From contig NZ_QKSD01000011.1 in assembly GCF_003234085.1 (NCBI RefSeq), positions 74,878 through 138,877 of the forward strand: a stretch of DNA of 64,000 nt. Direction: 5' to 3'. The notes below the pieces were generated by a model. It was not told the DNA's origin. It searched no databases and saw nothing but the letters and a program-made list of their open reading frames with translations. The DNA comes from Curtobacterium sp. MCPF17_052 (GTDB taxonomy: Bacteria > Actinomycetota > Actinomycetes > Actinomycetales > Microbacteriaceae). Shown here one piece after another: positions 1 through 64,000 of the stretch; within the stretch, counting starts at the first letter, position 1, and each line of letters starts with the position of its first letter. Made by a program: the position numbers and the translations under genes.

Positions 1-331
1 CGTGCGTGGACGACGACGGCAGGCCGAAGTACCACGTCGCCAGGTTCCAGAGCACGGCGCCGACGAGCCCCGCGAAGATCATCGTCGGCGAGATGTGGAT
101 GCCGTCCTGGCCCTCGCGGATGATCCCCTGCGAGACGGTCTTCGCCACCTCGGTGGAGAGGAACGCGCCGACCAGGTTGAGCACGGCGGAGATGAGGACG
201 GCGGTGCGGGGCTTGAGGGCACCCGTGGCCACCGAGGTGGCCATGGCGTTCGCAGTGTCGTGGAACCCGTTCGTGAAGTCGAACACGAGGGCCACCACGA
301 TCACCAACACGACGGTGACGAGGACGTCCAT
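1..331 (-). CDS. PiT-family inorganic phosphate transporter, N-terminal part
   Basis: Only the first 110 codons lie in the window; the gene runs off the left edge. The translation opens with a hydrophobic helix and the family signature FTNGFHDTANAMATSVATG. Two more hydrophobic segments follow, and the visible part ends in LPSSSTHA, the second conserved PiT motif. Proteins of this family are membrane permeases that import phosphate (often as a metal-phosphate complex) using a cation gradient. The ATG at 329-331 is chosen because the signature starts about 17 residues later, as usual. The gene is divergent from the hydrolase at 410, with about 80 bp between them. Confidence 0.93.
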   Translation of the reverse strand, partial: MDVLVTVVLVIVVALVFDFTNGFHDTANAMATSVATGALKPRTAVLISAVLNLVGAFLSTEVAKTVSQGIIREGQDGIHISPTMIFAGLVGAVLWNLATWYFGLPSSSTH

Positions 332-397
332 GCGCGAGACGCTAGGCCCGCGGACGAGCGGCCGCGTGAACGCCGGGTGAACAGGTGCGCGGTCTGT

Positions 398-403
398 CAG
401 GAT
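398..403 (+). promoter_or_regulatory. leaderless -10 box (CAGGAT)
   Basis: CAGGAT ends 6 nt before the GTG at 410, and no Shine-Dalgarno sequence is present. This is the spacing of a leaderless actinobacterial transcript and supports the GTG start. Confidence 0.45.
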
Positions 404-409
404 GCTGCC

Positions 410-1282
410 GTGCCCACGTTCTCCGCCGCCCGAGGCGACTCCTCGTTCACCGACGCCCACGGTGTCGAGATCGTCTACTCGACGTGGCGCGCGGGCAAGC
501 CGAAGGGCATCGTGCAGATCGCCCACGGCGTCGGTGAGCACGGCCTCCGGTACGAGCCGCTCGCACAGGACCTCGTCCGCGCCGGGTGGACCGTTCACGC
601 GAACGACCACCGCGGGCACGGACGGACCGGCCTGGCGCAGTGGGACGGCGACCACGGCGAACTCGGGCGGCTCGGGCCCGGCGGCCTCCGCGCCGCGATC
701 GCGGCCGTCGAGCAGATGACCGCGGTGGCGAAGACCGACGACCCCGGTCTGCCCGTCGTGCTGCTCGGCCACTCGTGGGGGTCCCTGATGGCGCAGCGGA
801 TCGTGAACACCTCGTCCGAGCAGTACGCCGGCGTGGTCCTGTCGGCCAGCGCCCTCCGCCTGCCCGGACTGATGAACGGCGGCGACCTGAACCGGCGGCA
901 CGCAGCCTCCGGTCCGACGAAGCACGAGTGGCTCACCCGCGACCGAGCGGTCATCGAGGCCGTCGGTCTCGACCCGCTGGCCGTCGAGGCGGACGTCCTC
1001 GGCCTCTTCGGCCTGCCCGACACCCTGCGGCTGCTCGGGCTGCCCCGTCGGCGGATCCCGCACGACCTGCCGATGCTGCTGCAGGTCGGGTCCGAGGACT
1101 CCCTCGGCGGGCCCCGTTCCGTCGAGCTGCTCGCCCGGACGTACCGGCGGCGCGGACGGCTCTCCGACGTCACCGTCCTCGTCTACGAGGGAGCGCGGCA
1201 CGAGGTCTACAACGAGACGAACCGCGACGAGGTGGTCGCGGACCTCGTCGCCTGGCTCGACCGAGTCGTCGCGGGGCGCTGA
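410..1282 (+). CDS. alpha/beta hydrolase, monoacylglycerol-lipase-like (serine aminopeptidase S33 / Hydrolase_4)
   Basis: 290 aa with a GTG start. The N-terminal strand and oxyanion region (QIAHGVGEHGLRYEPLA) are typical of monoglyceride lipase-like hydrolases. The nucleophile elbow is GHSWG, the acid is probably the Asp in VGSEDSLGG, and the catalytic His is in GARHEVYNE close to the C-terminus, so the full triad is visible. There is no signal peptide, so it is presumably cytoplasmic. Likely substrates are monoacylglycerols or other small esters; the exact substrate cannot be read from sequence. The reading frame stays open upstream to the window edge, but that part is antisense to the phosphate transporter and was not used. 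Confidence 0.88.
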   Translation: MPTFSAARGDSSFTDAHGVEIVYSTWRAGKPKGIVQIAHGVGEHGLRYEPLAQDLVRAGWTVHANDHRGHGRTGLAQWDGDHGELGRLGPGGLRAAIAAVEQMTAVAKTDDPGLPVVLLGHSWGSLMAQRIVNTSSEQYAGVVLSASALRLPGLMNGGDLNRRHAASGPTKHEWLTRDRAVIEAVGLDPLAVEADVLGLFGLPDTLRLLGLPRRRIPHDLPMLLQVGSEDSLGGPRSVELLARTYRRRGRLSDVTVLVYEGARHEVYNETNRDEVVADLVAWLDRVVAGR

Positions 1283-1292
1283 CCGGCGGCGC

Positions 1293-1340
1293 GACAGCAG
1301 GACGGCACGACAGCAGGACGGCACGACAGCACGACGGCAC
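1293..1340. repeat. 16-bp tandem repeat, 3 copies
   Basis: The unit GACAGCAGGACGGCAC occurs at 1293-1308 and 1309-1324, with a one-base variant at 1325-1340. It fills the gap between the hydrolase stop and the next start. No function is evident. Confidence 0.8.
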
Positions 1341-1343
1341 GAG

Positions 1344-2267
1344 ATGACCACACTGGGGGAGTACATGTACCGAGCGCGCCATGAACGGCCGACGCGGCCG
1401 ACCGCCACCGTCCGCCGGAGTCCGTGGGGCGCGGCCGCCCTGACGTCCGCCGCTGCGGGCATCACGGCCCTGGGCGTCCGGATGCTGTCCGCCACCGCGT
1501 TCTACGGCGACGCGGACCTCGTCCGGATCGGCACGGGCTCCTTCACGGTCGTCCTCGGCATCGGTCTGGTCCTGCTCGGCGTCCGGTCACTCCGCTCGCG
1601 CGTCCGGGTCTTCCCCGACCGACTCGAGGCCCGGTCCGGATTCGCACCCACGCATGTCGTCCGGCCGGGGGAGATCGTGCGCATCGAACCGCGGTTGTCG
1701 GGTCACGTCGGCGTCAGCGGGGTCACCGACGGCCAGGGCTCCTTCCTCGCGGGGCGGTTCGACCGCCACTACGACGTCCTCGCTGACTGGTTGTCGATGA
1801 ACGCGACCAGACCGTGGGCGGAGTACCAGGACCTGCTCGGCGAGCTCACGCACCAGACCCGGCCCCGGGTCGTCCGGGGGACGCTCACCGGGCTGCTGCT
1901 CTTCGTCGTCATGGTGCCGGCGCTGGAGCTCTTCCCGGCCCTGCTGTCCCTCTCGGCGTACGACGACGCGCACCCACAGGACCGCACGTGTTCGGTCACG
2001 TCGGCGGAGGGGAGCACCATCTCCAGCCGCTCCACCAGGGGGATCGGGTCGTCGCACCCGGCCGTGACGTTCACGACGCGTGACTGCGGCCCGCTCGTGA
2101 TGCGTGACGGCGTGGACAGCGACTCCCGCGACGTGATCGCCCGTCGGTACGACGGTGCCCCCGGCGAGTACACGTTCACGCTCGGCGGTGGTTCGCTGTG
2201 GCTGCAGGAGCACCTGCCCTGGTTCCCTGTCCAGCCCGGCGTCGACGCGGTCCGCCCGGCGCGCTGA
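1344..2267 (+). CDS. two-domain membrane protein with a C-terminal two-cysteine domain, unknown function
   Basis: 307 aa. I do not recognise a named family. Two hydrophobic hairpin helices (about residues 28-50 and 55-78) are followed by a PH-like/bPH-type cytoplasmic stretch, another helix around 185-205 and a C-terminal extracellular-looking domain. That domain holds two cysteines in the contexts TCSVTSAEG and TRDCGPLVMRDGV. The same C-terminal domain occurs in the protein at 29761-30210, so the two are paralogous there. An alternative start is the ATG at 1365, preceded by GGGGGAG, which is a better ribosome-binding site. If used, it removes seven residues. Confidence 0.75.
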   Translation: MTTLGEYMYRARHERPTRPTATVRRSPWGAAALTSAAAGITALGVRMLSATAFYGDADLVRIGTGSFTVVLGIGLVLLGVRSLRSRVRVFPDRLEARSGFAPTHVVRPGEIVRIEPRLSGHVGVSGVTDGQGSFLAGRFDRHYDVLADWLSMNATRPWAEYQDLLGELTHQTRPRVVRGTLTGLLLFVVMVPALELFPALLSLSAYDDAHPQDRTCSVTSAEGSTISSRSTRGIGSSHPAVTFTTRDCGPLVMRDGVDSDSRDVIARRYDGAPGEYTFTLGGGSLWLQEHLPWFPVQPGVDAVRPAR

Positions 2268-2594
2268 CGTCCACGCGCGTCCTCGCCGCCGTGGCGGGCG
2301 CTGCCTGGCTGCCGCTGTCCTGTCTCGCACGGGACGACCCTGTTCGGGGAACCATCGGCCGGCCGGGACCGGGGGGGGAACCGCCCACGAACGACGGGGA
2401 CCCCGGCCTGTCGGGGGGAACAGACCGGGGCCGGACCACTCGACCCATTGGGGGGAACGGGTCGAGCGGCGACGCCCGAGGCTCGAGGGGGGTCGCACCC
2501 CAGGCGTGGTGACGACGGTACGCCCGCGCCCCCACAGCGGCAACTCGGTTCGCTTTCAGGTGATCGCGTCGCGCCCGTCGGCCCCGCCCGCGGA

Positions 2595-2630
2595 CGGGAG
2601 GCCCGGTGCGGCGCCGCCACGGGCCTCCCG
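2595..2630. terminator. CGGGAGGCCCG hairpin
   Basis: Perfect 11-bp arms, CGGGAGGCCCG (2595-2605) and CGGGCCTCCCG (2620-2630), with a self-complementary loop. It lies only 16 nt before the lipoate ligase start, so it would terminate upstream transcription. It has no U-tract. The same stem recurs elsewhere in the window. Confidence 0.6.
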
Positions 2631-2633
2631 GAA

Positions 2634-2639
2634 TAGGGT
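2634..2639 (+). promoter_or_regulatory. leaderless -10 box (TAGGGT)
   Basis: TAGGGT is followed by 6 nt and then the ATG at 2646. No ribosome-binding site precedes the start. Confidence 0.55.
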
Positions 2640-2645
2640 GGCGGC

Positions 2646-3695
2646 ATGCACGGTGAGTACAAGGTCCCCGGAGGCAAGCTCGTCGTCGTCGACCTGGAGG
2701 TCGTCGACGGCAGGATCGACCGGTTCCGGTTGGCGGGTGACTTCTTCCTCGAACCGGACGACGCGCTCCCGCTGATCGACCAGGCGGTGGACGGCCTGCG
2801 CGCCGACACCGACGCGGCCGGGATCGCGGCCGCCGTGCGACACGCGCTGCCCGACGACGCCGTCCTGCTCGGCTTCACGCCCGAGTCCGTCGGGGTCGCC
2901 GTCCGCCGAGCCCTGTCGCGGGCATCGTCGTGGCGGGACTACGAGTGGCAGGTCATCCACGAGGGCCCGATCAGCCCGAACGAGCACCTCGCGCTCGACC
3001 AGGTCCTCACCGAGGAGGTCGGGGCCGGCCGCCGCGGGCCGACGCTGCGCATCTGGGAGTGGGACCAGCCCGCGGTCGTCATCGGGTCGTTCCAGTCGCT
3101 GAAGAACGAGGTCGACCCGGCCGGCGCCGAGAAGTACGGCGTGCAGGTCGTGCGGCGGATCTCCGGCGGCGGCGCGATGTTCATGGACGCGGGCGCGATC
3201 ATCTCGTACTCGCTGTACGTGCCGACCGACCTCGTGCAGGGCATGACGTTCGCCGACTCGTACGCGTACCTGGACGAGTGGGTGATCGAGGCGCTGAAGT
3301 CCCTCGGCATCGAGGCGTACTACCAGCCCCTCAACGACATCACCTCGACCAAGGGCAAGATCGGCGGGGCCGCGCAGAAGCGCCTCGGCACCGGGTCGCT
3401 CCTGCACCACGCGACCATGAGCTACGACATGGACGGCGAGAAGATGGTGGAGGTGCTGCGCATCGGCCGCGAGAAGATGAGCGACAAGGGGACGACGAGC
3501 GCCGCGAAACGTGTCGACCCGCTGCGGTCCCAAACCGGCCTGAGCCGCGCGGAGATCATCGACCGACTCATCGGCACCTTCACGAAGCTCTACGGGGCGA
3601 CCGAGGGGCACGTCACCGACGCCGAGCGGCAGAAGGCGCAGGAGCTCGTGGCGACGAAGTTCTCGACGCGGGAGTGGCTCGAGCGGGTGCCCTGA
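2646..3695 (+). CDS. lplA: lipoate-protein ligase family protein (LplA-like) with N-terminal accessory domain
   Basis: 349 aa. Residues 1 to about 85 look like the small accessory domain that LplA enzymes usually carry at the C-terminus (start HGEYKVPGGKLVVVDLEV). The catalytic BPL/LplA domain follows, with the conserved RRISGGGAMFMDAG loop and the lysine motif STKGKIGGAAQKR. The enzyme would activate lipoate with ATP and transfer it to the lipoyl domains of 2-oxoacid dehydrogenases or GcvH, in the cytoplasm. The accessory-first domain order is inverted relative to E. coli LplA and is known in actinobacterial and archaeal relatives. Confidence 0.88.
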   Translation: MHGEYKVPGGKLVVVDLEVVDGRIDRFRLAGDFFLEPDDALPLIDQAVDGLRADTDAAGIAAAVRHALPDDAVLLGFTPESVGVAVRRALSRASSWRDYEWQVIHEGPISPNEHLALDQVLTEEVGAGRRGPTLRIWEWDQPAVVIGSFQSLKNEVDPAGAEKYGVQVVRRISGGGAMFMDAGAIISYSLYVPTDLVQGMTFADSYAYLDEWVIEALKSLGIEAYYQPLNDITSTKGKIGGAAQKRLGTGSLLHHATMSYDMDGEKMVEVLRIGREKMSDKGTTSAAKRVDPLRSQTGLSRAEIIDRLIGTFTKLYGATEGHVTDAERQKAQELVATKFSTREWLERVP

Positions 3696-3765
3696 GCGCG
3701 AGACTCGGCGCGTACGGATCGCGAGGATCAGCCGCGCGGCGGATGTCCTCCGCCGATCGGCCACG

Positions 3766-3771
3766 TAACGT
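3766..3771 (+). promoter_or_regulatory. leaderless -10 box (TAACGT)
   Basis: TAACGT lies 7 nt before the GTG at 3779. It was used to choose that start for the short membrane protein. Confidence 0.45.
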
Positions 3772-3778
3772 CGCTGCC

Positions 3779-4105
3779 GTGAACTGGTTGATCTTCCTGG
3801 GGGCGGTGGCCGCTGCGGTCGTCGTGGTGTGGATCGCCGACCGTCTGGGCTGGATCGACCTGTCGAACAAGTCCACACGCGGGGGCGGCTCCGGTGGCGT
3901 GGTGTCGATGATGGACGAGGTCTTCGCGCCCACCCGTCAGGAGACGCAGGCCGAGTACGAGCGGCAGGCGCGCCTCCCGCGCGAAGCGCCGACGCCCTCA
4001 CGCGACGACCACGACCTGCTCAGCGGGACCGTGCTCATCCGGGTGCCCTCGAGTCGGGCCGGCAGCGGCACGCATCGGGCGGGGACGCACGACCGGTCGT
4101 ACTGA
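3779..4105 (+). CDS. small single-pass membrane protein, unknown function
   Basis: 108 aa with a GTG start. One N-terminal transmembrane helix (NWLIFLGAVAAAVVVVWIAD) is followed by a polar, probably cytoplasmic tail with a Gly-rich spacer and many charged residues. No family is recognised. The gene stands alone, with its own leaderless promoter, between the lipoate ligase and the convergent acetyltransferase. Confidence 0.6.
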   Translation: MNWLIFLGAVAAAVVVVWIADRLGWIDLSNKSTRGGGSGGVVSMMDEVFAPTRQETQAEYERQARLPREAPTPSRDDHDLLSGTVLIRVPSSRAGSGTHRAGTHDRSY

Positions 4106-4130
4106 CACCGCGCGCGTCCGACCCGGCGGG

Positions 4131-4415
4131 TCAGCGCGTGGTGAGGTCCTGGTGGTCCGGGTGCCGTTCGAGCCACGCGGCGACGTAGCTGCAATCGGCG
4201 ACGACGCGACGGTCGGAGTTCGCGCGGACGTCGTCCAGCGCGTTCTCGACGAGGATCGAGGCGTGGCCGCCGCCGCGGTGCTCCGGGTCGACCTCGGTGT
4301 GGACGAAGTGGATCACGTCCCCGTCGATCTCGTAGGCGGCGAGGCCGATGACGTCGCCGTCCTCGACGAGGGAGTACTGGTTCTGGTCGGTGTCGTTGCG
4401 GACTTCGAGACTCAT
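4131..4415 (-). CDS. small GNAT-fold N-acetyltransferase (Acetyltransf_CG / YidJ-like)
   Basis: 94 aa, the usual length for this short GNAT subgroup. The core reads IHFVHTEVDPEHRGGGHAS, where the P-loop-like EHRGGG binds the acetyl-CoA pyrophosphate. The C-terminal VVADCSYVAAWLERHP is characteristic of the subgroup. The target is unknown. The ATG at 4415 was chosen over an upstream in-frame ATG because a TAGCGT -10 box (4423-4428) lies 7 nt before it. Confidence 0.85.
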   Translation of the reverse strand: MSLEVRNDTDQNQYSLVEDGDVIGLAAYEIDGDVIHFVHTEVDPEHRGGGHASILVENALDDVRANSDRRVVADCSYVAAWLERHPDHQDLTTR

Positions 4416-4422
4416 CCTCCGG

Positions 4423-4428
4423 ACGCTA
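4423..4428 (-). promoter_or_regulatory. leaderless -10 box (TAGCGT, minus strand)
   Basis: TAGCGT on the minus strand is followed by 7 nt and then the acetyltransferase ATG at 4415. Confidence 0.5.
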
Positions 4429-4448
4429 CGCCGGGCACCTTCCACGGA

Positions 4449-4508
4449 ACGCAACGTGGGCGGCTGCACACCGCGGAGTACCGCTGCGTGCAACCGCCCA
4501 CGTTGCGT
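4449..4508. terminator. 21-bp-arm hairpin after the efflux pump
   Basis: The arms at 4449-4469 (starting ACGCAACGTGGGCGG) and 4488-4508 are complementary with one mismatch and an 18-nt loop. It lies 12 bp past the efflux pump stop on the minus strand, just upstream of the acetyltransferase promoter, so a terminator is the simplest reading. Confidence 0.7.
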
Positions 4509-4519
4509 GTTGCGAGGGG

Positions 4520-6865
4520 CTACCCGGCCGTGTGGCGACCGTGCGGGTGCTCGTCGGCTTCGCCGGCGGCGTGCGCGCCGTGCTGCACCCGGAGCACACC
4601 GGTCGCGGCCGGAGGCTCGTCCACCGGGGTCGACGACGAGTGCGCGCCGTGCGTGGACGCGTGGGGCAGGGGCGCCCGGGTGCCGTCCGCTCCGGTCGCC
4701 CGGGCCGAGCGCGGCTGCGCGGGCACGTCGGGCGACGTGGGCACGATCGACATCGACCCCGTGTCGGGCGAGACGAGCGAGCCGGAGCCGGCCGCTGCCT
4801 GCTGGGCGTCGACGGTCAGTCGGTCGTCATCCGCGCTCTTGCGTGCGGCGTCGGCCTGCTCCTGGAGCGCCGACGTCTTGCGGAGCGGTGGCACCTTGAA
4901 GAACCAGGTCAGGACGAAGGCGAGCAGGATGACCGCGAGGCCGACCCAGTAGACCGTGACCGCGGAGTCGCTGAACCCGACCAGGAACGGACGACTGAGC
5001 CGCTTGTCGGACCCGTTCAGGAACGACGTGTCGTTGGTGGACGACGTGCTCGAGGAGGTGCCGCCCTTGCCGTCGCGCAGCTGGTCGACGAGCTTCGGCG
5101 CCACCGTGTCGACGATGTCCCGTCGCTGCGCGGCGTTCGAGTAGTCGACCTGCAGGGTGCCGTCGACGACCTCGGCGCCCGCCTTGGCCGCGGCGGTCTG
5201 CAGCGCCTTCTGCTCGGCGTCGCCCTTCGCGTCGGCGATCTGCTGGGCGATGACCGTGTCGGCTGCCGCGGCGGGGATCGTGCCGGCGTCGACCTGCTGC
5301 TGCACGGCGGCGGTGACCTGCTTCGTCACGGCCTGGTCGGCAGCCTGCTTCGCCTGCACGGCGCCCTGGTCGAGACCGTCCTGCACGTTCCGCTTGATCG
5401 GCGTGACGATCGGGTCCCAGATCTGGTCCATCACGCCCTTGTTCTGCTCGGCGTCGGCCACCGCCGGGTTCAACGCCGCGTTCAGGGCGCTCTTCAGGTC
5501 GGACTCGTTCTGCAGCGCCCCGGTGATGTTCGTCGGCATCAGGCTGAAGAGCACGGACAGGAGCACCGCGGTGCCCATGGTGCCGCCGATCTGGCGGAAG
5601 AAGGTCGCGGCGCTGGTGGCGACACCGATGTCCCGCGGCGACACGGAGTTCTGCGCGGCGAGCGTCAGTGTCTGCATGAGCTGGCCGAGCCCGAGGCCGA
5701 TGAGGAACATGCCGGTCATCAGGAACCACAGGGGCCGGTCGGCGGTCAGGAACGTCAGGACGGTGTAGCCGACCGCGGTGAAGGCCGTGCCGGTGACCGG
5801 GAAGATCCGGTACCTGCCCGTGCGGGACACGATCTGACCCGAGGCGATCGACGAGATCATCAGGCCGAGGACCATCGGCAGCATCGCGAACCCGGACTCG
5901 GTCGGCGTGACGCCCTTGACGATCTGCAGGTACAGCGGGATGGTCAGCATCGCGCCGAACATGCCGAAGCCGATGAGCACGGACAGCACGGCGGCCATCG
6001 AGAACACGTGCGAGCTGAACAGCTTCAGCGGCAGGATCGCGTCGTCGCCCATCGCCCGCTCGACGATGACGAACGCGATCAGGCCGAGCGCCCCGACGCC
6101 GTAGCAGGCGAGGGCCCCGGGGGAGCCCCAGCCCCACTCGCGGCCCTGCTCGGCGATGAGGAGCAGCGGGACCAGCGTCACGATGACGAGGGACGCGCCC
6201 CACCAGTCGATGCGCGGCTTGCGGCGCTCGCCGTACTTCGGCAGGTGCAGGAACGTCAGCACCATGAACAGCGCGATGACGCCGATCGGCACGTTGATCA
6301 GGAAGACCCAGCGCCATCCGGAGATGAAGAGCAGTTCGTTCGCGCCGGCGAAGACACCGCCGACGAGCGGACCGATGACGGACGAGATGCCGAACACGGC
6401 CAGGAAGTAACCCTGGTACTTGGCGCGCTCACGCGGGGCGAGCATGTCACCCATGATCGCCAGCGGCAGGGACATCAGACCACCGGCACCGAGGCCCTGC
6501 AGCGCGCGGAACCCGGCGAGCATCAGCATCGACGTCGAGAACGACGCGGCGAGCGAGCCGAGGATGAAGATCGCGATCGCGGTGATGAACAGCGGACGTC
6601 GGCCGAAGAGGTCGGAGAGCTTGCCGTAGATCGGCGTGGTGATCGTCGAGGCGATCAGGTAGCCGGTCGTGACCCAGGCCTGCTGGTCGAGACCGTGCAG
6701 GTCGTCACCGATGGTGCGGATCGCGGTGCCGACGATCGTCTGGTCGAGGGCGCCCAGGAACATGCCGGCCATCAGGCCGTAGATCACGAGCAGGATCTGG
6801 CGGTGGTTCATCACGGCGTTCGAGGACGTCGTGGGGGCCGCGGGTGCGGTCGCGGTCTGTGTCAT
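4520..6865 (-). CDS. MFS drug efflux pump, DHA2 (EmrB/QacA) family, with large extracytoplasmic insert
   Basis: 781 aa, much longer than the ~500 of ordinary DHA2 pumps. TM1 carries the DHA2 motif LDQTIVGTAI and the A motif is GKLSDLFGRRP. Thirteen helices run to about residue 436. A hydrophilic Ala/Gln-rich segment of about 190 residues follows (437-625), then the last helix (VYWVGLAVILLAFVLTWFF) and a polar tail of about 115 residues. It would export hydrophobic toxicants by proton antiport at the inner membrane. A close paralog is at 46501-48645 with the same insert. The ATG at 6865 has GGGAG at the right distance. A TTGC-N7-GCAA palindrome overlaps the promoter. Confidence 0.9.
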   Translation of the reverse strand: MTQTATAPAAPTTSSNAVMNHRQILLVIYGLMAGMFLGALDQTIVGTAIRTIGDDLHGLDQQAWVTTGYLIASTITTPIYGKLSDLFGRRPLFITAIAIFILGSLAASFSTSMLMLAGFRALQGLGAGGLMSLPLAIMGDMLAPRERAKYQGYFLAVFGISSVIGPLVGGVFAGANELLFISGWRWVFLINVPIGVIALFMVLTFLHLPKYGERRKPRIDWWGASLVIVTLVPLLLIAEQGREWGWGSPGALACYGVGALGLIAFVIVERAMGDDAILPLKLFSSHVFSMAAVLSVLIGFGMFGAMLTIPLYLQIVKGVTPTESGFAMLPMVLGLMISSIASGQIVSRTGRYRIFPVTGTAFTAVGYTVLTFLTADRPLWFLMTGMFLIGLGLGQLMQTLTLAAQNSVSPRDIGVATSAATFFRQIGGTMGTAVLLSVLFSLMPTNITGALQNESDLKSALNAALNPAVADAEQNKGVMDQIWDPIVTPIKRNVQDGLDQGAVQAKQAADQAVTKQVTAAVQQQVDAGTIPAAAADTVIAQQIADAKGDAEQKALQTAAAKAGAEVVDGTLQVDYSNAAQRRDIVDTVAPKLVDQLRDGKGGTSSSTSSTNDTSFLNGSDKRLSRPFLVGFSDSAVTVYWVGLAVILLAFVLTWFFKVPPLRKTSALQEQADAARKSADDDRLTVDAQQAAAGSGSLVSPDTGSMSIVPTSPDVPAQPRSARATGADGTRAPLPHASTHGAHSSSTPVDEPPAATGVLRVQHGAHAAGEADEHPHGRHTAG

Positions 6866-6885
6866 GTGCGGGACTCCCGAGGATT

Positions 6886-6900
6886 TTGCGCTGCCTGCAA
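6886..6900. promoter_or_regulatory. predicted MarR-type operator, TTGC-N7-GCAA
   Basis: TTGCGCTGCCTGCAA lies directly after a minus-strand TGTAA (probable -10 box), 21-35 nt before the pump ATG. The identical arrangement, TGTAA-N2-TTGC-N7-GCAA, stands in front of the paralogous pump at 48.7 kb, which has a divergent marR gene. The same regulator may therefore control both. Confidence 0.55.
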
Positions 6901-7016
6901 AGTTACAACTCGGGCAACGGCGGCGCGCACCGGGAGCGCGTTCCTGTGGAGATCGGCAGCCCTCCACAGCGTGATGTGGGGCAGACCTCCGGCGTGCTCC
7001 GCCGGGACCCCCCTCG

Positions 7017-7910
7017 TCAGGCGACGGCCTGCTCGAGGGCCTCCTGGAACCGCTCGTCGACCTCGATGCGGAGTTCGCCGGTCTCGTGGTCGAACGTCGA
7101 CACGGGGGACACGTGGTCGTGGCGCGAGAACAGCAGGTGCGGGCTGAGCAGGCCACCCGGCAGCCCGGCGTCCTCGTCCCCGAGGATCTGCACCAGCAGC
7201 CCGGCGAGCGTCTGGATCGCCTGCAGGCTGTCGGCGTCGCGGAGCGGGACCGCGAGCAGCAGGTGGCGGTGCGGCACCGCGAACACCGTGCCGAACGGGG
7301 CGGCACCGAACAGTGCCGGCAGGTTGACGGCCTTCGACGCGATGAAGAGGGACTCGCCCTCGACGATGTGGACCCCGGGGGCGATCTCGGCGTTCGCGTC
7401 GACCGCTTCGGCGTCGGTGTTGAACCGGGCCATCGCCCACAGCTCGTCCGCGCCGAGGGCGAGTTTCGGCAGCGTCTGCGTCGCCAGGGTGCTCACCATC
7501 GTCGGGTAGTCCACGCACAGCCCGAGGACGAGACCCGGTGCGAACGGACGCGCGTACGTCAGGTCGGTGGGGTCGGCGCCGTCCTCGGCGAGCAGGCGCA
7601 GACGCACCCGGTCGCGCAGTTCGTCGGCACTGAGCTCTTCCGGCGTGGGCTCTCGGTGGGCCTGCAGCATCCGGTCGAAGTGCGCACGGACGATGTCCGT
7701 CCGACGCTCCTCGGTCTCTCCGCGGACCTGCGCGGCGAGGTTGGCGAGCAGGTAGACCTGCCCGTCCGCACCGAGCAGACGCACGTGCATCGGATCGCCG
7801 GGAGGCCCGTCCACCGTCGTCTCGACGCCTCGCTCCGCCAGGGTGCGCTGCGCGAGCACGACGAGTGGCAACGGCTCTGCCACCGGCTTCTTCCGTCCGA
7901 ACAACGCCAT
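7017..7910 (-). CDS. hypothetical cytoplasmic protein, DUF1444/YtpQ-like pattern
   Basis: 297 aa, no signal peptide and no membrane helix. The C-terminal half, with a hydrophobic stretch followed by TVFAVPHRHLLLAVPL, resembles in spacing the GELAISVPHQDVL segment of Bacillus YtpQ (DUF1444). I regard that link as tentative. The N-terminus MALFGRKKPVAEP is a typical basic cytoplasmic start. Its start lies 33 bp beyond the phosphoglucomutase stop on the same strand, so the two may be cotranscribed. No function can be given. Confidence 0.7.
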   Translation of the reverse strand: MALFGRKKPVAEPLPLVVLAQRTLAERGVETTVDGPPGDPMHVRLLGADGQVYLLANLAAQVRGETEERRTDIVRAHFDRMLQAHREPTPEELSADELRDRVRLRLLAEDGADPTDLTYARPFAPGLVLGLCVDYPTMVSTLATQTLPKLALGADELWAMARFNTDAEAVDANAEIAPGVHIVEGESLFIASKAVNLPALFGAAPFGTVFAVPHRHLLLAVPLRDADSLQAIQTLAGLLVQILGDEDAGLPGGLLSPHLLFSRHDHVSPVSTFDHETGELRIEVDERFQEALEQAVA

Positions 7911-7943
7911 GCGGCTCAGCCTTGCACGGAAATGCCGCCGCTG

Positions 7944-9563
<1,620 letters not shown>

Positions 9564-9569
9564 GACCCC

Positions 9570-9575
9570 ATCCTG
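9570..9575 (-). promoter_or_regulatory. leaderless -10 box of pgm (CAGGAT, minus strand)
   Basis: CAGGAT on the minus strand lies 6 nt before the pgm ATG at 9563. Confidence 0.45.
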
Positions 9576-9655
9576 GCATCGCCGCGATGGACGCGCCCAC
9601 GGTTGTGGAGAACCGTGCGGGGTCCCGGTGGCCACGAGCGCGGGCGGCGGCCGGG

Positions 9656-9904
9656 TCAGGCCGTGCGGAACGACCCGGTCGCGGTACGGACCGACCCGGT
9701 GACGGTCCGGGTGCTCGACGTCGCCGTGCCCGGGCGACGGAACTGGGTGTCCACGAACCGACCGACGCGTCCGGCTGGAACGCCCGTGTACGTACCGGTC
9801 TCGGTGTCGACGCGCGGCGCACGCCCGGTCGAGGTGTAGGTGCCGAGCTCGTCGCGCTGACGGAGTCCGCTGACGAAGGTCCCGCCGAGTGGGAAGGTGC
9901 TCAT
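9656..9904 (-). CDS. small Thr/Arg-rich protein, unknown function
   Basis: 82 aa, starting FPLGGTFVSGLRQRDELGTYT after the initiator Met-Ser-Thr. The C-terminal half repeats short TxTxTGS/R patterns (SSTRTVTGSVRTATGSFRTA). No helix, signal or known domain is seen. A clear GAGGAGAG ribosome-binding site precedes the ATG at 9904, which supports a real gene. It is monocistronic between the methyltransferase cluster and pgm, all on the minus strand. Confidence 0.65.
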   Translation of the reverse strand: MSTFPLGGTFVSGLRQRDELGTYTSTGRAPRVDTETGTYTGVPAGRVGRFVDTQFRRPGTATSSTRTVTGSVRTATGSFRTA

Positions 9905-10027
9905 GGTGCTCTCCTCGCTGTCGTGCCGAGGCGCCGCGACCGTCGAGCCGACGGGTCCGCGACACCATCGACTGCTGGAGAACACTGTACGTCCTTCTCT
10001 TGCACCATGCAAAACAACGACGTGGTG

Positions 10028-10696
10028 TCAGGCGATGAGCTCACAGAAGTGTCGACCGCCGTCGGTCCAGCTCTGCCGGACGGTCAGCCCGGCCGTCGCG
10101 GCGTGGACCTGCAGCGCGGTGCGTCCGACCTCGGCCCACGGGAAGGCGGAGCTCGCGTGGCCGTCCGTGTCCGTCACGGTGGCGACGTAGGCGCGATCGA
10201 CGTCGACGTCGCGGTTCGTCTCGACGACGACCCGGCCACCGACCCGGACGATCTCGGCCGCACGGGTGAGCAGGGCGACGGGGTCGCCGCCGATGCCGAT
10301 GTTGCCGTCGATGACGAGCGCGGTGTCCCAGCGCCCCTCATCGGGCACCGGCTCGAACACCGAACCCTGGACGGCCCGGCCGCCGGACCGGGTGGCGATG
10401 GCGACGGCCTCGGCCGAGACGTCGACGCCGAGTGCCGGCACACCCATCCGCAGTGCGGCGACCAGCATCCGACCCGGACCGCAGCCGAGGTCGATGACCG
10501 GGCCGTCGGCTCCCTCGAGCAGGGACCGGTCGACACGGTCCGCCGCGGCGCTCCAGCGTCCGACGTCCATCGTGACGACCTCGCCCGGACGGTCGGGGTC
10601 GGTCAGGCGGAGTCGTCCGTCGGAGCGCAGGGCCCGTGTGTAGGGCTCGTCACCGCCAGCCCCGAAGGCCTGCAGGGTGCTGGTCGTGTCGGTCAT
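10028..10696 (-). CDS. class I SAM-dependent methyltransferase
   Basis: 222 aa. Motif I VIDLGCGPGRML and motif II GVDVSAEAV of a Rossmann methyltransferase are intact; the motif III region is LTRAAEIVRVGGRVVVE. The substrate is unknown. It lacks the conserved cysteines of arsenite methyltransferases. The ATG overlaps the stop of the DUF2064 gene by 4 nt, so it is the last gene of the GT2-DUF2064-methyltransferase unit and probably modifies the glycan or small molecule built by those transferases. Confidence 0.85.
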   Translation of the reverse strand: MTDTTSTLQAFGAGGDEPYTRALRSDGRLRLTDPDRPGEVVTMDVGRWSAAADRVDRSLLEGADGPVIDLGCGPGRMLVAALRMGVPALGVDVSAEAVAIATRSGGRAVQGSVFEPVPDEGRWDTALVIDGNIGIGGDPVALLTRAAEIVRVGGRVVVETNRDVDVDRAYVATVTDTDGHASSAFPWAEVGRTALQVHAATAGLTVRQSWTDGGRHFCELIA

Positions 10697-11331
10697 CGGA
10701 CATCTCCGGAGGTCGTCGTGGACTCGTCGGCCAGGGCCGCCGCGAACCGCGTGGTGGGAGCGAGTGCCGCGACGCGCTCGGCGTCGGGCAGCGTGTCGAC
10801 GTCGAGCAACTCGGCCAGGAGGCCCGTGTCGAGCCCGGCGGACCGCAGCCGCTCGAGCTGCACGGACCCGGTGTCGTCCTGCGACATCGGCACGCCGCGG
10901 ATCAGGTCACCGGTGGGTTCGCGCATGAACAGCGACCAGAAGCCACCGTCCTCCGCCGGACCGAACCACGCGTCGCGCTCGGCGCCGTCGAACACCGGGG
11001 CGAGGGCGTCGACCGACACCTGCGGTGTGTCCATGCCGACCAGGAGCAGCGGCTCCTGCACGGTGTCGAACAGGAAGCCCAGGCGCTCGTCGAGTCCGCC
11101 GCCGGGCTGGTGCAGGACGTCGAAGCCGTCCGCGCCCTCGGGCAGGACGTCACCGTCGTAGAAGAGGACCCGACGGGCTGCCGGCAGGGCCGACACCGTG
11201 GCGAGCGTGTCGGCGAGGCTGGCGGCGGCGACCCTGGCCGCACCCTCCGGCGTCAGGGCAGGGGTCAGGCGCGTCTTCACCTTGCCGGGCAGGCACTCCT
11301 TGGCGACGACGGCCACGGTGATGCCGGTCAC
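10693..11331 (-). CDS. DUF2064 / TIGR04282-type nucleotidyl- or glycosyltransferase
   Basis: 212 aa. The N-terminal VAVVAKECLPGKVKTRLTPAL is the hallmark of the GT-A-like DUF2064 family, related to CofC/MobA nucleotidyltransferases. The metal-binding segment is LLLVGMDTPQVS and the acceptor region is FGPAEDGGFWSLF. In arsenosugar clusters this family sits beside a GT2 (TIGR04283) and a nucleoside phosphorylase, the same company it keeps here. It overlaps the upstream GT2 and downstream methyltransferase by 4 nt each, so translation is coupled. Confidence 0.82.
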   Translation of the reverse strand: MTGITVAVVAKECLPGKVKTRLTPALTPEGAARVAAASLADTLATVSALPAARRVLFYDGDVLPEGADGFDVLHQPGGGLDERLGFLFDTVQEPLLLVGMDTPQVSVDALAPVFDGAERDAWFGPAEDGGFWSLFMREPTGDLIRGVPMSQDDTGSVQLERLRSAGLDTGLLAELLDVDTLPDAERVAALAPTTRFAAALADESTTTSGDVR

Positions 11332-12122
11332 GAGCGGACCTCCGCTGCCGACTGCTCGGCCGCCGACTGGTCGGCCGCGGGCGATGCGGCCGCGGGGGAT
11401 GCGGAGGCGGCGCGCTGGCGGACCGACACGGGTGCGGCGGACCGGGTGCGGGCCTCCCGACGGTACGCACGGAGCAGGCGCGACATGTCCTTGACGGCGT
11501 TGACCGTGCCGCGGAGGGTCCCGGTGACCTTGCTGTCGCCGATGCGCTGCGCGTACCCGATGTCCGACTCGTCCACACGCCAGCCGGCGGCGTGCGCGGC
11601 GAGGACCATCTCGAGCGGGTAACCGCTGCGACGGTCCCGGAGGTCGAGGGCGACCAGGTCCTCGCGGCGCATCACGCGCATCGGTCCGAGGTCGGTCAGG
11701 CGGTAGCCGGTCGCGCGCCGCATCAGGACGGCGAGGACACGGTTCGCGAAGCGTGCGTGCGGTGCCCAGGCCCCGCGGGTGGTGGGGACGCGGCGGCCGA
11801 GGGCCAGGTCGACCCGGCCGTCCGCGACGCGCTGCACGAGGGTGGGGAGTTCGGCAGGGTCCATCGACGCGTCGGCGTCGCAGAAGGCCACGTAGTCGGC
11901 GGTCGCGGCGGCGACGCCGGCGGCGCAGGCCGACCCGAAGCCGCGGACCGGCTCGGTGACGACGAGGGCGCCGTGGGCGCGGGCGACGTCGGCCGAGCCG
12001 TCGGTCGAACCGTTGTCGACGACCACGGCCCGGTACCCCTCGGGGAGGCGGCCGATGACGGACGGCAGTGCGTCCGCCTCGTCGAGGCAGGGGAGGATCA
12101 CGTCGACGCTCATGGAGACCAT
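11328..12122 (-). CDS. glycosyltransferase family 2
   Basis: 264 aa. It begins with the GT2 strand VDVILPCLDEADALPSVI, has the nucleotide-binding VVVDNGSTDGSADVA, the metal-binding DADASMDP (a DXD variant) and ends in an Ala/Ser/Gln-rich tail with no transmembrane helix, so it is likely cytoplasmic or peripheral. The likely donor is a nucleotide sugar or polyprenyl acceptor system. Start choice is uncertain: ATG 12122 has GAGGAC upstream; ATG 12113 and ATG 12221 (inside a palindrome) are alternatives. Confidence 0.83.
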   Translation of the reverse strand: MVSMSVDVILPCLDEADALPSVIGRLPEGYRAVVVDNGSTDGSADVARAHGALVVTEPVRGFGSACAAGVAAATADYVAFCDADASMDPAELPTLVQRVADGRVDLALGRRVPTTRGAWAPHARFANRVLAVLMRRATGYRLTDLGPMRVMRREDLVALDLRDRRSGYPLEMVLAAHAAGWRVDESDIGYAQRIGDSKVTGTLRGTVNAVKDMSRLLRAYRREARTRSAAPVSVRQRAASASPAAASPAADQSAAEQSAAEVRS

Positions 12123-12209
12123 TCGGTGCGGGTCCTCGGAGCGATGGGTCGGAGTCGTCACCGCCTCAGCCGGGCGCGTCGGTTCGGGTCCGACGGCGTC
12201 CGCTGCGGG

Positions 12210-12237
12210 GTGTTGTGTCATGCACCCAACACAACAC
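12210..12237. promoter_or_regulatory. perfect 9-bp palindrome, probable operator
   Basis: GTGTTGTGT (12210-12218) and ACACAACAC (12229-12237) are exact inverted repeats with a 10-bp spacer, about 90-115 nt upstream of the GT2 start. The size suits a dimeric helix-turn-helix regulator. Confidence 0.5.
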
Positions 12238-12314
12238 GACGTCGCTGGTCGGGGTACGCGGTCGCGCGCCCCGATGGCCGATCTCCGCACCGCGCAAGCG
12301 GTCGCGGCTCCGAG

Positions 12315-12360
12315 CCGGACGGGAGGCCCGCCCCGGCTGGGGAACGGGCCTCCCGTCCGG
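12315..12360. terminator. 16-bp perfect hairpin with GGGAGGCCCG core
   Basis: The arms CCGGACGGGAGGCCCG (12315-12330) and CGGGCCTCCCGTCCGG (12345-12360) are exact complements with a 14-nt loop, 99 bp after the epimerase stop on the minus strand. Confidence 0.75.
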
Positions 12361-12458
12361 TGCGTGGTCGGGCCGGGTTCGGTGGCTGGGGCGGGACCGG
12401 TGGTCGGGCCGGGACCGGTGGTCGGGATCGATCCGTGGCCGGTTCGCGCGCGCTTGCG

Positions 12459-13529
12459 TCAGCGCACCGCTGCGCGGAGCGGTGCCGTCGCGAAGTCGCG
12501 CATGCCCTGCGTGAAGTCGATCTGCGCGTGCCAGCCGAGCTCCTCGGCGATGCGAGCCGAGGACGCGGTCACGTGCCGGACGTCGCCCAGGCGGTACTCG
12601 CCCGTGACGACCGGCTGCGGGCCGTCAGGACCGGCGATCGCTGCGGCCATCTCACCGATCGTGTGGACCGTGCCGGAGCCGACGTTGAACGCCCGGAAGG
12701 ACTCCGACGGGGCGGACTCGGTCGCCGCGATCGCTGCGAGGTTCGCACCGGCGACGTCGTCGACGTGCACGAAGTCACGGCGCTGCGCGCCGTCCTCGTA
12801 GACCCGGGGCGCCTCGCCGCGAGCCAGGGCCGAGCGGAACAGCGACGCGACGCCCGCGTAGGGCGTGTTCGCGGGCATGCCCGGGCCGTACACGTTGTGG
12901 TAGCGCAGCGCGACCGCTCGTCCGCCGGTGGCACGCGTCCAGGAGGAGGCGAGCTGCTCCTGGGCGACCTTCGTCTGCGCGTAGACGTTCCGCGGGTCGA
13001 GCGCTGCCGACTCGTCGATCAGACCCGGCAGCAGGGGGCGCCCGTCCGGACCGATCGGGTCGAACTGCCCGGCGTCCAGGTCCTCGCGGCGGCGGGCCGG
13101 CGGTCGGAGGGGTTCGCCGTCGGCCGTCGTGTACGAGCCTTCGCCGTAGACGACCATGGAACTGGCGACCACGAGTCGACCGAGGTCCAGGCGGTCCATC
13201 GCGGCGAGCACGTGCGCGGTGCCGGCGTCGTTGCTGGAGACGTAGTCCGGCGCGTCCTGGAAGTCGACGCCGAGCCCGACCTTGGCGGCCTGGTGGCAGA
13301 CCACGTCGACCTCGTGGAGGGCGGCGTCGAGGGCCACCCGGTCACGGACGTCGCCGTGCACCAGCTCGATGCCGGCGGTGCGGTGGGCGGTGACCACGGC
13401 CTCCGGGTCGCCGTGCACGTCGGTGCGGAGGGAGTCCAGGACCCGGACCTCGTACCCGGCGGCCAGGGCCTGCCGGACGATCGTCGAGCCGATGAAGCCG
13501 GCGCCGCCGGTGACCAGCAGGCGGGTCAC
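12459..13529 (-). CDS. NAD-dependent epimerase/dehydratase (extended SDR)
   Basis: 356 aa. The NAD-binding loop is TGGAGFIGS, the active site is YAQTK (YxxxK) with an upstream SSMVVYG serine, and YHNVYGPGMPANTPYAGV matches the substrate-side motif of nucleotide-sugar epimerases. It would act on an NDP-sugar in the cytoplasm. A short insertion around residues 140-165 (RPPARRREDLD) is specific to this protein. Its ATG overlaps the stop of the MTA phosphorylase by 4 nt, so the two are coexpressed. Confidence 0.88.
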   Translation of the reverse strand: MTRLLVTGGAGFIGSTIVRQALAAGYEVRVLDSLRTDVHGDPEAVVTAHRTAGIELVHGDVRDRVALDAALHEVDVVCHQAAKVGLGVDFQDAPDYVSSNDAGTAHVLAAMDRLDLGRLVVASSMVVYGEGSYTTADGEPLRPPARRREDLDAGQFDPIGPDGRPLLPGLIDESAALDPRNVYAQTKVAQEQLASSWTRATGGRAVALRYHNVYGPGMPANTPYAGVASLFRSALARGEAPRVYEDGAQRRDFVHVDDVAGANLAAIAATESAPSESFRAFNVGSGTVHTIGEMAAAIAGPDGPQPVVTGEYRLGDVRHVTASSARIAEELGWHAQIDFTQGMRDFATAPLRAAVR

Positions 13530-14398
13530 GGGCGGAGCTCCAGCACGCGGGCGGAGGCACTCGCCGGGACGAGTTCGCGCGGCGTGTAGTCGTCGGGGAC
13601 CGCGGCGACGATCGAGCCGATCGCCCGGACGATCACCTCGTTCGCGCGGGCCAGGCGGTCCATCACGGCCTGGTGGGTGACCGGGGCCTCGGTGGCGGCC
13701 TGGTGTTTGCCGGCCGTCGCGTCAGCGGCGGTCTCGTCTGCGGCCGGCGCGAGACCCGCGTCCGCGTCGGTGACGAACGACAGGTTGACCGTGCCGATGC
13801 CGAGCTCGGCGGCCAGGGGGACTTCGGGCGACATCGTCATGTTGATGGTGTGGCCGCCGGCCTCACGCATCCAGACGGACTCGGCACGACTCGAGAACCG
13901 CGGGCCCTGGATGACGACGCAGGTGCCCGTCGGACGGAACGGCACGTCGAGCGCCGCGATGGCGTCGATCGCGGCACGGCGGAGCACCGGGTCGAACGGA
14001 TCCGCGAAGGAGAGGTGCTGCACCTCGTCCTCGAAGTACGTGTCGGCGCGGCCCCAGGTCCGGTCGACCAACTGGTCCGTCACCACGAAGGTGCCGGGGG
14101 CGTAGTCGGGGTGCAGGCCACCGACGGCGCTGGAGGACACCACGGCCCGGACGCCGAGCGACCGCAGCGCCCAGAGGTTCGCGCGGTGCTCGATCCGATG
14201 CGGGGCGACCGAGTGCGTCCGCCCGTGGCGGGTGAGGAACGCGACCCGACGGCCGGACATCGTGCCGATGCTGATCGGGCTCGAGGTCGCGCCGAAGGGC
14301 GTCGGGACGTCGATCTCGTCCGCGGTCCCGGGCTCGAACAGCTCGTACAGGCCGGAACCACCGATCACTCCGATCGTTGCCGTCTTCTCGTTCTCCAC
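13526..14398 (-). CDS. mtnP: S-methyl-5'-thioadenosine phosphorylase (PNP/UDP phosphorylase family)
   Basis: 290 aa. It opens with IGVIGGSGLYEL, has the phosphate-binding TRHGRTHSVAPHRIEHRAN, and carries the base-recognition segment INMTMSPEVPLAAELG. The enzyme splits methylthioadenosine (or a related purine nucleoside) into adenine and a ribose-1-phosphate derivative. An Ala/Thr-rich stretch around residues 222-240 is an unusual insertion. It is the first gene of the cluster and is followed by a sugar epimerase rather than other methionine-salvage genes, so a biosynthetic use of the sugar phosphate is worth considering. Confidence 0.88.
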   Translation of the reverse strand: MENEKTATIGVIGGSGLYELFEPGTADEIDVPTPFGATSSPISIGTMSGRRVAFLTRHGRTHSVAPHRIEHRANLWALRSLGVRAVVSSSAVGGLHPDYAPGTFVVTDQLVDRTWGRADTYFEDEVQHLSFADPFDPVLRRAAIDAIAALDVPFRPTGTCVVIQGPRFSSRAESVWMREAGGHTINMTMSPEVPLAAELGIGTVNLSFVTDADAGLAPAADETAADATAGKHQAATEAPVTHQAVMDRLARANEVIVRAIGSIVAAVPDDYTPRELVPASASARVLELRP

Positions 14399-14519
14399 AG
14401 GTCCTCCGGTCGTCCTCGGCGCTGGTCGGCGCCGTCGTTACGCTACAGATGCGGGCCAGGAACGGCCCGCGAGCGGTGCGTCGTCCGATGCGCCGCGTCA
14501 GGACCATTCGGAGGCGCGC

Positions 14520-15824
14520 GTGCGAACGATCGGTCAGCACCGGGAAGCAGTCCAGGCGCTCGTCGAGCCGGTGCTGCCCGGTGGACACGGAGCGGGGCCC
14601 GGATCGGGGTCGGGTTCTGCGTCGGTCGAGACGGTGTCGGTGGTCGACCTGGCGGTCGCGTCCGGCGCGGGGCGCGGGTACCGGGTCCTCGCGACGGCCG
14701 TCCCCGCGCCGACACCGCTGCCGGCGTTCGACAACAGCCAGATGGACGGGTTCGCCGTCCGCGCTGCCGATGCCGGCACCACGCTCCGCGTCGTCGCGCC
14801 GATCCCGGCCGGCCTCGTGCCCCCGCCGCTTGAGCCGGGCACCGCGGCACCGATCATGACCGGAGCGCGGATCCCCGATGGCGCCGACGCGGTGTTCCCG
14901 GTGGAGTCGACTCCGGCCGGCTCCTTCCCCGCAGCCCTCGACACCGAGTCCGTCCCGGTGCCGGACGACCTCGTCGCGGGGACCTTCGTCCGGGTCGCCG
15001 GGTCGGACCTCCGCGCCGGAGCAGCCATCGCCAGGGAGGGAGAACCTCTGACTCCCGCCGTGCTCGGCGCGCTCGCCGGGGCAGGGGTCGCCGCGGTCGA
15101 TGTGTTCCGCCGTCCCCGGGTGCTCGTCGTGTCGACCGGCAGTGAACTGCTCGACGACGATGCCGCGGGCGTCCGTGCGGGCGTCAGGGCGGCCGTCGAC
15201 CTGAGCGCGGGCGCGGTCATCGGCGACGCGAACGGGGTGGCGCTGTCCGCCGCGCTCTCCGAGGTGGGCGTCGAGACCCGCCGCGTCCGGGTGCCCGACG
15301 ACCCCGAACGGTTCGTCGACGCGCTCGAAGACGCCGCAGGGGAGTGGGCCGACCTCGTCCTCACCACGGGTGGCATCAGTGCGGGGGCGTACGAGGTCGT
15401 CCGGCAGGCTCTCGAGCCCCGCGGACTCGAGATCACGCCGGTCGCGATGCAGCCCGGCGGTCCCCAGGCCCTGGGCAGCGTGACGATCGCCGACCGGTCG
15501 GTGCCCGTCATCGCCTTCCCCGGCAACCCCGTCTCGGCGCTGGTGTCGTTCGAGGTGTTCCTCCGCCCGGTCCTCGCCCGCGCCGCCGGCCTGCCCGATG
15601 CCCGTCCGAGCGTCGACGTGCCCTGTGCCGACTCCGCCTCCTCACCCGCAGGCAAGCACCAGGTCCGGCGCGGCACGATCGTGGACGGCCGCGTGCAGTT
15701 CGTCGGCGGGCCCAGCTCACACCTGCTCTGGCACTACGCGGAGGCCACACACCTCGTCCACGTCCCGGTCGGCACCAGTCAGGTCGACCCGGGAGACGTC
15801 CTGACCGTCTGGAGCATCCGATGA
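14520..15824 (+). CDS. moeA: molybdopterin molybdenumtransferase MoeA
   Basis: 434 aa with a GTG start, preceded by GGAGG. It inserts molybdate into adenylylated molybdopterin. Signatures are NSQMDGFAVRAADAG, PIMTGARIPDGADAVFPVE, the nucleotide-fold VVSTGSELL, LTTGGISAGAYEVV and FPGNPVSALVSFEVFLRP, all in the normal order and spacing. First gene of a four-gene unit; its stop overlaps the moaC ATG (ATGA). It is divergent from the MTA phosphorylase across about 120 bp. Confidence 0.95.
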   Translation: MRTIGQHREAVQALVEPVLPGGHGAGPGSGSGSASVETVSVVDLAVASGAGRGYRVLATAVPAPTPLPAFDNSQMDGFAVRAADAGTTLRVVAPIPAGLVPPPLEPGTAAPIMTGARIPDGADAVFPVESTPAGSFPAALDTESVPVPDDLVAGTFVRVAGSDLRAGAAIAREGEPLTPAVLGALAGAGVAAVDVFRRPRVLVVSTGSELLDDDAAGVRAGVRAAVDLSAGAVIGDANGVALSAALSEVGVETRRVRVPDDPERFVDALEDAAGEWADLVLTTGGISAGAYEVVRQALEPRGLEITPVAMQPGGPQALGSVTIADRSVPVIAFPGNPVSALVSFEVFLRPVLARAAGLPDARPSVDVPCADSASSPAGKHQVRRGTIVDGRVQFVGGPSSHLLWHYAEATHLVHVPVGTSQVDPGDVLTVWSIR

Positions 15825-16291
15825 CCGACCTGTCCCACGTCCGCGCCGACGGCAGCGCGCACATGGTGGACGTCTCCGACAAGGACGTCACCGCGCGGTC
15901 CGCCACCGCCACCGCCACACTCGTGACCCGGGCGGACGTCGTCGCCCGCATCCTCGACGGCTCGCTGCCCAAGGGCGAGGTGATCGGCACCGCCCGGATC
16001 GCGGCGATCATGGCGGTGAAGAAAACGTCGGACCTCATCCCGCTCTGCCACCCGCTGCCGATCGCCGGAGTCGAGGTCGACATCACCGGCGCCGACGACC
16101 GCGTCGTGATCCAGGTGTCCGTCCGCACGACCTCCCGCACCGGAGTCGAGATGGAAGCCCTGACCGGAGCGAGCGTCGCCGCCCTCACCGTGTACGACAT
16201 GGTCAAGGCCGTCGACCGCGCCGCCGTGATCAGCGACATCCGGGTGCTCGAGAAGCACGGTGGGCGTTCCGGCGACTGGAGCGCATCGTGA
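15821..16291 (+). CDS. moaC: cyclic pyranopterin monophosphate synthase MoaC
   Basis: 156 aa, full length. Converts 3',8-cyclo-7,8-dihydro-GTP to cyclic pyranopterin monophosphate. Family motifs seen are HMVDVSDKDVTARSATA, IAAIMAVKKTSDLIPLCHPL (active-site region), TGVEMEALTGASVAALTVYD and the C-terminal DIRVLEKHGGRSG. It overlaps both neighbours by 4 nt. Confidence 0.97.
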   Translation: MTDLSHVRADGSAHMVDVSDKDVTARSATATATLVTRADVVARILDGSLPKGEVIGTARIAAIMAVKKTSDLIPLCHPLPIAGVEVDITGADDRVVIQVSVRTTSRTGVEMEALTGASVAALTVYDMVKAVDRAAVISDIRVLEKHGGRSGDWSAS

Positions 16292-16803
16292 CCGACGCCG
16301 CAGTCGACCAGGGCCGCGCGGCCGTCCTCGTCGTGTCCACCTCGGCCGCCACCGACCCCGCGCTCGACCACACCGGGCCGGTCATCGCCGAGTGGCTCCG
16401 CACCCGCGGGTTCACCGTCGGCGACCCGGCGATCGTCCCGGACGGCGGTCCCGTCGCCGACACCCTCACCGCAGCCGTCAGCGGTGGCGCCCGCGTCGTC
16501 ATCACCACGGGCGGCACCGGTGTCACCCCGACCGACCGCACCCCCGAAGCCGTCGCGCCGCTGCTCGACCTGGAACTCCCCGGCATCGTCGAGGAGATCC
16601 GGCGCCGCGGTCTCGCCGGAGCCGGCCCCACCGCACTGCTCAGCCGCGGAGTCGCCGGGGTCGTCAGCGGCCGGGCCTTCGTCGTCACGCTGCCCGGGTC
16701 CCGCGGCGGGGTCACCGACGGGCTGGCCGTTCTCGACGGACTCCTCGACCACCTGCTCGCCCAGCTGCACGGCGACGGGCACGCCCCGCGGAGCGCCTCA
16801 TGA
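16288..16803 (+). CDS. mogA: molybdopterin adenylyltransferase MogA/MoaB
   Basis: 171 aa with a GTG start inside the moaC stop. The nucleotide- and pterin-binding signature VVITTGGTGVTPTDRTPEA is complete, and the C-terminal LPGSRGGVTDGLAVL is typical. It adenylylates molybdopterin before MoeA inserts molybdenum. Its stop overlaps the moaE ATG. Confidence 0.93.
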   Translation: MTDAAVDQGRAAVLVVSTSAATDPALDHTGPVIAEWLRTRGFTVGDPAIVPDGGPVADTLTAAVSGGARVVITTGGTGVTPTDRTPEAVAPLLDLELPGIVEEIRRRGLAGAGPTALLSRGVAGVVSGRAFVVTLPGSRGGVTDGLAVLDGLLDHLLAQLHGDGHAPRSAS

Positions 16804-17237
16804 GCGCCACCGCGGCCGAGCGGGTCGTCGTGGCGGACGTCGTCGACCGCGACATCACCGTGGACGAGGTGTCCGCGGTCGTGGCCTCCGACCACGACGG
16901 GGCGGTCGTCACGTTCGCCGGGGTGGTGCGCGACCACGACGGCGGCAAGGGGGTCACCGCTCTCGACTACGAGCGGCACCCGAGCGCCGGTGACGTCATC
17001 GCCTCGGTCGCCCGGACCATCGCAGAGCAACACCCCGAGGTCCGCGTCGCCGTGCTGCACCGCGTGGGCGCCCTCGGCATCGGGGACGTCGCGCTCGCCG
17101 CAGCCGTGGCGTCCGGGCACCGGGCTGAGGCCTTCGCAGCCTGCGCTGCCTTGATCGACCTGGTGAAGGAGCAGGTGCCGATCTGGAAGCACCAGCGCTT
17201 CACGGACGGCTCCGACGAGTGGGTCGCCGCGCTCTGA
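16800..17237 (+). CDS. moaE: molybdopterin synthase catalytic subunit MoaE
   Basis: 145 aa. Catalyses sulfur transfer from MoaD to cyclic pyranopterin monophosphate. The motifs VVTFAGVVRDHDGGKGVTAL, LDYERHP, HRVGALGIGDVAL and LVKEQVPIWKHQRF, including the catalytic lysine of KEQVPIWK, are all present. No moaA or moaD is seen in the window, so the pathway must be completed elsewhere in the genome. Confidence 0.96.
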   Translation: MSATAAERVVVADVVDRDITVDEVSAVVASDHDGAVVTFAGVVRDHDGGKGVTALDYERHPSAGDVIASVARTIAEQHPEVRVAVLHRVGALGIGDVALAAAVASGHRAEAFAACAALIDLVKEQVPIWKHQRFTDGSDEWVAAL

Positions 17238-17296
17238 TCCGCCCCACGAAGGCGGGCGTAGCGGCTGGACTCAGCACCCCCATAGGATCCGGAGCC

Positions 17297-17695
17297 ATGG
17301 GAATCCTGCTGTCCGGCGTGAGCGTCGTCCTGCTCGTGTTCGCGTTGATCGACATCATCACGCGCACCGACAGCGAGGTCCGGGGCCTGCCGAAGGTCGC
17401 GTGGATCATCCTCGTGATCCTGCTGCCCGTCGTCGGCAGCATCGTCTGGTTCGCGATCGGGCACGACTGGGCTGCCGGTCCTCGGAACCACGGCCGGTAC
17501 CTGGAACCCACCCGCCACGAGGACCGCTACGCCACCCTCGGTGCCGCCAAGAGCGCCCACGGGGACAAGCGCGTCTCGAGCACGGAGCAGGAACTCGCCG
17601 AGCTCGAGCGGGAGATCGAGTACTGGGAAGCGCAGGCGCGCCTGAAGCGGGCGAAGGAAGCGGCCGGCGAGGGTGACCCGACCCCGGCGACGTGA
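17297..17695 (+). CDS. PLDc_N (phospholipase D N-terminal-like) membrane protein with coiled-coil tail
   Basis: 132 aa. Two N-terminal helices surround the charged loop DIITRTDSEVRGLPKVAW, the usual layout of PLDc_N domains in actinobacteria; the second helix (IILVILLPVVGSIVWF) is typical. The tail ends in a charged helical segment (EQELAELEREIEYWEAQ) that could form a coiled coil. Function is unknown. TAGGAT (17283-17288) lies 8 nt before the ATG. The stop overlaps the GTG of the next gene. Confidence 0.8.
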   Translation: MGILLSGVSVVLLVFALIDIITRTDSEVRGLPKVAWIILVILLPVVGSIVWFAIGHDWAAGPRNHGRYLEPTRHEDRYATLGAAKSAHGDKRVSSTEQELAELEREIEYWEAQARLKRAKEAAGEGDPTPAT

Positions 17696-18369
17696 GCAGG
17701 GCCTCCAGGCCGGACGCCTGGGCCGACCTGCCACCGCTGTCCGTCGACGACCGCCGGTGGGACCTGGTGGACCAGCGGTCCGCCTTCCTGTCGGGCGGCG
17801 ACGAACCACCGACTTCGAGTGACCCGGACCGCAGCCGGCGTCGTCGTGTCCGGCTGGCGGCGGCGGCCGCAGTCGTCGTCCTCGCTGCTGCGGCCGGGGC
17901 GTGGCTGGCCGTGCGGACGACGATGCCCGCTCGACGGCCGTCCGACACGCAGTTCCTCATCGGCTCGGGCGTCTTCGTGCTGGGGCTCGTCGTGTGGGCG
18001 ATCGGGGTCACGCGGATCGTGCGGATCGGACGGGCGCACTCGCGGCCGGCGATGTGGTCGGACCCGCTGTCCGGGATGTCGATGCGCGAGCGGCGGGAGG
18101 TCGGCCGTGTCCTCCGTGGTCGTGCACCCGCGGAGCCGCACCGGGTCCGGGTGCTCCGACGTCTGGCGCTCCTGCGACTGCGGCAGAGCGAGTGGACGCT
18201 CTGGTTCACCGCGGGGTGGGTGCCGTTGGCGGCGGGGCAGTCCCTCGGCGCGCGTGATGACTTCATGCTCTGGGTCGAAGGCATCCTCGCGATCGTGTTC
18301 GGGGCGATGTTCCTCGTCGTGATGATCGAGCGGGAGCACTGGCGGGCGTTCCTCGACCGGACGGCCTGA
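17692..18369 (+). CDS. four-helix membrane protein, unknown function
   Basis: 225 aa, GTG start overlapping the upstream stop (GTGA). An arginine-rich cytoplasmic N-terminus (SRRRRVRLAAA) leads into helices at about 54-73, 89-108, 170-185 and 192-212, with a basic cytoplasmic loop between the second and third. No family is recognised. Coupling to the PLDc_N protein suggests a joint membrane role. Confidence 0.7.
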   Translation: MSRASRPDAWADLPPLSVDDRRWDLVDQRSAFLSGGDEPPTSSDPDRSRRRRVRLAAAAAVVVLAAAAGAWLAVRTTMPARRPSDTQFLIGSGVFVLGLVVWAIGVTRIVRIGRAHSRPAMWSDPLSGMSMRERREVGRVLRGRAPAEPHRVRVLRRLALLRLRQSEWTLWFTAGWVPLAAGQSLGARDDFMLWVEGILAIVFGAMFLVVMIEREHWRAFLDRTA

Positions 18370-18410
18370 GCCGCGCCTCCCGGCCGGCCGCCGTACCCGG
18401 CGCGAGCCGG

Positions 18411-18475
18411 ACCCGCACAACGACATCGTGCTCGCGCCACCGGATCCCACGGCGCGAGCCGGATCTCGTTGTGCG
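18411..18475. terminator. imperfect inverted repeat downstream of the membrane-protein pair
   Basis: The segment at 18411-18437 (core GCACAACGA and GCTCGCGCC) is repeated in inverted form at 18449-18475 with a few mismatches. It could form a long stem between the membrane protein and the ABC-F gene. Confidence 0.45.
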
Positions 18476-18564
18476 CAGCCGGCCGGAACCGGCCAGCCGG
18501 CCGAAACCGGCCCGCCGCCACCGCCCGACACCCACCCCTGGCGGACGCGACCCCCGCGTCCGCC

Positions 18565-18570
18565 TACCCT
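18565..18570 (+). promoter_or_regulatory. leaderless -10 box (TACCCT)
   Basis: TACCCT is followed by 6 nt and then the GTG at 18577. It decides that start for the ABC-F gene. Confidence 0.55.
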
Positions 18571-18576
18571 GGTCAG

Positions 18577-20430
18577 GTGGCTCATCTCCTCGGCGCCGAG
18601 AACGTGCATCTCGAGTTCCCCACCCGTGTCGTCTTCGACAGCGTGACCATCGGCCTCGACGAGGGCGACCGGATCGGCGTGGTCGGGCGCAACGGCGACG
18701 GCAAGTCGACGTTGCTCGCCCTGCTCGCGCAGCGCCTCGAACCGGACGACGGTCGGGTGACGCACCGTCGCGGGGTGACGATCGGCTACCTGGACCAGCG
18801 GGACATCCTGCCGGAGGGCGAGACCGTCGGGCAGGTCGTCGTCGGCGACCTCGCGGAGCACGAGTGGGCCGGCGACGCGAAGATCCGCGACGTGATCGGC
18901 GGCCTGGTGTCGGACATCCCGTGGGACGTCACGGTGGACGAGCTGTCGGGCGGGCAGCGGCGCCGCGTGGCGTTGGCGCGCCTCCTGGTCGGGGACTGGG
19001 ACGTGCTGTTCCTCGACGAACCGACCAACCACCTGGACGTCGAGGGCATCCAGTGGCTGGCCGAGCACATCAACCGCCGCTGGTCCGCGAACCAGGGCGG
19101 CATGGTCGTCGTGACCCACGACCGGTGGTTCCTGGACGCCGTGTCCACCGACACGTGGGAGGTGCACGACGGCGTCGTCGAGCCCTTCGAGGGCGGCTAC
19201 GCGGCGTACATCCTGCAGCGCGTCGAGCGTGACCGGCAGGCCGCGTCGAGCGAGCAGCGCCGGCAGAACCTGGCCCGCAAGGAGCTCGCCTGGCTGCGCC
19301 GCGGCGCGCCGGCCCGCACGAGCAAGCCGAAGTTCCGCATCGACGCGGCGAACGCCCTCATCGACGACGTCCCGCCCATCCGTGACACGGTCGCACTGTC
19401 CCAGATGGCGACGGCGCGCCTGGGCAAGGACGTGGTCGACCTCATCGACGCGGGCGTGTCCTTCGACGGCACGATGATCATCGAGGACATCGAGTGGCGC
19501 ATCGCGCCCGGTGAGCGGACCGGCATCCTCGGCCCGAACGGCGCCGGCAAGTCCACGCTGCTCAACCTGGTCTCCGGCAAGCTCCAGCCGACGACCGGCC
19601 GGGTGAAGACGGGCAAGACGGTGCAGATCGCGGTCCTCGACCAGCAGCTCGCCGACCTCGCCCAGTTCGCCGAGGACCGCGTCCGCGAGGTCGTGGCGCG
19701 CAAGAAGACCAGCTACGTCGCCGACGGCAAGGAGATGACGCCGTCGCAGCTGCTCGAGCGCCTCGGGTTCACGTCGGAGCAGCTCTCCACCCCGGTGAAG
19801 GACCTGTCCGGTGGGCAGAAGCGCCGCCTGCAGCTCATGCTCATCCTGCTCGACGAGCCGAACGTGCTGATCCTCGACGAGCCGACGAACGACCTCGACA
19901 CGGACATGCTGGCCGCGATGGAGGACCTCCTCGACACCTGGCCGGGCACGCTGCTGGTCGTCAGTCACGACCGGTACCTGCTCGAGCGCGTCACCGACCA
20001 GCAGTACGCCGTCCTCGGCGGGCACCTCCGCCACCTGCCCGGTGGCGTCGACGAGTACATGAAGCTGCGTGCTGCGGGCACCGGCGGCGGGACGGCGTCG
20101 GCTGCTGCCGCGGCATCGGCCGGGAGGCCCGACACGGCCGGATCCTCGGCCGTCGCCGCCGCCTCGGGGCTGCGTCCGGCAGCGGCGACGGCTACGCCGA
20201 CCCTGTCCGGCGCCGAGCGTCGCGTGGTGGAGAAGGAGATGTCGGCGCTCGACCGCCGCATCGGCAAGCTCGCCCAGGACCGGAAGAAGCGGCTCGACGC
20301 GTTCGCCGCGCACGACCAGTCGGACTACGAGGGGCTCGGCAAGCTGCAGGCGGAGCTGACCGCGCTGGACGCCGAGGTGGAGCAGCTCGAGGAGCGGTGG
20401 CTCGAGGTCGCGGAGCAGCTCGGGGTGTGA
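18577..20430 (+). CDS. ABC-F family ATPase (ribosome-associated ATP-binding cassette protein)
   Basis: 617 aa. Two ABC domains without membrane segments: Walker A GRNGDGKST at residues 38-46 and GPNGAGKST in the second half; signature motifs LSGGQRRRVALARL and LSGGQKRRLQLML; Walker B LFLDEPTNHLDVEG and LILDEPTNDLDTDM. An interdomain linker (residues about 205-265) precedes the second cassette. A Gly/Ala-rich spacer leads to a C-terminal coiled coil (KEMSALDRRIGKLAQDRKKR). The family acts on the ribosomal E site in translation or antibiotic protection; this one resembles Uup-type housekeeping members. Confidence 0.92.
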   Translation: MAHLLGAENVHLEFPTRVVFDSVTIGLDEGDRIGVVGRNGDGKSTLLALLAQRLEPDDGRVTHRRGVTIGYLDQRDILPEGETVGQVVVGDLAEHEWAGDAKIRDVIGGLVSDIPWDVTVDELSGGQRRRVALARLLVGDWDVLFLDEPTNHLDVEGIQWLAEHINRRWSANQGGMVVVTHDRWFLDAVSTDTWEVHDGVVEPFEGGYAAYILQRVERDRQAASSEQRRQNLARKELAWLRRGAPARTSKPKFRIDAANALIDDVPPIRDTVALSQMATARLGKDVVDLIDAGVSFDGTMIIEDIEWRIAPGERTGILGPNGAGKSTLLNLVSGKLQPTTGRVKTGKTVQIAVLDQQLADLAQFAEDRVREVVARKKTSYVADGKEMTPSQLLERLGFTSEQLSTPVKDLSGGQKRRLQLMLILLDEPNVLILDEPTNDLDTDMLAAMEDLLDTWPGTLLVVSHDRYLLERVTDQQYAVLGGHLRHLPGGVDEYMKLRAAGTGGGTASAAAAASAGRPDTAGSSAVAAASGLRPAAATATPTLSGAERRVVEKEMSALDRRIGKLAQDRKKRLDAFAAHDQSDYEGLGKLQAELTALDAEVEQLEERWLEVAEQLGV

Positions 20431-20457
20431 GACTCCCCGCGCCGGTCGAGCCGAGCG

Positions 20458-20952
20458 CTAGTCACCCAGGCCCAGGATCAGTCGCCGGAGCAGTGCCGCC
20501 AGCTGGCCCCGCTCGCCGTCGGACACCCCGGCGAGGATCGCTCGCTCGGCTTGCAGCAGGTCCGCGATCGCCGCGTCCACCGCGCTCCGACCCGTCGGCG
20601 TCAAGGACACGAGGACGCCTCGGCCGTCACGGGGGTCCGTCCGGCGAGCGACGAGCCCGCGGGCGGCGAGGCGGTCCACCCGGTTCGTCATCGTGCCACT
20701 CGTCACCAGGGTCTGCTGGAGGAGCGTCTTGGGGCTCAACTCGTACGGGTCGCCCGCGCGCCGGAGTGCCGACAGGACGTCGAACTCCCACGGCTCCATC
20801 CCGCCGGCCTCGAACGCCTGACGTCGGGCGCGGTCCAGGTGCCGGGCGAGCCGGTCGACCCGCGACAGCACGTCGAGCGGGGCGAAGTCCAGATCCGGAC
20901 GCTCCCGACCCCACGCCGCGACGATCCGGTCGACCTCGTCCTCTGGCGGCAT
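20458..20952 (-). CDS. MarR-family transcriptional regulator
   Basis: 164 aa. Winged helix centred on FDVLSALRRAG, PKTLLQQTLVTSGTMTNRVD (recognition helix) and the wing RTDPRDGRGVLVSLT, with an amphipathic C-terminal dimerisation helix. Convergent with the ABC-F gene. There is no obvious divergent partner; the tRNA lies 80 bp upstream. Ligand unknown. Confidence 0.9.
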   Translation of the reverse strand: MPPEDEVDRIVAAWGRERPDLDFAPLDVLSRVDRLARHLDRARRQAFEAGGMEPWEFDVLSALRRAGDPYELSPKTLLQQTLVTSGTMTNRVDRLAARGLVARRTDPRDGRGVLVSLTPTGRSAVDAAIADLLQAERAILAGVSDGERGQLAALLRRLILGLGD

Positions 20953-21031
20953 CCGTCCATCATGGCGTGGATCGGCGGCGCACGACCAGTGTCGGGCACA
21001 TGGGAAGATGGTCGAGCTCCTCCGGGGGCGT

Positions 21032-21103
21032 TCCGCCTTGGTGTAATGGCAGCACGACGGCCTTTGGTGCCGTTAGGTCCGGGTTCGAATCCTGGAGGCG
21101 GAG
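21032..21103 (+). tRNA. tRNA-Gln (anticodon TTG)
   Basis: A 72-nt cloverleaf. The acceptor stem TCCGCCT/AGGCGGA closes with discriminator G. The D-arm contains TTGGTGTAATGGCAGC, the anticodon stem is ACGGC/GCCGT with loop CTTTGGT (anticodon 21064-21066) and the T-arm carries GGTTCGAATCC. CCA is not encoded. Confidence 0.96.
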
Positions 21104-21289
21104 CTGTGGCGTGTTCGGTCTTAGCGGGATTCCTGGTCATTCTTTTGTCTGTGAAGGCTGCTGGCGCCGCCAGAGCGTGGCTCAGCAGTGCTCTGGACCT
21201 CGTCCTGGCCGTTCGGCGAGCCCGAGCCCATGGCGAGCAGGCGGTTCCGTGAACGACGAAGGCCCCCTGACCTGTTTTCGGGCAGGGGG

Positions 21290-21506
21290 CATCGGCTCGA
21301 TTGCCGAGCGAAGTCGTTTACTTCGTGCCGTCGAACAGGCTTGCCGAGAGCGAGTGGTCAGCACGCTCCGGCTCGACACTCGCGCTGCCCTATCGGAGGC
21401 ATGCGCCATGTACGAGCGGAACGGATTCGAGCGCGTCGACGCGTTCAACGACGAGCCGTACTCGGACCGCTGGTACAGCAAGACGCTCGCTGAGTGCGTC
21501 CGGTAG
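21290..21506 (+). pseudogene. C-terminal fragment of a GNAT acetyltransferase
   Basis: The frame matches only the last third of a GNAT enzyme: RLLRAVEQACRERVVSTLRL, then ALSEACAMYERNGFERVDAF and a final SDRWYSKTLAE. The N-terminal half and the full acetyl-CoA loop are missing, and no start or ribosome-binding site fits. It lies 190 bp past the tRNA-Gln, so it is probably a relic of an insertion or deletion at the tRNA. Confidence 0.7.
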
Positions 21507-21563
21507 CGGGTGGGCTGCCGAACGCTGCTCCGGCGCTCTTGGTCGTTTCGGTAGGGAATCGGG

Positions 21564-21866
21564 CTACGGGCGGGTGAGGGCCTTGGATGAACGCCCGGGA
21601 TCTGATTCTCGATCGTCGTCGCGCTCTGCGCAAAGCGCGCGTCGACCGGCGATCCGCTGATAGAGCTTGTAGACGAAGACGAATTCCAGGAATCCGAAAA
21701 GCCCCAGGGCAGCGATGGCGAACAGGACACTTGCCGGGGGGTCACCAGTGGTGGATGCAATGGTCGGCGAACCCACCACAAGGCCACTGCCTAGGAGAGC
21801 GTTGAACCAAGCGCCAGGGACACCACCCGGAGCATCAGGCACCCTGTCGATCCAGCGATCAGTCAC
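21564..21866 (-). CDS. small two-helix membrane protein, unknown function
   Basis: 100 aa from a GTG at 21866. After a Trp/Pro-rich start (TDRWIDRVPDAPGGVPGAWF) come a weak hydrophobic segment and a clear helix pair ending in LGLFGFLEFVFVYKLYQ. The tail is charged. No family is recognised and no strong ribosome-binding site is seen. Base composition is lower in GC than the flanks. Confidence 0.5.
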   Translation of the reverse strand: MTDRWIDRVPDAPGGVPGAWFNALLGSGLVVGSPTIASTTGDPPASVLFAIAALGLFGFLEFVFVYKLYQRIAGRRALCAERDDDRESDPGRSSKALTRP

Positions 21867-22007
21867 GATGCGACGGTACTCGGTAGCCCGGCTTGAACGC
21901 TGTCCGATAGCCGATCCCTTACCGGAACGATCAAGAGCGCCGGAGCCAGCGTTCGGTAGCCCACCGGCTACTGGGCGGTCAGGAGGGCTGCCCTGTAGGA
22001 CTGTCGC

Positions 22008-22373
22008 ATGATCGATCTTGCCGAGACCCGTGAAGTCACGCTCGATAGCCCCCAGCCCTGCGAGCGCGCAGTGCAAGTCATCGCCGGTTGGCTAACCGAG
22101 AAGAGCGGCAGCCCCGCTAAAGTGACGACGGAGGGTGTTGTCGATCTGGGCTCGCGGTTCACGTACCGGGTGTGGGGCGCCACGCGACGAGGCTTACGCA
22201 AGCTGCCGACGCGGCTGACTTGGCGTGTTGCCGGCAGTGCGACGGGTAGCAGCATCTCGATTCAGATGCGCAGCGACGAGGGCAAGTACCTCGTCCGTAC
22301 CTACCAGCATCACCTGATCTACCAACGCACGTTCGACGTGTTGAGCGACGAGCTGACCGCGCTGTTGACATAG
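22008..22373 (+). CDS. hypothetical soluble protein
   Basis: 121 aa, no signal or membrane segment. Sequence alternates predicted beta strands (GVVDLGSRFTYRVWGATRRG, GSSISIQMRSDEGKYLVRTY), which suggests a small beta-rich fold. No family is recognised. A TAGGAC box 6 nt before the ATG suggests a leaderless transcript. Codon use is less GC-extreme than in surrounding core genes. Confidence 0.6.
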   Translation: MIDLAETREVTLDSPQPCERAVQVIAGWLTEKSGSPAKVTTEGVVDLGSRFTYRVWGATRRGLRKLPTRLTWRVAGSATGSSISIQMRSDEGKYLVRTYQHHLIYQRTFDVLSDELTALLT

Positions 22374-22458
22374 CTGCTCTGCGGCGACCGTTCGAGGATC
22401 CGCTATTGGATACAGAACCGGGCCCAAGAGTCCGGCGGCAGGCCCCGGTCCTGGAGCG

Positions 22459-22521
22459 TTGCCCTAGCGCTCGGACCGGAGTGCGGTTGCCCTAGCGCTC
22501 GGACCGGAGTGCGATTGCCCT
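22459..22521. repeat. 28-bp tandem repeat, 2.25 copies
   Basis: The unit at 22459-22486, beginning TTGCCCTAGCGCTCGGACCG, repeats at 22487-22514 with one change, followed by a 7-bp partial copy. It lies about 120 bp upstream of the secreted protein gene and could hold regulatory sites. Confidence 0.85.
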
Positions 22522-22638
22522 CGCGGCACGCCGCCGGGGCGGCGAGATGCGGTTAGCAAGTCTGCGCTGTATGAATGGTCAGGCGCGGGTGGGGGCCGTA
22601 GGGGCGGCCACGGCGCAATACCAAAGGGGGGTCGCTTC

Positions 22639-23469
22639 GTGCGACTAAAACGACTACATCTTGCCGCCGTCGCCGTAACGGTGGCGGCTCTCGCTGCTTC
22701 GCTGACCGCCGGGCCAGCGAACGCTTCGAGCACACTGACAGCGAGCACCGCTCCTGCACTTGTCGAGCGAGCGGAGCTCGCCGTTGGCCTGCAGGACGAC
22801 ACGGTCCCTGGGGCAACGGAGGTCCTGGAGCCGGGGAACATTGCCGAAATCGCTGCGACAGACGAGACGCCCGCTCTGTCGGTGGAGGTCGGTGCTGACC
22901 AGGGGTCTAACGCCGTTTACACGGCAGATGCGCTGACGGCTACGTCGACTCGCTTCGCAGCTGTCTTCGCCTCGTCGAGCGTCGGTACTGCGTCATGGGA
23001 TCTGGGAAGCGGGACCGAGCTCTACACGCTCCCTGACGGACGAGTCAGTGTTGGCGACGCGGAGGGGAACCTCCTCGCCGGGGTCGACGCTCCGTGGGCG
23101 GTTGACGCCACCGGCAAGGCAGTCGCAACTCACTACACGGTCGACGGGACCACCCTCACTCAACACTTGGATTATACGGCTGACACTGTGTTCCCAGTAG
23201 TCGCTGACCCGAAGATCACCTCGTTCCCGGGGTACTGGACGATCAGCCTCAACAGGTCCGAAAGCCTGAAGGCGATCGGCACTGTGGCGTCGTGCGCTGC
23301 GCTGTTCTCCAAGTCGCCGGTGCCAGGATTGAGGGTGGCTACGGTCGCCTGCGCCGTACTTGCCGCGTATGGCACGCCACAGCTTGCTGGCGGTAAGTGC
23401 TTGCGAATCCACATTGTCGGTGCCGTGCCGCTCTTCGCAACCTGGTGGCCGACCTGGCCGAAGTGCTAG
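22639..23469 (+). CDS. secreted protein of the actinobacterial 'VVADP' type, possible exported bacteriocin or toxin precursor
   Basis: 276 aa from a GTG preceded by AAGGGGGG. A Sec signal peptide (RLKRLHLAAVAVTVAALAA, cleavage near ANA-SS) is followed by a beta-rich region. The segment LLAGVDAPWAVDATGKAV and the junction TVFPVVADP recur in many secreted actinobacterial proteins as a common N-terminal module before a variable C-terminus. The C-terminal 75 residues here are short and hydrophobic, with three cysteines and a Trp-rich end (FATWWPTWPKC). Nine bases after the stop a small membrane protein begins. A bacteriocin/immunity reading is inference. Confidence 0.65.
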   Translation: MRLKRLHLAAVAVTVAALAASLTAGPANASSTLTASTAPALVERAELAVGLQDDTVPGATEVLEPGNIAEIAATDETPALSVEVGADQGSNAVYTADALTATSTRFAAVFASSSVGTASWDLGSGTELYTLPDGRVSVGDAEGNLLAGVDAPWAVDATGKAVATHYTVDGTTLTQHLDYTADTVFPVVADPKITSFPGYWTISLNRSESLKAIGTVASCAALFSKSPVPGLRVATVACAVLAAYGTPQLAGGKCLRIHIVGAVPLFATWWPTWPKC

Positions 23470-23478
23470 GAGCACTTC

Positions 23479-23736
23479 ATGACAGTTTTGCTCGGTCTGG
23501 TTGTCGGCCTCGCGTTCGGGGTAGCTTCGGCGTTCGCTAATCGTCGGTGGGGCACTGTCCTTGCCTGCATTCCTGTGGCGGGCTGGTTCGTCATCTTCGG
23601 AATCTGCAGCCTCGACGGGCTGCAGGACAGCGAAGTAGCGCCACTGTGCTACGGCCTTCTCGGAATCGTCCTCGGGCTTCTCGTCGGGCAGGTCTTCGAC
23701 CGTCAACGCAACAAACGCGCCCAGTCACATCGCTGA
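23479..23736 (+). CDS. small three-helix membrane protein, candidate immunity partner
   Basis: 85 aa. Three hydrophobic segments (LLGLVVGLAFGVASAF, VLACIPVAGWFVIFGI and GLLGIVLGLLVGQVF) and a basic C-terminal tail. AGGAG overlaps the stop of the secreted protein and sits 7 nt before the ATG, so the pair is translated together. The size, topology and coupling suit an immunity protein for a membrane-active secreted peptide; no homology was recognised. Confidence 0.65.
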   Translation: MTVLLGLVVGLAFGVASAFANRRWGTVLACIPVAGWFVIFGICSLDGLQDSEVAPLCYGLLGIVLGLLVGQVFDRQRNKRAQSHR

Positions 23737-23896
23737 CAAGGAACGCGCGACGGACGCCCCCGCTCTCAGGACGGGGGCGTTCTTGCGTGCGCATACAGCC
23801 GGCGATTGGGCTGCGCCGAACCGGCACGGGACTGCTGCAGGTTTGGTTGACTCCTGACAGGTAGGGGCATTGGCTCCTGCTGGAAGGATGTGCGCC

Positions 23897-24193
23897 ATGG
23901 TGAAGGCGTATCCGGAAGAGTTCCGCCGTGACGTGATCGCGGTCGCCCGGAAGGGCGAGACGTCAGTGCGGCAGGTCGCGAAGGACTTCGGTGTGTCCGA
24001 GTACTGCCTGGCCCGCTGGTTGCGCCTCGCGGACCGCGACGATGGCGTCGGTGCTCTTGTGTCGCCGTCGGCGAAAGCGGTGGAGCAGGCTGAGCTGCGG
24101 GAGGCGCAGAAACGGATCCGGCTGCTCGAGCAGGAGAACGAGATCCTCCGTCGGGCAGCGGCGTACTTCGCCCAGTCACAACTCCCAAAATGA
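23897..24193 (+). CDS. IS3-family transposase OrfA
   Basis: 98 aa. Helix-turn-helix of the HTH_Tnp_1 type (VKAYPEEFRRDVIAVARKGE, then VRQVAKDFGVSEYCLARWL) followed by the leucine-zipper segment RIRLLEQENEILRRAAAYF. It binds the IS ends and forms OrfAB by frameshifting in active elements. Its stop overlaps the orfB start. Confidence 0.9.
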   Translation: MVKAYPEEFRRDVIAVARKGETSVRQVAKDFGVSEYCLARWLRLADRDDGVGALVSPSAKAVEQAELREAQKRIRLLEQENEILRRAAAYFAQSQLPK

Positions 24194-24414
24194 TCTACCC
24201 GCTGGTCCTCGAACTCGCCGACGACGGTGTTCCTGTCGCGGTGGCCTGCCGGGTACTGGGCTTCTCGAAGCAGGCGTTCTATCGGTGGCGCGCCAGCCCC
24301 GTGTCCAAGCGGGACTGGGACGACGCGCACCTGACCAACGCCGCCATCGATGCGCATCGGGACGATCCGACGTTCGGGTGCCGGTTCATCGCCGACGACC
24401 TCGTCGCGGGCGCG
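24190..24414 (+). pseudogene. IS3-family transposase OrfB, N-terminal fragment
   Basis: The first ~75 codons match OrfB (VAVACRVLGFSKQAFYRWRA, then DDPTFGCRFIADDL). After that the sequence is unrelated, so the integrase core with its DDE triad is deleted. The open frame continues to about 24.88 kb, but that part is antisense to the AraC gene and is spurious. Confidence 0.85.
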
Positions 24415-24469
24415 CGAACTGCAGTTGACTGCCGCTGCACGGGGAGCGTGGAGCGTCTGGCTTGGAACA

Positions 24470-24618
24470 AAATCCCGAATCCCGTGGAACGCCCTTTGTT
24501 GCTGGTATTCGGGATCCGCGCCACCACTGACACCCGCGAACAGACCGAACACCTCGCCGTAGCCGTGGAGCGTCACCGATGTCGTGCCGCCGCGGGCGGG
24601 AGTGAACGGGTCCATCAC
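24470..24618 (-). pseudogene. N-terminal remnant of an unidentified gene downstream of AraC
   Basis: On the minus strand a frame starting at 24615-24618 reads about 50 residues (for example FTPARGGTTSVTLHGYGEVF) before running into the IS3 remnant. It begins about 32 nt after the AraC stop, in the same direction. It may be a gene cut by the insertion; the evidence is weak. Confidence 0.25.
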
Positions 24619-24649
24619 CGCGCCTGCTCGTCGGCCAGCAGCATCTCGG

Positions 24650-25615
24650 TCAACGGCGGAGGGTCACCCGCGGGTACTCGCCGAATCGCTGGAGGTACGC
24701 GTTGGAGAACCTGCCCATGTGCGCGAACCCCCATCTCGACGCGACATCCGCGACGGAAGTGGCGATCGGGTCCGCGTGCAGGAGATCGGCGTGGACGTGG
24801 CGGAGTCGCACTTCGCGGAGGTACGTCATCGGTGTGCGATCGAGGATGCGCTGGAACGACTCCTGGAGTCCGCGAACACTGAGATCGGCCGCTCGGGCGA
24901 TGTCCGCGACGCTCAACGGCTCCCCGGCGTGCTCGTGGATGAACTCGACTGCCCTCCGGACGCGCACGTTCTTGCGGTCCCCGTAACCGTGGGGGAACCC
25001 TTCGCTCTGGAACCGGTAGAGCCCGAACAGCGATCGGGCGACGTCGCGCTGCGCCTCGTGCCATGCCAGGGAGGAGGTTCCGCCTGAGCGCAGCGCCTGC
25101 ATCGCAGCAGCAACCGAGCTGCGCCATCGCATGACTGCGCTGGCTGTGGGCGTGACGCTGCGGTCGAACCCGAGCGTGCCGTCGACCAGGTGCTGCTCGG
25201 CGGCGACGTCGAGAACGAGGTCTCGGTTCAGGTGTACGAGACGCTGATCCCAGTCCTCGTACGCCATCTCGAACCGCTGCTCGATCGGGAACAGCGTCGG
25301 GACGCCCGGTTGCATCTGCACTTCGTCACGGCCGACATCGACACGGGCATCACCGGAGTCGATCCACTGCACGACGACCTCGCCCTCGACAGCGACGTCG
25401 CCCCGGAGACGACCGTGCATCTGGGAACGTCGGATGCTCATCTGGCCGTCGCCGACGCCGACGTACTTGTACCAGTAGTCGGAGCTGACCGGCGAGGAGT
25501 GCCACGCGCGGCCGGCGTACATGCCGGCGAGGTCTTGGATGGCGCCGTCGGTGTCAGTGCCAGCGACTGCCACGATCGGGCGGACCGGGGTCTCCGCCAG
25601 CGCGTCGGTCGTCAC
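24650..25615 (-). CDS. AraC-family transcriptional regulator (AraC-binding-like N-terminus)
   Basis: 321 aa from a GTG preceded by GGGGAGA. The N-terminal half is a cupin-like effector domain (VQWIDSGDARVDVGRDEV). The C-terminal half is an AraC HTH pair: LSVADIARAADLSVRGLQES and the second helix ASRWGFAHMGRFSNAYLQRF. It ends GEYPRVTLRR. Very similar along its whole length to the regulator at 34206-35213. The GTG overlaps the stop of a 41-codon frame just upstream. Probably activates a nearby target; effector unknown. Confidence 0.88.
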   Translation of the reverse strand: MTTDALAETPVRPIVAVAGTDTDGAIQDLAGMYAGRAWHSSPVSSDYWYKYVGVGDGQMSIRRSQMHGRLRGDVAVEGEVVVQWIDSGDARVDVGRDEVQMQPGVPTLFPIEQRFEMAYEDWDQRLVHLNRDLVLDVAAEQHLVDGTLGFDRSVTPTASAVMRWRSSVAAAMQALRSGGTSSLAWHEAQRDVARSLFGLYRFQSEGFPHGYGDRKNVRVRRAVEFIHEHAGEPLSVADIARAADLSVRGLQESFQRILDRTPMTYLREVRLRHVHADLLHADPIATSVADVASRWGFAHMGRFSNAYLQRFGEYPRVTLRR

Positions 25616-25737
25616 CGCGTCTCCCCGAGGACGTGGAAGCAGAGTCTGCCGGTTCTCCCGAGCGCAGTGGCGCCCGCCGTGCGAGGAGTGCCCTCGTGGA
25701 CGAGTGCGGAGGGCAGGAACACAGTTGTGGCGGTCAT
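25612..25737 (-). CDS. 41-residue upstream frame coupled to AraC, possible leader peptide
   Basis: A short ATG frame beginning TATTVFLPSALVHEGTPRTA after the Met and ending in the GTGA that starts AraC. GGAAGG lies 8 nt before its ATG. The spacing and overlap are those of a real translated gene or leader peptide, but no homolog is recognised and it could be chance. Confidence 0.4.
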   Translation of the reverse strand: MTATTVFLPSALVHEGTPRTAGATALGRTGRLCFHVLGETR

Positions 25738-25751
25738 GGGACCGGCCTTCC

Positions 25752-25772
25752 ATGAGGCTGTGAGAGCCTCAT
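25752..25772. promoter_or_regulatory. 8-bp perfect inverted repeat upstream of the AraC leader frame
   Basis: ATGAGGCT (25752-25759) and AGCCTCAT (25765-25772) with a 5-bp spacer, 15 nt upstream of the small frame. Either an operator or an RNA hairpin in the leader. Confidence 0.45.
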
Positions 25773-26056
25773 CGCTGCCGGACCGTCCTGCTGTGCCAGC
25801 GCTCCACATGCCGCGGAGACCATCGTGACGACAGGACCGCAAAGTGGCCCGGTTCCTCCACCGTACGGAGGCCCGCGGCTCTGCTCAACAAGAGTCCCCG
25901 GAACGCGGTTACGCGACGCGCTCGCTCCGAGCCTGATCCGCGGAGCGCGGCGGGTTGAAGCGGCCCCGCGACAAGACCGAGGTGCAGGCATGGGTGTCGC
26001 CGGGTCTAGCGTGGGGAGGTCTGGTTGCAAGCAGAGCAGGTAGGAGACCACTCGCG
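25773..26056. other. divergent promoter region between two AraC genes
   Basis: No gene is evident here. With the leader frame, about 440 bp separate the two divergent araC starts. AGGAG at 26042-26046 serves the rightward gene. No clear -35/-10 pair could be assigned by eye. Confidence 0.4.
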
Positions 26057-26968
26057 ATGACCACGCTCACGCTGCAGCACGACACGGACGACATCGACAC
26101 GGTCGCGACAGTCCTCGGACAGATGTACCCGAAGGTGCGGTTCGACCCCCCGCGGGGCAAGGTGCACTTCCAGGCCGACATCCGCGGCGACGAACAGCTC
26201 AGCCTCGCTCGCCTCACGATGGGGTTCCACGCCCAGGTGACCGTCGAGCCCGAAGGGGTCTTCACGTCGGCGATGCTGCTCGGCGGCCGCCTCGCGACGG
26301 TGCACGGTGACGGCGCGAACGCCGGAGGCGTCATCTTCGGCCAGGAGGAGACCGCTGCGGAGTACAACGGTTCGGAACTGCTCGTCGTCAACCTGCCCGA
26401 AGCCTCGCTCATCCGCCGTGCGGTCCGAGCGAGCGGCGCGGACAGTGGCGTCGTCCGGTTGCGCGGACACCACCCTCGGCCCGAGCACGCTGCCCTGTGG
26501 GTCCAGGCCGTGTCGCACGTCCACCGGAGCGTGGTGCAGGTCGAGTCCGCGTTCGAGAACGACATCATCCGCACCGCGGCCTTCGACTACCTGTTGGGAC
26601 TGGCGACGACGGCCCTGCCGTTCGAGGTGGTCACCCGCGTCCCTCCGGGCGTCGGGGCCGGCGAAGCGACCGTGCGCCGGGCCGTCGCGTACATGGACTC
26701 GCACCTGGCCGACGCGATCACGATGGAGGACATCGCCGCAGCCGCCCGGGTGTCACCGCGCGGTCTGCAGGCCGGCTTCCAGCGGCACCTCGAGATGACG
26801 CCGATGACCTACCTGCGCCGCGCCCGACTCGCCGAAGCCCACCGGGAACTGCTGCACGACCCGACCAAGACCATCAAGGCGGTGGCCGAGAAGTGGGGCT
26901 TCAGCAACCAGGGACGCTTCACGCGCATGCGGCGCGAGGTGTACGGGATCGAGGAACGCACCGGCTGA
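26057..26968 (+). CDS. AraC-family transcriptional regulator
   Basis: 303 aa. The N-terminal domain is a beta-rich effector domain different in detail from the other AraC proteins nearby. The C-terminal HTH reads ITMEDIAAAARVSPRGLQAG and FQRHLEMTPMTYLRRARLAE, with second helix EKWGFSNQGRFTRMRRE. It replaces the usual FGxxPxxxLR ending with VYGIEERTG. A desaturase gene follows 266 bp downstream on the same strand and may be its target. Confidence 0.88.
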   Translation: MTTLTLQHDTDDIDTVATVLGQMYPKVRFDPPRGKVHFQADIRGDEQLSLARLTMGFHAQVTVEPEGVFTSAMLLGGRLATVHGDGANAGGVIFGQEETAAEYNGSELLVVNLPEASLIRRAVRASGADSGVVRLRGHHPRPEHAALWVQAVSHVHRSVVQVESAFENDIIRTAAFDYLLGLATTALPFEVVTRVPPGVGAGEATVRRAVAYMDSHLADAITMEDIAAAARVSPRGLQAGFQRHLEMTPMTYLRRARLAEAHRELLHDPTKTIKAVAEKWGFSNQGRFTRMRREVYGIEERTG

Positions 26969-27234
26969 GCGTCGACGGTCGGGCGGTGGACAGGGGTGCG
27001 CGAACTGGACGCCGTGGCCACGACGACGTCCGCACGCTGGAGGTCGCCCGTGAGTTCCGGGAGCGGCCGACGGCTGTCCTCCCCGCAGACCCGGGCAGGG
27101 CCGCCGATCGGGACGTTCGAGCGCATCGATCTGAGGAACGGGCACGTTTGCGGTCGGTGTCACGTCCTCAGTACGGTCGATCTGTCCACATCGCGAGATG
27201 GGCATCCGCCAGCGCCGTCGACGGGAGCACCCCA

Positions 27235-28347
27235 ATGTCCACCGAGTCCGTGATCACCAGCCCCTACCGGAAGACCGGCACCGCGAACGGGCCGCGCGCC
27301 GGTGGCACGTCGACGTACTCGGCACTGCTGCAGCAGGTGAAGGACGCCGGGCTCCTCCGACGCCGCCGCGGTTTCTACTGGTCCGTGTTCGCCGCCCTCG
27401 TCGTGGCGTCCGCGGCCTGCTGGGTCGTCTTCGCGCAGCTCGGCTCCTCGTGGTTCCAGCTGATCGTGGCGGGCGCGCTCGGCGTGCTGTTCACCCAGTT
27501 CGCGTTCCTGTCGCACGAGGCGGCCCACCGGCAGGTGTTCGACTCCCGCAAGTGGAACGACCGTGCGGGCCGCTGGCTCGGCACGTTCGTCGTCGGCCTG
27601 TCGTACTCGTGGTGGATGAACAAGCACACCCGGCACCACGGCAACCCGAACACGATCGGCAAGGACCCGGACATCGCGCCGGACGGCGTCGTCTTCATCC
27701 CCGAGGACGCGGCCGCGACGAGCGGACCGATGCGCTGGCTCGTGCGGCACCAGGGGTGGCTGTTCTTCCCGCTCCTGACCCTCGAGGGCATCAACCTGCA
27801 CCGGCACGCGGTCACCTCGGTGCTCCGCGGTGTCGACGGGAAGAGCGACCGCCGTGACCGCGTCGTCGAGGGCGTCATGCTCCTCGCCCGGTTCGCGATC
27901 TACCTGCCCGTGGTCTTCGTGTTCCTGCCGTTCGGGATGGCGTGTGCGTTCCTCGGGGTGCAGCTGGCCGTGTTCGGCGTGATGATGGGCGCCTCGTTCG
28001 CCCCGAACCACAAGGGCATGCCGACCATCGCGCACGACGCGAAGGTCGACTTCTTCTCCCGTCAGGTCCGCACCTCGCGCAACATCCGCGGCGGCTGGTG
28101 GGTGTCGTTCCTGATGGGCGGCCTGAACTACCAGGTCGAGCACCACCTGTTCCCCTCGATGCCCCGCCCCGCCCTCAAGCAGGCGCGGCTCCTGGTCCGG
28201 GACCACTGCGACAGCCTCGACGTGCCCTACACGGAGACCACGCTGCTGCGCTCCTACGGCATCGTCGTCCGGTACCTGAACCGCGTCGGACTGGCCGCCC
28301 GCGATCCGTTCGACTGCCCGATGACCAGCGAGCTCCGCATCGGCTGA
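27235..28347 (+). CDS. fatty acid desaturase (membrane di-iron, front-end/acyl-lipid type)
   Basis: 370 aa. The three histidine boxes are intact: SHEAAHR, HTRHHGNP and QVEHHLFPSMPR. Four hydrophobic helices in two pairs (about residues 45-90 and 220-265) place the active site on the cytoplasmic face. It would introduce a double bond into membrane acyl chains using O2 and electrons from a ferredoxin or flavin partner not seen here. Upstream AraC regulator; the N-terminal 30 residues are hydrophilic. Confidence 0.93.
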   Translation: MSTESVITSPYRKTGTANGPRAGGTSTYSALLQQVKDAGLLRRRRGFYWSVFAALVVASAACWVVFAQLGSSWFQLIVAGALGVLFTQFAFLSHEAAHRQVFDSRKWNDRAGRWLGTFVVGLSYSWWMNKHTRHHGNPNTIGKDPDIAPDGVVFIPEDAAATSGPMRWLVRHQGWLFFPLLTLEGINLHRHAVTSVLRGVDGKSDRRDRVVEGVMLLARFAIYLPVVFVFLPFGMACAFLGVQLAVFGVMMGASFAPNHKGMPTIAHDAKVDFFSRQVRTSRNIRGGWWVSFLMGGLNYQVEHHLFPSMPRPALKQARLLVRDHCDSLDVPYTETTLLRSYGIVVRYLNRVGLAARDPFDCPMTSELRIG

Positions 28348-28360
28348 CCTCGACGGAGCC

Positions 28361-28454
28361 GGCCGCCCGGCCGGCATGACCGCCCAGCCGGCATGACCGA
28401 ACGGACCGCCCGGCCGCCCGGCCGGCACGACCGAACGGACCGCCGGCCGACACG
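28361..28454. repeat. GC-rich direct repeats between desaturase and MBL gene
   Basis: GACCGAACGGACCGCC occurs at 28395-28410 and 28429-28444, and CCGGCCGGCATGACCG-like units recur three times. The stretch sits between two convergent genes and may act as a bidirectional terminator. Confidence 0.65.
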
Positions 28455-28497
28455 TCCACCTCGCGTCGGCCCGCGGTCCGTTCGTCGTCCGGACTGC

Positions 28498-29133
28498 TCA
28501 GACCGTGATCGTCTCGCCGTCCGCCAGCGTCACCAGCTCCACCCCGGTGAGCTGACCGGCGAACTGCGCGAACGAGCCCTTGCCGACCTCGCTGAGCATC
28601 AGGTCGTGGATCTGCACGGCCCGCGTCGGCTGCACGGCACGGACGAAGTCGACGAGTTCACCGAGCTTCGCCCACGGCCCGGACGTCGGCACGAGCAGCG
28701 TCTCGACCGGCACGCCCGGCACCGCGTACGAGTCGCCCGGGTGGAAGACGCGGCCGTCGACCAGGAACCCGACGTTGCTCATCGGCGGCACGTCGGCGTG
28801 GATGACGGCGTGGTCGCCGCCGAACACGCGGACCTCGAAGCCGCCGGCGGTGATCGTGTCGCCGGGGGAGACGGCGACCACACGGCCGTCGTGGTCGCCG
28901 AGCGCGTCGACGACGGACGCCGGCGCCCAGATGCGGAGGCCCGGCTGCGCGTCGAGGGCCGCGCCGAGGACGTCGGCGTCGAAGTGGTCGGGGTGGTCGT
29001 GCGTGACGAGCACGGCGTCGGCTGCGGCCACGAGGTCGGCGGACGTCGCCGTGTAGGCGCCCGGGTCGAGGAGGACGCTGCGGTCGCCGTCGCGGAGGAC
29101 CACGGTGGCATGGGTGTGCTTGGTGAGTTCCAT
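28498..29133 (-). CDS. MBL-fold metal-dependent hydrolase (UlaG/YcfJ-like)
   Basis: 211 aa. The metal-binding motif VLVTHDHPDHFDADV (HxHxDH) is intact, with a second histidine in FGGDHAVIH, HPGD (Asp) and a final histidine in VQIHDLML. The family hydrolyses phosphodiesters, lactones or similar bonds. Leaderless: TACACT on the minus strand lies 7 nt before the ATG. It is divergent from a MarR gene and shares its palindromic operator. Confidence 0.88.
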   Translation of the reverse strand: MELTKHTHATVVLRDGDRSVLLDPGAYTATSADLVAAADAVLVTHDHPDHFDADVLGAALDAQPGLRIWAPASVVDALGDHDGRVVAVSPGDTITAGGFEVRVFGGDHAVIHADVPPMSNVGFLVDGRVFHPGDSYAVPGVPVETLLVPTSGPWAKLGELVDFVRAVQPTRAVQIHDLMLSEVGKGSFAQFAGQLTGVELVTLADGETITV

Positions 29134-29139
29134 GAGCGA

Positions 29140-29164
29140 AAGTGTACAGCCAACCTGTACACTT
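29140..29164. promoter_or_regulatory. perfect 10-bp palindromic operator with both -10 boxes inside
   Basis: AAGTGTACAG (29140-29149) and CTGTACACTT (29155-29164) with a 5-bp spacer. Each arm contains a TACACT -10 box facing outward, 7 nt from the ATG at 29133 and 7 nt from the ATG at 29171. A MarR dimer bound here would block both promoters. Confidence 0.85.
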
Positions 29165-29170
29165 CCGTCC

Positions 29171-29614
29171 ATGGCCCTCCGCGACTTCACGCTCGACGAC
29201 GCGAACGCCCTGCGCCGCGCGATCGGGGACAGCACCCGCGCCGTCCGCCGTTCCGAGGCCACTCCGGAGGGCCAGGTCGAGACACTCGGCTTCCTGGCCC
29301 GCGACGGTGCCCGGAGCATCGCCGCGCTGGCGCGACTTCGACGGGTGCGGCACCAGTCCATGCGGGTCACGGTCGCCGACCTCGAGGCGCAGGGGCTCGT
29401 CGAGCGGACCCCGGACCCGACCGACGCACGAGGGGTCCTGGTCTCGTTGACCGACGCCGGCCGGACCGTGATCGACGAGCTCCGGATCCGCCGGTCCGCC
29501 CGTGTCCTGGCTGCCGCCGAACGCGCGCTCACGCCTGAGGAGCGCGCCACCCTCGCCCACGCCGCCGACGCGATCGTCAAGCTCACCGCGGCGCTGGAGA
29601 CGGACGGCAGCTGA
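29171..29614 (+). CDS. MarR-family transcriptional regulator
   Basis: 147 aa. Winged HTH: IAALARLRRVRHQSMRVTVA (recognition helix) and the wing RTPDPTDARGVLVSLTDAG, with flanking dimerisation helices. Leaderless ATG. It is autoregulatory in all likelihood, because the palindrome overlaps its own -10 box and that of the divergent MBL hydrolase. That pairing suggests the hydrolase's substrate or product is the ligand. Confidence 0.92.
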   Translation: MALRDFTLDDANALRRAIGDSTRAVRRSEATPEGQVETLGFLARDGARSIAALARLRRVRHQSMRVTVADLEAQGLVERTPDPTDARGVLVSLTDAGRTVIDELRIRRSARVLAAAERALTPEERATLAHAADAIVKLTAALETDGS

Positions 29615-29679
29615 CACTCGGTGACGAGTGACCGGCGATCGGCGATCGGCGACCGATGACGGGTGATGGGCGACGGACG

Positions 29680-29711
29680 GGAGGCGCGGTGCGGGCCCGC
29701 CCCGCGCCTCC
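29680..29711. terminator. GGAGGCGCGG hairpin
   Basis: GGAGGCGCGG (29680-29689) and CCGCGCCTCC (29702-29711) are perfect arms between convergent marR and the next leftward gene. Confidence 0.6.
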
Positions 29712-29760
29712 AGTCCGGCCGCACCCCCGGTCAGGAGGTCAGGAGCGCGATCCCGTCACG

Positions 29761-30210
29761 TCAGGAGGTGGGCTCGAACCCGTAGACAAGGGGATCCCGT
29801 CGGATGGCCTGCAGCAGATGGCGGATGTGCCACGATGCGGCGCCGACCTCGATCCGGTACCGCCCGAGCGGGTGGAACCGTGTCGCGATCTGTTCCGTGT
29901 TCGTGCGGGTGACACCCTCGCGGACGAGGAGTTCGCCGCAGTCGCTCGTCGAGACGACGACCTGGGGCGTCGTCCTGGTGATCCCTCGCGAGTGTGTCGA
30001 ACGGACCTCGCCCTCCGCGGCCGTCACGTGGCACGTGATCGTGGTCCGGTGCGCGGCGTCGGAGGAACGGACGACCGCCGGTCCGACGAACAGGACCCCG
30101 ACGAGGCAGAGGAGCGTCGCGACGCCGGCGCCGAAACGCAGCCAGGCTCGTCGCTCCGCACATGTCGGTCGACGTCGAGCCGCGCCGACATGGTCTCCGT
30201 GCCGCCCCAC
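29761..30210 (-). CDS. single-pass membrane protein with extracytoplasmic two-cysteine domain
   Basis: 149 aa from a GTG at 30210 preceded by GTGGGGAC. A positively charged start, one helix (LRFGAGVATLLCLVGVLFVG) and an exposed domain with cysteines in TCHVTAAEGEVRST and TSDCGELLVREGV. Residues about 58-135 align with the C-terminal domain of the protein at 1344-2267, keeping both cysteines and the GxYxxxxG(A/G)xSW end. Function unknown. Confidence 0.65.
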   Translation of the reverse strand: MGRHGDHVGAARRRPTCAERRAWLRFGAGVATLLCLVGVLFVGPAVVRSSDAAHRTTITCHVTAAEGEVRSTHSRGITRTTPQVVVSTSDCGELLVREGVTRTNTEQIATRFHPLGRYRIEVGAASWHIRHLLQAIRRDPLVYGFEPTS

Positions 30211-30331
30211 GCTGCCGTCCCCACTCCGCGGACCTGCACTCGGTCCGATCCCGACCATCCTGCCGCACGACGCGACCCATGACCTCAGCCGCTGCAAGGG
30301 CCGCCACACCGGCCCGCGTACCGTCCAGCTC

Positions 30332-30661
30332 GTGTCCGACGACCAGCAACCACGACCCGACCCGACGCGCGTCGGTGACCAGCCGGCGCTCCGCACACGC
30401 TCGGGTTCGAACTGGCTCGCGTGGGGTGCGGTCACGACGGTCCTGGTCGCGGCGGTCATGGTGCTCATGGGCATCCGGCAGCCCGCGGTGGGGTGGCCGG
30501 CACTGGTGGTGGTCGTGGTCCTGTTCTTCGCGATGGTCGTCGTCCGCGGGGCCGTCCGCCCCCTGCGGACGCGCCTGGTGACGCTCGCGGCCCTCGACCT
30601 GGGGATCGTCGCCGTCGGGTTGGCGGCCGTGCTCGTGGTCCTCGTGACGGCACCGGGCTGA
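30332..30661 (+). CDS. small three-helix membrane protein, unknown function
   Basis: 109 aa from a GTG at 30332. A polar N-terminus (SDDQQPRPDPTRVGDQPALR) leads to helices at about 30-47, 51-68 and 80-105. No family is recognised. Divergent from the two-cysteine membrane protein across about 120 bp. Confidence 0.55.
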   Translation: MSDDQQPRPDPTRVGDQPALRTRSGSNWLAWGAVTTVLVAAVMVLMGIRQPAVGWPALVVVVVLFFAMVVVRGAVRPLRTRLVTLAALDLGIVAVGLAAVLVVLVTAPG

Positions 30662-30888
30662 CCACCACTGCCGGTGACGACTCCGGTGGTGGCTGGGTGC
30701 CCGCCGCCGTCGCAGTCGTACCGCCGGTGTACATTGAGCCGAGTACGGACCATCCCGATGCGTGCGTTCCCGACGAGACCGTTGCCCTGACTCGGTTGCG
30801 GGTGCCCCGCTCCTCCTGGGGGTCCACCTGTGCACACCACCGCCGGCCTCCGCCGTGCACGCATCGAACTGGTCAGAACCGGTTCACC

Positions 30889-31182
30889 ATGAAGTACGTC
30901 GTCTACGGACTGACATCCGTCCTCACCAGCAGTGCCGCCGCCTCCGCGGTGATGCGGTACGCGGTCGCGCTCGGGCAGACGGGCAGCAGCGACCTCGTCG
31001 CGATCCCCGCCGTCGACATCGCGGGCGTGCCGATCGCCGTCGAGGTGTTCCTCGGCCCGGGCGTCCCCCTCCTCGCGGAACCCGCCGCGGACGACCTGCT
31101 CGAGCCCGAGCACCGGGAGTTCGTCGACGACCTCGCCGAGCGCACCCGCTTCCTCGCGGCGCGGCGGTCCGAGCGGGCCTGA
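30889..31182 (+). CDS. hypothetical protein
   Basis: 97 aa. A short N-terminal hydrophobic stretch (VVYGLTSVLTSSAAASAVM), a beta-like middle (VDIAGVPIAVEVFLGPGVPL) and an acidic-basic C-terminal helix. There is no known domain. The 227-bp gap upstream has the sequence TACATTGAGCC but no clear promoter. Confidence 0.5.
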   Translation: MKYVVYGLTSVLTSSAAASAVMRYAVALGQTGSSDLVAIPAVDIAGVPIAVEVFLGPGVPLLAEPAADDLLEPEHREFVDDLAERTRFLAARRSERA

Positions 31183-31191
31183 CCGGCTCCG

Positions 31192-31512
31192 TCAGGTGCG
31201 CTCGAGGACCAGCGTCCCCGCTCCGACGGGCAGTGTGCCGGCGCGGTACGCGATCACCGCGCCCGCGGCAGTCGTGGCGTCGACGCGGATCGAGGCGGCA
31301 CCGAACCGCCAGCTGCGGTTGACGCAGAAGACGGCGAACTCGACGGTGCCTCCGTCCGGCAGCACCCAGGTGCCGGACCCCCACTGCGCCGGCTGTCCGA
31401 CGCCGTCCACGCTGACCGTGGGCCGCGCACCCCAGGCGAACCACGGCCTGTGCAGGCGGAGCTCGACGCGACGACGGGTGGTGCCGGACGGCAGCGGGGC
31501 CCCCGTCACCAC
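31192..31512 (-). CDS. hypothetical small beta-rich protein next to DUF427
   Basis: About 106 aa from GTG 31512 (or GTG 31509), overlapping the DUF427 stop. The core LHRPWFAWGARPTVSVDGVG and later strands resemble a compact beta sandwich that a host of surface-binding domains share, but no family is recognised. Coupling to DUF427 implies a joint role. Confidence 0.6.
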   Translation of the reverse strand: MVTGAPLPSGTTRRRVELRLHRPWFAWGARPTVSVDGVGQPAQWGSGTWVLPDGGTVEFAVFCVNRSWRFGAASIRVDATTAAGAVIAYRAGTLPVGAGTLVLERT

Positions 31513-32018
31513 CCGAGCGTCCCGGGCTCGCCCTTGAACGGCCCGACGATGTCCGCGGTGATCCACCCACCGTAGAAGTCGCCCTCCTGTGCGCGGACAC
31601 GCTCACCGGCGACCTCGCACGAGTCCATCTGCGACGGGTACACGGCCACCAGGTCGCGCAGCTCGCCGTACCCCTGCCACGGCGTCGGGTAGGTCCAGGC
31701 ACCCCGCCGGACGACCCGGTCGCCGCCGTGCACGTCGAAGTACGAGGCACTGCCCTTGAACTCGCACATGCTCGACCCGCTGGTGGGGACGAGGGCGTCG
31801 GGCGCGAAGTCCGAGATCGGCAGGTAGTACACCGGCGGGTGGCTGGTCTCGAGCACGCGGACCGCACCGATCGTGTCGGCGACGACCTGGCCACCGAGCC
31901 GCACGACGACGCGGGACGCGGTCCGCTCGACGCGCGGCGGACGCGGGTAGTCCCACACCGACTCCTGGCCGGCTCCGGGGACGTCGGGGGTGGGGTGGCT
32001 CGGGCTGCGTCGGGTCAT
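31506..32018 (-). CDS. DUF427 domain-containing protein
   Basis: 170 aa. The DUF427 fold is clear from SVWDYPRPPRVERTASRVVV, ETSHPPVYYLPISDFAPDAL and FKGSASYFDVHGGDRVVR. Actinobacterial DUF427 proteins are cytoplasmic and of unknown function. The protein ends at FKGEPGTLGW, where the next gene's GTG overlaps. Confidence 0.9.
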   Translation of the reverse strand: MTRRSPSHPTPDVPGAGQESVWDYPRPPRVERTASRVVVRLGGQVVADTIGAVRVLETSHPPVYYLPISDFAPDALVPTSGSSMCEFKGSASYFDVHGGDRVVRRGAWTYPTPWQGYGELRDLVAVYPSQMDSCEVAGERVRAQEGDFYGGWITADIVGPFKGEPGTLGW

Positions 32019-32180
32019 GTCCCCAGTTCTACCCGCCGGAACCGACGGACTGGAGGCTCGTCACCAGCTGGCACGTCGGCACGTGCGATCAGGGCGAGGA
32101 TCCGGACGACGCCCCTGGCCTCCGGAGCGTGGCGGGGCTACGCTCCGGACACCACCTCCTCAACGACGAGAGGCTGTCCC

Positions 32181-34130
32181 GTGCGCCGAACCATCGCGAT
32201 CACCCTCGCGGCCGTGACCATCGTCGGGGCGCAGGCCCTGGCCGGACCTGCGACCGCCGCACCACCACCGACGACGACCGCAACCACCGGTGCTGCCTCG
32301 ACCGGTCCTGCCTCGACCGGTCCTGCCTCGACCGGTCCTGCATCCACCAGTGCGGTGACCAGCGCCGCCGCCACCGCCGGACGCGGCCACGCGCCGGCGG
32401 CGACACACCAGAACCCGATGGCACTGCGCCTCCCGGACGGCCAGACGGCGGCGAGCTGCGCCGACCCGACCGCGATCCACGGGGTCGGCCGCGACCGCAA
32501 CTGGTACCTGTACTGCACGACCGACGCCCTGACGGCGACGGAGGAGACCGCCACCGGTGAGCTCGTGCAGCACAGCGTCCCGACCTACCGGTCCACGAAC
32601 CTGACGGACTGGACGTACGTCGGCGACGCGTTCACCACGAAGCCGGCCTGGGTCGGCGGGGCCAACGGCATCTGGGCGCCCGAAGTCGTCCAGCGCGGCC
32701 GCACCTGGTTCCTCTACTACACGGCGTCGGACACCCCGTCGGCGACCGGCCCCACCGGCGGTGGATCGGCGATCGGCGTCGCCACGAGCAGCAGCCCGAC
32801 CGGCCCGTGGACGGACTCGGGCGGACCGGTCGTCGCTCCGCAGACCGCACCGAATGGTGACGGCTTCCGGTGGTCGTTCGACCCCGAGGTCATCACCGAC
32901 TCCGGTCGCACCTACCTGTACTTCGGGAGCTACTTCGGCGGCGTGCACGTCCGACAGCTCACCGCGGACGGACTGCGCTCGCTGCCGGAGACCGAGCGGC
33001 AGATCGCGATCGACAACCGCTACGAGGGCTCGTACCTCATGCGGCACGGCGGCTGGTGGTACTACATGGGCTCCGCGACGAACTGCTGCAACGGCTCGCT
33101 CACCGGCTACGGCGTCTTCGTCGCCCGCTCGAAGAGCCCGCTCGGACCCTTCCGCGACCGTGACGGCGTCGCGATCACCGACACCCGGGTCGGAGGCTCG
33201 CCCCTGCTCGCACAGAACGGCAACCGCTGGGTGGGTACCGGGCACAACACGGTGGTCACCGACTTCGCCGGTCAGGACTGGGTGATCTACCACGCCGTGG
33301 ACCGCAACGACCCGTACTACGCGGGGCAGACCGGCTACACGAAGCGCCCGGCGCTCATCGACCCGCTCGACTGGGTCGGCGGCTGGCCCGTCGTCCGCGG
33401 TGGAGCAGGACCGTCGGACTCGGTGCAGCCCGCTCCGGCCGCACAGCCGGGGCAGCGATCGGCGTACCGTCCGCGCCTCGCCCCGGTCGACGTGCCGGCC
33501 CGCACGATCCGGTCGCTGTCCACCGACTTCCGGGGTGACGCGCTGCCGCCGGCGCTGACCTGGACGCGGCAGCCCGATCCGTCGACCTACCGGGTCCGGG
33601 GCGGTGCCTTCTCGTGGCAGACCCAGGACGCGGACCTGCACCCACCGCAGACCCCGCTCGCGTCGGTGCTGACCGAAGCGGCACCCGCCGGTGACTACGT
33701 CGTCGAGACCCGCGTGCGGATGGACACCCCGGCCACCGGCGACTCGTTCAACTACCGGCAGGGCGGGCTCGTGGTCTACGGCGATGACGGGAACTACGTC
33801 CGACTCGTCTCGAACTCGATCTTCAACACGCGGCAGACGGAGTTCGGCAAGCAGGTCAGCGGGCAGCCCGAGGGCGCGCCGACCTACGGCAACATGGTCG
33901 TCGGGCCGGTCGGTGACGCGACCACGCTCCGGATCGTGCACCGGCTCGTCGACCGTGAGCACCGCTACACGGCGTACACCAGCGTCGACGGTCGGCACTT
34001 CGTGCGCGGCGGCACCTGGACGGCGGACCTCGGGTCGACACCGCGGATCGGGCTCATCTCCCTCGGCGGTGCCGGTTCGACGAGCACGTTCGAGGACCTG
34101 CTGGTCAGCACCGTGCGGTCGGTCCGGTAG
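32181..34130 (+). CDS. secreted GH43-family glycoside hydrolase with C-terminal beta-sandwich domain
   Basis: 649 aa from a GTG preceded by GAGAGG. A Sec signal peptide (cleavage near ATA-AP) and a Thr/Ser-rich linker encoded by a 15-bp repeat lead into a five-bladed GH43 domain (about 75-430). Probable general base is the Asp of SCADPTAI, the pKa-modulating Asp is in FDPEVI and the acid Glu in YEGSYLM. A cysteine pair occurs at ATNCCNGSL. A C-terminal domain (about 450-649) resembles the beta-xylosidase C2/concanavalin domain. Likely an arabinan- or xylan-active exoenzyme for plant polysaccharides. Confidence 0.87.
   Translation: MRRTIAITLAAVTIVGAQALAGPATAAPPPTTTATTGAASTGPASTGPASTGPASTSAVTSAAATAGRGHAPAATHQNPMALRLPDGQTAASCADPTAIHGVGRDRNWYLYCTTDALTATEETATGELVQHSVPTYRSTNLTDWTYVGDAFTTKPAWVGGANGIWAPEVVQRGRTWFLYYTASDTPSATGPTGGGSAIGVATSSSPTGPWTDSGGPVVAPQTAPNGDGFRWSFDPEVITDSGRTYLYFGSYFGGVHVRQLTADGLRSLPETERQIAIDNRYEGSYLMRHGGWWYYMGSATNCCNGSLTGYGVFVARSKSPLGPFRDRDGVAITDTRVGGSPLLAQNGNRWVGTGHNTVVTDFAGQDWVIYHAVDRNDPYYAGQTGYTKRPALIDPLDWVGGWPVVRGGAGPSDSVQPAPAAQPGQRSAYRPRLAPVDVPARTIRSLSTDFRGDALPPALTWTRQPDPSTYRVRGGAFSWQTQDADLHPPQTPLASVLTEAAPAGDYVVETRVRMDTPATGDSFNYRQGGLVVYGDDGNYVRLVSNSIFNTRQTEFGKQVSGQPEGAPTYGNMVVGPVGDATTLRIVHRLVDREHRYTAYTSVDGRHFVRGGTWTADLGSTPRIGLISLGGAGSTSTFEDLLVSTVRSVR
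32293..32337. repeat. 15-bp in-frame tandem repeat, 3 copies
   Basis: CTGCCTCGACCGGTC occurs at 32293-32307, 32308-32322 and 32323-32337. It encodes the AS-TGP units of the GH43 linker, which may vary in number between strains. Confidence 0.85.
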
Positions 34131-34134
34131 ACGA

Positions 34135-34184
34135 CGGACGGCCGACAGGCCCGGTGCGACTGCACCGGGCCTGTCGGCCGTCCG
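34135..34184. terminator. 23-bp perfect hairpin between convergent genes
   Basis: The arms at 34135-34157 (CGGACGGCCGACAGGCCC...) and 34162-34184 are exact complements with a 4-nt GACT loop. Bidirectional terminator of the GH43 and AraC genes. Confidence 0.85.
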
Positions 34185-34205
34185 CCGGAGCGGGACCCGC
34201 TCAGG

Positions 34206-35213
34206 TCAGCTCCGGAGCGTTGCCCGTGGGTACTCGCCGAACTCGTTGCGGTAGGCCGCCGAGAAACGGCCGAGGTGCGCGAAGCCCCAGCGGCGGGCGA
34301 CCGTCTGGACGGACGTGCCGGAGGGGTCGGCCTGCAGCAGATCCCGGCGGACCCGCTCGAGTCGGGTCCGGAGCAGGTACGTCATCGGCGTCTGGTCCAG
34401 GTGCCGCTGGAACGCCTCCTGGGTGGCACGGACACTCAGTCCGGCGGCGCCGGCGATGTCCGAGACGCTCATCGGCTCCGCCACGTGCTCGTGGATGTAC
34501 TCGACGGCGGCGCGCAGACGTGCCCGTCGGGGCAGCAGCACGGCGGGCGGCAGGGCCGTCACCGTCGGCGGGTACATCCGGAGGAACGCCGCCGCGGTCC
34601 CACGCGTCAGGTTGTGCCAGAGCAGGGTGTCGACCCCGCCGGTCCGGAGCTCCCGGGAGAGCAGTGCCAGGCTGTTCCGCCACTGCGTGATCGCAGTCGG
34701 GTCGAGGGTCCGCAGGTGGTCGATGCCGAGATCGACGACCTGACCGGTGTGGAACATCTCGTCGGCGACCTCGTGCACGAGCGGGCGCGACAGGTGCACG
34801 AGCCGTTGGTCGTAGTCCTCGTACTCGAAGACGAACTCACGGCAGGTCGGGAAGAGCATCGGGACGTCGAGCTGCAGCGGCACCCGGTCCTGCGTGACGT
34901 CGGGGACGCCCTGCCCGGACGTGATCCACTGCACGACGTAGTCGGGTGAGCGGGGGATGGCCCCGCGGATGTGTCCACCGATCTGGGACCGGCGGAGCGT
35001 CACGTCCCGGTCGCCGACCGCGCTGTACCGGTAGGCGAACGGGTGGTCGGTGGTCCGGGCCTGCCATTCGCGGCCGTCGTAGAGACGACCGATGTCGGCG
35101 ACGACCGCGTCGCTCGAGGTCCCGGACGCCTCGATCCGCACCGGTCGTACCGTGTCGGTGGCCCACGTGCTGGTCTCCGCCCGTCGGGCGGTGACGTCGA
35201 GCGTGCTGGTCAT
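34206..35213 (-). CDS. AraC-family transcriptional regulator (AraC-binding-like N-terminus)
   Basis: 335 aa. The N-terminal cupin-like domain (for example DYVVQWITSGQGVPDVTQDR) matches the regulator at 24650 closely, as does the HTH: MSVSDIAGAAGLSVRATQEA and RWGFAHLGRFSAAYRNEF, ending GEYPRATLRS. The ATG at 35213 is preferred over one 21 nt upstream. It lies downstream of the GMC locus on the same strand with a 190-bp gap. Confidence 0.9.
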   Translation of the reverse strand: MTSTLDVTARRAETSTWATDTVRPVRIEASGTSSDAVVADIGRLYDGREWQARTTDHPFAYRYSAVGDRDVTLRRSQIGGHIRGAIPRSPDYVVQWITSGQGVPDVTQDRVPLQLDVPMLFPTCREFVFEYEDYDQRLVHLSRPLVHEVADEMFHTGQVVDLGIDHLRTLDPTAITQWRNSLALLSRELRTGGVDTLLWHNLTRGTAAAFLRMYPPTVTALPPAVLLPRRARLRAAVEYIHEHVAEPMSVSDIAGAAGLSVRATQEAFQRHLDQTPMTYLLRTRLERVRRDLLQADPSGTSVQTVARRWGFAHLGRFSAAYRNEFGEYPRATLRS

Positions 35214-35406
35214 GATCGTCTCCCTGTCGACCACCGGAGGGGCGGTCGGGTCGCTGCTGTCCCTGTCAGCGCTCCGTTGACGTTCGATGCACTGGACGCC
35301 GAGCGAAACTCGTTGACTGAAACGGTACCCAGTTGTCCGTCAGGCGTTCAGGGGTTGACGTTCTCGTCATAGAAGTGGTAGCGGCCCGACCGTCATCCAG
35401 GGGAGA

Positions 35407-36996
35407 TCAGACAGCGGCCACCGACCCCGCCGCCCGGTCCGCCGTCGCGTCGTCGCGCAGCATCCGGTCCGCCGTCCGCAGGGACAGCGCCATGATCGTC
35501 AGCGCCGGGTTCGCGATCACCGCGCTCGGGAAGACGGAGTTGTCGCAGACCCACAGGTTCGGGACGTCCCAGGACCGGCCCGCCGCGTCGACGACGGAAC
35601 TGCCGGCGTCGGCACCCATGCGAGCGGTGCCGATGGTGTGCGCGGTGCGCTCGAGGACCCGGACATCCTGTCCGCCGGCCGCCTCGACGATCGCGGTCAT
35701 CGTCCGGACCGCGTGCCGACCGATCGCCTCCTCGTTCTCGCCCGGGGTGAACGTGATCGTGGCCTTGCGGATGCCGTGCTCGTCGACCTCGTTCCCGAGC
35801 ACGAGCCGGTTGTCCGGGTACGGCAGGCACTCGGCGTTGATGCCGACCCCGGCCATGTGCGGGTAGTCGCGCATCGCCCTGACCAGCGCTGCGCCGCGGA
35901 GACCGCCGCCGCGGACCAGGGAGGTGGCGAAGGTCAGCGGCTGCACGCCGAGGCTCTGGATGAGGTACCCGCCGGCGAAGTCCGCGTCGGTCGGTCGGAC
36001 GAAGTCCTCGCTGATGATCGAGGACGGGTAGCCGCGGTAGGAGCGCATCGACTCGTCGAAGCGGGCCCACACCTGGGTGGCGCCGTGCGCCGTGAAGTTC
36101 CGACCGACCTGGTCGCTGCTGTTCGCGAGCCCGGTGTGCAGCAGCAGGCGGGGGGTCTCGACCCCACCCGCGGCGAGCACGAGGGCGCGGGTGCGCTGCC
36201 GGTGGTCCTGGCCGTCCTGGCGGTACACGACCGCCTCGACCTCGCCGCGGGCGTCGAGTTCGATGCCGTGCACGAAGGCCTCGGGGCGGATCTCGGCACC
36301 GAAGGCGACCGCGGCCGGCAGGTAGGTGGTGTCCATCGACACCTTCGCGCCGTTCCGGCAGCCCTGGTGGCAGGAACCGCACGAGACGCAGGCGTGCCGG
36401 AGACCGTGGTGCTCCTGGTGCCGGTCCTTGGTGGTCAGGGCGACGGGGGCGTCGGTGGCGGTGATCCCGACCGCCGCGGCGCCGCGCATCATCATGTCCG
36501 AGGACGCGTTCCGGCCCGGCGGGCGCATCGAGTAGTGACGGGACGGGTCCCACGGGTAGTGCGCGGGGCCGGCGACCCCCACGTCGTGCTCGACCTGCTC
36601 GATGGACCGGATGAGCTCGGCGTGGTCGATCGGCCAGTCGTGCCCCTGCCCGGACTCCGTCGCCAGGTGCAGGTCGTGGGCGCTCGGCCGAGGCGTGAAG
36701 GCGCCCCAGTGCAGCGTCGAACCGCCGACACCGGTGCCGCTGTTGTTCGGACCGAAGGCGGTCGGGGCCCCGCCGCCACTGATCCGCTCCTCCATCCAGT
36801 TGATGTCCGCGGGAGCCTCGACCTCGTCGGGCAGGTGGTCGCCCGGCTCGGTGTTGCGGCCGGCCTCCAGCGCGACGACCCGCAGGCCCGCCCGGGCCAG
36901 GCTCGCGAGCAACGGCGCGCCGCCGGCCCCCGTACCGACCACGACGACGTCCACGATCTCGTCCTCGCCGTGGCGCCGCTGGTGTTCGAGCCTCAT
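35407..36996 (-). CDS. GMC-family FAD-dependent oxidoreductase (gluconate/sugar dehydrogenase large-subunit type)
   Basis: 529 aa. FAD-binding VVVVGTGAGGAPLLASLARA, the second FAD motif VGGSTLHWG, a cysteine-rich CVSCGSCHQGCRNGAK and the C-terminal GMC_oxred_C segment CDNSVFPSAVIANPALTIMA with its catalytic-region HTIGTARMG. Cytoplasmic or Tat-independent; no signal peptide. The ATG overlaps the stop of the upstream fused hydrolase gene by 4 nt, and that gene carries a subunit-3-like domain, so the two probably form a dehydrogenase complex. Confidence 0.9.
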   Translation of the reverse strand: MRLEHQRRHGEDEIVDVVVVGTGAGGAPLLASLARAGLRVVALEAGRNTEPGDHLPDEVEAPADINWMEERISGGGAPTAFGPNNSGTGVGGSTLHWGAFTPRPSAHDLHLATESGQGHDWPIDHAELIRSIEQVEHDVGVAGPAHYPWDPSRHYSMRPPGRNASSDMMMRGAAAVGITATDAPVALTTKDRHQEHHGLRHACVSCGSCHQGCRNGAKVSMDTTYLPAAVAFGAEIRPEAFVHGIELDARGEVEAVVYRQDGQDHRQRTRALVLAAGGVETPRLLLHTGLANSSDQVGRNFTAHGATQVWARFDESMRSYRGYPSSIISEDFVRPTDADFAGGYLIQSLGVQPLTFATSLVRGGGLRGAALVRAMRDYPHMAGVGINAECLPYPDNRLVLGNEVDEHGIRKATITFTPGENEEAIGRHAVRTMTAIVEAAGGQDVRVLERTAHTIGTARMGADAGSSVVDAAGRSWDVPNLWVCDNSVFPSAVIANPALTIMALSLRTADRMLRDDATADRAAGSVAAV

Positions 36997-38372
36997 GGTG
37001 TTGCTCCGTCCGGTTCCCACGCTTCGCGTTGTCCGGCTCCCAGCAGTTGGAAACCCTGTTTGCGGACGCCGTCCCCGCCGTTGGCGAAGCCGTCGTAGTC
37101 GATCGCGGCCATCGTCGCCGGGTGGGCGAGCCACTGTTTGACGAGGTCGACACCGGCGTCCTTGAACCAGGCACGCAGCTGCCCGGCGTCGAGGACCCCA
37201 CCGACGGGGGCGCCACCGACCGTGGTGCCGCCGACGGGGCTGTACGAGCCGTCGTCGACCGCGTCGAGGACGCCGGCGAGGTGCTCGTCCGAGACCGCGG
37301 CCTCCGGGGCGAGCGCGTCGAGTGCGGCCCGGTAGGCGTCCGGGTCGGCGGGCAGTCCGTCGACGCGCCATCCGTCACCGAGGCCGTCGGCGAGCTGGGC
37401 GTCGACGCGGAGGGCCAGGTCGACCTGGTGCTCGTCAGGCTGCGGTACGACGACGCGGGCGACGGCGCGGAGGGTGGCCAGCTGCGCGACGGAGAGTGCG
37501 CGCGGTTGCGCCGCCGGGTCGTCCGGCAGTGCGCGGGCCGCGAGGACCGCTCGGGTCCGGGCGCTCACGCGTGGCGAGGCGATGAGCCGCGCCGACACGG
37601 TCGGGACGGTGGGACCGTGGTCGACGCGGCGCTCCCAGAAGGAGCGGATCCGGTCGGCGACGCCCCGGGGCTGCTCCCACGGCAGGAGGTGCGCGGCACC
37701 CGGCACGACGTCGAACTCGCCCTGCGGCCAGTGCGGCAGGTTCAACTCCCGTTGCGCGTCCGGCCCCAGGTCGCCGTCCTCGGCGCCGGCCAGCACGAGT
37801 GCTGGCACCGGGCTCGGGGCGATCGTGTCGGACCAGTCCTCGCGGCTGCCGCGGAGCAGCCAGGCGGTCCAGGCTCCGCGGTCGGCGCGCTGCACGTCGT
37901 GGACCGCCGACGCGTACGGCTCGGGAGCGAGTCGGTGGGCGGTGTTCGCGTCGACGAACTCGGCCGCCTCGTCGGGTCCGATCTCGTGGTCGGCTGCCCA
38001 TGCCAGCATCGTCGCGCGACGCTCCTCGTCCATCGGCTCCGGGGAGAGCGGCGAGGCGGCCAGCAGCACGACGGCTCGGAGCCCGAACAGGCCGTTCGCG
38101 CCGCTCATGGTGCGGCCGGCGACGACCGAGGCGACCTTGCCACCCATCGAGTGACCGACGAGAGCCCACTCCGTGGCGCCACTCGTGCCGATGGCCCGCT
38201 CGACGAGCACGGCCATCTCCTCGACGGTCGTCCCGGTCACGGCGGAGCTGCTCCCGAAGCCGGGGAGGTCGATGCCGACCAGGTCGAGGGTGCCGCTGAG
38301 TTCCGCTCGGAGCGCCGCGAACTCCTCGGAACTGGACCCGAGGGCGTGGAGGCAGAACGCGGTCGCCGTCAT
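36993..38372 (-). CDS. fusion of alpha/beta hydrolase and gluconate-2-dehydrogenase-subunit-3-like domain
   Basis: 459 aa. Residues 1 to about 245 are an alpha/beta hydrolase: oxyanion FCLHALGSSSEEF, nucleophile elbow GHSMGG, acid in LAGAEDGDLG and His in VPGAAHLLPWEQP. After a linker the last ~190 residues resemble GMC subunit 3: LSVAQLATLRAVARVVVPQP, then AWFKDAGVDLVKQWLAHPAT and a Gly-rich end. The hydrolase could open a lactone made or used by the dehydrogenase; that is inference. It is first in the operon. Confidence 0.82.
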   Translation of the reverse strand: MTATAFCLHALGSSSEEFAALRAELSGTLDLVGIDLPGFGSSSAVTGTTVEEMAVLVERAIGTSGATEWALVGHSMGGKVASVVAGRTMSGANGLFGLRAVVLLAASPLSPEPMDEERRATMLAWAADHEIGPDEAAEFVDANTAHRLAPEPYASAVHDVQRADRGAWTAWLLRGSREDWSDTIAPSPVPALVLAGAEDGDLGPDAQRELNLPHWPQGEFDVVPGAAHLLPWEQPRGVADRIRSFWERRVDHGPTVPTVSARLIASPRVSARTRAVLAARALPDDPAAQPRALSVAQLATLRAVARVVVPQPDEHQVDLALRVDAQLADGLGDGWRVDGLPADPDAYRAALDALAPEAAVSDEHLAGVLDAVDDGSYSPVGGTTVGGAPVGGVLDAGQLRAWFKDAGVDLVKQWLAHPATMAAIDYDGFANGGDGVRKQGFQLLGAGQREAWEPDGATP

Positions 38373-38713
38373 GACTCGTTCCTACCGGCCCGGCCGTCCC
38401 GTCCTTCAGCACGCTGTACCCCTCGTCCGTGCGAGGCCCGCCTGCGAGCCGTCCCAGACTGGAGGCCCGACTCGCGCCGATCGCGTTGCACACGCCGATC
38501 CGTGGCCCGTCCGGATCACGCGGGCCGCGCACCGTCGGAGCCGCAATCGGCACGGAACGCGGTCCGGGGTACAGATCTGACCGCGGGAACGGCGCGTTCC
38601 TGGAATGCGCCTGGAAGTCGTGGCGAGGCCGTGACGAACGTCCTCCCCAGCCCGTCTCATCCGTGAACAGCACCCGCTGGGAACACCCGGCGGGCCACTC
38701 GGAAGGAGCCACC
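38373..38713. other. 341-bp promoter region of the envelope-stress operon
   Basis: No gene. GGAACGGCGCGTTCC (38586-38600) is a perfect palindrome about 115 bp upstream of the first ATG. The stretch serves the divergent fused hydrolase on one side and the Asp23 operon on the other. GGAAGGAG precedes the Asp23 start. Confidence 0.55.
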
Positions 38714-39181
38714 ATGGCCGACACCACGACCACCACGACCACCCCGACCGTCCTCGCCACCAGCGCGACGACGTCGATGAACACCGGCGACCGCGGCGCC
38801 ACCGGCAAGACCGTCATCGACGACGCCGTCGTCTCGAAGGTCGCCGGCATCGCCGCCCGCGAGGTCAACGGCGTCCACAGCCTCGGCGGCGGCGCAGCCC
38901 GTGCCATCGGTGCACTCCGTGACGCCATCGGCCAGCGCGACCTCTCGCAGGGCGTCAAGGTCGAGGTCGGCGAGAAGCAGGTCGCCGCGGACATCACCAT
39001 CGTCGCCGAGTACCCGGTGCCGCTGCAGCAGGTCGCCGAGGGCGTCCGCGCGTCGGTCTCCCGCGCCATCGAGCAGATCGTCGGCATGGAGGTCGCCGAG
39101 GTGAACGTGACGATCCAGGACGTCTTCATCCCGGGTGACGACGACGAGGACGAGGACAAGAAGGAGTCGCGAGTCGCATGA
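38714..39181 (+). CDS. Asp23/Gls24-family envelope stress response protein
   Basis: 155 aa. A Thr-rich start (ADTTTTTTTPTVLATSATTS) is followed by the Asp23 domain: VVSKVAGIAAREVNGVHSLG, ITIVAEYPVPLQQVAEGVRA and VAEVNVTIQDVFI, with an acidic tail. The family forms cytoplasmic, membrane-associated assemblies involved in cell-envelope homeostasis. First of a tightly packed set; its stop overlaps the next ATG by 4 nt. Confidence 0.93.
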   Translation: MADTTTTTTTPTVLATSATTSMNTGDRGATGKTVIDDAVVSKVAGIAAREVNGVHSLGGGAARAIGALRDAIGQRDLSQGVKVEVGEKQVAADITIVAEYPVPLQQVAEGVRASVSRAIEQIVGMEVAEVNVTIQDVFIPGDDDEDEDKKESRVA

Positions 39182-39369
39182 GCGCCACACTGAGCGGTGC
39201 CCTGATCGGCGCCATCCTCGCGGTCGTCGCGCTGCAGTTCGGCTTCTGGGGCTTCGTCCTGGTCGTCGTGTTCGCCGCCGTCGGAGGGCTCGTCGCAGCC
39301 CTCGTCACCGGCCGGATCGACCGGAACGCCCTGACCGACGTGCTGACCGGGCGTCGGAGCTCCCGGTGA
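39178..39369 (+). CDS. small two-helix membrane protein (DUF2273-like) of the Asp23 operon
   Basis: 63 aa. Two helices (LSGALIGAILAVVALQFGFW and GFVLVVVFAAVGGLVAALV) and a basic tail. This size and position next to Asp23 match the DUF2273 proteins of Asp23 operons. ATGA overlap upstream, GTGA overlap downstream. Confidence 0.8.
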   Translation: MSATLSGALIGAILAVVALQFGFWGFVLVVVFAAVGGLVAALVTGRIDRNALTDVLTGRRSSR

Positions 39370-39683
39370 CCGGCGGCCCGGGCACCGTTCCGGGCCGAGT
39401 CGAGATCACCACCCGCGCCTTGACCTCGTGCGCGCGCGCCGTCGCCGCTGAGCGGCTCGGCGCGCCCGCGAAGCGGGTGCGGGTGGAGCTCGGCGACGCT
39501 CACGGGGCGTTGGCCCTGGAGATCACCGGTCCGGTCGCCGCCGGCACCGACCTGGTCCAGGCGGCGACGACCGCAGCGGCCGAGGTCCGGAGTCGCGTCA
39601 GCGCCCTCACCGGACGTCGTGTCGGGTCGGCGCGCATCGAGCTGACCGGGATCGTGCGCGAGCGCGAGGCCCGGGTCCGTTGA
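39366..39683 (+). CDS. Asp23-like small protein
   Basis: 105 aa from a GTG overlapping the upstream stop. Its domain is a shorter Asp23-type core: VEITTRALTSCARAVAAERL, then VELGDAHGALALEITGPVAA and a final amphipathic strand. Probably a partner of the full-length Asp23 proteins in this operon. Confidence 0.7.
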   Translation: MTGGPGTVPGRVEITTRALTSCARAVAAERLGAPAKRVRVELGDAHGALALEITGPVAAGTDLVQAATTAAAEVRSRVSALTGRRVGSARIELTGIVREREARVR

Positions 39684-39696
39684 CGAGGAGAACCCC

Positions 39697-40272
39697 ATGA
39701 GCAGCAGTCCCGTCGAACGTCGGTTGCGTCGCCGCAGCGTGCACCGTTCCCGGTCCACGGCGGTGTCCGTGGCGTTGGTGGTGCTCGTGCTGGTCGCGGC
39801 GTGGATCGGCACCGAGTCGGTCCTCCGAGCGGTCGGGGCGGCGCCACTGCTGGCCGACCCGCAGACCGCGGTCGACGCCGCACTCCAGCCGGACCAGACC
39901 TTCGTCACCCTGATCGAGGTCATCGCCGCGGTGCTCGTCATCGCGGGTGTGGTCCTCGTCGTCCTGTCCCTGAAGCCCGGCCGCCAGCACCGCGCAGTGG
40001 TGCCGCACGACCGCGGCGCCGTGGTCATCGACTCGTCGATCATCGCGTCGACCGCCCGGAACGCCGCCGGCGTCGCCGCCGGCGTGCCCGACGCGCACAC
40101 CACCGCGAGCGCCCGTGGTGCCCGCACCGAGGTGCACGTCGTCCCGATGTCCGGCATCCCGGTGGACTCGGCAGCCGTCGAGCGCGCCGTCGCCGAACAC
40201 CTGGGCCGCCTGGACGACCGGTTCGGCCGCCAAGTCACCGTCCGTGTCAGCGAGAAGGGCGCACTGTCATGA
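39697..40272 (+). CDS. two-helix membrane protein, DUF6286-like
   Basis: 191 aa. A very basic N-terminus (VERRLRRRSVHRSRS), helices at about 22-45 and 69-90 and a cytoplasmic C-terminal domain with a beta-alpha pattern (VIDSSIIASTARNAAGVAAG) that looks like a minimal Asp23-like module. ATGA overlap with the next gene. Confidence 0.78.
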   Translation: MSSSPVERRLRRRSVHRSRSTAVSVALVVLVLVAAWIGTESVLRAVGAAPLLADPQTAVDAALQPDQTFVTLIEVIAAVLVIAGVVLVVLSLKPGRQHRAVVPHDRGAVVIDSSIIASTARNAAGVAAGVPDAHTTASARGARTEVHVVPMSGIPVDSAAVERAVAEHLGRLDDRFGRQVTVRVSEKGALS

Positions 40273-40832
40273 CCTCGAGCAACCGCACCCTGAACCGGAT
40301 CATCCTGTTCGTGCTCGGACTCGTCGCCGTCGTCATCGGCCTGGCCATGGGCGCCGGAGTCCTGCCGGTCGTCCGTGATGCGCTGCAGCCGTCCCTGACG
40401 TTCCCCGATCGCGTGGAGGTCCCCGCGACGTCCCTGTGGATCGTCGCCGCGGCCTGCCTCGTCGTGGTCGTCCTCGCCCTCGTCTGGGTCGTCACACGCG
40501 GCCGTGGCGGCACCGCCGTCGCCGTCCGTGAAGCCCAGGGCGACGACGAGGTCACCGTCAACGTGGCCCTCGTCCGCGACGTCATCGACCACGAACTGGC
40601 CGGCGTGCACGACGTCGTCTCGTCGAAGGTCGACATGTACACGGTGCGCAAGCAGCGAGCCGCACGGCTCCGTGTCGCGGTCCGCCGCGGCGGGGACGCG
40701 GTCACGGTCCTCGACGCCGTCGACTCCGCGATCGCCACTCTCGACCGGACCCTCGGTCGTGAGGTGCCGATCCTGGTCCACCTCACCGGCGGCACGCGCT
40801 CGGCCCTCTCGAAGGCCAGGCGCGTCGTCTGA
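40269..40832 (+). CDS. AmaP-like alkaline-shock membrane anchor
   Basis: 187 aa. Two helices (RIILFVLGLVAVVIGLAMGA and SLWIVAAACLVVVVLALVW) frame a periplasmic loop, followed by a cytoplasmic domain (VALVRDVIDHELAGVHDVVS). AmaP-type proteins tether Asp23 to the membrane; the topology and neighbourhood fit. Confidence 0.8.
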   Translation: MTSSNRTLNRIILFVLGLVAVVIGLAMGAGVLPVVRDALQPSLTFPDRVEVPATSLWIVAAACLVVVVLALVWVVTRGRGGTAVAVREAQGDDEVTVNVALVRDVIDHELAGVHDVVSSKVDMYTVRKQRAARLRVAVRRGGDAVTVLDAVDSAIATLDRTLGREVPILVHLTGGTRSALSKARRVV

Positions 40833-40930
40833 CGGACGTGTCACGGGCCTCCCGGCCGCGGCACCACCAGCACCACCCTCACCACCAACCGCGGTCGAAC
40901 GCTCGACCGCACGATCGGAAGGAGCCCGTC

Positions 40931-41104
40931 ATGGGACTCGACGACAAGATCAAGAACGCTGCTCAGGACATCGCGGGCAAGGCCAAGGAGGCCTTCGGCC
41001 ACGCGACCAACGACGACTCGAGGGTCGCTGAGGGCGAGAAGGACCAGGCCGCCGCGAGCGCGAAGCAGACCGGCGAGGACGTCAAGGACGTCTTCCGCGG
41101 GTAG
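40931..41104 (+). CDS. CsbD-family stress protein
   Basis: 57 aa, hydrophilic and helical. It matches CsbD: GLDDKIKNAAQDIAGKAKEA, then a charged repeat ending EDVKDVFRG. CsbD proteins are general-stress proteins of unknown mechanism. GGAAGGAG precedes the ATG. Confidence 0.9.
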   Translation: MGLDDKIKNAAQDIAGKAKEAFGHATNDDSRVAEGEKDQAAASAKQTGEDVKDVFRG

Positions 41105-41191
41105 CGACCAGCTGACACGACGGGGCACGCGCGCGTTCGAGCGCAGTGCCCCGTCGTGCGCTCACGGCCCGCTCGATCCGAGGAGGAGAGC

Positions 41192-41782
41192 ATGCAGAAC
41201 GACACCCGAACCGACACGCTCGTGCAGCACGACCCGCACGCGTCCGCGCAGCGCACCCCCGTTGACCTGCCCGCGTCCCTGACCGCCCCGCTCCCCGAGG
41301 ACGCCGCGGCCGTCACCGTCGCCGCCCGGACCGCAGCGGTCACGGCCCTCGGCGTCGACGGGGTCCACCACCTCGGCGGGCTCACCGAGCGTGCGGCCGA
41401 CCAGGTCCGCAGCCGACTCGGACGCAGCGGCAGCGCGCTCGGGGTCCGCGTCGACGACTCCGACGGCACGCTCGACGTCTCGGTCGCCGTCGTCGTCAGC
41501 TACCCGCACCCCGTGATGGAGGTCGCGGCCGAGGTCCGCACGAAGGTCCGTGCCGCTCTCGTCCAGCTCGCCGAACTGCCAGACCACGTCGAGGTCGGCG
41601 TCCGCGTCCTCGACGTGCACGGCCCGTTCGACGACGAGCCTCAGGCGCTCGATGAAGCCGTCGAGTCCGCGCGCGGCGCGGCGTCGGACGCGGCGGACGA
41701 CGTGCGCCGTGCGGCCGAGACCGTCCGCGCCGACACGCACGAGGACGCGGCTCCTGCCGACACCACAACCGCCCGACCGTGA
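41192..41782 (+). CDS. Asp23/Gls24-family protein with long charged tail
   Basis: 196 aa. Asp23 core in the middle (AARTAAVTALGVDGVHHLGG, then VSVAVVVSYPHPVMEVAAEV and EVGVRVLDVHGPF) and an acidic/basic helical tail of about 55 residues. GAGGAGGAGA precedes the ATG. Third Asp23-type protein of the locus. Confidence 0.88.
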   Translation: MQNDTRTDTLVQHDPHASAQRTPVDLPASLTAPLPEDAAAVTVAARTAAVTALGVDGVHHLGGLTERAADQVRSRLGRSGSALGVRVDDSDGTLDVSVAVVVSYPHPVMEVAAEVRTKVRAALVQLAELPDHVEVGVRVLDVHGPFDDEPQALDEAVESARGAASDAADDVRRAAETVRADTHEDAAPADTTTARP

Positions 41783-42016
41783 CGTCCTGGGCCGAGCGGC
41801 GGGATCCGCCGTCAGGTGGCCGCCGCCCGCCGCAGGCCGCGCGGGGTCTGGGTCGCGATCGGCTCGGCAGATCGTGCCAGCGACGTCTGGCCGGTCGTCT
41901 CCGGCCGCTGGTCTCGCTTCGTCGGCCGACGCTGCCCGCCAGAGATTGTCCGCTGAGCGCATCGCTGACTGTGTAGTGTGCCTAACTACTTTCCCGAGAG
42001 CAGAGTGGAGCGGTAC

Positions 42017-42160
42017 ATGCAGCACCTCGGAAGGACCGGTCAGATGCACTCGACGCCCGCGAGCAACTCATTCGTGGACGGGGACACCCCGACCGAAGCC
42101 ATCGACATGACCGCTCTGTTCGCAGAGCAGTCGCGTGACGGTCTGCTCGAGAGCATCTGA
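42017..42160 (+). CDS. 47-residue hypothetical peptide
   Basis: Starts QHLGRTGQMHSTPASNSFVD after the Met. GGAG lies 9 nt upstream, and in front of it GTAGTGTGCCTAACTAC (41973-41989) is an imperfect palindrome that could be a promoter/operator. No homology is recognised. An alternative GTG at 41978 would add 13 residues. Confidence 0.4.
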   Translation: MQHLGRTGQMHSTPASNSFVDGDTPTEAIDMTALFAEQSRDGLLESI

Positions 42161-42293
42161 TCGGCACCACTGGTCAGCAACTGACCGGTACCGCCCGTCC
42201 GGGAGCGTCGAACTCGACCGCTCCGCCGCCCCTCCGGGCGGCACACCTGCTCCACAACGGCACCTCACGGTGCCCGTCCTGAAAGGCACTCCC

Positions 42294-42563
42294 ATGAGCT
42301 TCCTCGGCTTCATCCTGCTCGGCCTCATCGCCGGCGCCATCGCCAAGCTGATCCTCCCCGGTCGCCAGGGTGGCGGCTGGATCGCCACGCTCGTCCTCGG
42401 TGTCATCGGCGCCCTCATCGGCGGCTGGCTCGGCGGCCTCATCTTCAACGTGGGCTACGACGGCTTCTTCAGCATCCAGTCGTGGATCATCGCGATCGTC
42501 GGTGCGATCATCGTCCTCCTCATCTGGGGTGCGATCACCGGTCGTCGCGGCGCCCGCGCCTGA
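42294..42563 (+). CDS. GlsB/YeaQ/YmgE-family stress membrane protein
   Basis: 89 aa. Three helices with the family pattern LGFILLGLIAGAIAKLILPG, WIATLVLGVIGALIGGWLGG and SWIIAIVGAIIVLLIWGAIT. GAAAGG precedes the ATG. It is often found with Asp23 genes and fits the envelope-stress theme of this locus. Confidence 0.93.
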   Translation: MSFLGFILLGLIAGAIAKLILPGRQGGGWIATLVLGVIGALIGGWLGGLIFNVGYDGFFSIQSWIIAIVGAIIVLLIWGAITGRRGARA

Positions 42564-42593
42564 CACCCTCCCCGGCGCTCGTCGCCGGACCGG

Positions 42594-42623
42594 AGAGCCC
42601 CGCACCGACCGGTGCGGGGCTCT
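42594..42623 (+). terminator. hairpin terminator after GlsB
   Basis: AGAGCCCCGCACC (42594-42606) and GGTGCGGGGCTCT (42611-42623) are perfect arms with a GACC loop, 30 bp after the stop. Confidence 0.85.
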
Positions 42624-42672
42624 TCGTCGTCGGTGGCGCGTCTGTCGGTGGTCCACGGCATGCTGGGAGTGC

Positions 42673-43638
42673 ATGGACTCAGTCGAACAACCCCTGGTGC
42701 ACGTCGACCGTCGCGGCATCGCCGTCGACGAAGCGGTCGCGTTCTACGAAGGTGTCTACTCGAGCCAGGACATCCACATCGGGGACGCTGCGTCCGAGGG
42801 GTTCTCGTGGCGGTACCGGGCGGTCGGGGACGACCACGTCACGGTCGGCACCTCGTCCGTCGCTGCCCGCCGCTGGGGGACGATCGACCCCGGTGACGAC
42901 TACGTGCTGGCATGGGCCTCCGCGCCGGGGATCCTGCTCGACACCGGTTCATCCGACCCCGTCGAGATGCTGCCGGGCGTCCCGGTGATGTACCCGGCCG
43001 GGCGGGACTTCACGTTCCGCGCGGCACCGACCGTGCAGCACGTCATCCGCTTCGACCGGACGTTCCTGCAGTCCGTCGCCGCCGCGCGCCAGGGGGACCT
43101 GCCGGCACCGCTGCAGTTCGCACGCCACCCGGACCCCGCGGCACTCCGACAGCTCCGCGCGGTGGTGTCGGCGTCGGCCGCGGCGCTGTTCGACCCCACG
43201 ACCGGTCGCGACCGACGCTCGGCACTCGACACGACCGTCGCAGAGGCCGTCGTCGGCACCTTCGACGCTCGTCCCGTCCCGCCGACGGGGCTGCTCAGTG
43301 CCGGACCGGCGACCATGCGGCTCGCGCAGGAGTGGATGGTGGCGAACGCCCGTCGGCCGATCACGATCACGGACGTCAGTGTCGCCGCCGGGGTCGCCGT
43401 GCGGTCCCTGCAGGCGTCGTTCCGTCGGCACACCGGAGCGTCCCCGATGCACTTCCTGCGCCAGGTCCGGCTGCACCGGGTACGCGCCGAGCTCAGCGCA
43501 GCCGACCCGGACACCGCCACCGTCGCGCAGATCGCCGTCGGCTGGGGCGTCGGGCACCTCGGCAGGTTCTCGGGCGCCTACGCGGCCACGTTCGGAGAGC
43601 CGCCGTCGGCGACGCTCCGCCGCCGTCGGAGCGTGTGA
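42673..43638 (+). CDS. AraC-family transcriptional regulator
   Basis: 321 aa. Cupin-like N-terminal domain and a C-terminal HTH: ITITDVSVAAGVAVRSLQAS and GWGVGHLGRFSGAYAATFGE, with the ending PPSATLRRRRSV. It belongs to the same broad group as the other AraC proteins in this window. A TGGGAG precedes the ATG. Confidence 0.88.
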   Translation: MDSVEQPLVHVDRRGIAVDEAVAFYEGVYSSQDIHIGDAASEGFSWRYRAVGDDHVTVGTSSVAARRWGTIDPGDDYVLAWASAPGILLDTGSSDPVEMLPGVPVMYPAGRDFTFRAAPTVQHVIRFDRTFLQSVAAARQGDLPAPLQFARHPDPAALRQLRAVVSASAAALFDPTTGRDRRSALDTTVAEAVVGTFDARPVPPTGLLSAGPATMRLAQEWMVANARRPITITDVSVAAGVAVRSLQASFRRHTGASPMHFLRQVRLHRVRAELSAADPDTATVAQIAVGWGVGHLGRFSGAYAATFGEPPSATLRRRRSV

Positions 43639-43864
43639 CGGGCCTGCCGTCGGCTCAGCCCGCTCGGTCGGACCGTGCGTCGTCACCGCCGGCGCGCGGC
43701 CGCCGTCCGACCGGCCCGGAGCGCTGCCGGTGCGCGGACCGGACACCGTGTCCAGCGGGCGTACTCCACGGGCCGCGCGGCTTGGTCGGGCGGGGTGCGC
43801 GGGGGATGCTGTCCCTGCGCCTCCGAACCCTTCGGGTCGGGCGCACCAGCAGGAAGAGCGCACC

Positions 43865-44032
43865 GTGAACGAGCGCGTCCGACCCTCCCTCCACGAACTC
43901 CGGCTGCAGGCCGACGAATGGCACCGCCGCGGGCTCAGCCACCCCGACGAGATCGACGCGATGGTCTCCCGCCGCACGGCCGGGTCGACACCCGCCGAGC
44001 CCACCTACGCCGACTTCTTCACCGTCGTCTGA
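43865..44032 (+). CDS. small hypothetical protein
   Basis: 55 aa from a GTG with AGGAAGAG upstream. The sequence (for example LHELRLQADEWHRRGLSHPD) looks helical and soluble. No family is recognised. Confidence 0.5.
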   Translation: MNERVRPSLHELRLQADEWHRRGLSHPDEIDAMVSRRTAGSTPAEPTYADFFTVV

Positions 44033-44064
44033 CCGACCCTCGCACCGGCGTCCGACTGCGTGCG

Positions 44065-44070
44065 TAGGCT
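44065..44070 (+). promoter_or_regulatory. leaderless -10 box (TAGGCT)
   Basis: TAGGCT lies 7 nt before the ATG at 44078. Confidence 0.5.
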
Positions 44071-44077
44071 CGGCGAC

Positions 44078-44338
44078 ATGTCCGACTTCTCCGCAGACCA
44101 GGCCGCCGTCGTCCGCATCGAGCGCTCCGAAGAGGGTCGGTGGGACCTCACGCTCGTGAGCGACAGCGGTGTCGCGATCGGCCACGGCGTGCACCTGTTC
44201 GACCGGTCGCAGGACGACGGCGTCGACGAGCTCGCGGCCGCGCAGCAGTTCGTCGGGGGGTACGGCTGGCGCTTCGAGGGCGACGCCGTGCAGCAGGACG
44301 GCGCAGATGCGTTCTGGGCACCGCTGATCCGCACCTGA
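44078..44338 (+). CDS. small hypothetical soluble protein
   Basis: 86 aa. Alternating strand/turn pattern (VVRIERSEEGRWDLTLVSDS, then VHLFDRSQDDGVDELAAAQQ) ending in FWAPLIRT. Leaderless start. No family is recognised. Confidence 0.6.
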   Translation: MSDFSADQAAVVRIERSEEGRWDLTLVSDSGVAIGHGVHLFDRSQDDGVDELAAAQQFVGGYGWRFEGDAVQQDGADAFWAPLIRT

Positions 44339-44403
44339 GCGGTCCTCTCCACGGTCCGGGTACAGCCCGGACATCCGCGTTCTGCGGATGAGATGATGGC
44401 TGC

Positions 44404-45597
44404 GTGCCACCGATCCACCACGACAACGGGTTCCGCAGACAGCGGTTCACGGACGCGGGCGGCTCGGACTACACGGCGATCTTCCGCTCCGAGTACTCCG
44501 GCCAGGACCTCCGGCGCGACACGACCGTCGCCACCGACACCTTCGCGGCCGAGGGCACACGGTACGAGTACTTCGTCATCGGTGACGACGACCTGACGCT
44601 CCGCACCATGAACGCCCGCGGTGGCCGTCGCGGTGGCGTCATCGGACCGCGCGACGACCACGTGGTGTTCTGGCTGCAGCGCGGTCGCCTCGAGATGCAC
44701 TTCGCGGACCGGTCACGCGTGATCGAACCGGGCAGCCCGTACATCGCGTCCGCGTCCGAGGCGTACCGCTTCGCATCCGAGGAGACCGTCTACAACGGCG
44801 TGCACATCTCCGATGCCTTCCTCCGCAAGACCGCGGGGGAACTCGGGTACCCGATGCCCGACGGGCCGGTCCTGTTCGACCAGCAGGACGAGCGGGTCGC
44901 CCGTCACGAACCGCTCCGTCGGCTGCTCGGCGAGGTCAGTCCGACCCTGATGGACGACCGGGTCCGCGGCGCGATGCGGACGGCCCTGAACCGACGGCTC
45001 GCGACCGTCGTCCTCGACACCTTCCCGCTCCGGGACCGCGGCGACGACGTCCCGACCGCCAGTCGCCTGCGGGACGCCATCGCCTTCGTCGAGGAGCACG
45101 CCCGAGACCGACCCTCGGTGCCCGCCATCGCCGCCGCCGCGGGCCTGAGCGAGCGCGGCCTGCAGGAGGTCTTCGCGCGCACGCTCGGCGTCACGCCGAA
45201 CGGGTTCCTCCGCGACCAGCGGCTGGACGAGGTCCGGCGGGAGCTCCTCCGCGGAGCGTCGCCGAACAGCGTCCTGGAGGTCGCACGCCGCTGGCGGTTC
45301 ACGAACCCCAGCCGCTTCGCGACCGCCTACCGTGCCCGGTTCGGGGAGGGCCCTTCGGCGACGCTCCGTGCGGCCACCGCGCAGCGCCCCGACGGCCGGT
45401 CCTCGTGGCGGATCCGCCAGGCGGTGGGCTACATCGAGGCGCACCTCGACGACGGCTGCACGGTCGCCGACATCGCCGCGGCCGCCGGCTTGCGTCCCCG
45501 GCGGCTCCAGCAGCTCTTCAAGGAGGAACGGGGCACCACGCCGACCGCCTTCCTCCGCGACCTGCGCGCGCTCCGCCGGTCCGGCGACCGCTCCTGA
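44404..45597 (+). CDS. AraC-family regulator with a second, truncated HTH module
   Basis: 397 aa, about 80 longer than its relatives here. GTG start. N-terminal cupin-like domain (VVFWLQRGRLEMHFADRSRV), then a complete AraC HTH: VPAIAAAAGLSERGLQEVFA and RRWRFTNPSRFATAYRARFG, ending PSATLRAA. A linker leads to a second set of HTH helices: CTVADIAAAAGLRPRRLQQL, then TPTAFLRDLRAL, stopping before the second HTH helix pair. It looks like an internal duplication of the DNA-binding domain. Confidence 0.87.
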   Translation: MPPIHHDNGFRRQRFTDAGGSDYTAIFRSEYSGQDLRRDTTVATDTFAAEGTRYEYFVIGDDDLTLRTMNARGGRRGGVIGPRDDHVVFWLQRGRLEMHFADRSRVIEPGSPYIASASEAYRFASEETVYNGVHISDAFLRKTAGELGYPMPDGPVLFDQQDERVARHEPLRRLLGEVSPTLMDDRVRGAMRTALNRRLATVVLDTFPLRDRGDDVPTASRLRDAIAFVEEHARDRPSVPAIAAAAGLSERGLQEVFARTLGVTPNGFLRDQRLDEVRRELLRGASPNSVLEVARRWRFTNPSRFATAYRARFGEGPSATLRAATAQRPDGRSSWRIRQAVGYIEAHLDDGCTVADIAAAAGLRPRRLQQLFKEERGTTPTAFLRDLRALRRSGDRS

Positions 45598-45639
45598 GCA
45601 GCGCTCTCGGGTGTCGGTCGCGGGGTGACCGGCTCCGGA

Positions 45640-45675
45640 CGGGAGGCTCGGATCACAGCCGTTACGTGCCTCCCG
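45640..45675. terminator. CGGGAGGC hairpin downstream of the double-HTH AraC
   Basis: CGGGAGGC (45640-45647) and GCCTCCCG (45668-45675) frame a loop; tandem repeats follow directly. Confidence 0.55.
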
Positions 45676-45736
45676 TTCGGCCGTCCGGCCGTCCGGCCGT
45701 CCGGCCGTTCGGCCGTTCGGCCGTTCGGCCGTCCGG
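45673..45736. repeat. 8-bp tandem repeat CCGTYCGG, 8 copies
   Basis: Eight exact units of CCGT(C/T)CGG run from 45673 to 45736 between two convergent genes. Each unit is nearly self-complementary, so the tract can fold many ways. Confidence 0.9.
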
Positions 45737-45804
45737 CCGACCGCGACGTCCTCGGTCCGGGCTGCGTCCCCGGCCGGCCGGCCTTCCGCAGGCGCCTCGG
45801 GCCG

Positions 45805-46419
45805 TCAGCGATCGGTGACGAGCGCGACCATCTCGGCGACGACGGCGCGGAGGCGCGTGGCCAGGTCCGCCTGGTCCAGCACGGTGAAGCGGTGCGCGAC
45901 CTCCGTGAGGGCCGACATCACCAGGGCGACGGCGGTCCGGGCGGTGTCCTCGTCGGTCCGCGTGGTGACGGCGGCGACGAGCGACTTCCGGGACTCGGCC
46001 ATCCAGCGCATCACCATCGGCGTCATCTCCGGGCGGCGGACCAGCAGCTCCTTCGTGCGGGCGCGGTCCGCGGAGAGCGGGACGGTGTGGGCGACGAGGT
46101 CGCAGACGTCGTCGACGAGTGGCCCGTCAGCGGCGGCGAACCGGTCGCGGACGGAGTCGGGGACGTCGACGGTGTCGAGACCGATCGCGGCGTGGGCCTT
46201 CGACGAGAAGTAGTTGAAGAACGTGCGCGGGGAGACGTCGGCGTCGGCGCAGATCTGCTCGACGGTGACGCCGTCCAGGCCGTGGTCGGTGATGCGGGTG
46301 AGAGCCGCGTCGTGGATCGCCTGCCGGGTCTGCTGCTTCTTGCGTTCGCGGAGCGTGCAAGGCTCGGTGTTGCCGTCGACCGCAGGGCTGTCGTGTGCGG
46401 GTGCTGCCGTGGGGGACAC
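45805..46419 (-). CDS. TetR-family transcriptional regulator
   Basis: 204 aa. N-terminal HTH: RQAIHDAALTRITDHGLDGV, TVEQICADADVSPRTFFNYF (recognition helix), SSKAHAA. The C-terminal helical domain would bind a ligand. It begins about 80 bp after the MFS pump stop on the same strand and probably reports on the pump's substrate. Confidence 0.93.
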   Translation of the reverse strand: MSPTAAPAHDSPAVDGNTEPCTLRERKKQQTRQAIHDAALTRITDHGLDGVTVEQICADADVSPRTFFNYFSSKAHAAIGLDTVDVPDSVRDRFAAADGPLVDDVCDLVAHTVPLSADRARTKELLVRRPEMTPMVMRWMAESRKSLVAAVTTRTDEDTARTAVALVMSALTEVAHRFTVLDQADLATRLRAVVAEMVALVTDR

Positions 46420-46500
46420 GGGCGACCTCCGGTGGGGGAGAAGTGGGGCGGGCCGCCCGCGCTGCCGGTCGGGACCGGTGTGCGCGGGCGGCCCGGGTGG

Positions 46501-48645
46501 TCACCGACGCTGGGTCGGTGTGGATCCGGTCATCGGACCGGTGAAGGAGCCGGCTTCGGCCGCGGCCAGGCCGGCGTCGGCCTCGAGCTGTGCCTCGGCG
46601 GACATGTCCGCCTGCTCCTGCAGGGCCGAGCGCTGGCGCAGCGGCGGCACCTTGAAGAACCAGGTGAGCACGAACGCGAGCAGGATCACGCCGAGTCCGA
46701 CCCAGTAGATCGTGACGGACGAGGCGTTGAAGCCGGCCATGAACGGGCGGGTCAGCCGGGAGTCGGCTCCGGTCAGGAACGAGGTGTCGTTCGTGGCCGA
46801 GGCGCTCGAGTCGCCGTTCGCGCCCTCGTCGATCTGCTTGACGAGGTCGGGGACGACCTGGTCGACCCAGTAGGTGCGCTGTCCGGCGTCGGTCCAGTCG
46901 ACCGCGAGCCGTCCGTCGACGACGCTGGCGTGCGCCCGGTCGGCAGCCGTCGCGAGTGCGGTGGCCTCGGCCTGCGGGGTGGCGTCGGCGACCTGCTGGG
47001 CGATCACGGTCGGGGCGGCGGCCGCCGGGATCGTCCCGGCGGTGACCTGCGCCTGGACCGCGGCAGTGACCTGCTGGGTGGCGGCCTGGTCGGCGGCCTG
47101 CTTCGCGGCGGTGGTGCCGCGGGCGAGCCCGGAGTCGATCTCGTCCTGGATCGGGTCGACGATCGGGTCCCAGATCTGGTCCATCACGCCCTGGTTGGCC
47201 TTCGCGCTGGCGACGGTGGGGTTGAGCGCCGCGTCGAGTGCGTCGGTCAGGTCGGCCTTGTTCGCGGTGGCGTGCACGATGTTGGCGGGCATCACCGAGA
47301 ACAGGATCGAGAGGAGCACGGCGGTGCCGAGCGTGCCACCGATCTGGCGGAAGAAGGTCGCCGAGCTGGTCGCGACGCCCATGTCCTTGGCCTCGACGGA
47401 GCCCTGTGACGCGAGCGTCAGGGACTGCATGACCGAACCGAGTCCGAGACCGATGAGGAACATGCCGATCATCAGGAACCAGAGCGGCTTGTCGATCGTC
47501 ATGAAGGTCAGGACGACGTAGCCGGCGGACACCAGCGCGGTGCCGATGACCGGGAAGATCCGGTAGCGGCCGACGCGGGCGACGATCTGACCCGAGGTGA
47601 TCGAGGCGATCATCAGGCCGCCGACCAGGGGGAGCGTGGCGAAGCCGGACTCGGTCGGGCTGAGACCGACGACGATCTGCAGGTACAGCGGGATGGTCAG
47701 CATGGCGCCGAACATCGCGAAACCGACGAGGAAGCCGATGACGGTCGCCATCGAGAACGTGCCCGAGCGGAAGAGCTTCAGCGGGATGATCGCCGCGTCG
47801 CCCATCTTCGACTCGATGAGCAGCAGTGCGACGAGGCCGACGGCGCCGATGACGTAGCAGGCGAGTGCGGCGGGGGAGCCCCAGCCCCAGGTGCGGCCCT
47901 GTTCTGCGACGAGCAGCAGCGGGACGAGGGTGACGATGACCGAGGCCGCGCCCCACCAGTCGACGACCGGCTTGTCCCGCTTGTCGTGCACCTTGGGCAG
48001 GTGCAGGAACACGATCACCATGGCGAGCGCGGCGATGCCGATCGGCACGTTGATGAGGAGCACCCAGCGCCAGCCGGTGATGAAGAGGATCTCGGACGCG
48101 CCGGCGAGCAGGCCGCCGATGAGCGGGCCGATGACCGAGGAGATACCGAAGACGGCGAGGAAGTAGCCCTGGTACTTCGCGCGCTCACGCGGGGCGAGGA
48201 TGTCGCCCATGATCGCGAGCGGCAGCGACATCAGCGCGCCGGCCCCGATGCCCTGGACCGCGCGGAAGGCGGCGAGCATGAGCATCGACGTGGACATCGA
48301 CGACAGCACGGCGCCGACGATGAAGACCACGATGCCGAAGATGTAGAGCGGCCGGCGGCCGAAGATGTCGGAGAGCTTGCCGTAGATCGGCGTCGCGATC
48401 GTCGAGGTGATCAGGTAGGCGGTGGTGACCCAGGCCTGCTGGTCGAGACCGTGCAGGTCGTCCCCGATGGTGCGGATCGCGGTGCCGAAGACCGTCTGTC
48501 CGAGGGAGGACAGGAACATGCCCGCCATCAGCCCGTAGATGACGAGCAAGATCTGACGGTGGGTCATCAGGGGTTGCTGACCGGGCGCACCGGGGGTGGC
48601 GGCGCTCCGGCCCGGCACCGGCGTCTGTGCGGTGGCTGTTGACAA
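46501..48645 (-). CDS. MFS drug efflux pump, DHA2 family, with large extracytoplasmic insert (paralog of 4520-6865)
   Basis: 714 aa from a TTG with GAAGGAC upstream; ATG 48567 is an alternative. Near-identical helices and motifs to the first pump (for example LVIYGLMAGMFL, DDLHGLDQQAWVTT), but LSSLGQTVFGTAI replaces the LDQTIVGTAI motif of TM1, losing the Asp. Insert of about 180 residues (about 453-634) before the last helix (IYWVGLGVILLAFVLTWFF). The tail is shorter than in the paralog. Leader about 100 nt with the TGTAA-N2-TTGC-N7-GCAA element. Confidence 0.9.
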   Translation of the reverse strand: MSTATAQTPVPGRSAATPGAPGQQPLMTHRQILLVIYGLMAGMFLSSLGQTVFGTAIRTIGDDLHGLDQQAWVTTAYLITSTIATPIYGKLSDIFGRRPLYIFGIVVFIVGAVLSSMSTSMLMLAAFRAVQGIGAGALMSLPLAIMGDILAPRERAKYQGYFLAVFGISSVIGPLIGGLLAGASEILFITGWRWVLLINVPIGIAALAMVIVFLHLPKVHDKRDKPVVDWWGAASVIVTLVPLLLVAEQGRTWGWGSPAALACYVIGAVGLVALLLIESKMGDAAIIPLKLFRSGTFSMATVIGFLVGFAMFGAMLTIPLYLQIVVGLSPTESGFATLPLVGGLMIASITSGQIVARVGRYRIFPVIGTALVSAGYVVLTFMTIDKPLWFLMIGMFLIGLGLGSVMQSLTLASQGSVEAKDMGVATSSATFFRQIGGTLGTAVLLSILFSVMPANIVHATANKADLTDALDAALNPTVASAKANQGVMDQIWDPIVDPIQDEIDSGLARGTTAAKQAADQAATQQVTAAVQAQVTAGTIPAAAAPTVIAQQVADATPQAEATALATAADRAHASVVDGRLAVDWTDAGQRTYWVDQVVPDLVKQIDEGANGDSSASATNDTSFLTGADSRLTRPFMAGFNASSVTIYWVGLGVILLAFVLTWFFKVPPLRQRSALQEQADMSAEAQLEADAGLAAAEAGSFTGPMTGSTPTQRR

Positions 48646-48747
48646 TGCGGGTCCTTCTGGTTCGACGTGCCGGACGGCGAGTGCGCCGTCGGGCGGAGGC
48701 GAGGCGGGTGCGGGGGCCACGGAGGGGCCGCTGCGCAACCTGAAACC

Positions 48748-48797
48748 TTGCAGGCTCCGCAACTTTACATCCGTTGCGTTCTGCAAGCAACTAGTTG
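48748..48797. promoter_or_regulatory. MarR operator cluster between pump and marR
   Basis: Three dyads: TTGCAGGCTCCGCAA (48748-48762), TTGCGTTCTGCAA (48774-48786) and CAACTAGTTG (48788-48797). The first sits 2 nt from a minus-strand TGTAA, exactly as in front of the first pump. Confidence 0.65.
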
Positions 48798-48805
48798 GCG
48801 CGTCG

Positions 48806-48811
48806 TACGAT
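48806..48811 (+). promoter_or_regulatory. leaderless -10 box of marR (TACGAT)
   Basis: TACGAT lies 6 nt before the GTG at 48818. Confidence 0.55.
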
Positions 48812-48817
48812 GTCGCC

Positions 48818-49363
48818 GTGCCCGAGGACGACCGGAACGACGACGACCGAGCCGAGGCCGAGCGGCTGCTCCGCCGACAGCTCGACCGGCTCTGGGTGCG
48901 GCAGACCCTGCGCACCGTGCTCATCGAGCAGTCCGGCGGCCTCGACCCGACCGCGCGGGTGATCCTCCGAGCCGTCGAGCGACTGGGGGAGGTCCGCTCG
49001 ACCGCCGTCGCGGAACGCACCGGACTGTCGCGCCCGGTGGTCAGTCGGCGGATCGCGGGGCTCGTCGAGGCCGGGTACGTCCGCACCGCCCCGGACCCGG
49101 ACGACGGCCGCGCGGCCCTGCTCGGCCTGGCGCCGGCCGGACGCGCCCTGCTGGACGGGCTCGACGCGCAGGGTGACGCCGTGTTCGACGACGTCACGAG
49201 CGTCTTCCGCGGCGACGAGTTGCGCGACTTCGCCCGGCTCCTCACCCGGTTCAACGACCGTGCCGCCGCGGTGCTCGGCGCTGGCGGCGAGGGCGAGGGT
49301 GGGGGCATCGGGGATGCGGGTACCGCGGGCACCGACACCGCGGACGGAGAACCGGCTCCGTAG
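48818..49363 (+). CDS. MarR-family transcriptional regulator
   Basis: 181 aa from a leaderless GTG. Winged HTH: VRSTAVAERTGLSRPVVSRR and the wing RTAPDPDDGRAALLGLAPAG; a Gly-rich, disordered C-terminal tail of about 35 residues is unusual. It is divergent from the DHA2 pump and its operators lie between the two, so it probably represses the pump, itself and perhaps the paralogous pump at 4.5-6.9 kb. Confidence 0.92.
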   Translation: MPEDDRNDDDRAEAERLLRRQLDRLWVRQTLRTVLIEQSGGLDPTARVILRAVERLGEVRSTAVAERTGLSRPVVSRRIAGLVEAGYVRTAPDPDDGRAALLGLAPAGRALLDGLDAQGDAVFDDVTSVFRGDELRDFARLLTRFNDRAAAVLGAGGEGEGGGIGDAGTAGTDTADGEPAP

Positions 49364-49377
49364 CGGAGTCCCCCGGC

Positions 49378-49947
49378 TCAGGCCAGGCCGGCCAGGACCC
49401 GGTCGACGACCTCGGCCGGCCCGCCCTCGCCGTGCTGCGCCCACCAGGTCAGCGCCGCGTCCGCCGCCGCCGCGAAGACCGCGCAGCGCACCCGGACGTC
49501 GAGGTCGTCCTCGGACACCCCGTCCCGCCCGGCCACGAACGTGACCAGCGTCCGTTCGAGCTCGGTGACGAAGAAGGCCCCCTCCTGCGCGAGACTCGGG
49601 TTCGCCCGGATCACGCGGAGCCGTCGACGCGTCACCTCGACGGCGTCCTCCGGGAAGGTCGCCGCGATCCGGTACGAGGCGCGGAGGGCGGTCGCCGACG
49701 GCTCGTCGTCCGGTCGCTCGTCGAGGGCGTCCTCGAACCGTTCCCGGAAGGCGTCGAGGCCGCCCCACACCAGCGAGCCCTTGGTGGGGAAGAGCCGGAA
49801 CAGGGAGCGTCGACTGATCCCGGCCTCGGACGCGACGTCGTCCATCGAGACGGCGTCGTACGTGCGCTCGTCGAACATCCGGAGCGCGACGAGGGACACC
49901 ACGTCCGGGTCGATCGTGCGGGGACGGCCCGTGGTGCGGTCGCTCAT
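49378..49947 (-). CDS. TetR-family transcriptional regulator
   Basis: 189 aa. N-terminal HTH: VSLVALRMFDERTYDAVSMD, DVASEAGISRRSLFRLFPTK (recognition helix). C-terminal ligand domain with WWAQHGEGG near its end. It is divergent from an SDR gene across 67 bp that contain a palindrome, so it likely regulates that gene. Confidence 0.93.
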   Translation of the reverse strand: MSDRTTGRPRTIDPDVVSLVALRMFDERTYDAVSMDDVASEAGISRRSLFRLFPTKGSLVWGGLDAFRERFEDALDERPDDEPSATALRASYRIAATFPEDAVEVTRRRLRVIRANPSLAQEGAFFVTELERTLVTFVAGRDGVSEDDLDVRVRCAVFAAAADAALTWWAQHGEGGPAEVVDRVLAGLA

Positions 49948-49959
49948 GGCTCCCTTTCG

Positions 49960-49970
49960 GCACTGAGTGC
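49960..49970. promoter_or_regulatory. TetR operator candidate GCACTGAGTGC
   Basis: Perfect 11-bp palindrome between divergent tetR and SDR genes, 13 nt upstream of the TetR ATG and 45 nt upstream of the SDR ATG. Mycobacterial TetR operators of the type GGCACTNAGTGCC look alike. Confidence 0.6.
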
Positions 49971-50014
49971 TACAACTGTGGTGCGCAGGCAGCGCGACGC
50001 AAGGAGGAGACACC

Positions 50015-50773
50015 ATGACCGACACCACCGCCGGACGGTTCGCCGGCTCGACCATCATCGTCACCGGAGCGGGATCCGGCATCGGACGCGCCACGGCCAC
50101 CCGCATCGCGCAGGAGGGCGGCCGCGTCATCGCCACCGACGTCGTCGCCGACCGCCTCGATGCGCTCCGCACCGAACTCGCGGGCCTCGACGTCGAGACC
50201 GTGGTCGGGGACGTCGCCGCGAGCGACACCATCGACGCGCTCATCGCCGCCGCCGGTGACCGCATCGACGGGCTCGCGAACGTCGCCGGGATCATGGACG
50301 CCTTCCTGCCGCCGGACGAGGTCGACGACGCCACCTGGGAGCGTGTCTTCAGCGTCAACGTCACCGGCCCGATGCGCCTGACCCGCGCCGTGCTGCCGCT
50401 GATGATCGCGGCCGGCAAGGGCTCCGTCGTCAACGTCGCGTCCGAGGCAGCGCTCAAGGCCTCCGCCGCGGGCGCGGCCTACACGTCGTCCAAGCACGCC
50501 ATCGCCGGGTACACGAAGAGCGTCGCGTTCTTCCACGGACCCCAGGGCATCCGCGCCAACGCGGTCGCTCCGGGTGCGGTCGCGACCAACATCGAGGCGC
50601 CGATGAAGAGCGAGTACGCGGCCCGCCGGGTCGGCCCGATCATGCAGACCACCATCCCGCCGGTCGCCCAGCCGGAGCAGCTCGCCGCCGCCATCACGTG
50701 GCTGCTCAGCGACGACTCCGCGAACGTCAACGGGGCCGTCCTGCCGAGCGACGGCGGCTGGTCCGTCGTCTGA
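50015..50773 (+). CDS. short-chain dehydrogenase/reductase (SDR)
   Basis: 252 aa. NAD(P)-binding TGAGSGIGRATATRIAQEGG, structural NVAG, catalytic Ser in VNVASEAALKASAAG, YTSSKHAIAGYTKS (YxxxK) and C-terminal LLSDDSANVNGAVLPSDGGW. All catalytic residues are present. Acidic ATDVV at the end of beta-2 favours NAD(H). AAGGAGGA precedes the ATG. Substrate unknown; controlled presumably by the divergent TetR. Confidence 0.93.
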   Translation: MTDTTAGRFAGSTIIVTGAGSGIGRATATRIAQEGGRVIATDVVADRLDALRTELAGLDVETVVGDVAASDTIDALIAAAGDRIDGLANVAGIMDAFLPPDEVDDATWERVFSVNVTGPMRLTRAVLPLMIAAGKGSVVNVASEAALKASAAGAAYTSSKHAIAGYTKSVAFFHGPQGIRANAVAPGAVATNIEAPMKSEYAARRVGPIMQTTIPPVAQPEQLAAAITWLLSDDSANVNGAVLPSDGGWSVV

Positions 50774-50790
50774 ACCGACCCCGTGACGGC

Positions 50791-50826
50791 CGGGAGGCAC
50801 GTGGCGAGACCGCCCCGCGCCTCCCG
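50791..50826. terminator. CGGGAGGC hairpin after the SDR
   Basis: CGGGAGGC (50791-50798) and GCCTCCCG (50819-50826), 18 bp after the stop, with a 20-nt loop. Confidence 0.65.
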
Positions 50827-50867
50827 TCTGTCTGGGGCCCGGGCCGAAAACGGGATACCGTTCCTCT

Positions 50868-52703
50868 ATGAGCACCGAGAACACCACCCCCGCCGAAGCC
50901 GTCGACGAGGAGCCCGTGATCACCTTCGCCGACCTCGGGCTCAGCGAACCCGTCCTCAAGGCCGTCAAGGACATCGGGTACGAGACCCCCTCCGCCATCC
51001 AGGCGGCCACCATCCCGATCCTGCTCGAGGGCCGCGACGTCGTCGGCCTCGCCCAGACCGGTACCGGCAAGACGGCCGCCTTCGCGCTGCCCGTCCTGTC
51101 CCGCATGGAGTCCGGCGCGAAGCTGCCGCAGGCGCTCGTGCTGTCCCCGACCCGTGAGCTCGCGCTCCAGGTCTGCGAGGCGTTCGAGCAGTACGCCTCC
51201 CACATGAAGAACGTGCACGTCCTCCCCGTCTACGGCGGTCAGGCGTACGGCGTCCAACTCTCCGCCCTCCGTCGCGGCGTCGACGTCGTCGTGGGCACGC
51301 CCGGTCGCATCATGGACCACATCGCGAAGGGCACGCTCGACCTGTCCGAGCTGAAGTACCTGGTGCTCGACGAGGCCGACGAGATGCTCAAGATGGGCTT
51401 CGCCGAGGACGTCGAGACGATCCTCGCCGAGACGCCGGACACCAAGCAGGTCGCGCTGTTCTCGGCCACGATGCCCGCGCAGATCCGACGCATCTCGAAG
51501 CAGTACCTGAACGACCCCGCCGAGATCACGGTGAAGGCCAAGACCACCACCTCGGCGAACACGACGCAGCGCTACCTCGTCGTGTCGTACCCGCAGAAGG
51601 TCGACGCACTCACCCGCATCCTCGAGGTCGAGGACTTCGAGGGCATGATCATCTTCGTCCGCACCAAGAGCGAGACCGAGACCCTGGCCGAGAAGCTCCG
51701 GGCCCGCGGGTACGCCGCCGCCGCCATCAGCGGTGACGTCGCTCAGGCCCAGCGCGAGCGGACCGTCAACCAGCTGAAGTCCGGCAAGCTCGACATCCTG
51801 GTCGCCACCGACGTCGCCGCCCGCGGCCTCGACGTCGACCGGATCACGCACGTGGTGAACTTCGACATCCCGATCGACACCGAGTCCTACGTGCACCGCA
51901 TCGGTCGCACCGGGCGTGCCGGCCGTTCGGGTGCCGCGATCAGCTTCGTGACCCCGCGCGAGCGTCGCCTGCTCACCGCGATCGAGAAGGCCACCCGTCA
52001 GCCGCTCACGCAGATGCAGCTGCCGAGCGTCGAGGACGTCAACTCCACGCGTCTGACCCGCTTCGACGACGCCATCACCGCGGCGCTCGAGCAGCAGACC
52101 CGCGTCAGCGCGTTCCGCGACATCATCGCCCACTACGTCGAACACCACGACGTGCCGGAGTCCGACGTCGCCGCGGCGCTCGCCGTCGTCGCGCAGGGCG
52201 ACACCCCGCTGCTCCTCGACCCGGCCGACGACCGTGCCCGCCAGCAGATCGAGCGCGACGAGCGCCGCAGCCGTGACGACCGCCCCGCGCGGGACGGCGA
52301 CCGCGAGCGTGACGGTGGTGACCGTCGTCGTCGTTCGGTGCCGATGACCGCCTACCGCATCGAGGTCGGCCGTCGCCACCGCGTCGAGCCGCGCCAGATC
52401 GTCGGCGCACTCGCGAACGAGGGCGGGCTGCGTCGCGACGACTTCGGTGCGATCCAGATCCGCCCGGACTTCTCGGTCGTCGAGCTGCCGTCGGACATGG
52501 GCTCGGACGTCCTCGACCGTCTGCGCGACACCCGGATCAGCGGCAAGCTCATCGAGATCCAGCCGGACCGTCGTGGCAGCATCCGTCGCGACAGCGGCAC
52601 GCGTCGTGACGGCGCCCCCTACGGCGACCGGGGCTCGCGAGACGACCGCGGCGGCTACGGCGACACCCGCAAGCCGCGGCAGACCCGCGACGACCGCGAC
52701 TGA
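50868..52703 (+). CDS. deaD: DEAD/DEAH-box RNA helicase (DeaD/CsdA-like)
   Basis: 611 aa. Q motif ITFADLGLSEPVLKAVKDIG, Walker A AQTGTGKTAAFALP, PTRELALQ, DEAD as VLDEADEMLKMGF, SAT, then RGLDVDRITHVVN and HRIGRTGRAGRSG. The C-terminal 170 residues hold a DbpA/CsdA-type RNA-binding domain (TAYRIEVGRRHRVEPRQIVG) and a basic Arg/Asp-rich tail. It acts in ribosome assembly and mRNA turnover, often in cold conditions. Confidence 0.96.
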   Translation: MSTENTTPAEAVDEEPVITFADLGLSEPVLKAVKDIGYETPSAIQAATIPILLEGRDVVGLAQTGTGKTAAFALPVLSRMESGAKLPQALVLSPTRELALQVCEAFEQYASHMKNVHVLPVYGGQAYGVQLSALRRGVDVVVGTPGRIMDHIAKGTLDLSELKYLVLDEADEMLKMGFAEDVETILAETPDTKQVALFSATMPAQIRRISKQYLNDPAEITVKAKTTTSANTTQRYLVVSYPQKVDALTRILEVEDFEGMIIFVRTKSETETLAEKLRARGYAAAAISGDVAQAQRERTVNQLKSGKLDILVATDVAARGLDVDRITHVVNFDIPIDTESYVHRIGRTGRAGRSGAAISFVTPRERRLLTAIEKATRQPLTQMQLPSVEDVNSTRLTRFDDAITAALEQQTRVSAFRDIIAHYVEHHDVPESDVAAALAVVAQGDTPLLLDPADDRARQQIERDERRSRDDRPARDGDRERDGGDRRRRSVPMTAYRIEVGRRHRVEPRQIVGALANEGGLRRDDFGAIQIRPDFSVVELPSDMGSDVLDRLRDTRISGKLIEIQPDRRGSIRRDSGTRRDGAPYGDRGSRDDRGGYGDTRKPRQTRDDRD

Positions 52704-52734
52704 GACGGTCGCGCGCTGATGCGCGCATCCGCCT

Positions 52735-52774
52735 GACGGGAGGCCCGACACCAGCTGGTGGCGGGCCTCCCGTC
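52735..52774 (+). terminator. perfect GACGGGAGGCCCG hairpin
   Basis: The arms GACGGGAGGCCCG (52735-52747) and CGGGCCTCCCGTC (52762-52774) close a loop that contains a smaller CACCAGCTGGTG stem. 32 bp after the helicase stop. Confidence 0.85.
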
Positions 52775-52890
52775 ATGTCTGTGGAGAACCTGGTCCGTCG
52801 GCTCTGCGAGCCGGTATGGTGGACGACGTCAGAGCCTCCGGGGGATCTTCTGCGCGGGGGTGCAGGTACGAAGAGAATGAGGGGTTCACC

Positions 52891-53172
52891 ATGTCGCGTG
52901 TGCTTTCGACCGAACAGGCGAAGACCGCCATCCGTCAGATCCAGTCCATCGTGAACGGTGGGTTCACGGACCAGATCTCGCAGCTCGACGCCCAGGGGCG
53001 CATCCTGTCCGACTCGAACGTGTGGGACGGCCCGCTGGCGTCGAACTTCCGTGGGTCGACCTGGCCCGAGACGAAGGCTGCGCTGGACAAGGCGAAGACC
53101 GAACTCGAGCAGCTCCGCACGCAGCTCGACAAGATCTCGCAGGACATCTTCACCGCGGGTGGCGGCGCGTAA
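52891..53172 (+). CDS. WXG100-like (ESAT-6 family) secretion partner
   Basis: 93 aa, no signal peptide. It is a helical hairpin with WDG in the turn (SNVWDGPLASNFRGSTWPET) and an Ala/Gly-rich end, the layout of WXG100 proteins. A GAGGGG box precedes the ATG. It is immediately upstream of the giant RHS protein and could be a co-secreted partner for an ESX/T7SS route. No ESX apparatus genes are in the window. Confidence 0.8.
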   Translation: MSRVLSTEQAKTAIRQIQSIVNGGFTDQISQLDAQGRILSDSNVWDGPLASNFRGSTWPETKAALDKAKTELEQLRTQLDKISQDIFTAGGGA

Positions 53173-53234
53173 GCAGCTGCTCGGACAGCGCCCGGGCCGT
53201 CGACCAGTTCGACGGGCCGGGCTGCTGTCGTCTG

Positions 53235-53310
53235 CAGGGGTCGTGTCACGTGCACGACCAGCACCACCACGACCAGCACCACCAGCACGATCAGCACGAT
53301 CAGGACGACG
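53235..53310. repeat. CACCACGACCAG-like short tandem repeats
   Basis: Imperfect repeats such as GACCAGCACCACCACGACCAG fill the gap before the RHS gene. They may be a remnant of a coding linker or hold no function. Confidence 0.5.
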
Positions 53311-53325
53311 ACCGGGGGACGGCAC

Positions 53326-56300
53326 ATGAGCGACTTGCACGGGGCAGCACCACTCGAGTTCGACAACGCGACGGCCGACGCGCTCATCGCGGAGCTGACG
53401 TCCACCGCCGATGCGATCGAGGGTCAGTCCGCCAGCCGCTCGTCGTACGTCACCACCGCGGCGACGGACTTCCGGGGACACTTCGCCGACCTCTTCGGTC
53501 AGAACGCCACGACCGCCGCGACCGACGCCACCCGGCTCACCGGGACCCTCCGCGACGTCGCGGGCTGGGTCCGGATCCTGAAGACCGCGGCGGAGCAGGA
53601 GAACGCCCGACGCAAGCGTGCTCGCGACTGGCAGAAGGAACACGACGAACGCAACCTGCTCGAGGTCGGCCACGACTGGCTGTTCGGTGAGGACAAGCCG
53701 CCGTCGGAGGCCCCGGAGCCCGAGCCGGTGTTCCAGGCGAGCACCCCACCCGCCGGCACGCGTCAGACGCCCACTCCGGGTTCCGGTGGCGGCGGGAGCG
53801 GCGGGACGTCCTCCGCCCGGCCGGCCGACCTCCGCTCCTTCGCCACGGGGTCGTCCGACCTCAACGGGCAGCTGACGGGCCGCGGTTCGGCGCTCCGTGG
53901 CAAACTCGACGACTTCGCCAGCCGCTGCAAGTGGGGGTCGATCAGCGCGCACGGGGTCGCCACCGCGATCGACGGCTGGTTGACCGCCAACGACGCCGAC
54001 GTGACGTGGGCGAACACCGTCGCGGCGGCGTTCGAGGCAGCGGGCGGCAGCGGTTCGGTGTCGACGGTGTCCGACGTCGCCCTCGCGGCCGCGCTGCAGG
54101 GGGCCGGGGTCTCCGCCGAGCGGTCCGGCCTGACGATCGAACCCCCGCAGGCCTTCGGTGCGCCGCCCACGACGGGCTACTCCCTGGACCCGGTCAACAC
54201 CGCGACCGGCAACTTCCTCGAGTCGGAACTCGACCTCGGCTTCACCGGGGCGTCCGAGCAGCTCCGGCTCACCCGCATGTACAACTCGCTCGACGACCGC
54301 GTCGGGGTGTTCGGCCGCGGATGGGCCTCCGTCCTCGAGACCGGTCTGGCCGTCGACGACGAGGGTGCGACCCTGACCCAGGCCGACGGCCGGGTGCTCC
54401 GGTTCCCGCGGGACGGCGAGGGCTGGCACCGCGCCGTCGGTGAGTACGTCCGACTCACGCACGAAGGCGATCAGCTCGTCGTCCGCGACTCCGACGGTGG
54501 ATGGTGGGCGTTCTCCCCGTCCGGCACCTGGCTCGCCGCCGGCACCGGTCCTGGTACGACGGTCCGGGTCGAGCGGAGCGCCGACGGCACCGTCTCCCGT
54601 CTCGCGAACGAGCGCGGACGCTGGATCGACGTCGAGTCGCTGGACGGTCGGATCGTCGTGGCCCGCGGCTCGGACGGCCGCCGGGTCGAGTACCAGTACG
54701 ACGACGCCGGACAGCTCACGCACGTGCACGCCCCGACGGGCACCCGCACCTACGAGTGGGACGACGACGGCCTGGTCGTCGCGGTCGTCGACGAACACGG
54801 CGTGGTGGAGGCCCGCAACACCTACGACGACCGCCGCCGCGTCGTCGAGCAGGTCACCCCGCACGGCCGCACCGTGCGCTTCGCCTACCTGCCCGGACGC
54901 GTCACCGTGGTCTCCGACCCGGACGGCTCCCGGTCGAACACGTGGATCGCGGACGCGAAGGGCCGACTCGTGGGGGTCGTGGACACCGACGACGCCCGCC
55001 AGTCGATGCACTACGACGCACGCGGTCGCCTGGTCTCGGTCACGGACCGCGACGGCTCGGTCACCGTCCACGCCATCGACGACCGCGGCCGCCGGACCCG
55101 GACGGTCACGCCGTCGGGTGCGGACATCACCTACGGGTACGACGACCAGGACCGCGTGACCACCGTCGTCACCGAGACCGGGTCCGTCGTGACCTACGAG
55201 TACACCGGTGACGACCGTGATCCGTCGGTCGTCGTCGACCCCGAGGGCGGGCGCAGCGAACTCACCTGGGAACGCGGACTGCTCCGGCGCGCGGTCGACC
55301 CCACGGGTGTCGCCGTCGAGCTCGAACACGACGAGCACGGCGAACTCGTTGCGACCCGGAACGCCCTCGGCGACGTCCTGCGCGTCGAGCGAGACGCCGC
55401 CGGACGACCGACCGCGGTGACCACCCCCTCCGGTGCCCGCACCGAGTACCGGTTCGACGCGGCCGGACGCCTGACCTCCCGTCGCGACGCCGACGGCGCC
55501 GAGTGGACCTTCGAACACGAGGGCTCCCGGATCGTCGCCGTGACCGACCCCACCGGTGCCCGCACGGCCTACGGGTACGGGGTGAACGGTGAAGCCGAGC
55601 GCACCACCGACCCGCTCGGACGCACCATCACCCGCACGTTCGACGACCTCGGCAACGTCGCCGCGCTCGAACTGCCCGACGGCGGTCGCTGGAGCTTCGT
55701 GCACGACCCGCTGTCCCGGCTGCGCGAGACCGTCGACCCGGACGGCAACGTCTGGCGACGCGACCACGACCGGAACGGTGCACTCACCGGGATCACCGAC
55801 CCCACGGGCGTCAGCGTGGAGGGCACCACCGACGTCGCCACGGGCATCGCGACGTTGCGGGACGCCTTCGGCACCACGACGGTCCGCCACGACGCGTACG
55901 GCCGACCGGTCGAGACCACCGGCGACGACGGCGGCGCTGAACTGGTCACCTACGACCGCTGCGGTCGGCCTGTCGAACTGGTCGACGGCGAGGGCGGTCT
56001 GACCCGACTCGAGCGCGACCTGGCCGGCCGGGTGACCGCCGTCGTCAGCCCCACCGGCGCCCGGACGACCTACGAGTACGACGCCTGCGGTCGACCGTCC
56101 GCCAGCACCGACCCGCTCGGTGGACGGACCGAGCTCGGGTACGACGCCGACGGGCGCATCGTCACCAGGACCCTGCCGACCGGTGACGTCGAACGCACCA
56201 CCTACGACGCCGTCGGACGGGTGACCACGCGGATCACCCCCGGCGCCGGCACGGCCCGCTACCGCTGGGACGGCGCCGGCCGACTGGTCGGCGTCCAGGA

Positions 56301-58758
56301 CGTCCGATCCGGGCAGCGCCGGTTCCGCTACGACGCCGCCGGGCAGCTCGTCGAGGCGGTCAACGGACTCGGAGGCGTGACCCGGTTCACACACGACCTC
56401 CGCGGTCGGGTGACGAGCGTCACCGACCCGCTCGGTGGCGTGACGACCTACCGGTACGACGGCGCCGACCGGGTCGTCGCCGTGACCGATCCGCTCGGCC
56501 GTGAGACCGCGGCCACGTACGACGCCGCCGGCCGCCAGACCGGGCAGACCGACCCCGACGGGCACACCACCACGTGGTCCTTCGACTCCTCGGGGCGACA
56601 GCACACCGTCGCGGTCGACGGCCGCACCGTGTCCGAGGTCCGCTTCGACCGTGCCGCCCGCACCGTCGTGGTCACCGACCACAGCGGTGGAGACGGCCGC
56701 GCCTTCGACCACGAACTCCAGCACGACGGCCGGGGACTGCTCGTCCGACGCAGCCGCGGTGACCGGTCCGTCACGTGGGAGTACGACGCCGACGGCAACC
56801 GCACGGCCCGCACCGAGCCCGACGGCACGCGCACCACCTACCGTCGCGACGCTGCCGGCCGGCTCGTCGGCGTGGAGCGGGTGGGCCTCCCGCTCGTCTC
56901 GTTCGTCCTCGACCCCGCCGGACGCCCCGTCCAGGCCGCGGTCGGCGACGTCGTGCACGCCTGGAGCTGGGAGAACGGCCGACTGGTCGCCCACACCACC
57001 ACGACCACCGACGGCGTCGACACCACCCGGATCGAGCACGACGCCGACGACCGCATCCGTGCCGTGGTGCAGGGCGGGGCGACGACGTCGTACGTGCACG
57101 ACGACGCCGGACAGCTCATCCGTGCCGAGCACGCCGACGGCATCGCCACCGCATGGGAGTACGACCCCGCCGGCCGCCTCGTCGCCGAGCGGCTGGCGGA
57201 CCGCCTGCTGCGCCACGAGCACGACGCCGCCGGCACGCTCCTCGCGAGCACCGACGATGCGACGGGCGAACGCGTCGAGTACGTCTCCGACGGGCTCGGT
57301 CGCCGCGTCCGTCGCACGGCCACCGACGGTACGACCACGGAGTACGCCTGGGATGACCTCGGCTACCTGGCCGCCGTCGTCGACCGCGACGCTGCGTACG
57401 CCGAGACCGGTGCGCACCGACTCCGCGTCGACGTCCTCGGCGAACCGCTCGAGGTCGACGGTGCCGAGACGTGGTGGGACAGCGCGTCCCCGACCCCGTC
57501 GCTGCTGTCGATCGGCGGCCTGCACGTCCTCGGCCTCCCGGGCGGCATCACCGCGCTCGGCAACGACTGGGCGCAGCCCACCTGGCGGGCTGCGCGCGCG
57601 ACCGACACGACGGACCCGTGGGGTGTGCTCAGCGCGGCCACGGGCCTCCAGGCCGCACCCGCGTTGCCGACCGGCGTCGACCTGACCGCCACCGGCGGAC
57701 TCGCCGTCGCGGGGCTGGAGTGGCTCGGCGCCCGCGTGTACGACCCGTCAGCCCGCGGGTTCCTGTCGGTCGACCCGCTGCAGCCCGTCATCGGTACCGC
57801 CTGGTCCGGCAACCCCTACGCCTACGCGGGGAACGACCCGCTGCACGCTGTCGACCCGCTCGGGCTCCGACCGGCGACGGACGCCGACCTGCAGGCGTAC
57901 AAGGACGAGCACGGCAGCCACTGGGAGTACGTCGTGGCCGGAGCTGCCGGTGGGTTAGGGGTGATCCTCGGTGTGGGACTGCTCATGACCGGCATCGGTG
58001 GCCCGGCCGGTATCGCCCTGATGGCCGCCTCTGGAGGGCTCGTGAGCGGTGCGCTGTCCACGGCTTCACAGAAGGCCCAGCACGGGTCGGTCGACTGGGG
58101 CAAGGTCGGTCTCGACACGGCGGTCGGTGCGGTCACCGGCGCGCTAGGCGGCGGTGCCGCGATGTTCGGCAAGGCAGCCATGGCCGCGGCACCGGCAGGT
58201 CGAGCAGCTGGAGCAGCTGCCGTCAACGCGGCCGTCAATGGTGGGGTCGGAGCCCTAGGAGGCGCAGGAACCTACCTCGCCGAGCACGGCGGCAAAGTGG
58301 AGAACTGGTGGGAGCTTGCCGGTGCCACGGTCGGCGGCGGGCTAGCCGCCGGCGCGAGCGGATTGGCGGGACCCGCTGGTGGAACGATCGCGGCGAGATT
58401 CGGACACGACGTGACGGGGCACGTTGCGAACGCCAGCGCTCTGGCCATCACTGGGGTGTCCTCGTCCGTCGGCGAAGCTGCCAAGGAGATCATCTCAGGC
58501 GACGACCTGAACCCGTCGAAGATAGCGACGAGTGGTGTCTCCGGGACAGCGCTCTCGGCTGCATTCGCCAAGTGGACGCCGAGCATGCACGGCGTCGACA
58601 CGCTCGCGCAAGTGCCGTTGTTCCACCCGGGGACGCTCAAGGGAGCGTTGAACCCGATGCGAACCAACACGCGTGCCCTGTGGGGGAGCGCAGGCCTGGG
58701 TGCGACTACCGGTGGTGGGTTCGACATGCTGAGCAATGCCCTGACGGGTGGAGATTGA
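53326..58758 (+). CDS. RHS/YD-repeat polymorphic toxin-like protein
   Basis: 1810 aa. Residues 1-110 are a helical ESX/LXG-type N-terminus, followed by a Gly/Ser linker (about 150-170), a second helical domain and a DUF6531-type block around DPVNTATGNFLESELDLGF (about 285-305). RHS/YD repeats fill about 430-1465 (many copies of the type GRPVETTGDDGG, YDAAGRQTGQT). The core ends with RGFLSVDPLQPVIGTAWSGN and DPLGL near 1509. The last ~295 residues are Gly/Ala-rich and hydrophobic, with no nuclease motif, unlike most RHS toxins. A membrane protein starts 5 nt after the stop. Confidence 0.9.
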   Translation: MSDLHGAAPLEFDNATADALIAELTSTADAIEGQSASRSSYVTTAATDFRGHFADLFGQNATTAATDATRLTGTLRDVAGWVRILKTAAEQENARRKRARDWQKEHDERNLLEVGHDWLFGEDKPPSEAPEPEPVFQASTPPAGTRQTPTPGSGGGGSGGTSSARPADLRSFATGSSDLNGQLTGRGSALRGKLDDFASRCKWGSISAHGVATAIDGWLTANDADVTWANTVAAAFEAAGGSGSVSTVSDVALAAALQGAGVSAERSGLTIEPPQAFGAPPTTGYSLDPVNTATGNFLESELDLGFTGASEQLRLTRMYNSLDDRVGVFGRGWASVLETGLAVDDEGATLTQADGRVLRFPRDGEGWHRAVGEYVRLTHEGDQLVVRDSDGGWWAFSPSGTWLAAGTGPGTTVRVERSADGTVSRLANERGRWIDVESLDGRIVVARGSDGRRVEYQYDDAGQLTHVHAPTGTRTYEWDDDGLVVAVVDEHGVVEARNTYDDRRRVVEQVTPHGRTVRFAYLPGRVTVVSDPDGSRSNTWIADAKGRLVGVVDTDDARQSMHYDARGRLVSVTDRDGSVTVHAIDDRGRRTRTVTPSGADITYGYDDQDRVTTVVTETGSVVTYEYTGDDRDPSVVVDPEGGRSELTWERGLLRRAVDPTGVAVELEHDEHGELVATRNALGDVLRVERDAAGRPTAVTTPSGARTEYRFDAAGRLTSRRDADGAEWTFEHEGSRIVAVTDPTGARTAYGYGVNGEAERTTDPLGRTITRTFDDLGNVAALELPDGGRWSFVHDPLSRLRETVDPDGNVWRRDHDRNGALTGITDPTGVSVEGTTDVATGIATLRDAFGTTTVRHDAYGRPVETTGDDGGAELVTYDRCGRPVELVDGEGGLTRLERDLAGRVTAVVSPTGARTTYEYDACGRPSASTDPLGGRTELGYDADGRIVTRTLPTGDVERTTYDAVGRVTTRITPGAGTARYRWDGAGRLVGVQDVRSGQRRFRYDAAGQLVEAVNGLGGVTRFTHDLRGRVTSVTDPLGGVTTYRYDGADRVVAVTDPLGRETAATYDAAGRQTGQTDPDGHTTTWSFDSSGRQHTVAVDGRTVSEVRFDRAARTVVVTDHSGGDGRAFDHELQHDGRGLLVRRSRGDRSVTWEYDADGNRTARTEPDGTRTTYRRDAAGRLVGVERVGLPLVSFVLDPAGRPVQAAVGDVVHAWSWENGRLVAHTTTTTDGVDTTRIEHDADDRIRAVVQGGATTSYVHDDAGQLIRAEHADGIATAWEYDPAGRLVAERLADRLLRHEHDAAGTLLASTDDATGERVEYVSDGLGRRVRRTATDGTTTEYAWDDLGYLAAVVDRDAAYAETGAHRLRVDVLGEPLEVDGAETWWDSASPTPSLLSIGGLHVLGLPGGITALGNDWAQPTWRAARATDTTDPWGVLSAATGLQAAPALPTGVDLTATGGLAVAGLEWLGARVYDPSARGFLSVDPLQPVIGTAWSGNPYAYAGNDPLHAVDPLGLRPATDADLQAYKDEHGSHWEYVVAGAAGGLGVILGVGLLMTGIGGPAGIALMAASGGLVSGALSTASQKAQHGSVDWGKVGLDTAVGAVTGALGGGAAMFGKAAMAAAPAGRAAGAAAVNAAVNGGVGALGGAGTYLAEHGGKVENWWELAGATVGGGLAAGASGLAGPAGGTIAARFGHDVTGHVANASALAITGVSSSVGEAAKEIISGDDLNPSKIATSGVSGTALSAAFAKWTPSMHGVDTLAQVPLFHPGTLKGALNPMRTNTRALWGSAGLGATTGGGFDMLSNALTGGD

Positions 58759-58763
58759 TCTTG

Positions 58764-59147
58764 ATGCCGGGCAGCAGAACTGCGAGGCGACCGTTGAAGG
58801 ACCACGCGCTGGTGTGGCGGGTCACGACGCTGGTGTTCGTCGTCATTGTGGCTACCTGGTTGACCGTTTGGATCGCTCAAGTCCCGGTGGCCAAAGCAGC
58901 GGCGGCAGGGGCGATCGGGTTGGCCTACGGGTTCTTGTTGGGCTTCCTCGAACCTCGTCAGGCTCTGATACGAGCGATCATCCCCTTCACGATCCCCGCT
59001 GGCTTCATCGTCTTGGTCGGAATCGGCGGTGTCTTCCGCGCATCATCGATGATGTGGCTCCTGACGGCGGCGGTTGCCGTCGAGTACGGCAGATCTGCAC
59101 GTGGCCGACTCCGCCGAACATCGAGCGATCCGAGCGGCGAAGCGTAG
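58764..59147 (+). CDS. four-helix membrane protein, candidate immunity protein
   Basis: 127 aa. Starts 5 nt after the RHS stop. Helices at about 20-42, 47-65, 71-88 and 95-110 and a basic C-terminus (GRSARGRLRRTSSDPSGEA). GC content is lower than in the RHS core. It matches the layout of the frameshifted membrane protein at 60000-60364. A membrane-located immunity protein would fit a membrane-active toxin. That role is inferred from position. Confidence 0.7.
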   Translation: MPGSRTARRPLKDHALVWRVTTLVFVVIVATWLTVWIAQVPVAKAAAAGAIGLAYGFLLGFLEPRQALIRAIIPFTIPAGFIVLVGIGGVFRASSMMWLLTAAVAVEYGRSARGRLRRTSSDPSGEA

Positions 59148-59150
59148 GTG

Positions 59151-59175
59151 TCGTGTCGTGTCGTGTCGTGTCGTG
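59151..59175. repeat. TCGTG pentanucleotide repeat, 5 copies
   Basis: TCGTG five times in a row directly after the stop of the immunity candidate. Such short tracts vary easily in number. Confidence 0.9.
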
Positions 59176-59276
59176 ACCGCGACGTGACAAAGTGTGGTAG
59201 CTGCAAGTACATCGGGCGATGAGCAAAGCGAGCGGTGTTCGGCAGTCAGCGCACCTTCATACGCTGCATGTCGCAG

Positions 59277-59702
59277 TCAGGCCGGAAGGGACTGTACCCA
59301 GCGGGTCAAACCGCGGAGTTCCTCATCGTGCAGGATGAGTGGGGGCGGCGTGTCCATAGCAGCCGGAAGCATCAGCAGAGTTTCGGCCGGCACCTGAGTC
59401 GTCCACTGCTCCGCTGCTGACGACGGACCAGCGGCCTCCGGCCAGCACAAGAACATCAGTGGTGAGCTCGACGATTCGGCGATTCCCTGCTGCTTCCGCA
59501 GGACACGATCGAGATCTGAGACCCGGAACTGCGCACTCAACTGAACAGTACGGACGACGACGGAACGAACCAAGCGTCGTCGTCGACCGACGGCGAGTGG
59601 TGCCCACTCAGCTCGGGCAGACGTGCCGAGCCATGGCGCAACTTCGGTCAGCGCCCACGCGGGCGGCTCTGGGCTCTTGATCTGCCGGAGACGATCGAAC
59701 AC
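59277..59702 (-). CDS. antisense-oriented ~140-aa protein, paralog A
   Basis: 141 aa from a GTG. The C-terminal half (SPLMFLCWPEAAG, then PAETLLMLPAAMDTPPPLIL and ending RWVQSLPA) aligns with the protein at 60372-60788 (PPIAFLMWPDDAA, ending EWVHTLPR). The N-terminal half is more diverged. No known domain. It stands in antisense behind the immunity candidate, as its paralog does behind the second one. Confidence 0.7.
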   Translation of the reverse strand: MFDRLRQIKSPEPPAWALTEVAPWLGTSARAEWAPLAVGRRRRLVRSVVVRTVQLSAQFRVSDLDRVLRKQQGIAESSSSPLMFLCWPEAAGPSSAAEQWTTQVPAETLLMLPAAMDTPPPLILHDEELRGLTRWVQSLPA

Positions 59703-59715
59703 CGCTTCAGCATAG

Positions 59716-60003
59716 GCGTCTGCCCCGGTTGATCGAACTGGTCTGGAGAGGGGAGACCGCTGTCGGCGGGATCAGCGGCGCCCCGGTTGCGGCGGGGATG
59801 GAGGTTCAGGCCGCGCCGTAGCGCGGGCCGCCACTGCCGCTTCAGCGTCACGTATGGCCAGCGCGGCAGCAGTCGCAGACAAGGCGCTGGCGCGGACAGC
59901 GACTCTCGGGCTCAACGTGTCGGCCAGCGTCGGTGGCGTCACGGGCATCGTCACCGACACCGCGCACCACACTCTCCAGAACAGTGGGTACTACCCGCAA
60001 TGA
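59716..60003 (+). pseudogene. orphan RHS C-terminal fragment
   Basis: The frame runs open from 59716 and an ATG occurs at 59854. The part from 59854 reads ARTATLGLNVSASVGGVTGI and ends HHTLQNSGYYPQ. The hydrophobic Gly/Ala/Ser pattern resembles the C-terminus of the RHS protein (for example NASALAITGVSSSVGEAAKE). It has no core or start of its own. The stop overlaps the ATG of the next gene (ATGA), as in a coupled toxin/immunity pair. Confidence 0.5.
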
Positions 60004-60364
60004 CGCAGACGAAGCGCTGGCGTGGACAGCGACAGCATCCGGTGAACGTGATCGCGGCGGCGTGCCTGCTGGTCGTGGGTATCGGTGTCCCAGTCGGTGT
60101 CGCGGGCGGGCACGCCGCTCTTCTCGCCCCCTACCTGGCGGTGGGTTTCGTCGCCGGACTCGTCGGGCAGGGAGTGTGTTCGCACTGCTCCGACCCGTGA
60201 CGGCGTCGTTGCTCCTCGTCGTGGGGATCTTCGGCGCGATGATCCTCTTCACCCGTGTCCTCGACGGGTGGGATGCGGCTCTGCTGCCGTGGATCACGTG
60301 CAGTTTTGCCGGGGCGGTCTTCGGCGCGCATCTGCGGTGGATGCTCGAACGTCGCCGCGTCTGA
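60000..60364 (+). pseudogene. second membrane immunity-like gene, frameshifted
   Basis: The first frame, from ATG 60000, codes 66 residues with two helices and stops at 60200. Another frame then continues with two more helices (for example LRPVTASLLLVVGIFGAMIL) and ends in LRWMLERRRV at 60364. Removing 2 nt from the GTGTGT tract at 60174-60179 restores one four-helix protein of about 120 residues with the same layout as the intact immunity candidate at 58764. Confidence 0.65.
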
Positions 60365-60371
60365 CCTGAGG

Positions 60372-60788
60372 TCAGCGGGGGAGCGTGTGCACCCACTCGC
60401 GGAACGAGTTCAGTGCTGGTCCCAGCAGCTGCACCGTCGGCGGCGTCTCCAGCGGATCGACGAGCAGGGTCAGGCTCTCCGCGGGAGCATCGTGGAGCCA
60501 ACGCCCGGCGGGTGAGTCGTCAGCGGCGTCGTCCGGCCACATCAGGAAGGCGATCGGCGGCTGGTTGACGTTCTCGGCGGTGTTGAGGTCGTGGTCGACG
60601 AGCTGCTGGACCTCACGCACCGCGAACACCGGTGTGACCGTGCCGTCGAAGAGCATGACGCCCGGGATGGTCTTGCCCTTGCGGCCGATCGGCAGCGGGA
60701 CGCACTGCGCCGTGACGCCGTCCGACTGCCAGGGCGCCAGCGTGCTGAGATCGACCGGTTCCGCGTCACGTCGTGCTCGTCCGAACAT
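60372..60788 (-). CDS. antisense-oriented ~140-aa protein, paralog B
   Basis: 138 aa. Starts FGRARRDAEPVDLSTLAPWQ after the Met; strands and short helices, with FLMWPDDAADDSPAGRWL and TLLVDPLETPPTVQLLGPAL typical of the pair. Intact and probably the ancestral copy, since its codon use and GC match the neighbours better than paralog A. Divergent from the gene at 60811. Confidence 0.75.
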   Translation of the reverse strand: MFGRARRDAEPVDLSTLAPWQSDGVTAQCVPLPIGRKGKTIPGVMLFDGTVTPVFAVREVQQLVDHDLNTAENVNQPPIAFLMWPDDAADDSPAGRWLHDAPAESLTLLVDPLETPPTVQLLGPALNSFREWVHTLPR

Positions 60789-60798
60789 GGGGTGAGTC

Positions 60799-60804
60799 TA
60801 GGCT
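60799..60804 (+). promoter_or_regulatory. leaderless -10 box (TAGGCT)
   Basis: TAGGCT lies 6 nt before the GTG at 60811. Confidence 0.55.
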
Positions 60805-60810
60805 CGCGGT

Positions 60811-61134
60811 GTGCGGGGGCGGCTGGAACGACTGGCGGACGCGGTCGACGCGATCGTGCCGCTCGTGCGGGAGGTCGACGACGTCGGCGGCCGCAACGCC
60901 GAGCGCTTCCAGGCGGCCGCGGACCGGTTGCGGAACGTCCCACTCGGACGAGCGGATCGGAACGCGGTCCTCCGTGATCTCGAGGCCCTGCTCGGGGCCG
61001 GGTCCGGACGGCTCTCCGACCGCTACATGGTGCACGACGACGGCCGACCCGACCTCGAGCGGTCGCGGACGTTCACCGAGCTGGTCGCGCGGATCCGCTC
61101 GCAGGCCTGGTGGCTCCGGCACCTGCCGTTCTGA
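60811..61134 (+). CDS. hypothetical helical protein
   Basis: 107 aa from a leaderless GTG. Mostly charged helices (LERLADAVDAIVPLVREVDD, then RSRTFTELVARIRSQAWWLR). No family is recognised. Divergent from antisense paralog B. Confidence 0.65.
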   Translation: MRGRLERLADAVDAIVPLVREVDDVGGRNAERFQAAADRLRNVPLGRADRNAVLRDLEALLGAGSGRLSDRYMVHDDGRPDLERSRTFTELVARIRSQAWWLRHLPF

Positions 61135-61395
61135 CCGCCGTCGTGCACATCGTCGAGCAGCACCTCCGGCGTCCCCAGATCGGGGCGTCGTGCTGACAGG
61201 TGCCGCCCCGCTGCGGTAGACAAGACAGCACGCCGGAGTCGACCCGAACGACGCCGAGCGGACGGTGCCGCCCGTGGACCCTGGATCCGCCGATGACACC
61301 GTTGCCACACCCGTGCCGGCAACCGCGTGCACGGGGCTTCGGGGATCAGGAGGGGACGCCGTGCACCGCAGGGACGGTTCAACAGGGGTGCGCCG

Positions 61396-63420
61396 ATGAC
61401 GGCGTTGGACATCGGCCGACGCGACCGTCGTCGACTGACCGTCGGCACGCCCCGCCGCCGACTCCTGGCGGTCCGGACCGTCGCCGTGCTCGCCGCGGTG
61501 TCCGGCCTGAACTACGTCGGATGGCGCTGGGTCGCCTCGGTGAACTGGCACTCGTGGTGGATCGCCGTGCCGTTGATCCTGGCCGAGACGTACAGCGTGA
61601 TCGACTCGGTGCTGTTCGCGTTCGGGGCGTGGAAGCTCCGCGAGCGCGGGGAACCACCGACGAAGCCGAGCACCGACGTGACGGTCGACGTCTTCATCAC
61701 CACCTACAACGAACCGATCGACCTGGTGATGCGCACCGCCCGGGCCGCGAAGGCGATCACGCACCCCCACACGACGTGGATCCTCGACGACGGCAACCGC
61801 CCCGAGATGCGTGCCGCTGCCGAGGCCGAGGGGCTCGGGGTGATCACCCGCGGCAAGGACTGGGTCGACCGTCCGCGGCACGCCAAGGCCGGCAACCTCA
61901 ACAACGCCCTGCTCGCGACGCAGGGGGAGTTCCTGCTCATCCTCGACGCGGACCAGGTACCGGAACCATCGATCCTCGACCGCACCCTCGGGTACTTCAA
62001 GGACGAGCGGATGGCCCTCGTGCAGACCCCGCAGTGGTTCGAGAACGTCCCCGACTCGGACCCGCTCGGCAGCCAGGCACCCCTGTTCTACGGGCCGATC
62101 CAGCAGTCGAAGGACGGCTGGAACGCCGCGTTCTTCTGCGGGTCGAACGCGATCCTCCGGCGCGAGGCCCTGATGCAGCTCGGGATCACGCGGTACGTGC
62201 GCGAGGTCGAGACCAGTGTCCAGCGGACCATCAAGACCGCGAAGAAGCTCCTCGGTCGCTCCCGCGAGACCGAGACGGACGAGCGCGTCCTCGTCGCCCT
62301 CGACGACGCAGAGGCGGTCGTCGACCGTGCCCGTGAGGATGTCGAGGCCGGCGAACCGCTGGGCGACGTGACCTACCGGTTCCAGCGCGGCATCGACGCG
62401 ATCGCGTTCCGGTTCGCCGCCGCCGACCTGGAGTCGGTGCGCGCCGACCTGCAGGAACTCGCGGCGATGTCGACCGACGCGAACACCTTCGCCGGTCTCG
62501 ACGACGCCGCGCTCGACGTCCTCGGACAGCGGGGTGCGTCCCCGGTGGCCGCGATCGAGTCGATCGCGGTGCTCGCCCGTGCCCTCGACGTGGACCGTGA
62601 CGACGAGGCGCAGGCGATCATGCCGCTGGCCACGATCTCCGTGACCGAGGACATGGCCACCGCGATGCGCCTGCACGGCCTCGGCTGGCGGTCCGCGTAC
62701 CACGACGAGATCCTGGCCAAGGGGCTCGCGCCGGAGGACCTCGAGACCATGCTCGTCCAGCGACTCCGCTGGGCGCAGGGCACCATGCAGGTCTTCTTCC
62801 GCGAGAACCCCCTGGTGCAGAAGGGACTGTCGTTCGGGCAGCGCCTGATGTACTTCTCGACAATGTGGAGCTACCTGTCCGGCTTCGCCGCCGTGGTCTA
62901 CATCGCCGCCCCGGTGCTCTGCCTGTCGTTCGGCGTCGTGCCGGTCCAGGCCTACAGCTCCGACTTCTTCGCACGGCTCATCCCGTTCCTGGTGCTCAAC
63001 CAGCTGCTGTTCTGGGTGGTCGCCGCAGGCAGACCGACCTGGCGCGGACAGCAGTACTCGCTGGCGCTGTTCCCGGTGTGGATCGAGTCCGTCACGAGCG
63101 CGTTCGAGAACGTGTTCCGCGGCCGGCCGCTCGGCTTCCGCGTGACGCCGAAGGTCCGCGACGCCACCGACGCGAAGCCGCGCTGGGACCTGGTGAAGCC
63201 GCAGCTCATCGCGATGGGGGCGCTCGCCGCCGCCCTGGTGATGATCGGCATCCGGTACCTGACCGGGCAGGCGGAGGGCATCGCGCCCCTGGTCAACACG
63301 GCCTGGGTCGTCTTCGACCTGTTCATCTTCAGCATCGTGATCCGGGCGGTCCGGTACCGCGGGCCCGCGGCCCCGGTACCCCTGGAGCACGAGTCCACGA
63401 CGGTCGGAGGACCCCTGTGA
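61396..63420 (+). CDS. BcsA-like family 2 processive glycosyltransferase with catalytic-domain insertion
   Basis: 674 aa. Two N-terminal helices, GT2 domain with DDGNRPEMRAAAE, DADQVPEPSILD (DXD), acceptor-side FFCGSNAILRREAL, base in ISVTED and QRLRWAQGTMQVFF (Q/RxxRW), then several C-terminal helices. Between GSNAIL and VTED lies an extra ~135 residues (about 275-410) of charged helices that normal cellulose-synthase-type enzymes lack. It likely polymerises a beta-linked exopolysaccharide across the membrane. Its stop overlaps the RsbW-like gene (GTGA). Confidence 0.9.
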   Translation: MTALDIGRRDRRRLTVGTPRRRLLAVRTVAVLAAVSGLNYVGWRWVASVNWHSWWIAVPLILAETYSVIDSVLFAFGAWKLRERGEPPTKPSTDVTVDVFITTYNEPIDLVMRTARAAKAITHPHTTWILDDGNRPEMRAAAEAEGLGVITRGKDWVDRPRHAKAGNLNNALLATQGEFLLILDADQVPEPSILDRTLGYFKDERMALVQTPQWFENVPDSDPLGSQAPLFYGPIQQSKDGWNAAFFCGSNAILRREALMQLGITRYVREVETSVQRTIKTAKKLLGRSRETETDERVLVALDDAEAVVDRAREDVEAGEPLGDVTYRFQRGIDAIAFRFAAADLESVRADLQELAAMSTDANTFAGLDDAALDVLGQRGASPVAAIESIAVLARALDVDRDDEAQAIMPLATISVTEDMATAMRLHGLGWRSAYHDEILAKGLAPEDLETMLVQRLRWAQGTMQVFFRENPLVQKGLSFGQRLMYFSTMWSYLSGFAAVVYIAAPVLCLSFGVVPVQAYSSDFFARLIPFLVLNQLLFWVVAAGRPTWRGQQYSLALFPVWIESVTSAFENVFRGRPLGFRVTPKVRDATDAKPRWDLVKPQLIAMGALAAALVMIGIRYLTGQAEGIAPLVNTAWVVFDLFIFSIVIRAVRYRGPAAPVPLEHESTTVGGPL

Positions 63421-63827
63421 GCACGCACGCGAGCATCGACGTCCCCGCGGTCCCGGCGTCGCTCGACACCGTGCAGGACACGTTCGCCGCCTGGTGGGAC
63501 GGCCAGGGCATCGACGACCCCACGATGCGGTTCCGGCTGGAGACCGCCCTGGTGGAGGTCGCGGCGAACGTGATCGAGCACACCCGTCGGTCGGACACGC
63601 AGGAGGGCCGTCGGTTCGTCCTCGACCTGACTACTCGGGACACCGAGCTCGTCGCCGTCCTGTCGGACAACGGCATGCCCGCGGACATCGACCTCAGCGC
63701 CGTGACGATGGCCGACCCGGAGGACGAGGGCGGCCGCGGGCTGGCGCTGGCGATCGCGGCGCTCGACCGCCTCGACCACCACCACGAGGGTGGGCGGAAC
63801 GTCTGGGTGCTGGTGTGCGCCCGCTGA
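63417..63827 (+). CDS. RsbW-like anti-sigma-factor serine/threonine kinase (GHKL ATPase)
   Basis: 136 aa from a GTG. GHKL fold with the N box ALVEVAANVIEH, the G1 box VLSDNGMPADIDL and the G2 box DEGGRGLALAIAALD. Proteins of this type bind a sigma factor or STAS partner and phosphorylate the latter. Coupled to the glycosyltransferase and to the next gene by overlaps, so it may post-translationally control polysaccharide output instead of a sigma factor. Confidence 0.9.
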   Translation: MSTHASIDVPAVPASLDTVQDTFAAWWDGQGIDDPTMRFRLETALVEVAANVIEHTRRSDTQEGRRFVLDLTTRDTELVAVLSDNGMPADIDLSAVTMADPEDEGGRGLALAIAALDRLDHHHEGGRNVWVLVCAR

Positions 63828-64000
63828 GGCAGCTCGGGACGCGGGTCGTCGCCCTCCTGGTCGTCCTCGGCGTGCTCCTGTTCGGCGGAGCCCTGCCGGC
63901 GACCGCCGCCCCGGCCACCCCGACCGCCACCCTCGTGGTGGTGGTCGAGGCGGTCGAGCGCCGCGATCGCCAGCGCCAGCCCGCGGCCGCCCTCGTCCTC
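63815..64000 (+). CDS. secreted protein, N-terminal part
   Basis: The GTG at 63815 overlaps the end of the kinase gene. A signal peptide (RQLGTRVVALLVVLGVLLFG, cleavage near ATA-AP) is followed by a Pro/Thr/Val-rich mature start. The gene leaves the window after 62 codons. A role in exopolysaccharide export or modification would fit the operon but cannot be seen. Confidence 0.65.
   Translation, partial: MRPLRQLGTRVVALLVVLGVLLFGGALPATAAPATPTATLVVVVEAVERRDRQRQPAAALVL

Follow-up and report, generated by a model that had tools for sequence, protein, structure and literature searches.

The window analysed here is a 64,000-nucleotide stretch of DNA from Curtobacterium sp. MCPF17_052, and the features considered are collected in Table 1. 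A small WXG100-like gene lies ahead of a long gene which, judging from its repeats, core end and variable C-terminus, encodes an RHS polymorphic toxin. The product of the latter matched Pfam RHS_repeat (2.5e-112, over 24 stretches) and DUF6531 (4e-21), as well as NCBIfam Rhs_assc_core (9e-11; 42.1 bits, above the cut-off of 32.5). RHS/YD repeats and the RHS core end precede the C-terminal tails, which vary from locus to locus. The WXG100-like protein matched Pfam WXG100 at E 0.012 (16.3 bits, below the cut-off of 27.3), and copies 96–100% identical were found ahead of both site-A and site-B RHS genes in the loci of the genus for which that end was fetched. Open reading frames for the RHS C-terminus, a membrane protein (MP1), an antisense protein (AS1), a fragment, a second membrane protein (MP2) and a second antisense protein (AS2) were present where a preliminary description of this DNA had placed them. 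Gene maps came from a home-made caller that can miss low-GC genes; AS1 and the membrane protein genes of loci L044 and L067 were missed by it and located by separate inspection. Searches limited to sigma-70-type and T-tailed patterns found no promoters or terminators, and no Rfam families were found.

Table 1. Features of the RHS locus, with positions in the window
Feature	Position	Strand	Remarks
WXG100-like small protein, 93 aa	52891..53172	+	Ahead of RHS gene
Predicted RHS polymorphic toxin, 1810 aa	53326..58758	+	Pfam and NCBIfam matches
Gly/Ala-rich C-terminal domain, family here named CT-X	57850..58758	+	Start about 57850
MP1, membrane protein with four helices, probable membrane immunity	58764..59147	+	Overlaps or abuts RHS stop
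GTGTC x 5.6 tandem repeat	59148..59175	.	MP1-AS1 gap
AS1, 141 aa, third cassette component, predicted whirly/PUR-like fold	59277..59702	-	GTG start
Frame-broken, internally deleted remnant of older CT-X C-terminus	59752..60003	+	DNA and protein matches to L032
MP2, four-helix membrane protein	60000..60364	+	Frame change inside; relatives directly behind RHS in L032, L034
AS2, 138 aa	60372..60788	-	ATG start; 88–90% identical copies at same site
107-aa gene, probably the orphaned immunity gene of a further displaced cassette	60811..61134	+	L060 homologue

Toxin end and membrane proteins

The CT-X domain of the window displayed 55 and 54% identity over nearly its full length to the C-termini in L044 and L067, respectively, and a profile of CT-X tails matched 13 places at E below 1e-30. 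A glycine zipper of the EsxX/TelE type was rejected as support for a membrane toxin, since the repeats did not go beyond composition: no GxxxGxxxG repeat occurred in the tail of the window, and in four CT-X tails the observed count was reached by 24–100% of shuffles. CT-X tails were richer in this motif than the remaining tails of this RHS family (1.16 vs. 0.66 per 100 aa; Mann-Whitney 0.027), in a comparison that kept close relatives in and had one CT-X duplicate among the other tails.

MP1 possesses an in-frame alternative start that overlaps the RHS stop. Membrane segments were counted by a simple hydropathy rule rather than a topology predictor, and three strong segments were found by it in MP1. 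An iterated profile seeded with MP1 recruited 35 of 22,621 ORFs, from a set chosen for AS or RHS, and these comprised four-helix (4TM) proteins from RHS arrays as well as, through their 4TM half, proteins in which such a domain is fused to an AS domain. With scrambled or reversed MP1 seeds (n = 6), five recruited nothing and one only its two seed ORFs. Direct profile comparison between MP1 and the 4TM-AS fusions gave no match, the link being the iterated search through intermediates. The membrane proteins of L044 and L067 matched the wider 4TM profile at 95–96%.

MP2 was split over two frames (60000–60200 and about 60173–60364), in agreement with the frameshift proposed in the preliminary description, and uninterrupted relatives were found in L032, L034, L035 and L060. 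The four-helix layout attributed to both membrane proteins was indeed common to them, but homology of sequence between MP1 and MP2 was undetectable, both by BLAST (E 1.3 and 1.1 for the first and second MP2 pieces) and by hhalign between the two families (1–2%).

Putative remnants of an earlier cassette

The fragment at 59716–60003, together with MP2, matched the DNA of L032, from another genome of the genus, with 77% identity over 125 bp (59752–59873) and 77% over 422 bp (59920–60340); the stretch matched there comprises an RHS C-terminus and the membrane protein gene that follows it. Smith-Waterman z values of the fragment (300 shuffles) were 8.7 for L032 and 4.4 for L034, against 0.3–2.3 for six other C-termini, among them that of the window itself (1.5). 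The fragment is thus related to RHS C-termini, and is frame-broken because two frames are needed for its protein matches to L032; displaced remnants of C-termini and immunity genes, as previously supposed for RHS loci, are present downstream in the window. In L060, an RHS C-terminus of another type occupies this site, and the gene that comes first after it is the homologue of the 107-aa gene.

The third-position GC content (GC3) of the RHS core and the DEAD and GT genes was 0.91–0.94. AS2 stood at 0.86, and the RHS C-terminus, MP1 and AS1 at 0.68–0.77. The lower values of these last three fit a later acquisition of the first unit, and AS2 is the older copy. Duplication of one unit, as originally proposed, did not hold: MP1 and MP2 lacked detectable homology, thus indicating two separately acquired cassettes, and G045 and G040 carry relatives of AS2 and MP2 in the cassettes resident at this same site. 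From these comparisons, the two cassettes appear to have been gained on separate occasions.

The antisense proteins

AS1 and AS2 were paralogous, as the preliminary description had stated, with 30% identity over 141 columns (E 5e-21 in a single comparison; 7e-16 when searching their own genome) and similar N-termini (VFDRLR and MFGRAR, respectively). G045, G001 and G040 have AS2 copies of 88–90% identity at this site, and AS2 is under purifying selection (dN/dS 0.15 vs. G045 and 0.20 vs. G040). None of Pfam, NCBIfam and PADLOC yielded a match to the AS family over cut-off, PHROGs gave nothing convincing, and no PDB sequence matched at E 1. Among the fold families compared, the best resemblance of the predicted AS model was to whirly/PUR proteins; a new fold was not inferred from the lack of other fold matches. 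Candidate relationships to known immunity families were likewise discarded: none of 25 AS-family members matched DUF5085, the soluble immunity family of ExiAB and TipE, at E 0.1, Imm1 gave no Pfam match, and hhalign probabilities to the Imm1-like domains in other CT-X loci were 0.2–0.5%.

Recurrence and distribution of the cassette

The arrangement of CT-X, overlapping 4TM gene and convergent AS was seen again in two further genomes, G041 (L044) and G056 (L067), each time at another position on the chromosome, site B. In L044 the AS gene has the new cassette on one side and a displaced RHS end of 444 aa on the other, which indicates that AS travels with the cassette. In L056 (G051), RHS, membrane protein and AS genes lie on one strand, and the last base of the membrane protein stop is the AS start. 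The predicted model of a fused 4TM-AS protein consisted of four helices and the AS domain. A separate AS gene accompanied all CT-X cassettes with a short 4TM gene (7/7), whereas it was found in none of those whose 4TM protein has a soluble domain of its own (0/6; Fisher 0.0006, or 0.018 with close lineages merged by eye, for a pattern noticed before counting). The earlier proposal that the antisense gene belongs to the unit was upheld by the same order and orientation at the second site, the abutting pair in G051 and the occurrence in a second genus. Taken together, the recurrence of the cassette, the 4TM-AS fusions and the link of MP1 to the membrane half of these fusions indicate, at the level of sequence, that AS is a third component of the cassette.

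A profile scan of same-genus genomes found 35 AS copies in 28 of 66 genomes, all 28 falling within the 36 that carry this RHS N-terminus at E 1e-10 (Fisher 1.4e-11, kinship not corrected). RHS sites held 25 of the 35 copies; the other 10, which are RHS-independent, were behind a four-helix membrane domain, one of them in a broken gene. The family occurred in at least 3 of 85 genera sampled, counts being lower bounds because the best 10 or best 5 candidates per genome were scored in the family scans. Among the matches listed, AS was RHS-independent in five of eight genomes from other genera; in four of these five it forms the rear part of a fusion with a four-helix domain, and in the fifth it is a truncated piece. 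In two of three loci of a second genus (g35), a convergent AS gene lies past RHS and the membrane genes that go with it, the third locus being near a contig end. An RHS-independent branch of AS exists. This lends some substance to the possibility of a housekeeping family, raised in the preliminary description, although the family is narrow and not widespread as that possibility would have it.

Secretion context

The T7SS ATPase family TIGR03924 matched within all 31 site-B stretches (compared by hand), always below the curated cut-off; of 14 control genomes, 9 contained a match to it too, with none over cut-off. One such protein, of partial sequence, had FHA and FtsK_SpoIIIE domains over cut-off. 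At site A no ATPase of this type was seen. The RHS toxin is probably exported via a type VII-like secretion system.

Discussion

The usual description of polymorphic toxin cassettes is one of toxin and immunity pairs, and Rhs effectors of Serratia occur as pairs and are not known as triplets with a convergent third gene. In the loci studied here, a third family without Pfam or NCBIfam model moves with the toxin-immunity pair. Its gene mostly faces the other way, and relatives carry it in one chain with a membrane domain.

We consider, with confidence just above even, that CT-X, the four-helix protein and AS form a swapped three-gene RHS cassette in which AS is the second, soluble part of immunity. 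The RHS toxin gene would exchange its C-terminal toxin as a cassette made of the toxin end, the four-helix membrane protein and the small soluble AS on the opposite strand; CT-X, MP1 and AS1 would be the current cassette, and the broken C-terminus, the interrupted MP2 and the intact AS2 the debris of the previous one. CT-X may act on membranes and the four-helix protein may protect the membrane from toxin coming from outside, while AS could bind the toxin end before export, in the cytoplasm or at the membrane via its four-helix partner. MP1 and AS1 would then correspond to a divided version of what relatives encode as a single 4TM-AS chain. In all of this, membrane toxicity, T7SS export, toxin binding and immunity are functions that we infer. 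A broader version, put forward tentatively, is that actinobacterial CT-X RHS toxins need both membrane and soluble immunity and that the soluble half is exchangeable, being either AS, an undescribed whirly-like domain encoded by a convergent gene or fused behind the membrane half, or, in other cassettes, an Imm1-like domain that is unrelated to AS and joined to the membrane half.

Other roles for AS have to be weighed. It could serve as an export chaperone or targeting factor that keeps the RHS C-terminus export-competent for the type VII-like machine, which we regard as unlikely. The preliminary description had suggested a second immunity factor or a regulator; the former is the reading preferred here, and the latter, a whirly-like nucleic-acid-binding protein controlling, for instance, toxin/immunity expression from the opposite strand, draws on the predicted fold and on nothing specific besides, so that we hold it improbable. 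The same low probability is given to AS being a passenger that sits beside a recombination hotspot and is retained by chance, or for some function of its own, outside the toxin system. The persistence of AS2 at site A in G001 (L033), where the RHS gene is gone, and the RHS-independent 4TM-AS branch would be in keeping with a passenger; arguing against it are the presence of the CT-X/4TM/AS unit at two chromosomal sites, the position of AS between new and displaced C-termini (L044 and the window), the abutting pair in L056, the fact that the genomes with AS are RHS carriers without exception (28/28, kinship not corrected) and the location of most copies (25/35) at RHS sites.

The preferred reading, in which AS is a soluble immunity module that adds to the membrane module, is drawn by analogy with EsxX of Staphylococcus aureus, described as a T7SS glycine-zipper toxin with soluble immunity ExiAB and membrane immunity ExiCD (PMC12744356). 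Both systems would share an exported toxin, polytopic membrane and small soluble partners at the locus, and a membrane part also found as an orphan elsewhere; EsxX differs in being an LXG toxin, not RHS, and in its soluble partners, which belong to the DUF5085 (GyrI-like) family (PMC12744356) and which none of the 25 AS-family members matched. In the system studied here, in contrast to EsxX, AS also occurs fused to a four-helix domain and the cassette appears to swap as a unit. TelE/TipE of Streptococcus gallolyticus is similar in the small antagonist of a membrane-damaging T7SS toxin, but TipE belongs to DUF5085, the toxin is LXG and the abstract names no membrane partner (PMC10434224). Tse5/Tsi5 of Pseudomonas aeruginosa combines RHS, a membrane-active (pore-forming) C-terminus and a membrane immunity protein; it differs in T6SS delivery and in the RHS shell shielding the toxin, and a soluble third component is unmentioned in the parts of these sources compared (PMC9637101, PMC10684867, PMC12744356). 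One toxin with two structurally distinct immunity proteins is found in Tde5/Tdi5a/Tdi5b, where the toxin is a T6SS-linked nuclease and the abstract holds no membrane immunity (PMC13392607), and orphan immunity proteins next to effector-immunity pairs are described for the Serratia Rhs effectors (PMC10539506). Literature on Curtobacterium and Rhs held nothing on these proteins as judged by titles and beginnings of abstracts, and none was found on Curtobacterium with type VII secretion and toxin.

If AS is the soluble half of immunity, the two-compartment protection described for LXG EsxX in S. aureus would extend to actinobacterial RHS toxins by means of an unrelated protein, and annotating only the gene directly behind the toxin would miss half of the immunity. 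As a minor observation, a 197-aa boundary protein might be called PH-like, a weak guess from bPH_10 (E 2.1 for an AS-bearing relative).

Gene order at the window locus

On the 3' side of the 1810-aa RHS gene lay MP1 and the antisense gene AS1, then the remnant of a frame-broken C-terminus, then MP2 and a second antisense gene, AS2, and after these a 107-aa gene and a putative glycosyltransferase (GT, assigned by eye). AS1 was located between the new cassette (RHS toxin end, four-helix or 4TM gene, and AS) and the old C-terminus. The two antisense proteins, regarded as paralogous in the preliminary description, shared 30% identity, and the relatives of AS2 at 97% and 89% identity were both from Curtobacterium. 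Homology between MP1 and MP2 was not detectable by sequence and profile comparison of the two. The remnant was 77% identical in DNA to the C-terminus and membrane protein gene of L032 (over 125 and 422 bp; z 8.7 relative to shuffles). The 107-aa gene is probably an orphan immunity gene left from a third, lost cassette.

Features of the window locus and related stretches (G, genomes compared, G000 being the window's own, with the window at C3:74878-138877; L, loci fetched from them)
Feature	Location	Strand	Observation
CT-X (Gly/Ala-rich RHS C-terminal domain)	window ~57850 to 58758		
MP1 (four-helix)	window 58764-59147		
GTGTC pentanucleotide array	window 59148-59175		perfect; between MP1 and AS1
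AS1	window 59277-59702	-	
MP2 (four-helix)	window 60000-60364		frame-interrupted
AS2	window 60372-60788	-	
107-aa gene	window 60811-61134		homologue directly 3' of a different RHS C-terminus, same site, L060
Array behind one RHS	L032:7795-9312		three genes for membrane immunity, plus additional pieces; single AS at end
91-aa ORF, then soluble ORF	L036:14567-15183 (oriented 3819-4435)		by eye like tail of L060 RHS C-terminus and like 107-aa window gene, respectively
RHS N-terminus with internal stop	G000:C8:50554-59915		near T7SS-type ATPase match below cut-off; perhaps decayed site B

The window site (site A: DEAD helicase, WXG, RHS ... AS2, GT) was found in G000, G045, G040, G044, G001 and G012. 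RHS was missing in G001, which retained AS2, and in G012, which presented an MP2-type gene and ~75 bp of AS2; G044 displayed another C-terminus, with an MP2-type gene and ~65 bp of the AS2 3' end. Values of dN/dS for AS2 were 0.15 vs. G045 and 0.20 vs. G040 (0.10 for GT), indicating that AS2 was retained as a protein in those lineages, whereas MP2 is interrupted in the window.

Recurrence of the three-gene unit

The second chromosomal RHS site (site B) adjoins an ATPase cluster, the ATPase having FHA and FtsK/SpoIIIE domains in one case tested. In most stretches the gene at the end of this site was antisense and coded either for a 197-aa membrane protein or for a longer relative that bears AS, the two variants of this boundary gene (without and with the added AS domain) occurring in different genomes (L036-L046, L061-L077 and other site-B loci). 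Site-B C-termini of G041 (L044) and G056 (L067) were 55% and 54% identical to that of the window; next to each came a gene for a 130-aa four-helix protein that overlaps it, and then a convergent AS gene (137 aa). This arrangement is the window's unit, placed at another site. MP1 matched the membrane proteins of both loci (BLAST E 3e-4 and 4e-4; identity 28-33%), and between the two loci dN/dS was 0.09 (toxin tail), 0.48 (membrane protein) and 0.30 (AS). AS of L044 had the new cassette on one side and a displaced RHS end on the other; in L056, RHS, membrane protein and AS shared one strand, the membrane protein abutting AS. No AS was seen in the remaining fetched RHS stretches.

An iterated profile seeded by MP1 and its L032 relative recruited, after four rounds, 35 of 22,621 ORFs. 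The set consisted of RHS-array 4TM proteins, including those of L044, L067, L128 and L036, plus the 4TM part of one-chain fusions with AS (4TM-AS); as the ORFs were drawn from loci picked for AS or RHS, this specificity applies within these loci. Five of six scrambled or reversed control seeds recruited no ORF at all; the sixth brought back the two seed ORFs alone. Comparing the MP1 and fusion profiles directly gave no match, and MP2-type proteins fell outside the set (best E 0.027, L128 protein; 0.4 for L032). The predicted structure of one 4TM-AS protein (P0007; mean pLDDT 80.3, pTM 0.53) comprised four helices in the N-terminal half and the AS domain in the C-terminal half.

Association of AS with RHS genes and CT-X

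The AS profile gave 37 match rows in 66 genus genomes, corresponding to 35 copies (G019 and G058 each had one copy spread over two rows) in 28 genomes, all of them within the 36 genomes with a window-type RHS N-terminus at E 1e-10 (Fisher 1.4e-11, kinship ignored). By locus maps, 25 copies were at RHS sites, with the RHS gene inside the fetched stretch for 23; in the exceptions RHS was gone (G001) or the contig started there (G025). Twelve of the 25 were unfused, including three degenerate pieces (G027, G028, G051), 11 stood behind a 197-aa-type membrane protein (BLAST identity 28-42%; frame-split in L037, L041 and L055) and two were broken 4TM-AS (G019, G064).

The CT-X tail profile found 13 places at E < 1e-30 (G050, with L036 and L109, taken once) and a weaker fragment in L041. 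In seven, the array combined a short 4TM gene with unfused AS (window, L032, L034, L044, L056, L067, L128), AS being at its far end in L032, L034 and L128, four genes away in the last. In the other six (L036, L057, L062, L071, L073 and an orphan in L077) unfused AS was absent and the 4TM protein bore its own soluble domain (130-140 aa). These domains were mutually related where compared (four; one passed as Imm1, one fell below the cut-off, two gave no match) and showed no relation to AS by profile comparison. The contrast is weakened because L036 and L057 carry AS in or beside the boundary gene. Among 34 site A or B loci with an RHS gene (L064, L068, L078, L079 and L082, with other flanks or contig ends, excluded), unfused AS accompanied 6/11 CT-X vs. 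2/23 other C-termini (Fisher 0.007; 0.0007 after merging closest relatives), the latter two being degenerate fragments from closely related genomes.

Possible role of AS

AS is very likely a third component of the cassette, as the preliminary description had suggested. The Gly/Ala-rich tail of CT-X, in which a family search found no recognisable enzyme domain, and its four-helix partner suggest that CT-X is toxic to membranes. According to PMC12744356, in S. aureus the membrane ExiCD acts against secreted EsxX and the soluble ExiAB sequesters the toxin end before export; for another toxin, Tse5 of Pseudomonas aeruginosa, that paper states that the RHS shell makes cytoplasmic immunity unnecessary. 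The window locus resembles the EsxX system in gene content: a T7SS substrate (probable here) together with one membrane and one soluble partner, tied to one toxin type. The present locus is not a member of the EsxX system, since AS has no sequence match to DUF5085 (0/25 AS-family members) and CT-X has no glycine zipper beyond what composition gives. That AS is the soluble half of immunity has an even chance; the Tse5 precedent counts against it, unless the shell of the window RHS protein leaks or the membrane is where AS acts. Alternatively, AS may be a chaperone, a regulator or a passenger.

AS in other genera and away from RHS genes

Across the family, AS matched at least 9/398 genomes and at least 3/85 genera: the window's own genome, five of genus g34 and three of genus g35. 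The g35 copies were unfused, two of them convergent beyond RHS and the third ~1 kb from a contig end, RHS not in view; one of these loci (L127) had AS and lacked CT-X. The window-type RHS N-terminus was found at E 1e-40 in at least 9/398 genomes, and RHS genes of this family are often without AS, because only three of the nine carry it (G000, G099, G388). The g34 copies (four 4TM-AS, one truncated piece) had no RHS within the stretch; in these loci (L122-L124, L126, L129) the AS-bearing gene was near that of a DEAD-box helicase sharing 76-79% identity with its counterpart in the window. Within the genus, the remaining 10 AS copies were all 4TM-AS (that of G012 broken), RHS being absent from the fetched 18-19 kb. 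The fusion genes of L047-L050 adjoined clusters whose gene sizes suggest a Wadjet (JetABCD)-like system.
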